A DNA stretch of 64,000 bases, from contig NC_049979.1 of assembly GCF_000003815.2 (NCBI RefSeq), positions 6,905,735-6,969,734 of the forward strand, in the 5' to 3' direction. The notes under the pieces were generated by a model that saw nothing but the letters and a program-made list of their open reading frames with translations, was not told where the DNA came from and ran no database searches. The stretch's first letter is position 1. The number at the start of each line of letters is the position of its first letter. Positions 1 to 64,000 of the stretch are shown piece by piece. The position numbers were made by a program, and so were the translations under genes. The DNA is from Branchiostoma floridae. Taxonomy: Eukaryota; Chordata; Leptocardii; Amphioxiformes; Branchiostomatidae.

Positions 1-34
1 GTGATCATTTGAAACTTAATTTTCGCCCTTGTGA

Positions 35-1678
<1,644 letters not shown>

Positions 1679-1870
1679 AATAAATACAAAACAAGAATGT
1701 CTACAGTGGACACTTTAAGACCAAAACACCAAGGAATTGTGGTTAAGGCACCTGAAAATGGCTTGCATTAGATGTCACACTTAACATGCGTCACAAAATA
1801 AAACCATTGACAGGGATGTAGCCATTGATGTGACTAATTTTTTTTCACGTCTTATAAAAGTACTGTCTTG

Positions 1871-1876
1871 AATAAA
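1871..1876 (+). promoter_or_regulatory. KAT5 poly(A) signal
   Basis: AATAAA about 190 bp after the KAT5 stop codon. A second AATAAA-like run lies near 1796. Which one is used cannot be told from the sequence. Confidence 0.5.
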
Positions 1877-2812
1877 ATTTGCTGTTAAAACTACCCCAGG
1901 TAACTCTGTTCTACATGCCAAGATCAACATTGGCATTTGTGTCATCAATATTTATCAAACTTGTCCATTCTGTCTGTGCTGTTCTGTTCAGAAACCTGGT
2001 GGTGTGAGTGTAGAAACAAGGAGTGGTGTGTGTGTGTGTGTGCAAAATAGATGATTGTCATACTGCATCACAACATGTGATACTTCACTGTGATCAAGAT
2101 TTATCCATGTACTGTTTGTAATCAACCAATAGTCAATCTTAATTACTGTTCCAAGCCTTGTTTGGTAATTTGATTGTAATGTGCCGAAAAGCTACACAGG
2201 AAGTATTCTTTGAATGATTGGATGTTAGTTGTTATGTTGTACCCAAAATAGTATTTATTAGTACATGTACTGAATATGTAGGACAAGAAATCAGAGTGTC
2301 CCATTTGAATAAACAAATTTTTTGTGCCCCTTTCTTTGACTGTTCTGTCTGTGCAGTAGAAAGCATACAAGTATGCAGAAAGTGGATCCATTATTTTTGA
2401 GTGTAACTGCTTTCATGTCTAAACCTAAAACACAACTGCAGTTACTTGAAAGCTGCTAGTGGGACAAATTGCCTCAAAAATCCTGACAAAAAGGTGTAAA
2501 AAAGAACACAAAAGACACAACTTGAGTTCTGTTGTTATTCCAAAAGAGAAGCAGGGGGTGGGGGGAATCAAACTTGCCCCGTTTTGTGGTCATCCAAAAT
2601 CAACATTGTAATTCCAAATATCTCGCCATTGACAAATTCTGGAGTCACAAGTGTTCAGTTTAGACGCAAAACATTGAAGGAGATAGTAAGGCATCAGTGA
2701 TCTCAAAGATGACGTTGGGGTGTTCCGTTTACTGCTACGTTTTTGTGGCACACAACCGCCCTAACATCTGCTTGAAGATCATAGCACAGTGATCTGGGAA
2801 GGAGAGTAGTGC
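1877..2812. other. Intergenic, KAT5 to spastin
   Basis: AT-rich sequence with a short GT run near 2027-2042 and no ORF showing splice signals or conserved residues. The last part, with the E-box at 2813, is probably spastin promoter. Nothing else is recognised. Confidence 0.5.
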
Positions 2813-2822
2813 GTCACGTGAC
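2813..2822. promoter_or_regulatory. Palindromic E-box GTCACGTGAC upstream of spastin
   Basis: A perfect 10-bp palindrome, GTCACGTGAC, lies 38 bp before the first in-frame spastin ATG and 27 bp before the upstream-ORF ATG. It matches the USF/MITF/TFEB-type (CLEAR-like) E-box. No TATA box is visible. Function is inferred from motif and position only. Confidence 0.45.
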
Positions 2823-2860
2823 TCAGCCTGGGTTCGAGATTGACCTGTGATGGCGGCTGG

Positions 2861-19148
<16,288 letters not shown>

Positions 19149-21114
19149 CAGTGTTGGATGAAGATACTGTCTTCTAGTCTCGGGAATGAATGTTCATACA
19201 ATCAATGAAAGTTGTGTTTAATTTCCTTACCTGAAAAGCCATTTAGTTGCATCAATTCCTCTCAAATGTACTAGAGTCCCTAAATGTTGGACTGAAAACT
19301 CCTCTCATGTAGTCAGAGGAAACATCTTGTCAAGAGTGTCTCTCACAAGCCATGATTTTTCTGTCCATCCATGGAAAGTCAGGGACCTTAAATCAGCTGT
19401 ATCAGAAGTAATTGTGCAATTATTATCAAGATGTTTTTTGTCATAAAATCTTTCGAGGAAAGACTTGGTAAGGCCATGGTAGTTATTTTGGACAACAGCT
19501 ATTTGTAACTTTCTGATAAGCCATGAAATTTTGACCCATATGGACTATCACATCATTTCTTACTCAGTGGTCTAAAGTTAAAACCTGAGTTAAATTGTTA
19601 ATATTGTAAATATGATTTAAATCACTCATCATCTTATTAGATTTGAGGTACCAAAAAAAGGTGTATGGTGGACAGTCGTGTTTCTGATTTGAAATGGAGA
19701 CTTTTGTCTGCAGAAGTAAGTTATGATAATTGATATGTTAGACTTTGTACAGATTCTTATAAGAGCTTCCAGTTGTACATACACGTTAAATGTTACTTGT
19801 ATTATTTTTCATGGCACTCCATTGCTAATCTGCTGTTACTTCTATGCAATTATTATCAATTCAGCACCAAGGACAGACACCACTAAAATTAAGTGCAGTG
19901 AGCTACCGGTACTTCATTTTCCCAAAAACGCCATGGAGAGCTAGTTTCCAACCAGGTTATTAAATGGATTTGCTTTAGTATATGATACACCCTTCATTAT
20001 GTTAGGCTGTAATTCTGTGTGTATGTGCAAAACCAAATGAAGAAATATTTGTTCTGCACACTCTTCATTTGTGCAATCCATACCCATTGACTTTCATTGT
20101 ATGCTGTTGCAAGGAAGCCAGACTTTCCAGAAGTCTGGTGCATGGAAATCCTGGCTGGCAGACATCATATGCGCTGCCAATCCATTTTAACCTTCCAGTA
20201 TTTATGATTAGAGATGTTGGAGTTGGTCATAAAGGCACTGATAGTGAATCCAAGCAAGGCCACATGTAGTGTTGATGGAATCTAGCCATAAACCTTGTCC
20301 CAGCTTACTTGTGCAGTGAACACAAATCTGCAGCTCAGCTAAGCAGAAGGAATTTATGTTTTTCTCTTCTAGCATCTCATATCCACGAATGTTTCAGCAG
20401 CTCTTGACGAATGCATGTTTCATCAGACAGGTCCATCGTACCATGTACCAGGAGAAACATGCTTTGCTGTGCCTTAGAGTCAATATGAGGCCTCATGAAA
20501 GCTTGCCATAACAGATGATGCATGTATTATGGCATTGGCAATCTTTCAACATCAACATGCAAGCAATGTTATCAAAGTACCATTGTTAAGCATCGAAGGC
20601 CTGAAAGCACTGATTTGGAGTACCAGCAATACACGCAACATTGTACAGCTATTCGATTATCTTGTATATGTAATACATGTTGTAAGCAGTTGCATTTGAT
20701 GTCTTGGGTGGTTTTAGATTATATCCAGCTTAACTACATGTTGGTCATTTAGGGTCAGTAAATTAGCCCTGTAAGTTTTAATAAACTGGGCATTTTTTTC
20801 AGGAAAGGCTGCATAACCTGATTCACCATCCTGTTTTATGCATAATCATCATTGCAACATGCCCAAATTTTGCATCAGAAGTGGCTTTTATGTGTACAAT
20901 TGTTATGCCTTGGATACAGCTATCTGTATGACCTGGAAAAATGTCAAATACCTCAATTACTTTTTGTAAGGGTTGTTGTTTGTAACAGCGATGTCAAAGT
21001 TACTTGCTTCACCAATTTATCAATCTATGTCCAAAGCCCACTGTACAGCTTAATATTTCCACAGCAGTAGCAGTATGATCCATGTATCGCCTGTTGTATT
21101 GGATGGTAGACATA
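19149..21114. other. Spastin 3' flank and intergenic sequence
   Basis: AT-rich sequence with no supported gene. The spastin 3' UTR must begin here; ATTAAA (near 19959) and AATAAA (near 20780) are possible poly(A) signals. Short ORFs lack splice-site or conservation support. Confidence 0.5.
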
Positions 21115-21487
21115 AGGGGTGGGTATCGATACGGTGTACCGGTACAAAACCCGTTTTTTCTTATTGTACCGGTCCAGAAAAAAATCGGTGGACCGGATGT
21201 TGGACCTACTAGAAAATAAATGGATTATATGATCAGGAATTCATGCGTTTTGGGGCTTACCGGTCGAAGACAATAACGAGAGCAAAGCAGGTAGAGTCTA
21301 TAGTCATCTGTACAAAGTTTCCAGTCAATCGTACAGAGGCATCTTGTAAATCTTGCAGGATTTTAGAACTCCAGTGGGAGTCAAATACTCCACAAAATGG
21401 ACCATTGTTTTGAGTATCATCCAGTCACATGCTCTAACATACTGAACCAGGTCCGGACCTGAATTTTGTGTACCGGTACCCACCCCT
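21115..21487 (+). mobile_element. TIR element of about 370 bp (family shared with 39136-39434)
   Basis: The left end AGGGGTGGGTATCGATAC is the inverse of the right end GTACCGGTACCCACCCCT. Internal sequence (CGTTTTGGGGCTTACCGGTC, then GACAATAACGAGAGC) matches the element at 39136-39434. There is no transposase frame, so it is a MITE-like non-autonomous element. Confidence 0.7.
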
Positions 21488-22097
21488 AGTAGACATGGTA
21501 GATAGAGGAATGCCCAGCATTCCTATGTCCTGTATCTGTGTGTGATGTGACTTGATTGTGGAAGGAGTTCCCGGCAGTTCTGAGTAAATGTATTTATCTA
21601 ATTCAAAGAAACTTAAGTCCACCGTGCTCATTAAGTACTTAGGCGCCTCCTACCACAGCAACAAGATAACTACTAGGCAGTTTTTGTCCTTTGACATATT
21701 GACTCAAGTGAAAACACAAGGAGTGCAGTGTGAAAGCCACAGTGGTGAAGGATCAAACATGAATAAAGGTTTATTACTTCATGTTGTACACCCTTCTCGT
21801 TTCTTATAAACCATCAATATGGTCATACAGTATGCATCAATTATACTATAAGGTTAACCTTGAATACATATTACTGTACATGTATGTATTCATGTGTACA
21901 TCTTAGGCCACACAAGGATGAAGCTTGTTTAGGAATTGCAGGAAGGAACATCTAGTCGATTCCACAATAATTTGCATCAATCTTTGTACATGTTAGCATG
22001 CATGTACTGTAATTCACTTTGTCTTCTCGGTACCAAACTTTCACGGTCTGAGAAAATTTAACTTCTTCTCGGAACTAAATGTTCACTGTCGAGGAAA

Positions 22098-22301
22098 GTG
22101 CACATTGAAAAAGTCTGTGAATTATTTGCTATCAGAGGTCGTGGGAGACCTAGGAAAACCTGGAGGGACTGTGTCAGCAGGGACTTGAAGGAGTGCGGTC
22201 TGACAGGGGTCGACCCACTGGACAGAGCCAAATGGAAGCGGAGTGTGAAGACTGGCCGACTGCTGCCTACCCCTGCGTCAGGGAACCCAGCAGCAGTATA
22301 A
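22098..22301 (+). mobile_element. LINE 3'-end fragment (C terminus of a reverse-transcriptase ORF)
   Basis: The frame reads RGRGRPRKTWRDCVSRDLKE followed by DPLDRAKWKRSV and a stop. This tail is typical of non-LTR retrotransposon ORF2 C termini. A short (GTGA)n tail follows at about 22316-22335. The RT and endonuclease domains are missing, so it is a 5'-truncated dead copy. The clade was not determined. Confidence 0.7.
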
Positions 22302-22568
22302 TGTAACCATGGATAGTGAGTGAGTGAGTGAGTAATGATAAGTTCATGTTACAGTTGTCACTGTGAAAACCGTGAACATAACAGTACATTGAAAAAAATC
22401 AGGAATTACAGTATCCAGTTGGGATGAATGCTTACCAAACATCATTGGACATGGTAGTCACAAACAGCAGTAGATTCAAATGACAAATCCATTCCATTTC
22501 CCAATCACTGATACTTTTCCTTTGAGTCACTACAATAGAAATTTCCTTTCAGACAAATAGTAAGGTTC

Positions 22569-22574
22569 TTTATT
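22569..22574 (-). promoter_or_regulatory. PNO1 poly(A) signal
   Basis: AATAAA on the minus strand, about 150 bp downstream of the PNO1 stop codon. Confidence 0.5.
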
Positions 22575-22721
22575 TATGGATGTTTCTATCAGTCACTTTT
22601 CATCAAATCACAAGCATTCTCTTTGTCCAAGAGCAATTGTTTCCTGGCAGAACCTTGGCATTGAAAATCCCATCTGGCAGTGAATACCAAGAACACTTGA
22701 CTCTACATTGGCATCTTTTCA

Positions 22722-25401
22722 TCAAAATCTTTCTGCAGATCTTGCTGCAACAGCTCTCATCTGTCCATAAACCTTGGAGGGAGGACTCCCTGTGGATAAA
22801 AAAAAATACTTTGTAAACTATATTCCTCATGTAGAGTCCATTCCAAGACACCATGAGGGTTTTTAGGCGATATTTATAATTAGTCTGAATCATTTTGAAT
22901 AAAAGAATATCTGAGCCACAATAATTAAATTATTTTCAAAAAATTGACTAAGAAAATACTCATTTGAATTTCTTTGAATATTTTTGAAACATTTTGAAAG
23001 TAACTGTACAAAAATATCTTTATTAGAATAATTGTGAAACCTCTCTGTGATTATTTCACATTTACAAATATTTACAAAAAATGGTAAACCTGGCCAAATG
23101 GTCAAATTAGTTTATTGCCCCCATAAAAGTAAGCCCTATTGTTGCATCTGTATATTTATAGATTTCACTGCTGGGCACTGGTGGACCCTTTGTGGTGGGC
23201 CATTGTTGCATGGCACCCAACCATACTTTGCAAGGATGTGTGAATTGCTATCTTCCCAGCCCACCGAACCATTTACAAAAAAATGGTAGAAAATGGTAGA
23301 AAATGGTAAATAATGGTAGAATGCTGTTATCATTATTTAGAAACCATTAGAAGTATCCAATTCCACACCATGAATATTTCCAGAGTTTTACAGGACCAGG
23401 GAAATATTTATAAAGTTGAAACAGTATTAAAAATATTTCTGAAGTATCAAATGTCCTAGACATATAATTACAAAACTTTAAAATCAATTCTAAACAATGG
23501 CAACAAACATCCGCATGGTGTCTTGGAATGGACTCTACCATATTGCTGTTTCAAGAAAACTTTTAAAGCCTCTGATGATGGTGAATTACAAAGCAACTGA
23601 AACAAGCAGCTCGATTTAATGTTGGGATGCTGAACTTCACTAGACATTGCATTTACATACATTTGTACCAAGTCAATATTTGGATGGTTGACTTCACTAG
23701 ACATTATATCTTCATACTTACCAAGTATAAGATTACAGATTGCTGTTCTGGCTGTCTTGATGTTCTGGAAGGACCCAAGGAGGTGTATTTTTCTGCAAAA
23801 TAAAGATTAGAAATTTTTTATATCGGTAATCAAAGTTATTATCCATCGAGAGAATTGAATGCAAGGCTTGACTACATCCTCCCTATGCTATAGTCGTACT
23901 AACTAAAAAAAATCAACACACAATCTTGCATTTATTTTAGCCTCCATCATGTTACATTGTATGTACCATCAGCATCTGTATACCTTTCATTACAACTAGC
24001 TCAGATATTTGTGTATGCTATATCTTATCATTTCCTGCCAAGTGGGTGTGTGTGTGTGTGTGTAGGGAAGTAAAGAATAAAACAAATCTGCATCACTTAC
24101 GTGTCTGCAAGAACTATTCTTGTCTTGGTAACGTTTTCGATAGTAAACTTTGTTTTTCCCCCTTTCCCTGCTATCCGACCAATTGCTCTGGACAAGTGTT
24201 CTCCTTTCAATGATGCCTTGACTGTAAGATGGAAGATTAAATAAATGAACAATGATAATAGAAGGTATTGCTTTATCAGTTTTTTTTGCACATTTTATCT
24301 ACTTCTGAGTAAATGTTGATTATTCATGAAGAAAGTCCATAAACTCAAGCACAGAGGAACAGAAAGGTTGCCTACCATCAGCAACTTCAAATGACTCCAG
24401 GAAGAGGTCGTCAAGTCTGACCAGGGCTAAAGCATCCTGTAAAGATAATTTAAAAAGCAATTTTGCAAAGTCATCTTGACTGAACATTCTCAATCAATAG
24501 CAGGATGCTAAACTGGAATGATGCATCTGTGAGACATTTACAATTACTGAAACAATCTCTACCTCCACATCGAAGCCCAGAGTGAACGCTCGTACAAAGT
24601 CGGCTCCCTTCTGGAGAGCACCTACATCTCTGGTCTCCTTGCACGACTGAAAAAACACATAGGAAGCAACACAATAATCAAAATGTAGATGCATGTCAAG
24701 ATGACTTTTCTTTCTACAACCATAATCATCTCTCTATGCACTGTGCAATAAACATTGGTTTAATTACAACAAATCACACACTTTGGGTGCTGATATACAA
24801 GCATATATCATTATTCCAACAAATATTTCATACTGATTTGATATTCATCCACATGTGATGTAAGATAAGCTTATAAAGAATTGGTTATCTTAACTTGGTG
24901 GAAATCTTGGGCTAATATTTTGAGGCTGAACCCTGTAAGCGGGTATCTGGGAATCTACCTTAGGTCCTCACCTTAATCTCCACATGTCTTGTCCTGAGGT
25001 TAAACCTGATCTGTAACTTGAGGTGTTCCACCACAGGTGTGTATATCTTCATCCAGTTCTCCTTCAGGGGAGTGTACCTGTTTGGGGGGACGGGGATCTT
25101 TCTCAGGTCCACTTTACCTTCCTGCAAGAAAGAGAAACGGATTATTGACACCTGGAACTGTATATTTGGCTGGTAACGTCACTATAAATGTCAGGTTCCC
25201 TTGCCTCTACATGTGAAGGCTGGGGAGGAGTGGATGGTTATGCGTGTGTGTGTGCGTAGCAGTGTGTGTGCGCGCACATGTGTGTGGTAGTGTGGGTGGG
25301 TGTGCATGCGTGCGCGCATGTGTATGGAGTAGAGTACTAGAGTAGAGTTCTTCGGTGTGTATGGTGTGCTTGCATGTTTGTAACGTTATGTATATCTAAT
25401 C

Positions 25402-25462
<61 letters not shown>

Positions 25463-25838
25463 CTGTGTGTGTGTGTATCTATGTGTGTGTGTGTGTGTGT
25501 GCTGTATGTGTATGTATATGCGTGCGTGAGTGTGTGTGAGGTATGTATGTCTAAGATGGTATGCAACAAGTAACGTTACACCAGAAAACGCCGGGTGTTG
25601 CACAACCACGTGGTAACGTCCCACTCACCAGAAGCTTGTCCGGGCTGATCGGCGGGAAACTCGGTCTCTTCGTGGGCTTATCTGTGTCCATAGCCTCCGC
25701 CCCGTCGTGTTTTCTCTTTCTAGAGACTTTCTTTTCGACTTTCGTAAACTCTCCGTCACCTTTCTTGGTATCCAAGTCCATTTTTGAGGATTCTGAAGAC
25801 GACTCTTTCGTCACACTGGAACTCTGCGCTTCCGCCAT
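22722..25838 (-). CDS. PNO1: PNO1, KH-domain 40S ribosome assembly factor (7 exons, 254 aa)
   Basis: Minus-strand exons in coding order: 25838-25629, 25121-24972, 24646-24563, 24436-24376, 24221-24101, 23792-23722, 22789-22722. They sum to 765 nt and every phase fits. The N terminus is acidic/basic low complexity. Next come VPPNRYTPLKENWMKIYTP, SCKETRDVGALQKGADFV and the KH GxxG loop in GRIAGKGGKTKF (GKGG at residues 187-190). The end is RAVAARSAERF. PNO1 binds the 3' end of pre-18S rRNA with the nuclease NOB1 during nucleolar and cytoplasmic 40S maturation (family knowledge). The length matches the family (about 250 aa). The terminal 68-nt exon lies 0.9 kb from its neighbour. Start chosen: the first ATG, in context CCGCCATG... 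read on the coding side as a short leader into MAEAQSSS. Confidence 0.95.
25200..25560. repeat. (GT)n-rich microsatellite in PNO1 intron 1
   Basis: Long GT runs with interspersed GTAT and GCGT units, purest at about 25405-25500. The His/Thr-rich minus-strand ORFs across it are repeat artefacts. Confidence 0.9.
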
Positions 25839-26232
25839 GATGGATCATGTGACGCAAGTGGGTGATTCCACTAAAATTGAAGGGATTTCCCTAATAAAGC
25901 AAAAACGGAAGATTTAAATGCAATAACATTCAACTACCTGTTGAAATAAATATATCGTATGTTCAAGTATATTTTTCATCGAAAGTATTGATCAATGTAA
26001 CAGAATTTGGTCTATATTTGTCTTAAATGAAAGGCTAACAAAGAAACCCCCATATTCCAATGAGTAACATCCAAAAGTTGACCAGAGGTCACCAGAGCAG
26101 GCCACAAGTTCCCTTGGGCATCCCCACATGTAACTTTTCACCTATTTTCATCTACGGCAAGCACGTTTACCCAGAAGAACTGTCTTCCACATTTCATTTC
26201 TAAGGTGTGAAGGTTGAGGCTGAGCTGACGTG
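25839..26232. promoter_or_regulatory. Divergent promoter region, PNO1 (-) and ABCD4 (+)
   Basis: Only 394 bp separate the PNO1 and ABCD4 start codons, which face away from each other, so both promoters must lie here or overlap. No TATA box is evident. An E-box-like CATGTGAC lies just upstream of PNO1 (about 25847), and a TGACGTGA motif overlaps the ABCD4 start. Confidence 0.5.
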
Positions 26233-29200
26233 ATGGCGTCGTGTCGTGAGAGACGGCGAGACTCCGACACCAGCCTGCTGCTGGAGGACGAGGAGGACAG
26301 GGAGGAGGACACCGAGGACGAGGACCATATAGAGTAATTCACTTTGGTTTAACGTTGTATCTTCATTGGTGTCGAGTGCTGCTATAACATTCAGGCCAAA
26401 GATGTTGACAGCATGTTTCTGTCAATAAGAATGCTTTGGCGCCATTGACAAGATGCTTCTGACTTCCTATCAATATTTGGGGGGATGGGGGGGGGNNNNN
26501 NNNNNNNNNNNNNNNNNNNNNNNNNNNNNNNNNNNNNNNNNNNNNNNNNNNNNNNNNNNNNNNNNNNNNNNNNNNNNNNNNNNNNNNNNNNNNNNATTGA
26601 TCTAAACTTTAATGGCCATTAATCATGTTAACTTCTGTACCGTTTAAGTCTTTAAATAATCCTCACGTGTACCTGCCCATTGCACATCTTTTACACATCA
26701 GAATCTAATTTCGCCAGGTTTTGCATTGCTTACAGACCTCAGAAAGAGACAATGACTGCAAAGCCAGGTAACATGGGACCCAACATGCAAAATAACTCTG
26801 CAAGGAGGTATGCCGTATCAGTCTAGACAGGAAGTAAAACTGCCAATTGAGTGATTTACATAATTCTGATCATGGAATCAAATCACTGAAGCTGGACATG
26901 ATTTGACTATGATCATTGCTTTCACAGATCTGCATTATCACATCATCAGTACAAACATAAATGTATTGATATTTGACTTTAAGAGTATATACTAGTAAAC
27001 TGTGACAGTGTGTATTGTAAGATGTTTTGTTTAAAAAGTGTTGTGTAAAGAATAAATCATTGATCTGAGACTGTGAGAGTATTTGAGCCTATACCTACCC
27101 CTCAATTACTTATTACCTACCTACCCCTCAATTGATAGATTAATTTTGACAAAGGTTTTTTAAAAATGAATCAAACTTCTTGGCCAAATTTGGATCAAAT
27201 GAAACTATCTATTTTTCTGAACAAGTCATCCCTCCAACAAACCTTCTCATTAAACATTTGGGTACTTGAAGGGATGCTTAGAAGCGTACCTACTGTAGTT
27301 GATTTGTAACCCCATTGATGATTATTGTCCTTGTATCACGACTGTTTCAGGAAAGCTGCTCTCAACATCCTTTTCTGCAAACGTTTCTGGCATCTTCTGA
27401 AGGTCATCTTCCCAAAACTCATTTCACCAACATTTCTCATGTTCTGCACACTTCTGGCTGTTTGTCTGCTGGGTGAGTAAAATTCATTTCATTTCATAAA
27501 AACTCTGACATTGAGAGTTAGAAGGCCTTTGGCTAACAAATACTTATTCTCTACCAGACTCCTGCCCGGCCAAATAGTAATAGTTTGGAATAAAAGCCTT
27601 GTAGGATTTGATTGGCCTAGGAGTAAACTGGCCAGCTGGATAGACTGCAAAAGACTGACTGAAATCCCATGGCATCTTACTATTCTTAGCTTCCATATTT
27701 GGCCAAGTTCTTCTCTTTTTTCATCCAGTGGACATGTCTGCTTGGTGATGAACAAATACCTTATAAAGTTATATCCAAGTAGTTGTTGAATTTGGCTGTA
27801 CTGGAGTCATGATTTTTTGATAAGAATAGAAAGATCACCTCAGTGTGACTGAATGATTATCAAACTTACAATTGACTTATTACCTACATCATAATGTAAC
27901 AATTGCATTATATAGTTAGGCATCTCAGTCTTGTCTGTGTTTCCAGAACAAGTTGTGATTTACCAGACGGGCCTCATCCCCAGCCAGTTTGTGAGGATCC
28001 TGGCTGCAGAGAATCCCCAGAAGTCTGAGTTCATGACCAGACTCTGGCTGTCTCTCATCATTATTGGGCTCAACTCAACAGTAAGAAGGTTTACCTTTGG
28101 AAAACCAGGAAAGATATTAAGTGTTTCTTGCATGATTTGTGTCAATACCTTTGAAAATGTGACTTTGATTTCAAACTATAGAGGATTGAATCTAAATTTG
28201 TTGCCAATGTTTCTTTTCAATGTGTTTCTTGGGTGATTTGAGTTATTACCTCTGAAAATGTGACTTTGATTTCAAACTATAGAGGATTGAATCTAAATTT
28301 GTTGCCAATGTTTCTTTTCAATGTGTTTCTTGCGTGATTTGAGTTAATACCTCTGAAAATGTGACTTTAATTCTAAATTATAGAGGATTGAATCTGCAAT
28401 TGTTGCCAATGTTTCTTTTCAATGTGTTTCTTGCATGATTTGAGTTAATACCTCTGAAAAGGTGACTTTAATTTTAAACTATATAGGATTGAATCTAAGT
28501 TTGATGCCAATGTTTCTTTCCAGCTGAAAAGCCTGGATGGTTACATCAGCAGCCTGATGTATGTGCGATGGCGCCGGCTGATCTGCCACAGACTCCATCA
28601 GAAGTACTTCCAAGACACTGTGTACTACCAGCTCAACGTGCTGCAGGAGAACATGGACAATCCGTACGGACCTGTTCATATTGACTCACTTACAGTCACT
28701 CTGATGTGGTTGCACAACTTACTGCAAATCTTACGATGTTTGCAGTGGTTTAATAATCTCTGTAGAAGTAGTTTCTGTAACCTCTGAACCACATTTGACA
28801 GTTTCCAATGTATTACTACTGGATCACAGAATTGTTTCAAGTGTGAATTAGAACACCGTGAAAAGCTTGTATTAAATTTTCCTCTTTAGTACCACAAAAT
28901 AAAACCACCACAAAAGTAACTTCAGTTACACCACCTTTTATAACAACAGTCTATTTGGGGAGTTGTGAGTGATGGTAAGTGGCATTTATTTGACTTACCA
29001 TTTATCACTGTTACTTAAAATGTTTCCTTTTTTCTTTCTGTACAGGGACCAAAGAATCAGCCAAGATGTGGAGAGGTTCTGTAAGCAGTTCAGTCTGATG
29101 ATAGCTGTGATCATCATCTCTCCCTTTACCATAGGATACTACACATATCAGTGTTATATTAGGTCAGTGTTTAGCATCAAGCCTATGTCTAAGGCAGTAC

Positions 29201-32200
29201 CTTTGATAGGCTGCAAATTGGCTTGAATAAAGTATCCAACTATCCCAATCTTTTATACATCAGTACCTGTATATTTTGCAGTCTAAATTTTTATTTTGAT
29301 GAATGTACAAGGTATTCACTGTATTGTCTGATAATGGCATGCAAATCATTTCATCTACAATGTTGCCTAATCTATTTTGACATCGAAAATTAGATTGTGG
29401 ATCTTGTCAAGTGGAAGATTGCCCCAAGGTCCAATAGTCACCTGACTACATTCAGCTACGTGTGTCTGTGTGTTAGCATATGGCGAAGACAACTACATAT
29501 ACCAGAATGTTAAAAGATTGAAAATGTTTTCTAACTTAACACATGAACATGCATGCCCATTTGTTTGAACCTGTGTCTTACATGTGCTGATGTTACTGTT
29601 CTGTTGTATCTGTGTTTCAGTACCGGATGGCAGGGTCCTGTCAGCATCTTTGTGTACTTTGTGACAGGTACAATCATCAACAGGTTCATCATGTCCCCCA
29701 TAGTGAGCCTCCTGGTCAGACAAGAAAAGCTGGAAGGAGACTTTAGGTACTGTGTGTCAGTTTTATGTAGAAATGGTGATTAACATCTATTGAGCAATCT
29801 TGAATCTAACACTTTTTTATTCAGTGTGAAATGAATGTTTGAAAGCATGGTCAAACCTCACAGGGCTTTCCAGGATTAATTTTTGCCAATGTCAAAGCCA
29901 TCTAGGTGTCCATTTTGAAAGTAACGTACTTCTAAACCTTTTTCCATCTTTTCTCCAGGTTCAAGCACATGCAGATTAGAGTTAATGCTGAATCAGCAGC
30001 ATTCTACAGGTATGAATACAGACTATTTCCTTCTTGTTCAGCACACGAGGATTCACCTAACTTCTCAGGGCTCTGCTTTTGTGTAACCATTCCCCTCTGA
30101 GACAAAGAGGGGAATTCTAAGTATGTCTATATTACTGTGAAGAAAGAAAGAAAGAAAGAACAGAGTTAGCGGTGTTGCTGATCTGCCCTCTCTGCTGCTG
30201 TTCCTGTAGAGCCTGCCAGGTGGAGCTGATGAAGACCAACTTCAGGCTCCACTCCTTACTGGACACACAGAAACGGCTCATAAACAGGGAGTTCTGGCTC
30301 AATTGTAAGTTTTCTGCTTAACTTCTCAAACTTGAATTCAGTTAGATCAATAGCTTGTAAGTTCTGGCAGTTCTTAACACCAAATTGTATAAAGCGGGGT
30401 CATACTACATCACTGACGAAAGACACCGGATGGCTGTCTGAAATGTTTGACCATTTCCAAAATCATATCCTTCATCGACATATTCAGGGTCATACTAGTT
30501 GCTATTTGTGACAATGACTAAAGATAGTGGACCGTTTCGAAAATCATATACAGTTGCTTGAGTAACTGCTTTTTGGCATATCTTATTACCTTAATATCTA
30601 ATCTGCCTCGACCAATGGTAAATGATGAATTTGTTGTCATAAAGATCATTTTTGCATGGTATTTGCGCAGCCAGGTTAAGCACATAGAAATTGAGTCTTG
30701 TATTCTAAGTCATTAACTTAGTTGAAAATATGATATCTTGAGTTGTAAAATACCTAACTGTTTCTCTTGTGTGTGCACAGTTGCAGTGAACATGTTTGAC
30801 TATCTGGGAAGTATCCTGAGCTACATCGTCATTGCCATCCCTATCCTGAGTGGTGCCTACAGCCACATGGCACCAAATGAAATAAGTGCACTTGTCAGCA
30901 AGGTATGGATAGATTCATACCATTCACTAGAGAAGAAACTTTTCTAACTGAGCTTACTGTGTGCCTATGTGATTGAATTGATAGTTGAGCAAGAACTGCA
31001 TTTTGATATTTAATATTGTATATCTAAATAGCCATGCAGAATTGGAGATCCTGTCCTTTAAACTTTAGACTACTGATCCAGCTTCCAAAGGGGAAGTCCA
31101 CTTAGATCAACAGGACTCCTCTAACATTTGATCTAACAGCTGATGCACATGTTCCTGTGCCCTCAGAATGCCTTTGTGTCCATCTACCTGATTGGGTGCT
31201 TCAGCGGGCTGATAGACCTGTCTACCAAACTCACTGACCTGGCAGGCTACACACACAGGTAGGGTATGGTCTTGTGTTCTTGGTCCTCTTAATGTTTGAG
31301 CTAGACACCAACTGCAGGAATGCTGAGAATAACACTAGAGGTAGAAGGTCTTTGTAATCATGCAGATCTGTGACCACTTGAATTTAAGTCAGTCACTTTA
31401 CCTTGATCGTCAAGAGCTTATAAGAATAAAAATGTTAGTAACAGGTACTGTCCATGGTACTGAAACATCGCTATTTGAAGTGTTGAGTATGCCCTAAACA
31501 AGTGCCTGGAAAGCAGGAAATGTTATTTTGATCTACTGAGTGATTAGTGTATAAGCCTGACAGTACTATGCAGCCCTTTTTTGGTTAATCGTTGTAAACC
31601 CCTCCCCCTGACAGGATTGGAGAGCTCCTCGAGTCTCTGGAGAAGACAGAAAAGGGGACAATGGAGGAACAGACCAACCACAGTGCAGACCCTGGGGACG
31701 GCGATCCATCTGAAAATGCAAGGTATACACAAAACTTGTGCTTCTTTCGTAAATACATGCAGTATACAGTATCTCTTGCTGCAAGAAGCATAAAAATTAA
31801 GAAAATAACATATTATGTTGCAATTTTAAACTTAGCATCCATACACAAAATAAAGCACTTACCAACAAACTTTCAATCAGTCCTCTGATAACTTGAATAA
31901 GGATCAGAGGACTGATCGAAAGCTTGTTGGTAAGCGCTTTGTTTTGTGTACAGATGTAAAGTTTAAAATTGCAACATGATGTTGATTACCATCTCCACAT
32001 CTCCAACAAAGAACTTTATGGTCCCCTGCCGCAAGTATTGGCTGTTGTCCGCAGCCGAAGATTGCATCTGGCAGGACACGTGGTGCGCCATGAGGAAATG
32101 GCAGGACAGGTCTTGCTCTGGGAGCCAAACGAGCCGCGCAGGCGTGGCCGCCCTTCGGTCACACTCAGGAAGCTGATGCTCGAGGAAACAGGTCTGGAGG

Positions 32201-35200
32201 CCAACGAACTCCGATCAGTAATGCTGGACAGAAACGAGTGGAGACACTGGTGTCACCTCCCAAAAGAGGATGATCTGAACTGAACGGAACAGATTACCAT
32301 CACAGATATGAACATATTGTACCGATCAAAAAGACATCATCCCCTTCCTCCCTCTACATATATTAGCATCTATTGCCGAAACAGTCTTTGAAAATTATTA
32401 ATCTGTATGTCTGTGAAATGAACTTTTGTTTCTATTTTTCTTGTCAGCCTTTGCAGCAATGAGAGCACACAGAGTAACAAGGCCTTCCAGCTGGAGTCAG
32501 TCACTCTCACACCGCCTTCACTACAGAACAGGGTCCTCATCAGGGGTAAGTCTGTCCTTCTCACACCACCTTCCCTACAGAACAGGGTTCTCATCAGGGG
32601 TAAGTCTGTCACACTCACACCACCCTCACTACAGAACAGGGTCCTCATCAGGGGTAAGTCTGTCACACTCACACCACCTTCACTACAGAACAGGGTCCTC
32701 ATCAGGGGTAAGTCTATCACACTCACACCGCCTTCCCTACAGAACAGGGTTCTCATCAGGGGTAAGTCTGTCACACTCACACCACCTTCACTACAGAACA
32801 GGGTCCTCTTCAGGGGTAAGTCTGCCCCACTCACACCACCTTCCCTACAGAACAGGGTTCTCATCAGGGGTAAGTCTGTCACACTCACACCACCTTCACT
32901 ACAGAACAGGGTTCTCATCAGGGGTAAGTCTGTCACACTCACACCACCTTCACTACAGAACAGGGTCCTCATCAGGGGTAAGTCTGCCCCACTCACACCA
33001 CCTTCCCTACAGAACAGGGTTCTCATCAGGGGTAAGTCTGTCACACTCACACCACCTTCACTACAGAACAGGGTTCTCATCAGGGGTAAGTCTGTCACAC
33101 TCACACCACCCTCACTACAGAACAGGGTTCTCATCAGGGGTAAGTCTGTCACACTCACACCACCTTCCCTACAGAACAGGGTCCTCATCAGGGGTAAGTC
33201 TGCCCCACTCACACCACCTTCCCTACAGAACAGGGTTCTCATCAGGGGTAAGTCTGTCACACTCACACCACCTTCACTACAGAACAGGGTTCTCATCAGG
33301 GGTAAGTCTGTCACACTCACACCACCCTCACTACAGAACAGGGTTCTCATCAGGGGTAAGTCTGTCACACTCACACCACCTTCCCTACAGAACAGGGTCC
33401 TCATCAGGGGTAAGTCTGTCCCACTCACACCACCTTCACTACAGAACAGGGTCCTCATCAGGGGTAAGTCTGAACAACATTGTCATTTGTGGTCAGCATG
33501 TACAGGGCATTCATCTGGTGTCTGGAGAAACTCTGAATAACAGTTTTTCATATTCAAGAGTAAGTGTTCAGAATAGTGCATTTAGTATTCTCAATTATTT
33601 ACAAGTTGCAGTGATGTAAATGTACAAGGGTGCAAAGGATGGCTCACATGTTTTTGTATCTTCAGATCTTAACCTTGAGATTGAGGCTGGAAGAAATTTA
33701 CTTATAGTGGGAAATACAGGTGAGAACAACTCTATTCAACCTATTGTTCAGATTACTGAGTCAATGATAAATGCCAGTACTATACTGAATTATATATCTT
33801 AAATTTCTGCTGTATTTGTTGGACTCCAGAAGGTGGTACGATTGAAAATCGTCAGCGGTTCACCTGAACATTTATCATAGTCAATGGGGCTTGGTAAGCG
33901 GTGAACATTGACTGATACCTAAAATTGCACACTGGCATATAACAGACAACAATGCCATTTAGAGCTCACAGACTTGTCAGCCAATCAATTTTCATTATGT
34001 GTGACAGGGGCTTAAGGATGTGAAGTCATATGTAATTGATTTGGCCAGGTAATGACTTGACTATTTACATGTATCTAACACACCTGAGTATATGTACAAT
34101 ATTTGATATTTGAATATTTTTAATGTTTCCTAAAACAGGCTCTGGCAAAAGTTCCTTACTGAGGGTTTTGAGAGGACTGTGGCCAACCTTAGGAGGTATG
34201 TAAATTTTGTTGTAGTCTCATGGGTTGCAAATGAAAGGTCCTGTTGAGATTCCATTCAGTTTTCTTGACACCGAACTGTAATGACTCTAACACCAATAAA
34301 TACTTACTTTGTGCAACCTCCTTGCTTTGTGCATAGTAGTTATGGTCAAAGTGTTACTGTACTGGTAAGACAGACAAAGACAAGGTGTTCTGATGTTACC
34401 TGATCTTGGGATTGGACTTCATCTTAAGCATCTACATCAACATGGTTTGTATTGTCCACAAGAGGAAATGATGTTAGTAATTGTTTTTAGTGCTGTTTCC
34501 ATCATATTTTCTCTTTGTTGACTCTTTTCCTTGTTCCAACAGGCAGTGTAGAAAGGATCAGCCCACTGGGTCCACAGGGGGTGATGTTTATACCACAAAA
34601 ACCCTACCTGACTGACGGGTCACTCAGGGAACAGGTAAATACAACTCCTGCTTGTTGTCAATATTCCACTTTTCAGCCAGTAGTTGTTTTGAATATACTA
34701 GTAAATGAAGCACTTGATGTTCACAGCTGTCTTCTTAACTTTGCAGATCATATATCCACTTAAAGATAAATACCCAGGTCAAGGTGAGTCTCTCTTTAGC
34801 TAAATCACTCCCAGTACAACCTAAACTGGCTTGTGTGTTTTGTATGTCGTAGTGATTACAAAAGAACCACAGAAAGGATAAGTCCTTTACTGTTGACTGT
34901 AAGGGAGAAAATCTAGGCTATATATGCTGTACATGTGTCTGGCCACTTTTTCTACAGATGTTACAGATACACGCACATGAAACTTATGATGCAAGAAGAT
35001 AGTACTAGTATGTCATTGTGACAGATAACAGATTGAATGGCATCTTATAACCCCACCTACCAGCAAAATGTATTACTGGTGGAAGGGAAAGATGAACAGG
35101 AGAGTACTACAATACTGTTGTATTTGCCTTTCAGTTTCCCCTGATGATGGGATAATCATGCAATATTTGGAAAGGCTAGAACTGGTAAGATTGCAAACCT

Positions 35201-37498
35201 TTGTCTTCTTTTTTTGTCTGTTCTTGATTTGTTTAAGATATAACATTGAACTGCCCTGTATCTTGTGGCACCTTACATACCATAAACATGTCTTAATTAA
35301 GATGTGTATTCCTGACAATGTTAGTTAGCTGCTTGTACCACTTGTCTAGTAAACCTAATGGGTAAACATGAACACAGAAATATTGGTGATATGTGTTATC
35401 TGACTTTGTCCCATCCAGATGTCAGTTTTTGAGCGGGCCAAAGGACTGGATGGTGGCACGGAGTGGATAAACTGGTGAGACAATTGTACTTTATACGCTG
35501 CCATCACATCTCTGTGCCATACAAGGTTTTCTAGTTCTGCTCTACTTTGGCCGACAGGCTGAATAAAAGTTCAAAACTTGAACTATGTGGCTCCAGATGT
35601 ATTTCTGAGGGACGGCTGCAGTGTGCAAGATGTCAGTAGTTTGAGGAATGAATCTACTCTACTATATAAGGTTTTTAGTTCTGCTCATTTGATGTTCTCC
35701 TTCTCCCTGTTACTTAACCCCATAACCAGTAGAGAACTGGTAACCAAATGCCTGCTTCAGTTTGCTTAAGGTTAAAAAGGCCTTGCTTAACCAGGTTATG
35801 CTGATGTATGTAGATTTAGGTGTTAGAATGGCCTTAGCCTAACTAGATCTGAGATTTTATGATAAATGATTCAGATCCTCACATCACATGTTGCTGTGAA
35901 AGCATTTACATGTACTTTTTCAGTGTCTTTATTTAGGTAGGAGAGAAAGGAACCTTTTGCAGGTCTGCTGTATGAACAATTCAGTAGAGCAGTTTGATTA
36001 CAGAACACATCTTTGTGGGGTTATGGTTAAGTTAGAGATCACCACGAAAACTGCAAAAATAAACTTAAAAGATTTACAGTCATTCTTTTTACTAGGGTGA
36101 TTGGAAAGGTTAATAGCTCCTATAAAAAGTATAAACCCCAGAGTGTGTGTACAAAATGGTCTACGGTATGGGTGTTTGCTTGACAGTTAGTTAACCTGAT
36201 TTATAATCAATGGTTTCTTCCGTTCCAGGTACGATGTGCTATCCCCAGGGGAGATGCAGAGGCTATCCTTTGCCAGACTCTTCTTCCACCAGCCTCAGTT
36301 TGCAGGTATCAGCTTGCTGTTCTGCATTCTTATAGATGTGAAATGTATTATAATTTATAGGCACTTATTATAAATGTCATGAATCCCAAAGATAAGCATT
36401 TCAAACCAATACATGTGTTTGTTATCATGGAAGCTCATCAATCATACTACAATGCTTAACTTTCTTCCAACACAAAGGTATACACAGATCAAATTTTCAA
36501 CGACCACTGTCGCCTTCTTCAGGATCAATACTGATGAGCAATCACTTCAGAATGTAAACTCGCGAGAGTAACGGACACGTGATCTTGCAGATAGAGCAAT
36601 TGGTCGAAAGTGCCAGGAAGCCCACTGTCTCTGATCAGTGATGGCTGGCTACTGGAGTGTCATGGAGAGAACATGTGTTTTTGTGAAGTTAATGACTTAA
36701 ACTTACCTTAGTGTTGAATGTCTGTGGTACATGAAATCATAGCAGCATACATTTAAAATATTGTTTATACAGAGGACATGACAATAAGGTTATGATTTGA
36801 GACTGTTTTCTGGCATGAACATTCACTTCTCTCACCAACAGTACTAGATGAGGCCACCAGTGCTGTCAGTATGGAGACAGAGGAACTTCTGTACAACATG
36901 TGTAAGGACATGGGGATGACTGTTATCAGTGTAGGGCACAGGAGTAGCCTCAGAAAGGTGAGGTAGCCTGCATTGACTGTTTGGATTGTGTTGTTGTCAT
37001 TTACTTTTGAGTGGTTCCAACCAGAGCAATGGCCAAGTGGGTATAGTGCTTGCCTTGCATTTGGTAGGTTGTGAGTTCGAACCCCGGCCAAGTCATACCA
37101 AATGGTACATGCTGCTTTCTCTGCTTATTACTCAGCACTCGGGAAAGAGTATGGAAGTTGAACACACACCACAACCATTGAACTAGCCCCCATGATTGCA
37201 CAAAGTCGTGTGGCCCAAGGCTACTGAAACAGATGGGCACCGCCCTATGCGCCATCAGGCTTGGGAAGGACTTTTTTTTAATTCTGCTTCGGAAATAATA
37301 GGTTATGATTACATTATGGTGCCCCCCCACACCAATATTGAAATGTTAACATGGCTGATAATGATAATGCTATACATGTGCATGAACATGAACTTGGATG
37401 CAGTAATCGTCACCATCCCATTCTTCACTTCCCAGTTTCATGATGTAGAACTGAAGCTGGATGGCCGTGGGGGCTGGAAGCTGGACACCATCAGATGA
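26233..37498 (+). CDS. ABCD4: ABCD4, lysosomal cobalamin ABC half-transporter (21 exons, 635 aa with the first exon-12 donor)
   Basis: Exons: 26233-26333, 27351-27472, 27947-28080, 28524-28663, 29046-29162, 29621-29746, 29959-30009, 30210-30304, 30781-30902, 31167-31258, 31615-31722, 32448-32545, 33666-33719, 34139-34195, 34543-34634, 34747-34783, 35135-35184, 35419-35474, 36229-36305, 36842-36957, 37436-37498. Sum 1,908 nt, phases consistent. Order: an acidic N terminus; membrane segments; the subfamily D motif [24 protein letters not shown]; the [19 protein letters not shown] motif; then an ATPase domain with Walker A GNTGSGKS (451-458), signature LSPGEMQR (555-562), Walker B VLDE (D579, E580) and H-loop H609. 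ABCD4 works with LMBRD1/MMACHC in lysosomal vitamin B12 export (family knowledge). Human length is 606. Exon 1 is inferred by phase across an intron that contains the assembly gap. Exon 12 ends in a tandem array of donors. Confidence 0.94.
26496..26595. other. Assembly gap (100 N)
   Basis: Exactly 100 Ns follow a G-rich run, within ABCD4 intron 1. The true missing length is unknown. The exon 1-2 phase match (GA|G) means no exon need be hidden here. Confidence 0.99.
28127..28523 (+). repeat. 101-bp tandem repeat (four units) ending in the ABCD4 exon 4 acceptor
   Basis: Units start at 28127, 28228, 28329 and 28430 with CTTGSRTGATTTG and contain ACCTCTGAAAATGTGACTTT. The first three end GCCAATGTTTCTTTTCAATG; the last ends GCCAATGTTTCTTTCCAG, which is the functional 3' splice site before exon 4. 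Confidence 0.9.
30391..30590 (+). repeat. Dispersed short repeat, ABCD4 intron 8
   Basis: Shares AAAATCATATCCAG or its variant, followed by TTGCTTGAGTAACTGCTTT, with copies at 678-810, 44446-44535, 50340-50590 and 57438-57505. Confidence 0.75.
31795..31985. repeat. Large imperfect inverted repeat in ABCD4 intron 11
   Basis: The left arm (about 31809-31890) reads CAATTTTAAACTTAGCATCC through AATCAGTCCTCTGA. The right arm (about 31904-31980) is its reverse complement, TCAGAGGACTGATCGAAAGC through AAAGTTTAAAATTGCAAC. A spacer of about 13 bp separates them. It directly abuts the LINE fragment at 31969-32283. Confidence 0.8.
31969..32283 (+). mobile_element. LINE 3'-end fragment in ABCD4 intron 11
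   Basis: The frame reads [20 protein letters not shown], then [20 protein letters not shown] and NEWRHW before a stop. This is the RT-ORF C-terminal tail of non-LTR elements. It is truncated at the 5' side, and the catalytic domains are absent. It is a different subfamily from the copy at 22098. Confidence 0.7.
32500..33475 (+). repeat. 54-bp minisatellite spanning the 3' end and splice donor of ABCD4 exon 12
   Basis: Eighteen copies of CTCATCAGGGGTAAGTCT (one is CTCTTCAGGG) occur at exact 54-bp spacing. The first GT is at 32546 and the last at 33464. Each unit is about 46 nt of exon end (GTCACACTCACACCACC through ATCAGGG) plus the first 8 intron bases. In the ABCD4 frame each unit reads 18 codons ([18 protein letters not shown]) without a stop. 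Two other frames (397 and 362 codons) are also open only because 54 is a multiple of 3. Units 9-12 and 13-16 encode the same series in the alternative frame, which suggests a 216-bp higher-order duplication. Confidence 0.97.
37020..37277 (+). mobile_element. tRNA-derived SINE in ABCD4 intron 20
   Basis: The head has an A-box-like TGGCCAAGTGGGTATAG and a perfect B-box-like GAGTTCGAACCCC about 35 bp on. The body contains GATGGGCACCGCCCTATGCG and ends GGGAAGGACTTTTTTTT. The body resembles conserved-core animal SINEs, but the domain type (for example Deu or Nin-DC) was not verified. Confidence 0.65.
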
Positions 37499-37997
37499 GA
37501 CCAAGCCACGTCTACAGTATAGTCAATGTCAAGACGACAGTTGCCATACTTGCTATATATGTTGAACTATCATCAGGAAAACCTAGAGCTGTGTACCTAA
37601 AGAAATTTTACGTACAGGTACAGTTGCCATGCTTACTATATATGTTGAACTATGATCAGCAAAACCTATTCCGAAGGACCAGGAATGATCCTGGCTGCCT
37701 GTGCAATATTCCTGTCAGCTACTGTGGTTTTCAGAATCAGCTTTTTATTAGAACATGTCAATATTTAATCATTTCAACTAGTTTACTTTGAAAAAAGAGC
37801 CTGATCACCTGATCATCAATTTGATGATACAAATGTAATGTTACATTCCATTTGGTAGTAACCTTAAGTGCACTTGAAATCCTGAAGGTGTCAGTACTCT
37901 GCCATGTAGATTATCTTGATGCATCTTCTAAGAGCAAATAGATACTTTGAGATATGTTGAAACTTATGATTACCGAATTATCTGTTTTCTACTCTAC

Positions 37998-38003
37998 AAT
38001 AAA
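37998..38003 (+). promoter_or_regulatory. ABCD4 poly(A) signal
   Basis: AATAAA 500 bp after the ABCD4 stop codon. The 3' UTR contains a duplicated CCATACTTGCTATATATG-like segment. Confidence 0.55.
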
Positions 38004-38207
38004 AAATAGCCCTGTACAAGGCAGTTTGTCTTTACTACGTGATATTATAGTATTGAATGATTTGAAATGAGGTTGTATATGTCATATACTATTTATATAC
38101 TCCTAGTCCTGGAGTCTACATGACAGGAATATCCTGTTGACAGTGAAAACAAAAGAATAATCAGGAACACCCAGTCAATTATTTTTCAGGTTTTGTTTGT
38201 CTTATGT

Positions 38208-38561
38208 TCACCTCCTGTAAAAGATAATCGTCGCCATTGCAATAATGTTTTTATTGCCAATCTTGTTGTGCTTACTTATTATCTTTATACTTGACTGGCT
38301 TAAAAGAGACTGTAGGGAATCTTTCGAAAGGTTTTCTATGTAATAGCTTTTCATCATCATATCTTTTCTCTTGGCAAAGGAATTAACCATCCTGTACATA
38401 CCATATCGTTCTGCCCACTCCCATAATTTAAGAGGCGCACGCAGGCATTTTTCAAAAGCATTAGGGTTAGATAAAAGTACTAGTAGATCAGGACTTTGAC
38501 ACTGCTCAACAATATGTGGTGATATAGCATATGTTCCTTCACTTGCCCCTTCAACACTTCC
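38208..38561 (-). CDS. Unrecognised stop-free frame, possible terminal exon or old element ORF
   Basis: The minus strand is open for 117 codons before TGA at 38210-38208. The frame starts just after a TGA, and a possible acceptor (CTGTGAG) follows at once. Translated features include APLKLWEWAERYGMYRMVNS and SFAKRKDMMMKSYYIENLSK. There is no initiating Met at its left end, so it would be a 3' exon or an element remnant. I recognise no family. Codon use is AT-rich, unlike the neighbouring actin. Confidence 0.3.
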   Translation of the reverse strand, partial: GSVEGASEGTYAISPHIVEQCQSPDLLVLLSNPNAFEKCLRAPLKLWEWAERYGMYRMVNSFAKRKDMMMKSYYIENLSKDSLQSLLSQSSIKIISKHNKIGNKNIIAMATIIFYRR

Positions 38562-39135
38562 TCACAGCCTAAAATATGTGTACTTCCATTTTGGCTGGTC
38601 TGTTCTTGAATGGCAAAAATGGTCAAAATGGAGTGAGAAATCCTGCACTTGCTTGCAAATCTCACGATTTTTTCTTGATACAGGCGTAACTCTCCCTGTA
38701 ATAAGAGAACCACACAACTGGAATACTACATGTAGTCCATTTCAAAGCTATCTGAAGAAGAACAGGCAGTCAGGCGGAGAAGTATCTAAGGGAGGACGAA
38801 ATAAGAATAGCATATTTACACCGAAACATAATCCGCCTGTACAAACTATAGGAACAATTGATACTAGTAACTTACTATTGAACACGATGAGGGAATAGCC
38901 AAAAGAGTATGGTAAAACTGCCTTGTAGGAATAGTCATAAGGGCATATATTTAACATATTCTCAGACATATATTCCTTTAGACAATACAATGTATATAAT
39001 AATTGCTTAGCACCTGCAACATCCCTATGTAAAATGTCTCACGAAAGCAACAAATGCAGTTTGATACACACGGTTAATCCGATCTCTTCGGCCGTTAAGA
39101 AAGAACTAATGTGGTCTTGTACTTGATGTCAGCAT

Positions 39136-39434
39136 AGCCCTGGGTGCAATAGGAACAGATCATACCGGCAGGCGTTCACGTGTTTTGGGGCTTACATGTC
39201 CAAGAAAATAACAAGAGCTTACTAGAGGAGAGTTGATAGTCATTTGTACCAAGTTTCACCAGTCAAATTTGGCCTAAAATAGAGGAAGTTAGTGTTTACA
39301 TGAAGATAAGATTCTAAAACGCCAATGGACGTCGGATACTCCACCAGACAGAATCCTTTCTAGCGAAATGGTCCGGACCTGGACCTGATCCTCTGGACCT
39401 GGACCTGAATTTTCTGTACCGGTACCCAGCCCTA
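39136..39434 (+). mobile_element. TIR element, second copy of the 21115 family
   Basis: Shares GTTTTGGGGCTTAC and AAAATAACAAGAGC with the copy at 21115-21487, and ends GTACCGGTACCCAGCCCT. The left end has decayed. It lies about 240 bp upstream of the actin TATA box. Confidence 0.6.
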
Positions 39435-39592
39435 GCCCTGAGTCTCAGCCTACGATCGTCTGCAGCCCGGCTGACATGAAGGAAGTTCGACCATGCAGAT
39501 ACGATCCACTCCAGAATAAAGAGCAAACATTCCTCTTCCCGCCCGCTTGCCGGAATTTCACACTCTAGTCAGCCTGCTGAAGTTTACCGTAG

Positions 39593-39682
39593 CCAAATCA
39601 GGAGCCTGTGTGGTTGCCTTCCATATACGGGGGCTACTTCTGCGAATGCGTTTCTAAAATCTTCAGGTGTCGGTGTATAAAA
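39593..39682 (+). promoter_or_regulatory. Actin promoter: two CArG-like boxes and a TATA box
   Basis: CCAAATCAGG (39593-39602) and CCATATACGG (39621-39630) each differ by one base from the SRF site CC(A/T)6GG. TATAAAA lies at 39676-39682, 93 bp before the ATG. Paired CArG boxes upstream of a TATA box are the classic actin promoter plan (established for vertebrate and ascidian muscle actins). Confidence 0.65.
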
Positions 39683-39765
39683 ACGGACCGGACCGCCCTG
39701 ATCTTCACTGCGGTCCAAGACTTTCCAGGTTCTTCTCCCAGTTTCAGTGGTGCTACCAAGTCTAA

Positions 39766-41432
<1,667 letters not shown>

Positions 41433-41901
41433 ATGTGTCTTTGTGTTATTTATTTCTGCAAGACTTTGTTTGTGATGTAGGCTTGTGTAGCAAATCTCAG
41501 CTCAAAAGCAAAGCACCAGAGCTAAGCCTTGTAGAAAAGTTCCTGAGCTCGTGAGGCTGCAAGAAGCAGGGTTATAGAAAGAGTGACCTACGTGTGTGTC
41601 TTGTCTGATGGCTTGATGTCGCTAACGAGTGGGGAGAGAAGTACACCAGTGACAGACAGTCTGGACTGCGGTAATGTCGAGCAGTTAACTGTATGTTGAA
41701 ATATTTTACAAAGAATTGTCTTGTCAGTACACGACCACGAGTAAAGAGAAGGAAGAGAGATTAACTGTCGTGAGGAGTGTAATGTACCATGTTTGTGACG
41801 AATGTAAGTTGGGGAGCAACTTAGCCACAGACAAGAACGCGTTGTCATTCTTTGGTTCTGGAATGTTTGTTCTTCATGTACGTCGGGCAGCAGCTATTTT
41901 C

Positions 41902-41907
41902 ATTAAA
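41902..41907 (+). promoter_or_regulatory. Actin poly(A) signal
   Basis: ATTAAA 470 bp after the actin stop. No AATAAA lies closer. Confidence 0.5.
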
Positions 41908-41929
41908 GTATTTGTCACCAAAACATGAA

Positions 41930-42787
41930 ATGTTTGGTCTATCTTTGATCATACTGGTTTCATACTTGTCCTAGTTCGTTTTTATATAGTCGTACCCTTT
42001 GAGTAATGCCTACTTCCAATCAAGCAACCGATCTTTAATGCAAATATATACATGTACCATTCTATCACGTTATAATGACAGGACGACGTAGGCATACATA
42101 ACCATATGTTACAAGTCTAAAAAGTGAATTGCTTTTGTTCGTCAATACGGAATGTTAATTGCGTCACACCAATAAAAGACACATTAATATCGAGAGATTA
42201 AAAAAAACATGTGCGTTTTCTCCCACAGCCAATGAAGCACAGGTATGTAGGCACGCGGAAAATGGATGTGGGAACGCAACAAACCTCATTAGAAAAGCAA
42301 CCTTGTCCGATAATACCGAACAGCTATATCTAGGACGCAGAATTAAGTGCCCGACAGTACGCCTTCTGTTATCAGTAAGTAAACTGTGTGCCGGCTAATA
42401 TGATGGCTGATGCTGATACAAAACGTGGCAAATATTACCTTCCTTTATTAGATATGGAGCAGCCCGAGATATCTAGCATCCACCACGCCTTCTTACGGGT
42501 GGTACGGGAATCGTATAATTCGGAAAACTGGCCTGGGGAGTCTTACTTATGCAACTCAGGTTTCCAAGGCGACATGTAACTCTGCAAGTAGAGGTTAGGT
42601 TCCGGCTGGTTTTTCTTTACTTTTTTCGGTAAAGAAGAAGCGCTCTTGGTAGAATCGCAAATTCAATTTATCATTTGTGCAATATGTGTAGATTTATTAT
42701 TTTTCAACTGAATTGTTCTTAAAACGAACTTATGACATAAAAAGGTATCAAGTCTGAAACCTCGTCTTCTAACCCATACCTGCGGAG
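41930..42787. other. Intergenic, actin to secreted-protein gene
   Basis: Contains one end of a foldback-element family (TAACTCTGCAAGTAGAGGTT at about 42578). A 60-codon ATG ORF at 42400-42579 has no supporting signal. Nothing else is recognised. Confidence 0.45.
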
Positions 42788-42788
42788 A

Positions 42789-42829
42789 TGACGTCACAGT
42801 TTACGTCACGCCACCATCGTAATATAAGA
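42789..42829 (+). promoter_or_regulatory. Promoter of the secreted-protein gene: CRE sites and TATA-like box
   Basis: A full palindromic CRE TGACGTCA (42789-42796), a near-CRE TTACGTCA (42801-42808) and TATAAGA (42823-42829) lie in 41 bp. A start about 30 bp downstream fits a short 5' UTR before the ATG at 42887. It also argues against the in-frame ATG at 42788, which lies upstream of this TATA. Confidence 0.5.
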
Positions 42830-42886
42830 TGCAGCACAACAAAGACTGACCACTTCATTCTACGCTACGCTTTGTCGTCTGGGGAA

Positions 42887-45800
42887 ATGCGTATGAGAAT
42901 GCCAATGACCCTTCTTTCCCGCCTTGTCCTGTTGCTGCTGAGTGTGTGCGGGTCGGCCCGCGGCAATGTCACTCCGCTGAGTACAGCGGACTGCTGGCCC
43001 GGTGCTGTTGCGACGTCCTCCCCGCTGAGCGGCCACAGTGTCCCTGACGTCGTCTTTTCGACGTTCGCGGGCATTGAGGCTGTTCTGAGGACGCAGGCAC
43101 AGGTGTTGTCCCTACAGGAGACGCGGGATGACGGCGCCACCGTCAGTAGGTACTGTTTCACGTCCCCGTCACCATGGCGGAAGCAACAGCAGGTCTGCAC
43201 GCGTTGAGCATTTCTTAATCGAAAACTTAAATTCGTGGTGCAATGGGTTCTCTTGGCCGCTATATCTATTACTACCAGTATTTTGTGTATTTTTCTCTTC
43301 TTACGTTAAATTTCAGTGGCTTACGCTATAGACTTTTTATCTGATGTTTTTTGTCCACATTTTTATGAAAATTGTTGGTGGGTGATATACACGTCGTAGC
43401 GCTGCTTATCATACGACTACGCACTTCCAAATAATGAATTTGTCCCCCGCCTTTTTAACGTCTAAGACTTTCTGAGCCAAATCAGCCAGTTTCGTGACGA
43501 GGCGTTTACGTACTTTTTAAACTGTTCTGTGAAGGCCATCCGACGTACCAGACGGTATCCATGCTGGCCGATCCGCTGCCCGGATACTCTCCACCGCCGG
43601 CTACTGCGCAGGTGCCGCTCATAACGGTGGATGTGGAAAACGGACAGCTGGTCGGAACGGACGTCTTCACCGGTCAGACCATGTCGGAATATACGTCACT
43701 CCCTGTCACAAATGTCAGGTGATTGTGGTTCTATATTACACTATGAGAGGTAATTGACTTTATGTAATTTTCGTAACTGCGAAGTTGCTTGTACGAAACT
43801 TCTTTGAAAGTACTTGTTTTCGATTGCCTATGTGATAATTTCAAAAGTCCATGCCCTTATTTGTCTTTAAGACTTGAAGGTCCTCTGCCCGCCATCCATG
43901 AATCCGTGTTATGTTAGAAAACCGTAGTGTCCATACCAACCGGAAAAATAAATAGATATAAGTAAAAGAATCGTCTTCTTGAGTCCACAAGTCGTAACAG
44001 CCCAGTTTTATGATATTTTTCTCTAAAAAAGGAACAATATGTCAAATCTCAGGTTTACGTACCACGTGACTTCCACGTCGGCCTCATTCTCAGCTCTTGG
44101 TAGTTACGTCATCGGCAATGCGACCTTCAGCGTCCGTGCCCTGACAACAAGGGACGGAAAGGTTAGTTAGTCACGTCTGTTTGCGCTTTATCGTTCTGAA
44201 TATTGACAGATGAAAAAGACAACTTGGATCGAAAGAACAGAATACGCCAGCAACATTACTATTCAAAACTTACTTCAATTGTAGTGGGCTACGCACGCCC
44301 TTAACAAAGCAGATGGGTGATTTTTGTATGAGCTAATCCCAAAAGTGCTTTCTTGGCCTTTTTTCGTGTGAACAAATAAAGTGTCCTTTTATTTTTAAGC
44401 ATCGTTGAAAACTTCTGTACGGCTAGGTGATAAGATACGCAAAAAACAGTTACTCAAGCAGCTGGATATGGTTTTGAAAACGATTTGACCTTTTCTAAAA
44501 TCATCTCCAGTTGCTTGAGTAACTGCTTTTTGGCGCATTTACCATGTTGCTACCAAATCAAGGAAAGTGAAGCTGCTGTCTTTGGCTTAAGTCACATTTC
44601 CAAAGCGGGGCCCGGCCGGGATGTTTAAAAAAGCGAGAAATCAAACTGTATACCTAGAAATATATACAGATCATTCTCATGAATCTTATTTTGTCATTTT
44701 GTGTATTTTGATGTCTTTAATATCATTCTTTTCGCTCCCGAAAGCTGCCCGGCCGGGCCCCGCTATGGAAATGTGACCTAAGCATTTATCAGCCTATCAC
44801 GGTAGTGAAACCATTTCCCTTGTTGCTACCACGACAGTTCTCGGTGACGGGCACGTCCCCCTCCCCGCTACCGTTCCGTGACATCGAGCGGCAGTTCTAT
44901 ATCCCCGCACCGCAGGGCGTGTACGGGGAGACCGTGGGCAGGGTGGGGCTGGAGGACACGGTGTTCCAGTCCCCCACCCTGACCGTCTGTACGGACGACT
45001 GGGGCGTGCAGGCCGGTCTGCAGATATCTGGGACAGTAGATCTGCCGTCACTTGCGGGTAGGTAACGTACTTGCAATTTCGGCGAACTGGGAGCAACAGT
45101 GCGGAGAGATGTGTAGTAGAGAGATAGATAAGGCTGATAGTTTGTGACGGACGAAAGTCGACTTGAAGGACGATAACATATACAAGTTAGAATTCTGAAA
45201 ATCGCGCGGTGCAAAACAGTATATTATGATTCCGCAGATAAAATGTCATGCGTACTCATTTGGTCCATTCACGATTCCATTTCGACCGCAACTTTCAACA
45301 GCTAACAACTTGATCTGTGATCTCACATGTCCCCGGCCAGGTGTACCAACCTACATCGATGTCGTCGTCAGACTGACAGATGGGAGATACCATTTGTCCA
45401 CGGGTGTGATCGTGGAGAGTCAGTCTCTTCAGGGTCTGGTCCACACAGTTACAGGACAGGACATTCCCTTCCTTTCAGCTATCGCCACCCCCGGATTTGG
45501 GGTAAGTGTATGTTACCACGTTTGCATGCTTAGAGTGACTTCTTACTTCCAGCATATTCCCACTGGTATTACGAAACAGACCCGTTTAAATGTTTGCACT
45601 GACTTGAACGCGATGACATACAGTACTTCACCTTATGAAAATGAAGCGACCTATCTAGGCCCAGGGTGTCCTATTCTCCACAGGTTGGTCTGTCATTTGC
45701 CGACAACGAGACCAATCTTTTGGGGACTCCATGCCTAGGATACAGGGAGGAGCCGCTGGCCTCGGAGCTTGGCCACACCGTACCCAAGGATCTGCACATG

Positions 45801-48800
45801 GTTCTGAGGGCGCAGCTGCCGCCGGACTGTGGTGGAGAGACATTCTGTCAAGTGTCAAAGGTCTGTCGTACAATGCTATCGTAATATCCATAGTTACTAC
45901 TCTCCAAGCAGAGGTTAGGCACCGGCTGTTTTTGACGTTTTGAATCGTTTTTATCGTGCTTTCTATTGTGTACTCTTTCTTGATGTCTCGAGCCCTTAGG
46001 CAGCAAGACATCAAGAAATGGTACAAAATAGAAAGCACGATAAAAACGACTAAAACGTCAAAGAACAGCCGGAGCCTATTCTCTGTTTGGAGAGTACATA
46101 GTTACATAGTTTTATTCAATTTATCAGACGGCTTGCTGAGGGTGTGCACCTGCCCGTTCTGTGAGAGAAATGAATACAATTTAGATATCGGTTGCTTCAG
46201 ATGCTGCTGGGCGACGACACCGCGCTTCTGCTGACCGGAAAGATGTCCGCGGCCTCCATTGCCGTCAGCGGCGGGTTACAGGACGTCAGCGTGGGGGCAC
46301 TGACCTTCAGCTCCGTGGGACTTTTCATGGAGGTAAGCAAGGAGGATGGTGCTGTTTTTTTAAGCGAGAGGTTAACTTCATTCCACTAAAAGTACATCAA
46401 CTTAGATCTAGCGAACAACATCCTGTTTCCTTTCAATGACTGTTCCGGTTTTGTAGTTCTCACGCGGACGCACGGCCACCTATGGACTTGGTTTCCAAGT
46501 GGGGATGCAGTTCCCCGTCCAAGGCACGGTGGCTCACGTGCACGGGACGTCCAGCACACAGTACCTGAATGTTGGCGGGAAACTGCGCTGGCTTGTGGGA
46601 ACTCCGACCATCGGCGGTGCCCTTTACATGAGGGGAGTCTGGGAACGAGCTTTTGGTATAGACTTCTTGTCGTTCGGCAACATCAATATGGGGTGAGTGC
46701 ATATTATAACTTGGGCACTTACTACCCTTTCAAGTCAACTTACTAGCATTGCCAAAGGTGTTTCTCGAATGGCTCCTCCACGAATGAAATTTTCTACGCA
46801 GTGCACGTTTTCGAAAACTAGAATTATGACATCAAGTCGTTACGTACACTGAATGTCTTACCTTAGCCTTAGGACACTCTACTTCTTGAAGTTCTTTGGA
46901 GACATAAATGGAAATAACTAATGATAGATATTCTTTTATACCTGTACATGTACATTTGTACTTGCAAAACATTATAACATGGCTTTTGCTACTAGTTAAC
47001 GCTGACCACCCTGCCTTCCTTTCCTGACAGCTTGCAGTTCACTGTTGGCGCCCCGTTACCGACTGGCGGAGAGTTCGGCGGCCTGTTACAGCTAGGCTCC
47101 AACTGTTTCTCAAGGGCCGACTACTCCGCAACCGTACGCGAAAACTTTTTATCTTTTTCTTCTTCGTGCATCCCGTCACTATATCTTGTAAATAAAACCA
47201 TATTGGAGCACATTGACATGATTCTCTATGTTGCTCTCATTGCCTTCCTACATTGTACAATGGGACACGGCTCTTCTGTTCCAATCAATCTAGCAATAGG
47301 CGACACTTATAGTACAGTCCAATGTGGTACGTTTCAGTCTTTTGCTTGGTTTCGAGACTCTATCATGAGAATGGCGTGAGCTAGACCATAGCCGTCTAGA
47401 GTGAAAGGCAAGCCCTGCATACTTGTTGTGTGATTGTGACGTAGAGATGATATCTGTAGGGAAACTGCTTTGGTGGCCAAGTCTACGTCGAACTGAGCAG
47501 TCATCCGGACGACAACTACTTCTATGGGCGGATTGAAGCGGTCACTCTGCAGAAACTGCTGCGGGTGTTCGGGTCGGACTTCCAGATGCCCACGTCCATC
47601 GGAAACTCGGGCTTTCCGACGGGACTGGAGGTGTGGTTCCTTCTCTCTGTGGACTTTTGCCCGTCTTTCTTTTTTCATTGAATCGTCTCCCTTTTTAATC
47701 AAGACTTTTCTACTGGTATATTATGTTGGGCGTTGCAAGAAACACGAGTACGAAAGAGAAGCAAATATATGTCCTGGGCCGGTGAATACGAACCGTTATT
47801 GCTTTCCCTACCCCTCATACATGCTCAAATCACCTGTTGTCCTCCCCTCCAGGCGTCCGGTGCCGTACGTGAGGTTGATCTGACGTCCACTGGCGGTCCG
47901 CTCATCCCTATCGGCCTGACGCTCACAGGCAAGATCGCCGTCTTCGGCCTCGCGCTGGACTCCGTGCTGAGGATGTCGCCTACATCAGTACGCTCTTCCT
48001 ATGTGAACACCTTTGGAAATATTGATAATAAACGGGCCACAAGTAGTTCCGGTCATTTGATTCAAGCATGGCCATTATACCCCTTAATTGCACACCCCAT
48101 TTGCCAGTGCATTTCGTGCAATTATCCGAATGGTGCAGCAAAGCGAAGTTATTAAGCTGGACCGCACTACCACGGGATTTAGAGATTTCGTGCAAATAAC
48201 AGAAGTGTGCGATTATCCGTTGTGCAATTGCTTCTACTGTATAGATATTCTATATATATTTTCCGTACAGTGACAGAATAGTTTTAGGGTAACGGATCTA
48301 TCTAACTCATGATCTCTTCTATTTTGTGTGTACGAAACACATAGATGAGAGTGAGAGAACAAAATACAGCGTCTTTCTTGTGTGGTTCTAGCTGCTGGGT
48401 GCAATTCGGTTGGACCCGCTCAACTTGGGAAACTTCGTCGTGCTCACCAGGGCTAGAGGTGACAGCACGGCTGGGCCCATCATGCATCTGGAGACTCGCA
48501 TGTTGCCTTCATTTGTCCTGGACGTACGTGTTTGTTTGTTTGTTTGTTTGTGTGTTTATTTGCATTGGTGGACACCTCCCGGGCCCCAAGTATTCATTTC
48601 TATACTGGTGCACTACTTCTTGATGTAACGTTACAGATGTGCCCTGTGCGGCAGAGACTCTCATTCTCGTATAGGACTGTTTATTCACAGTCGACGCTGT
48701 TGGGCTGATATCAATTAGGATTTTATCATGGTCAATATCCACCGAAGGAGGCCGTACTACTACTGTTGCGTGTTGACCACAGGTCCACATCCAGGGGTCC

Positions 48801-51800
48801 TGTCAGCTGTTCGGGGTGAGCCATGACCTGAACCTGACGCTGTCCGACGCGCGGTTAGAGGCGCGGGTACATCAGAACCTGTTCGGTCTGTTCGACACGG
48901 AGCTGTACCTGTCCGCACCGTTCGGGGGTGACGTCACCAGCCTGCCCTTCACGGCCAGGGTCACGTTCAAGACCGGAATCGACCAGGTGTGTTTAACGTT
49001 AGTTCGCCTTTATCCGCGGGATAACCTATATCCGTTGTTTTTAAAAACAGTGTATTTAGGAATATTGTCGATAAATATTGGTTTCAGATTAGAAAAATAT
49101 TGCAGATTGAAACCACATTTTTCAAAACAACGGATATATGTCCAACAGCGGATAAAGGTGAGCTAGTGTTACATGCTGTTCAAACACATGTAGAAAACAT
49201 CAAAGTTTTTCTTATGTCATCTCGAGAGGAAATGTCGTGATTTTTTGCTACATGTACTTGCTTCAAACTGCATTGACAACATTGCTTCTCGCCGCTATAT
49301 GTAACCGATGTTAGGGCAGCAAAACGTCAGCAGGTGAGATTAACTGGTTGTGTAAAAGAAAACTCCTATGTCCTATGATCTACCAACCTGATGAAATTAT
49401 TTTCGGTTATATATTTCAGCTAGTGGATCAGATATCTAGGTGGTTGGACACTGCCTTCAACGATGCCCACAGTGCCCTGCGCAGAGCGAGGGACGACGTG
49501 GCCGCCGCCAAACTCGAGTGTCAGCGAGTCCTGGACATCCAGTGCGAGAACTGCATGTACGTAGAATAGCCTTGAACATGATAACGATACGGCTGTCAGA
49601 AAAAAAATTAATTTTTTTCCATAAGCTCATATTATGAAATCATCGCATTTACCTCCGGTAAAGGTCCAGGGTCGGACACATTACCTGAGTTTCTGTAATT
49701 CACTGTATTGACCGCCCAAGAGACAACCAGTAACATGTCCATTGACACGTATAAAAAAAGAGACAGAAAACAAATGTCTTATTCATGTAATGTTTGGGCA
49801 ATGATAACACACCGAAACAGATTATTGAATCACATCATCGTTGGTACCCCAACTTTCTGCCGCCAAAAGGCTTTTTCCCGCCACAAGCTTAGTGACGAAT
49901 CAATGTTTAATCCGCTTGCTTTTTTCAATGTGAATGGGGTCTATGTCTTTCTTTGAAAGGACTATGAGATGTCAGCAGGCAGCAGACGACTGTAACGGTT
50001 TCTTCGACGACGTCGGTAACTTTATCGTGGACACCGCCAGCACGGTCGGCGATTGGTTCGTGGAGGCGGGGAACACCATCGCGGACGGAGCGGTGGCGGC
50101 GTGGAATGAGGTGGAGGACTTCTTCAGCAGCTGGGGGCGCCGGCGCAGGCGCGCTGCTCTCCGATTGGCACAAAGGTAACATGATGTAACTGCATCATCC
50201 GCAACGGTTTATTTGCAAATTTTACCCCAACTGCTTATGAAATATCAATGCGCTTAACCCATAGCACCAACCCATAAACACAACAAAATTTCCTTAGTGC
50301 ACCCAGGCAATGAAAGTATTGACCAAATCAAGGCAACTTTCTTCTAGCAGTTACTCAAGCAACTTAGTATGATTTTGAAAAACTTGATATGGTTTTCCCA
50401 TTTCTTGAGTAACTGCTATGTATGGCATATCTTGTCACCTATCTGTGTCTACCCTTATGCCAAAGAGCAGTTACTCAAGCAACTAGATATGTTTTTGGAA
50501 ACGGTCAGACGTTTCCGATAGTATCCACTATCTTTCGTCAGTCACACTGAGGTGATCTGGAAGAAGCTGGTTTTTATGCCTGTGTCTAACCTTCATTGAC
50601 AAATAAGGCAACTTTCTATCCTGCCCATGCTGCCGGTGTCATTACGAAGGTCCGACCAGACTCGCTTCAACCTGCTTTGTGACGGACTAGTGGACTACGG
50701 GTGCCAGGCGGTGAGCCACCTGTGCCAGGGCTCGTGTATCGCCGTGGAGTTTGTGGCCCAGGGCACCTGCAACATACTGGACGTCGCCACGGGCACCCTG
50801 AACCTGGTGGAGGCCACCAGCGGCTGGGTGGAGCTCGCCGTCAACTGGCTCATGGACATCTTCCAGGTAATACCGAACAGCTGACTCACCATTTTTTTTC
50901 TATACAGTGTTTGGCTTCGAAAATCAGGGCGGTCCAGACCGTTGGAGTAAAGATAACGTCACATTTCCAAACCGGGGCCCAACCGGAATATTTGTGGAAA
51001 CGAAAAATAGAGATGTATACGTAAAATATACACAAATAATGCACACGACTATTCTTTTCACGTTTTGTGTAGTAAATGTGACGCAGGCCTAATTCGTAAT
51101 TGCTTAAGGTCTAAGATAGAGCGCCATAAAACTGAAGCAAACTCCAAAATCTTTACAATATTTCCAATTTCCTTCATAGCTGCACGAGGTGCGCTTCGAC
51201 ACAACGCTGAATGTCAATAGTCTGGACAATACGTACATCCGCACCTACCTGGACCTGACGGTTTTCGGACAGGTAAAACAGCAACAAAACTGATTACACT
51301 TGTCACTTAACATACTGGTCATCATCTGTTTTAGGACTGTCAAATTTACTTAAATAAACGGAAATCAGACTTTCCCGAAGACATTATACCAATACCAGTA
51401 CATGAATCTTGAAAGCATGATTCATATACAATATACTAGTATATGTCAACATACATTACTACTGTAAGTGCTTACCGATCTTGCATTCAACCATCCACGA
51501 GCACTTGTTAAAATAAAAGGAACATGGCCAATAAAAAAGAGGTAGGAAACAAGACCCGCCCATATGTGTAATACAAGGTAAATCTGTTGCTATTCCAGCG
51601 CACATCCCTGGATCTTGAGGTGAACTTCTCGGACATCCCGGGCTCTGTTGTCAGGATCGCACAGGCCGCTCTCAACTTCTTTAAGGACCTGTTCAACCTA
51701 CGGCGCATGCGCCACGGTCCTGGGTATTACCTGTCACAGGAGTACGCCACCAAGGACAAAATATTCGGTGAGTCTCTGTCTGTCTGTCTGTCTGTCTGTC

Positions 51801-51814
51801 TGTTTATCTATCTC

Positions 51815-51849
<35 letters not shown>

Positions 51850-52757
51850 GAGAGTGTGTGTGTGTGTGTGAGTGTGTTTGTTTGTGTACGTGCGCGCGCG
51901 CGCGTGTGTGTACGTGTGTACATGTGTGTGTGTCTATGTATGTGTGTCTTTGGCCGTAACCTGCGGAATTCACAAACACTGACCTTACCTACCTTCCGCA
52001 CTACAAGATTCCGCAACAGTCCGGTACCATCAATGCTAAGGCTTCTCAACGAGAAAAAATGACAATGTTTATGAACTGTAAACTATGTACTATGTTTTTA
52101 TTCATGTTAGATGAACTACCCAAACAGCAATACTTTCCGAGATCATTTGTTTTAATGTGCAATCACGTGCTAGAAATTGATTGTGTATGTTAATTATATT
52201 AAGTAAGCAGAGACTTTTTTAATGTACAACAAGTCACAATTCAGCCCCTGGCTGCCAGTACTTTGTTTTACTCATAAACCATTTTTGATTGATTGATTGA
52301 TTGATTGATGTGTCTGTGTCTGCATGTGTGTGTGTGTTACAGAGAGAGTGTGTGTGTGTGCGCGCGCGTGTGTGTACATGTGTGTGTGTCTGTGTGTGTG
52401 TCTGTGTACTTGTGTATGTGTGTGTGTGTGTATGCGTGTGTGTGTCTGTGTCTGTGTACGTATATGAACGTGAGTGGACCGGTTGGAACAGCAATATATA
52501 GTACACTGTATAGTGTATAGATGAAGCCAATGTTTCAAATAAAGAATAGCCGCACAACATGCAAAGTATCAGTCACAGGAGTCCGTATTACTTGCGTATT
52601 GACATACTCGTATTCTAGCTCAGGTAAACTCTTAGCCCGATGAAGCATGTAGTCTTGAACTATTACACATGTCAAGCGTGCCTAACAATGTTGCAATTCT
52701 TTCACAGAGAGGGCGTATGCAGATATGATGATGAAGAGGCACCAGCAGCAGGGCTGA
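42887..52757 (+). CDS. Unrecognised large secreted protein (about 19 exons, about 1,030 aa)
   Basis: Exon 1 is 42887 to about 43149 (end uncertain). Exons 2-19: 43535-43718, 44053-44161, 44838-45057, 45341-45501, 45684-45860, 46201-46332, 46457-46692, 47031-47133, 47460-47630, 47853-47987, 48392-48523, 48783-48986, 49420-49556, 49960-50175, 50650-50866, 51180-51272, 51599-51767, 52708-52757. Exons 2-19 join in frame (2,846 nt). Visible: a signal peptide ([18 protein letters not shown]); about 600 residues of Gly/aliphatic beta-like sequence with few Cys and several N-glycosylation sites (NVT, NAT, NLT, NFS); five [VL]FG motifs followed by alternating hydrophobics; an amphipathic helical, Cys-containing segment; a basic [10 protein letters not shown] furin-like site; a second Cys-rich part ([18 protein letters not shown]); and a short tail ending [10 protein letters not shown]. 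No transmembrane anchor is seen. The GC-rich exons contrast with AT-rich introns. Likely extracellular and proteolytically processed, function unknown. I know no family for it. Confidence 0.8.
44446..44535. repeat. Dispersed short repeat, palindromic copy
   Basis: CAGTTACTCAAGCAGCTGGA and its inverse CTCCAGTTGCTTGAGTAACTG face each other over a short spacer, so this copy can fold back. It belongs to the family at 678, 30391, 50340 and 57438. It lies in intron 3 of the secreted-protein gene. Confidence 0.75.
44588..44781. mobile_element. TIR element of about 194 bp with GC-rich ends
   Basis: The left end TAAGTCACATTTCCAAAGCG continues into GGGCCCGGCCGGG; the right end is the inverse, CCGGCCGGGCCCCGCTATGG then AAATGTGACCTAA. 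It has no ORF. A diverged relative is at 50955-51084. Confidence 0.75.
45898..46096. mobile_element. Foldback element, arms about 90 bp
   Basis: TACTCTCCAAGCAGAGGTTA through TCTTGATGTCT is matched by the inverse AGACATCAAGAAATGG through TTTGGAGAGTA, over a spacer of about 14 bp. The ends (CTCTCCAAGCAGAG) recur at 42578, 52941 and 59421. It lies in intron 6 of the secreted-protein gene. Confidence 0.8.
50340..50590. repeat. Dispersed short repeat, two partial copies
   Basis: AGCAGTTACTCAAGCAACT occurs at about 50346 and 50467, the second followed by GGTCAGACGTTTCCGATAGT and TCTTTCGTCAGTCACACTGA. This is the reverse orientation of the 678 copy. It lies in intron 15 of the secreted-protein gene. 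Confidence 0.7.
50955..51084. mobile_element. TIR element, relative of 44588-44781
   Basis: Begins ACGTCACATTTCCAAACCGG then GGCCCAACCGG and ends AGTAAATGTGACGC. The right GC-rich arm is lost. Confidence 0.55.
51770..51960. repeat. (CTGT)n and (GT)n microsatellites
   Basis: Short CTGT repeats lead into long GT runs with a GCGCGCG core near 51893. It lies in the last intron of the secreted-protein gene. The Cys/Val-rich ORFs across it are artefacts. Confidence 0.9.
52285..52475. repeat. (GATT)n and (GT)n microsatellites
   Basis: GATT repeats (about 52288-52307) followed by long GT-rich tracts, in the last intron of the secreted-protein gene. Confidence 0.9.
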
Positions 52758-52892
52758 AGAACGTCAGTAATCAGCTAGTAGAATCCTGAAACTAGCGAAA
52801 GGAAATTGTTGTGTCACTGTGTTGGTCTTGCTGTGACGTGTACCCAGAAGTACGGCGTTATTGTTTAGTTCTCACAACACAGCAATAATACT

Positions 52893-52898
52893 AATAAA
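52893..52898 (+). promoter_or_regulatory. Poly(A) signal of the secreted-protein gene
   Basis: AATAAA 136 bp after the stop codon. Confidence 0.6.
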
Positions 52899-52940
52899 AT
52901 ACGTATATGTATCTCTACATGAATTTTCTCTTTGACCTGT

Positions 52941-53134
52941 TCTCTCCAAGCAGAGATTGCTAGGGAAGATTGTGACCTTCTTATCAGATGACCCGTTTTA
53001 CTGTCTGTCGGCCCCATCAACTGCATACTGGAACTAACGCTGATGGCCGCAGTGGATGTGTCACGTCAGGCAGACAGAAAACGGGTCAGATGATAAGAAG
53101 GTCAGGTCACAATCTTCCCCCACCAACCTCTGAT
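52941..53134. mobile_element. Foldback element, arms about 70 bp
   Basis: TCTCTCCAAGCAGAGATTGC through GACCTTCTTATCAGATGACC is matched by the inverse CGGGTCAGATGATAAGAAGG through CACAATCTTCC...CCTCTGA. Same end motif as 45898-46096, but a different interior. Confidence 0.75.
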
Positions 53135-55260
53135 TGTCCAGTACGTACATCTGGTGTGGTAATCAGCCATAAGATTAAACCGACAACCATCATCTTTCTG
53201 TCCGGACGTCCGTGTGTGACTTGTTTGCTTAGCTTATCCTGTTCATGTCTTGTTGGTAAAGACTCTAAATTCTAATGCAGATACAAAATACGGTGACAAT
53301 GTTGTAGGGCAAAACAATATCCTACGGACCCCATCTTGTACGTCCTGTCATGAGGGATCATGAGGACCGTCAAGCATTTATTGGCGATCGATCATGAAAA
53401 TAATCAACTAGTATCTTGAAGAGAAGACCACGACACACGCCAGTAACAGTAGCTGTAAGCCATACATTGTACATGTATTTTACTCCGTCATCATTGGTGT
53501 GGACACCAGAAAGCTGAAAGGACGCTGAAGTACAGACACTCAACGGTAGGCGACGCTACCAGGCATGCACCCCTACACTATGTAACGTTACAGTACGTAT
53601 ACAAAACAGAGTATATAGTACAATGTATACATGACTCCGAAAAAGGCCAACGAGACCGAAAAATGCCAAGGAGACCAATAACTTTAACACACTTTTTTTT
53701 TTCAATTACATTTTTAGTCTCATATGGCTTTCTATGTATTTAAACTTACAATAAAAAGTTACCGCGGCATAAGTCTAAACACTGACACTAAGAACATGTT
53801 CAAATTTCTGTGTACAGCAATCCACGGAGCCATTACATCCTCCACATGCTCTTATTTCAAAGTGGTTTGGCCTTCTGGCCTTTGAACCAAATATCGCACG
53901 TAGCGTTTGCACATAGCATCGTCTTGCAATCCTTCACTGTCCAACCGTTCTATGACAGGTGATCATTAAATGGTGGTGCTATGAAAAGTGTGCTTTTGGC
54001 CCATGCGGCTGCCTCCATTTCGCCATTGTACTGCCACAAAGGCTTCATATCTGACATTACAGCCGTTTCAAATCTATCTTGGCAACATTGGCCCCGTCGG
54101 ATAATAGACACGAGCAACAATCCCCGGAGCTGCAGGTAAAAAAGACAGGCAACAAATCCGCAGTTTGATGATGTTAGCTGTTCAATCATGACTTGCCAAT
54201 CTCAGCCAGCTCTGGGGGGCTTGGCTATTGCTGAGTTAAAGGTTCTTGAACCTTGAGTTATTCTAATCACGCTGGAGTAGAAGTTTTGTACATTCTCCCT
54301 CTCTTATTTAAGTTATGAAATGCCTTTCTTAAAGTGTTTTATCAAACATTAACCCAAGATATTTTTAGATTCTAAGTAAAAAAAAAAAGCTGGTGAATGT
54401 AGTATTATTCAGTTGAGATACACATCTGCACATTATACACACCATTTTCCTGCTATAGGCAAATTGAAAAATACTTTCACCGCACAATTCAAAGGTATCA
54501 TACTTTAATTATTGTCGATATTTCTTTGTCTTTTGTCCATTATCGTTACGTTTCATAAAAGTCACAACTAGTTTTCCACACTGATGATGTCAGGGGGTTA
54601 TTACGTTCATGTTGAAATGCATAAATCATTAAATGTTGTTGGTTGGGGTTCTGTGCGTGTGAAGAATTGGCGCGTGAAAAAAGTAAGTTCATGAAACATG
54701 TCCGAAAAAGTGCAGTACAAAGTTCTTAGTCAGAAAAATGTTAAGATTTTGCACCTGTTTCCCGAAATCTTTGTTTAAATTTCAGGTCACTTGAGAATAG
54801 ATAGGCTGGCTACCAAGAGATTCGAAACCTTTTGGGAGATTTAAGGTTAAAGGTTCAAATACGATGACACAAAATGGAATTAAGTATCCTATTATTAACT
54901 GAGTATTGCATTCTACACGACAAAACCTTGTTCCCTCCATTTTCAAGGAATTTCTAGTGATTTCTAAATATCAAGTTTGCACACGCAGAAAGAAATTTTG
55001 CACGCGCAAATTTTTCACACAGAAATCCCCATGTTGTTAACGTCGGGACCTGTTCTCTAACAGATGTTGTTCCCTCCTGTGTGTTTTAGTACTGTTGCTG
55101 AGTTAGAGCTATAACGTTAGTTTAAAGGTGTTTTACAGTTCTTGTTTTGTAGCCGCAACCTCATAGACGTTTTCGATCAATGGTACACCTCTTTTAGCTG
55201 ATATTTTATGATCAATGAACAAGACATTGAGGGAGAGGAAAATAAATATTTGGAGTTCCC
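53135..55260. other. Gene-poor intergenic stretch
   Basis: AT-rich sequence with poly-A/T runs and a few short ORFs. No splice-supported exon, RNA gene or known repeat end was found. Confidence 0.45.
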
Positions 55261-55284
55261 GCCACTTTCATTTGTAAGCACTAT

Positions 55285-55518
55285 GACCTCCCTTATTAGG
55301 AAGCGCGAACGCGAAGGCGCGCCAACGGGATGACGTCAGAAGGTCGGAACTGCCCAAGAGGTCGAGCGAGGGGCCTGGAAACCCGAATCCGACGGAACGA
55401 TTTTCTCGTTCTTTACTCCAAGTTCGGGACTTATCGGGTTCTTCAACTGAACCTGGAGGAATTTTTCATTTCGGAGGAAGTCCACCGCTTCGCTGGGGGA
55501 GAAATCGTTTCGTAAGGA
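55285..55518 (+). promoter_or_regulatory. GC-rich island with CRE: candidate promoter and first exon
   Basis: Composition shifts to CG-rich at GAAGCGCGAACGCGAAGGCG, followed by the full CRE TGACGTCA (55331-55338). A good splice donor (TTTCGTAAGG) lies at 55513. An ATG at 55330 opens a 61-codon frame that ends across the donor. This fits a promoter plus first exon of a gene or noncoding RNA, but no downstream exon was identified. Confidence 0.3.
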
Positions 55519-55599
55519 GACGGTGAATGGTATTGCCTACCCCCCCCCCATACGTTGGTTGTGTTGTGCTTTACACATTCTGCCAGGGATGTCGGACGC

Positions 55600-55710
55600 T
55601 TCGGACCTTTACCGACTCGGACCTAGCAATTTCTGGTCAACTCGGACCTAAACCCTGGTCAACTCGGACCTACACCCTGGTCAACTCGGACCTTCGTAAA
55701 CACTCTAGTC
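55600..55710 (+). repeat. Minisatellite of about 22 bp
   Basis: GGTCAACTCGGACCTA-type units are repeated about four times, with CACCCT and AAACCCT spacers. Confidence 0.7.
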
Positions 55711-56264
55711 AACTCGGGCTCAACGTTTCATAGACTGTCACAGTCACTGTATATACCATCCAAAGTATTTTCTTTGTGTAAATAAAAATTCTAAACCGTT
55801 TTCAAACAGGCGCTAGGTGACCGGCAGTGACATCGCCAAAACGTCGGTGTGAGGAGATTCCTGACCATCGATACCTCGACTTGACGTGCTAACAAGGATG
55901 ACGACCCCGAGGAATGCTGGCACAGATCTGAACTTTGAATTATACTATAAAATTAGAACTTTTCTGAGGAAGAAGACCATGTCAAATCTGCGCTGTCACG
56001 TCGGCCATATTTATCGGGTTTAACCAATTGTATAGAGGAAGGAGGGATGTTCTAAGAATCGTCAGTTTCTGTAATTGGTTTTCAAACCCCCTTTTCACTT
56101 TCAATCATGAAAATATTCAGCAAATTACATTAAATATCGTATCTGTTTTAGTGATAATATATCATGTTCGTTGCCTATGTAGTATATGTGACGATTGATA
56201 AAATAAAATTACCAAAGTGGTAAAAATGGAATAGCCTGATGTGACGTCATTTATTCGCGCCATC

Positions 56265-56351
56265 TTTGAATTTTTGAAGGTATTGCACGGTCCGCCCGCA
56301 GTATGTGAGAGGCCAATCCTTCCGTTGTTGACAGAAAAGCCTCGAAAACAA
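56265..56351 (+). other. Candidate untranslated first exon
   Basis: TTCGCGCCATCTTTGAAT, then a GC-richer stretch, then CAAGGTGAG, a strong donor at 56352. GCGCCATCTT-type sequences occur at housekeeping-gene starts (YY1-like CCAT core). No linked exon was identified. Confidence 0.25.
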
Positions 56352-57437
56352 GGTGAGATTTAATGGTGGTAGGTCCGACTTAACTTGGAATCGTTAAAAT
56401 CGACATATTTTACTAAGTTTTCTATCAAAACGATGGAGATTGCAGTGCGGGTGACAGCTTTAAGACTGCGCGCGGGAAAACCGAGCGTTTCCTTAAGTCC
56501 ATATACTTAAACTTAGTTGCACCACGGTGTTTTAAAGCTCTGTTCTCATCCGCGCAGGCTGTTTAAACGGGGTAGAAATATCATTCCTCACCCTAAGAAG
56601 CACCATAATACTATAGTTCCACACTTGTTGATATATTTAAAAAAACTATTATTAAAATAATTATATTTTTGTCTGAAGGATGAAAGGGAGTTACATGTCG
56701 GTTTCCTTTGTCATATGTAGGTTTCCTTTGTTATCAACGTCCAAAAAATATTCACGTTTGATTACCGTCTTTAAACAGGGTTGTGAACGTCGTCAATGAA
56801 ATGTCTGATGCCCTGTCGAATGTTTTAAAATTGTTTGCATCTTCTATGTAGCTTCTGTCCTTGCAGTTCCAGTACATAATGTTAGGGGGCCCCAACTTAC
56901 TTCCACCATACATTGCTGTATATACTATACATCACTTAAAGTATGAAGAACACAACCAACACGTCCAAAGCCATGTTTGTATCTTCAATATAATTTAAAA
57001 TATGAAACTTTTTAATCTGTGGCAATAATATTGGTACCTGAAAGGTGTGGGTGAATCAAAGAAGAAACGCACGTTTAAAAAAAAAGATGCAACGAATATA
57101 CGTCAAATTAGCTAAAATTTGCTAGGGATAAAGGTCGTTTGACACTGAAGTGTCTCTATTTATTGACAGATCTTTATGAGTGACTGATAATTTTATTAAA
57201 AGGATAGTATTACAATCATAAATAATACCTACACTTTCAAATTTGAAGACCATAAACCTGGTGAGAAGAACTGAAGCAAATAAACAACCAACCAACCAGT
57301 CTTTTATTCCTGTATTTTATTATACAGTAACACTGGTGTTACGTCAATGAAGATGGGACATCCAACATCAATTATAAGGTGTCTAAAATCTCTCTCCAAC
57401 AAGATTTCTCCAGTATCACTGATGAAATACATGGTAT

Positions 57438-57505
57438 GGTTGTTTGACACATCTGACCATTTCCAAAATCATATCCAGTTGCTTGAGTAACTGTTTTTTG
57501 GTGTA
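57438..57505 (+). repeat. Dispersed short repeat, fragment
   Basis: ATCTGACCATTTCCAAAATC, then ATATCCAGTTGCTTGAGTAAC, truncated relative to the copy at 678-810. Confidence 0.75.
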
Positions 57506-57814
57506 ACACTACTGTTAACATTGAAATCATTATAGATAGAATAAGATGAGCATTTCTTTCCACAAATAAAACCGTTTTCATTCTGTCAGTCTAGAATACT
57601 AGGACCTGTTGCCTGCACATGTGTACAAATTAAGCTGTTCAAATTAAAAGAAAACAATTACATCTTCATTTATCTTTCTACATCTACCTGTAAATGTAAT
57701 GAACAAAGCTCCTGTCAGAACATAACACTAGGGGTGGTGTCTTTGACCTATCATGGCTGGTGGTGGTGATAGTACAAAAAATGTTGCAATGAAAATGAAA
57801 TATTAAAAATAAAT

Positions 57815-57950
57815 CTAATACTTTGGCACATCTCTATTCTGATCTTCATCTGCAAACCGACTGTGGAAGGATGCATGTTGAACCATAAAAGGAGACTGGA
57901 AGGGACGCCTGGATGATGATGATGGAGGAGAAGAGCCATGAATGTTCTTG
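57815..57950 (-). CDS. Possible C-terminal exon, unrecognised
   Basis: The minus strand reads NIHGSSPPSSSSRRPFQSPF, then MVQHASFHSRFADEDQNRDV and a stop at 57817-57815. The Ser/Arg/Pro-rich then acidic tail looks protein-like. A TAA just upstream in the same frame requires an acceptor at about 57950, which is weak (CTTGAAG). Treat as speculative. Confidence 0.2.
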
Positions 57951-58234
57951 AAAACTTCAAGACGAGATGATGATTAGACTCCCTGAAAGCAAAGAAAAAA
58001 TGCCATTAAAACTGACACACCTATTGTAAATCCATGTCCTGTGCAACTAGTAGAGTGTTGACATAATTTTGTGTTGTACCTGCAGTAATTGACAAAGACA
58101 TTCATGAAGATATACCAAAAGTCAACAAAGGGCATATAGTGTTTGCCGTTGTGTAATGAAGTGAACTATTGGCCAAAATACAAAGTGTTTTCCAGATCCA
58201 CTGAAGAGTGCTTATGAAATGTTTAAAATGTATA

Positions 58235-58571
58235 CTGGGCTCGAAATTCATTTTGGGGATTAGGTGCACTGGTGCACCCAGCTTAAAAAATTGGGTGCAC
58301 CAAAATTTTTTTGGATGCACCACTTAAATTTTACGTAGAATGTCAGAAAAACCTAATAACAAAACATAGTTACAAGCTATCAAATTCTTAAACAAGTACC
58401 ATGACAGACATTTTTATTATCTTTCTAACCCTTAGATGTCAAGAATATGATGTATACTTGTACACGTTGATATCTTATACATAAACCCAAGAAAATATTT
58501 GCACCTACAGAAAATAATTGGATGCACAGCTCCAATTTTGGGTGCACATGCACCCAGTATTTTGAGCCCTG
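58235..58571 (-). mobile_element. Short TIR element, relative of 16679-17031
   Basis: Ends are CTGGGCTCGAAATTCA and TATTTTGAGCCCTG, with GGTGCACC-type motifs inside each end (GGTGCACTGGTGCACCCAGC). It is inverted relative to the spastin-intron copy. Confidence 0.65.
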
Positions 58572-59849
58572 AGTATACAGTATAGTATTATATTTGTGTC
58601 AATAGTCACCTACTTGTGTTTTAATGGGTAGGAAACATATGTCAACAAAAAAAGATATGCTACCATTTATCATAACAGCATTATCCCACTTTCTTATTAA
58701 TTACACAAATCATGTTATTACCTACATACATGTTACTTGTATTCATATCTATTGATGCTCCTATTGAACCAAGTTACTGCACAATTCAAATGCAAAACAC
58801 CCTCATTGACTATGCAAACCGAGCCCTCATTCACATAAATTTACATATCATTAAGTCAGTCTTTACCACAGTTACGAGGGGTGATCAATAAGTTCTCTGC
58901 CTCACCCCGAAATAATAAGCACAACTCAGATTTCAAAGCATAGATGTCAAGTCTAAAGTCTTATATGAATGTGTACCAAAATTCAAATTATTGTAATCAT
59001 TACTTTGCAGGTGACACCCAATAATGTTAGGTAAGGGAGAAGGAAAAAACATCAACAATTGCGGGTCAACTTGCTCTGCTGAAAGTCAGACACCCACTTC
59101 TTTCTGCTTGCAATGGGGAAATCGAACATCTTGACAATGTCTTTTGACCATAACAAAGAATTTACAGCCATTTTAGGGGTTGAAATCCTACCAGAGGCTA
59201 TAATAACCTTCAAAGCCATGAACGAATCAAGTACAATCATCAGCCTACAACACAAAATATTTCCCCATTTTGGTACTTTCCTGTCAATGTTGACCGTTTC
59301 CGAAGAAAGAAAAAATTCTTGCTTTTTTTTCTGAAATCAGCCAAAAATTAAAGCGCACGCTGATGTCATCCGTAAAATTTACTTGCTGTGGCCTTAGATA
59401 GATACTTAGGGGTAGTAGGTGTACTCTCCAAGCAGAGATTTGGCTCCGGCTGGTTTTCCTTGCTTGTATTTTAGCCTTTTCTTGACAGGCTTTAGTGAAT
59501 AGCGGCGAGTCTGTGGAAGAGGTACAGGAAATCTTGGATAACAGGGAGTCTGTGGTAGAGGTAGTACCGGAAATCACTTAACAAAAACATCAGCTGTCCT
59601 GCTACAATAATCCATCTAGCAAAGACATATTACTATCAAAAGCATAACTTCCTTGGCGAAGATATGATGCCAGCGACAAGTCTTGCTCTGCTCACTTTGT
59701 TTTAACTGAGGTTTTCTATTGCTCCAGAGCTTAACTGCTGTGCTTCAGAAATCTCAAGTCTTTTTTTTGTCTCACCAGACAACAGTCTACTTTAATAGCA
59801 CTACATTAAATTTGGTTGCTTGATCTAACCATGCTACCAGATTTGCCAA
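58572..59849. other. Intergenic sequence with a foldback-family end
   Basis: AT-rich sequence. TACTCTCCAAGCAGAGATTT at 59421 is one end of the foldback family. Just after it, TTCTTGACAG at 59488 precedes an open frame (ALVNSGESVEEVQEILDNRE and on to TAA at about 59580) that could be an exon or chance. No gene is supported. Confidence 0.4.
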
Positions 59850-60179
59850 TACAGTCAAACCTGCCCGAGCGACCACCTCCTCTCGGCGACCACCTGGCCA
59901 TTTCGACCCCTTTTTCTCGGTCCCGATTTTTTTTCCCATGGACGTAAGCATTAAGCGTCCTTTTCTCAGCGACCACCTGGCCATTTCGACCGCTTTTTCT
60001 CGGTCCCGATTTTTTCCCCATTGACGTAAGCATTAAGCGGCCTTTTCTCAGCATTTAAAAAGCTGAGTTTTTCATCCATTGTAATGCAAAAGTTTCAACA
60101 GATTCAACATTTCTGTACTGTTACTTGAGTCCAAAGTGGAGTATTTTTGACAAACATGTCTGCAGATCTGTGTGTATGG

Positions 60180-60625
60180 CTATCTGTGTGTGTGTGCGTG
60201 TGTGTGTGTATGTGTGTGTGTTTGTGTGTGTGTTTGACTGTGTGTTTGACAGTGCGTGTGTGTGTGTGTGTTTGACAGTGTGTGTGTGTGTGAATGATAG
60301 TGTGTGTGTGACTGTGTGTGTGTGTGTATATGACAATGTTTGATTGTGAGTGTGTGTGATTGTGAGTGTGTGTGCGCGTATGACCTGTGTGTAAGACTGT
60401 GTGTGTGTGTGATTGCGGGTGTGTGTGATTGTGCGTGGAATTGTGTGTTTGTGTGTGTGTGTGTAGATGACAGTGTGTGATTGTGAGTGTGTGTGTGTGT
60501 GTGCACGTATGACTGTGTGTATGACTGTGTGTGTGTGATTGTGTGCATGTGTCCATCTGTGTGTTGTGTATGTGTGCTTCTGAGTGTCTGACTGTGTGTG
60601 TGTGTGTGTGTGTGTGTGGAAGGGT
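60180..60625. repeat. GT-rich microsatellite
   Basis: Hundreds of bases of GT, TGAC and TGAT-interrupted repeats inside the 2-kb TIR element. The 304-codon His/Thr-rich minus-strand frame is a repeat artefact. Confidence 0.9.
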
Positions 60626-60699
60626 CACAAAGTGATATGGGTAAGGGGGTGAAGTCTGCCATCCCTTACCTGGCATTTTGAACTCCTGGGACAGAAGCA

Positions 60700-61060
60700 A
60701 AGTCAGCCATCTGAAGAGATAAAACTGCGGTCTGACACCTCGGTCCTCCTGCACACACAAACAAACAAACAACATCAGCCATCTGAAGAGGTAAAACTGC
60801 GGTCTGACACCTCGATCCTCCTGTACACACAAACAAACAAACAAACAAACAAAAACAACATCAGCTATCTGAAGAGGTAAAACTGCGGTCTGACACCTGG
60901 GTCCTCCTGCACACACAAACAAACAAACAAACAAACAAATAAACAACATTAGCCATCTGAAGAGGTAAAACTGCAGTCTGACACCTCCGTCCTTCTGTAC
61001 ACATAAACAAACAAACAAACAAAAACAACATTAGCCATTTGAACAGGTAAAGCTGTGATC
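60700..61060. repeat. Minisatellite of about 75-90 bp, five units
   Basis: Each unit has CAGCCATCTGAAGAGGTAAA, then ACTGCGGTCTGACACC, then a CACACAAACAAACAAA tract of variable length. Starts are near 60705, 60777, 60861, 60951 and 61030. Confidence 0.85.
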
Positions 61061-61199
61061 CACATGGCAATCCTCGACGTGCAGAAATTGTACCATGTAG
61101 GAATTCTCCTGTCACAGGAACATATAGATCTATACCTCTGAATGGCCCAATTCCAAACTTATGAAACCTGAAGCCATATCCACATCTCACAATGTGTTT

Positions 61200-61425
61200 C
61201 TTCTACAGAGTTAAGTCCTTCTGGATGGAATTAAGAAGCTTCAGCAGGTTTAAGAAGCTTTAGCATGTTTAAGACGTCTGAGTTCCTTACCAGACATTTC
61301 CAGAGTTGCTGGTAGTGTTAGGAGTTCTGTACAGAATTAAGAAATTGTAGCAGCTTCAAGAAGCTGTAGCATGCAGGTTTAAGAAGCTGTATTCAGGTTT
61401 AAGACGTCTGAGTTCCTTGAGGTTA
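61200..61425. repeat. Diverged direct repeats of about 150 bp
   Basis: The run TTTAAGACGTCTGAGTTCCTT occurs at about 61268 and 61397, with AAGAAGCTT(C/T)AGCA-like motifs between. Confidence 0.6.
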
Positions 61426-61853
61426 TCATCGATTTTTTCTAATAACTAGCGTGATTTTGTGTCGAAATCGTTGTAAGAAAATCCGAATTTAGTTGTTACA
61501 TAAGTTTTTAAAAAATCTATATCATTATAAAGTGAATGCATGGTAAAACGTATATAGCCTCATACTTTTTAAGAAAGATCTGTGTAGCTCATACCTTTTT
61601 AAGAAAGATCTGTGTGAGTGCTTTAGTCCAACTGTAATGTACATTCACCCGTGGGTGAGCATGCTATCGGGACGTACCGGGCATCGAATTCGTGCGTGCA
61701 ACGTGCTTGCTATTTGCCATTAAACACAACGGAAACCATTTATACTTTGCATCGGGCATGTTTGAGTTGATTCTCTTTCTCCGCGACCACCTGTCCAAAT
61801 CGATTGTTTTTTGCCAGTCCCCAAGGTCGTCGTCTTGGGCAGGTTTGACTGTA

Positions 61854-62646
61854 GTTCACTTCATAAAAAAAATAATAACATCAGATAAAACCTTGTCAAT
61901 AACAATGGCATAACAATAGAGGAATTCAATTTAAAACCGACCAAGCAGGTGTTAGTTGGGAAGACTGCCACCAAATTGCCCCTACATTTCCAGTGCATGA
62001 TACTATCTTTAGGGCCCAAATCTACAACAGCTGACAACACGACGTGCGAAAAAACTCATTCACTCACTCAGTTCCGCTTGCTACTGGGAAACTGGAGCAT
62101 GGCACCCTGGTATTCAGATCTCCAGACCGTTCTGTTGCTGGTTGCCTTCCAGGCTGTGGTAATGGTGAGGCCAGCTACTAAAAACGAACAGAGAAAATCT
62201 TGCAACATCTGCTTGGCAATATCCAATTACCAAACTACATAAAAATACAAAACTACATATCAACTCGGACGTACCCTGAAATTGATTTTTGTAATTTCTA
62301 ATAAAATGTTGGTGTGATCAATACTAACATGGCTTAGTCTGATTCTTTACCCCTCAAAAACAAGTGGATTGACACAAAAATGATGTTATCTATTGTACAC
62401 GTAGTTACTGAGATACTGACAAAACACTATTTTTCGAAATGATTGTCTTAATTTGCATATTGTACGCCTATTCAGCACAAAGTGGTAAGTGTGCAAGTGG
62501 TATTTTGCACGCTTGCCTTTCTTGTTAATAACAATGGCCTAAAAGCATTCATCATGTAAAACGATCTTCATACATACAACCAGGCAAATGTATATAGAAC
62601 ACAAATACAACACACCTACAACAACAACCATTAATACTTATAAACA
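61854..62646. other. Intergenic sequence
   Basis: Contains a 97-codon ORF (61949-62242) with no conserved features. Nothing else is recognised. Confidence 0.4.
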
Positions 62647-63616
62647 ACTAGATTTCGGCGATCTCATACCTCCATGAATATTGAGAGCTTTTGTGAATTT
62701 CATGCAATTAATTAACACATTAACATAATTTATGCATGGTGTTATTCATCATTGACTAACACACACATGTCAAAATTATAAAAGCATTAATCAAAAGAAA
62801 ATCAATGGGCGGTTTTGCAATTTTTACATAAATTATGCAAATTAGTTCTTCATTACCGTATTAGGTTTCTGCTTATATTAGACCTATCATAATTAACAAG
62901 TGTTACATTTATTGAACTCCAGTTATTGCAAACAATGGAATTATACAATTCCCTCATTAATTATACAAATTAAGTCCTCATTTGCATAACATGCATATCA
63001 TTATGAACATCTTGCCCAAACTACCTGCATGCCTAAAATGATGCCAATCCGTCGTTCCTTTCTGCAGTTATCCTCTTTGAAGTGTCTTGACAAAAATGCC
63101 CCTGCAGTTCTGAAACTTGTCCCATTTTTTTTTATGGCACTAAAAGCTATCTACCACCTAAATGTCAAGACCATAGCATATCTGGAACAAGAGATACATT
63201 GAAAAAACTGCTATTATAAAATATTCTCATTGATTATGCAAATGTACTCCTATTTTGCATAATTAGTATCTTATCATGTACAACATTGTCTAAGGTACCT
63301 ACACACCAAAATCATGAAAATCCGTTGTTCCCTTCTTGAGTTATCCTCTTCATTAGTTTTTGACAAAAATGCCCCTGCTATCCCAAAACTAGATGCTAGG
63401 GGGCCCAAACTTATGTCATTTCTTCCTGAGCACAAGAGCTATCTAATACTAGTGACCATAGCATGTTCAGAACACCGAGATAGCAAAACCGGAAGTTGCG
63501 CTGCAGTACCAAGGGGAGCCACTAGGGGGCCCAGAATCTAATCATTTCCAGCTTTCATCACACACTACCAACACACCAAGTATGAAACCAATCCACCCAG
63601 CCGTTCTTGAGTTTCT
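62647..63616 (+). mobile_element. About 0.97-kb copy 2 of the 14094-15170 element, 3' truncated
   Basis: It begins ACTAGATTTCGGCGATCTCA and follows copy 1 nearly throughout. Homology stops at CCGTTCTTGAGTTT, before the (ACAG)n tract and the right inverted end. Small internal deletions are present. Confidence 0.7.
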
Positions 63617-63709
63617 TCCCACAACTTTTATAATAAAACTGCAACTTGAAGTAAAATTTGTGTACTTTGATCTCAACAGTATCACACAGCATCTGACTGC
63701 ATTGCACGC

Positions 63710-63807
63710 ATGGCCTCTCACCTTCTGTACCCCTGCGGGACGTGCAGGCAGACAACCGTAGGCACAGACTGCCTACTATGCTCTACATGTGAGGAATGGG
63801 TACACAT
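63710..63807 (+). CDS. Candidate first coding exon with half a PHD-like zinc finger (runs off the window)
   Basis: ATG GCC starts a frame reading MASHLLYPCGTCRQTTVGTD then CLLCSTCEEWVH, to a consensus donor ATGTAAGTA at 63806-63814. The spacing Cys-x2-Cys, Cys-x2-Cys, Trp-x-His is that of the first part of a PHD finger. It may start a cellular PHD protein. PHD fingers also occur in ORF1 of some LINEs, which is plausible here beside repeats. A possible acceptor (CTCAACAG) lies at about 63679. Confidence 0.4.
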
Positions 63808-64000
63808 GTAAGTATGTACTTACTTACGTCTTAGTTACATTATTTGCATAATGTATAATTAGGGGATACTATATAGCATAAATTCCATATAGGTACTTGC
63901 AACATTTGTAGTGAGGAAGATCATTGACAGACATATGCAAACGAGCATCTAATCTGCATTCTTAAAAGAGAAGTTACATATGGCAGGATTACAAAAATGT

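What the first reader, a model, noticed from the sequence alone, without database searches (positions are those of the whole stretch)
32448..33475. Eighteen tandem copies of a splice donor at the end of ABCD4 exon 12
Seen: the last 46 nt of exon 12 plus GTAAGTCT of the intron are repeated at exact 54-bp spacing, so 18 identical AGGG|GTAAGT donors lie in series (first GT 32546, last 33464). The ABCD4 frame stays open across the array and 54 is a multiple of three. Splicing from donor n to exon 13 (33666) would therefore keep frame and insert (n-1) x 18 residues of [18 protein letters not shown] between the membrane domain and the ATPase domain. Each unit also has an acceptor-like CTTCACTACAG, though the 35-nt intervals are too short for ordinary introns. 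Inference: this is either a natural ladder of protein-length isoforms or a robust redundancy of one donor, and copy number probably varies between haplotypes. It may be an undescribed way to make a tunable linker.
Basis: partly seen in the sequence, partly recalled or inferred. Interest (0 to 1): 0.85.

Follow-up and report, generated by a model that had tools for sequence, protein, structure and literature searches.

The report
Amphioxus "mirage" repeat duplicating splice donors
In what appears to be a lancelet genome, the end of one exon of a probable vitamin B12-transporter gene, splice signal included, is repeated 18 times in a row; this kind of repeat is already known in lancelets and is most likely removed with the intron, although here using a later copy would keep the reading frame.

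Summary
In detail: 18 identical AGGG|GTAAGT donors lie at exact 54-bp spacing (GT 32546 to 33464), and the ABCD4 frame stays open through them. A partial 15-exon gene model supports ABCD4: 481 aa without a stop, 569 bits to ABCD4 in the PDB, colinear at the junction when donor 1 is used. The kind is known: amphioxus minisatellites spanning exon-intron boundaries, "mirages", vary in copy number and are reported not to disturb splicing (PMC3087553, PMC3902484; passages seen). I found the same architecture at eight other coding-exon ends among 16 loci of a truncated genome listing. In those eight only 13 of 129 later donors would keep an open frame, so first-donor use is presumably the rule there; ABCD4's open frame fits the roughly 2 in 9 expected by chance. 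Human ABCA7 is the nearest RNA precedent: about 24 tandem donors, one-unit retention 2±1%, and exon skipping that grows with array length (PMC5954066). I read the array as an intronic mirage spliced mainly from donor 1, with rare +18-aa leakage. A functional "tunable linker" is not excluded but lacks support. No transcripts were available.

The parts
32448..32545 (+). ABCD4 exon 12 when spliced at donor 1 (98 nt, ends in phase 1)
   Evidence: Gene model E2-E16 open over 481 aa; colinear with PDB ABCD4 at the junction
32500..32553 (+). Source segment of the repeat: last 46 nt of exon 12 plus GTAAGTCT (54 nt); detectable similarity starts at 32495
32495..33472 (+). 54-bp minisatellite, 18.1 copies; 17 units after the exonic one, 10 distinct types, with a 4-unit block (units 10-13) repeated as units 14-17
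32546..32551 (+). Donor 1 (GTAAGT), the donor proposed to be used in most transcripts
   Evidence: Only this choice gives the ABCD4 junction without an inserted repeat
32600..33469 (+). Donors 2-18, GT at 32600 and then every 54 bp up to 33464; each would add 18 aa in frame per step
32527..33445 (+). Acceptor-like CTACAG ends, one per unit (first base after each AG: 32527, then every 54 bp); paired with the donor of the preceding unit they would give 35-nt introns, with the donor two units back 89-nt introns; the products (19 + 54k nt) are out of frame
   Evidence: positions; frame arithmetic is mine
33473..33665 (+). Rest of intron 12, outside the array, up to the exon 13 acceptor
   Evidence: Similarity to the unit stops after GTAAGTCTG
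33666..33719 (+). Exon 13 (54 nt) encoding [18 protein letters not shown] and part of the next Gly, running into the Walker A motif (motif recalled); skipping it would keep frame but cut that motif

Best explanation
The array is an amphioxus "mirage": a minisatellite whose 54-bp unit is the last 46 nt of ABCD4 exon 12 plus the first 8 nt of intron 12. An initial tandem duplication across the exon-intron boundary was followed by expansion, including at least one multi-unit duplication, as in other minisatellites. Each unit carries the donor passively. I infer that most pre-mRNA is spliced from donor 1, the only one that makes a normal 98-nt exon and an ABCD4 protein without extra repeats, so that units 2-18 leave with the 1,120-nt intron. 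A small fraction probably uses donor 2 (+18 aa in frame). Exon 13 skipping is a second expected error. Shown: the anatomy, the open frame, the block duplication, and sister arrays at other exon ends in the genome. Inferred: donor choice, leakage and neutrality.
For: (1) Anatomy as in published mirages: a tandem unit straddling an exon-intron boundary, exon on one side, intron on the other (PMC3087553). (2) Published cases: RT-PCR of globins and the Adh3 data suggest no interference with regular splicing, and copy number differs between haplotypes (6 and 3 in BflGb6); PGBD5 and the TnC case it cites likewise. (3) Sister arrays: of 16 loci in the truncated listing of GGTAAGT x3 arrays, 9 (ABCD4 included) lie at the 3' end of a coding exon. 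In the other 8, only 13 of 129 later donors keep an open frame, so later donors are unlikely to be the main sites there. (4) Turnover: 10 types in 17 units, with a 4-unit block duplicated; 5 of 5000 shuffles reach a block that long. (5) No significant coding selection among units: 5 synonymous and 5 non-synonymous changes, expected synonymous share 0.30, P = 0.15. (6) Donor 1 gives a junction colinear with ABCD4 of known structure. (7) Human ABCA7 RNA: the GT of the first 25-bp unit is the exon 18 donor, and of the two frameshifting isoforms the one-unit retention is given as 2±1%.
Against: ABCD4 is the only one of the nine coding arrays in which every later donor (17 of 17) is in frame and open. 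Pairwise differences between units fall mostly at third codon positions (214 of 364), although these are few mutations copied through the array. Donor 18 would leave a short 202-nt intron, a length that can favour recognition across the intron (recalled principle), and all 18 donors are equal in sequence. No transcript was examined. The ABCA7 precedent is not of harmless splicing: exon 19 skipping was 12±6% in LCL, 29±12% in hippocampus and 45±10% in BA10, another cryptic site was used at 14±6%, and in 90% of BA10 cases alternative forms together exceeded the canonical one.
Confidence: 0.83

Rival explanations
1. A functional isoform ladder: donors 1-18 are used in varying proportion and the 18-residue repeats act as an adjustable linker before the ATPase domain.
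For: All 17 later donors are in frame and open; each unit re-supplies the segment before DLNLEI ([16 protein letters not shown] with minor variants), so the start of the ATPase domain is kept whichever donor is used; the donor sequence is identical in all copies.
Against: An in-frame, open array is expected by chance in about 2 of 9 such arrays (inference: period a multiple of three, 1/3; exon not ending in phase 2, where GG TAA is a stop, 2/3). Most later donors of the sister arrays cannot work this way (116 of 129). The unit shows no significant excess of synonymous change. ABCD4 of known structure has no insertion here.
Confidence: 0.07
2. Intron definition: the donor nearest exon 13 (donor 18) is preferred, giving a 1,016-nt exon 12 and a protein with 306 extra residues.
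For: The intron would be 202 nt, similar to the four shorter introns of the gene model (112 to 264 nt), and the frame is open.
Against: The exon would be seven times longer than any other modelled exon (at most 140 nt). Later donors at the sister genes would in most cases give frameshifts or stops. In ABCA7 the first donor is the canonical one.
Confidence: 0.05
3. Assembly artefact: the copy number, or the array itself, is wrong.
For: An amphioxus array is known to have been assembled wrongly in a draft genome (BflGb6, passage). No reads were available.
Against: Units carry 10 distinct sequences in an ordered pattern, there is no gap nearby, one place in the genome matched, and similar arrays occur at other exons. 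Copy number may still be off or allelic.
Confidence: 0.05

Closest known systems
Amphioxus 'mirage' minisatellites (Adh3, BflGb6/BflGb9 globins, TnC, PGBD5; passages of PMC3087553 and PMC3902484; the original Canestro et al. 2002 not held, known only from these papers)
   Same: Tandem units spanning an exon-intron boundary and carrying splice signals, in amphioxus genes; partial homogenisation of units
   Different: Here 18 copies with a 54-bp unit, all in frame and open; copy-number variation and normal splicing are reported there and not tested here
Human ABCA7 intron 18 VNTR (25 bp, 23.7 copies in the reference; passages of PMC5954066)
   Same: The GT of the first unit is the exon donor, so copies follow in series; also an ABC transporter gene, with the skipped exon in an ATPase domain
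   Different: The unit starts at the GT and is intronic, not mostly exonic; 25 bp is out of frame, so one-unit retention gives a premature stop; a different gene and position
Intron gain by tandem genomic duplication (PMC4974935, seen only as a search listing with the start of its abstract)
   Same: Tandem duplication of gene sequence that brings donor- and acceptor-like signals side by side
   Different: There a new intron arises from a duplication; here an existing donor is repeated, and the in-array introns would be 35 or 89 nt and out of frame

Membership tests
Amphioxus mirage minisatellite | Tandem repeat units span an exon-intron boundary of a coding gene | tested here: met
   46 nt exon + 8 nt intron repeated x18 at the ABCD4 exon 12 end
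Amphioxus mirage minisatellite | Units carry splice signals (many, not all, in published cases) | tested here: met
   18 of 18 units end in AGGG|GTAAGT
Amphioxus mirage minisatellite | Located in an amphioxus genome | tested here: inconclusive
   Genome unnamed; 513,431,437 bases in 431 contigs, consistent with the B. floridae reference size as recalled; no species label seen
Amphioxus mirage minisatellite | Copy-number variation between haplotypes | not testable with these tools
   One assembly only; a single place matched
Amphioxus mirage minisatellite | Regular mRNA splicing not disturbed | not testable with these tools
   No transcripts held; sister arrays suggest first-donor use
Amphioxus mirage minisatellite | Homogenisation and block turnover of units | tested here: met
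   Units 10-13 = units 14-17; 5 of 5000 shuffles reach a block that long
ABCD4 (lysosomal cobalamin transporter) | Best match to ABCD4 over membrane and ATPase parts | tested here: met
   E 7.7e-170, 568.9 bits over query 3-480; the next differently named molecule has 285.4 bits; Pfam ABC_membrane_2 and ABC_tran. The 3' part of the gene was not modelled
Selected coding repeat / linker | Excess of synonymous change among units | tested here: not met
   5 synonymous of 10, expected share 0.30, P = 0.15; low power with 10 changes

The most novel reading that the evidence does not exclude
ABCD4 is a mirage that by chance is fully in frame, so leaky use of donors 2-18 makes a real, low-level ladder of transporters lengthened in 18-residue steps, with length set by inherited or somatic copy number. 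Amphioxus would then hold a natural system in which splice leakage through a minisatellite turns repeat length into protein length.
Probability: 0.12. Interest if true: 0.7.

Novelty: new member of a known kind. Interest (0 to 1): 0.36.

Why it matters
It adds a very clean case of a known but little-studied amphioxus feature: 18 donors equal in sequence, evenly spaced, in one intron, with every outcome readable in frame. That makes it a natural ruler for how a spliceosome chooses among equal donors, a question usually put with artificial constructs (recalled). The sister loci suggest mirages are numerous: nine coding-exon ends in about 67 Mb of two contigs, found with one strict motif. They may therefore be a general source of splicing noise, copy-number variation and possibly new introns in amphioxus, and a parallel to the human ABCA7 risk VNTR.

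Tried and rejected
Codon-level selection in the units: tested and not significant. In-array introns: considered. The 35-nt pairs are very short; donor n to the acceptor two units on gives 89 nt; in either case the product is out of frame. The acceptor-like sites are T-poor (3-4 T in 17, against 3-12 in 14 real acceptors of the gene) but not poorer in pyrimidines overall (12-13 against 10-16). They are possible as low-level noise and rejected as the main path.

Motif enrichment as proof: GGTAAGT x3 arrays give 1,054 matches, against 256, 327, 378, 704 and 708 for five letter permutations. It is the highest of six but only 1.5-fold over the two best controls. Matches count copies, not loci, so I do not use this as proof. 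By-eye locus counts on contigs C1 and C2 are 16 for the donor motif (listing truncated at C2:31.84 Mb), against 12 (about half of them simple repeats), 7 and 3 for the three controls that were listed; the other two controls gave counts only.

A wider census with CAGGTAAGT did not complete, nor one with GGGGTAAGT. A literature search for identical competing donors found no paper with all four terms. Canestro et al. 2002 is not held under its DOI or PMC number; one search used a DOI recalled wrongly. No structure prediction was run.

Full report
What is there. The window (contig C1:6905735-6969734 of an unnamed 513,431,437-base genome in 431 contigs) carries a 54-bp minisatellite at 32495-33472, 18.1 copies at 94% matches. 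Eighteen identical AGGG|GTAAGT donors sit at exact 54-bp steps, GT at 32546 to 33464. The 14 nt from -6 to +8 of every donor are identical. Similarity to the unit begins at 32495-32500 inside exon 12 and ends after GTAAGTCTG of the last copy. The unit is thus the last 46 nt of the exon plus 8 nt of intron; the rest of the exon lies upstream of the array and the rest of the intron downstream.

The gene. I joined 15 exons (E2-E16, 27351-34783) by GT-AG signals; the result is open over 481 aa. It matches ABCD4 of known structure with E 7.7e-170 and 568.9 bits over residues 3-480 (PDB 24ve and 24vc; 6jbj 568.3; human as I recall, the listing gives no species); the next differently named molecule, ABC transporter D family member 1, has 285.4 bits. 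Pfam gives ABC_membrane_2 and ABC_tran. With donor 1 the junction reads ...[35 protein letters not shown], colinear with PDB ABCD4 there apart from one residue; the linker before it, coded by exons 11 and 12, aligns with more gaps. The first coding exon and the 3' end were not modelled.

What using later donors would do. Donor n adds (n-1) x 18 residues; exon 12 would grow from 98 to 1,016 nt and the intron shrink from 1,120 to 202 nt. Donor strength does not separate the copies: the predicted U1 pairing is -10.3 kcal/mol, fifth best of the 15 modelled donors (U1 end recalled). Exon 13 is itself 54 nt and codes for the residues running into the Walker A motif, so skipping it would be in frame but would cut that motif.

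Is the open frame meaningful? Among the 17 units after the exonic one, 10 of 54 sites vary, 5 synonymous and 5 not (expected synonymous share 0.30, P = 0.15; the other forward frames give 3 of 10 and 2 of 10). Pairwise differences favour third positions (214 of 364), but these are the same few mutations copied through the array. Another forward frame and one reverse frame are open too. The unit order shows turnover: ten types in 17 units, units 10-13 repeated as 14-17; 5 of 5000 shuffles reach a block that long.

It is a known kind. The amphioxus globin paper (PMC3087553; [quoted passage not shown] The PGBD5 paper (PMC3902484; passages) adds 60-bp and 108-bp examples and cites Adh and TnC. No paper of the library held both 'ABCD4' and 'amphioxus', and none of the ten listed (of 176 with two of its three terms) contains ABCD4; most subscription papers are not held, so this array could be in print elsewhere.

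Sister arrays in the same genome. I searched for three GGTAAGT at 35-65 bp spacing: 1,054 matches, of which the tool listed only the first, ending at C2:31,844,504. By proximity and by eye I group the listed ones into 16 loci; 15 were fetched and the 16th is ABCD4. Nine of the 16 lie at the 3' end of a coding exon, judged from a frame that I chose by eye and then searched: ABCD4; L062 dynein heavy chain (PDB E 3.5e-6; no Pfam hit); L063 dynein AAA_9 (1.4e-5); L064 TALPID3 (7.1e-5); L069 GOST_TM (3.8e-18); L074 STI1/HOP DP (3.6e-4), with ubiquilin-1-like 0.026; L075 signal peptide peptidase (1.2e-10); L076 copper monooxygenase (0.0071, weak); L073 Kelch_1 (5.8e-8; a first peptide of its unit alone had given only an unrelated 0.14 hit). 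Four of these Pfam matches (L063, L064, L074, L076) are below the curated cut-off; the peptides are short, and ABCD4's own exon 12 peptide, scanned with them, had no Pfam hit. L062 and L063 lie 32 kb apart on the same strand and may be one dynein gene. The other seven (L065-L068, L070-L072) look by eye like dispersed or satellite repeats and were not tested for coding, apart from one miscopied L066 peptide. Later donors that keep an open frame: L062 1 of 17, L063 2 of 27, L064 0 of 4, L069 0 of 14, L073 10 of 36, L074 0 of 5, L075 0 of 7, L076 0 of 19, together 13 of 129; ABCD4 17 of 17. Donors were counted as GGTAAGT and by a unit-end motif (37 donors in L073, where TRF gives 40.9 units). Using most later donors would ruin these proteins, so first-donor use is the rule I infer. 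Five of the nine main periods are multiples of three (54, 36, 33, 51, 54; the others 46, 59, 58, 28), not notable against one third.

Expected by chance. The copied part is mostly exon, so it is open whenever the period is a multiple of three; the intronic GTAAGT brings a stop (GG TAA) only for exons ending in phase 2. About 1/3 x 2/3 = 2/9 of mirages should thus be open ladders by chance (inference). One complete case in nine, ABCD4, is what chance gives.

Nearest RNA precedent. In human ABCA7, the GT of the first 25-bp VNTR unit is the exon 18 donor, with 23.7 units in the reference. Retention of one unit is given as 2±1% of transcripts and did not change with array length; skipping of exon 19 rose with length and reached 45±10% in BA10, and in 90% of BA10 cases alternative forms together exceeded the canonical one (PMC5954066, passages). 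By analogy I expect ABCD4 to use donor 1 mostly, donor 2 rarely, and possibly to skip exon 13; the analogy also warns that a long array need not be harmless.

Control for the motif. Five permutations of GGTAAGT under the same spacing gave 256, 327, 378, 704 and 708 matches. The donor motif is highest (1,054), but matches count copies rather than loci, so this is only a hint.

Verdict. A real and pretty feature, of a kind already described in this animal group; a new member with 18 in-frame copies. The linker hypothesis stays open only as a low-probability case that one RT-PCR would go far to settle.

Noticed in passing
window 28121-28524: A second boundary array in the same gene: four 101-bp units fill most of intron 3, and the last runs into the exon 4 acceptor (CAG|CTG); the three upstream copies read CAA where the true acceptor has CAG. 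It may show that decoy acceptors are not tolerated while decoy donors are.
   Followed up: partly
L062 621-989: A 31-bp x 12 array whose joined units hold CAGGTGAG, about 300 bp before the next 36-bp repeat copies of the dynein locus: probably another donor array in the same gene.
   Followed up: no
L073 591-2674: A 51-bp x 40.9 array at a Kelch exon end (TRF); of the 37 unit-end donors matched, 19 are GTGAGT, 9 GTAAGT, 7 GTTAGT and 2 GTCAGT, the array with most copies among the nine coding ones.
   Followed up: partly
window 31960-32283: Open stretch in intron 11 with a weak transposase match (DDE_5, E 0.0039, below cut-off), possibly a mobile-element remnant just upstream of exon 12.
   Followed up: partly
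window 39766-40392: Actin gene downstream of ABCD4 (Pfam Actin, 258 bits) with a 300-aa open frame antisense to it (39634-40536).
   Followed up: no
window 12102-12709: A 151-bp x 4 array whose unit starts near TTTGGTAAG; I did not look for an adjacent exon beyond reading the sequence.
   Followed up: no
control listing, e.g. G000:C4:1368314 and G000:C9:12799960: Some arrays found with a non-donor control motif also show CTTACCTG or TTACCTGG (reverse-complement donor-like) in their units, suggesting boundary arrays may be more common than the GGTAAGT count shows.
   Followed up: no
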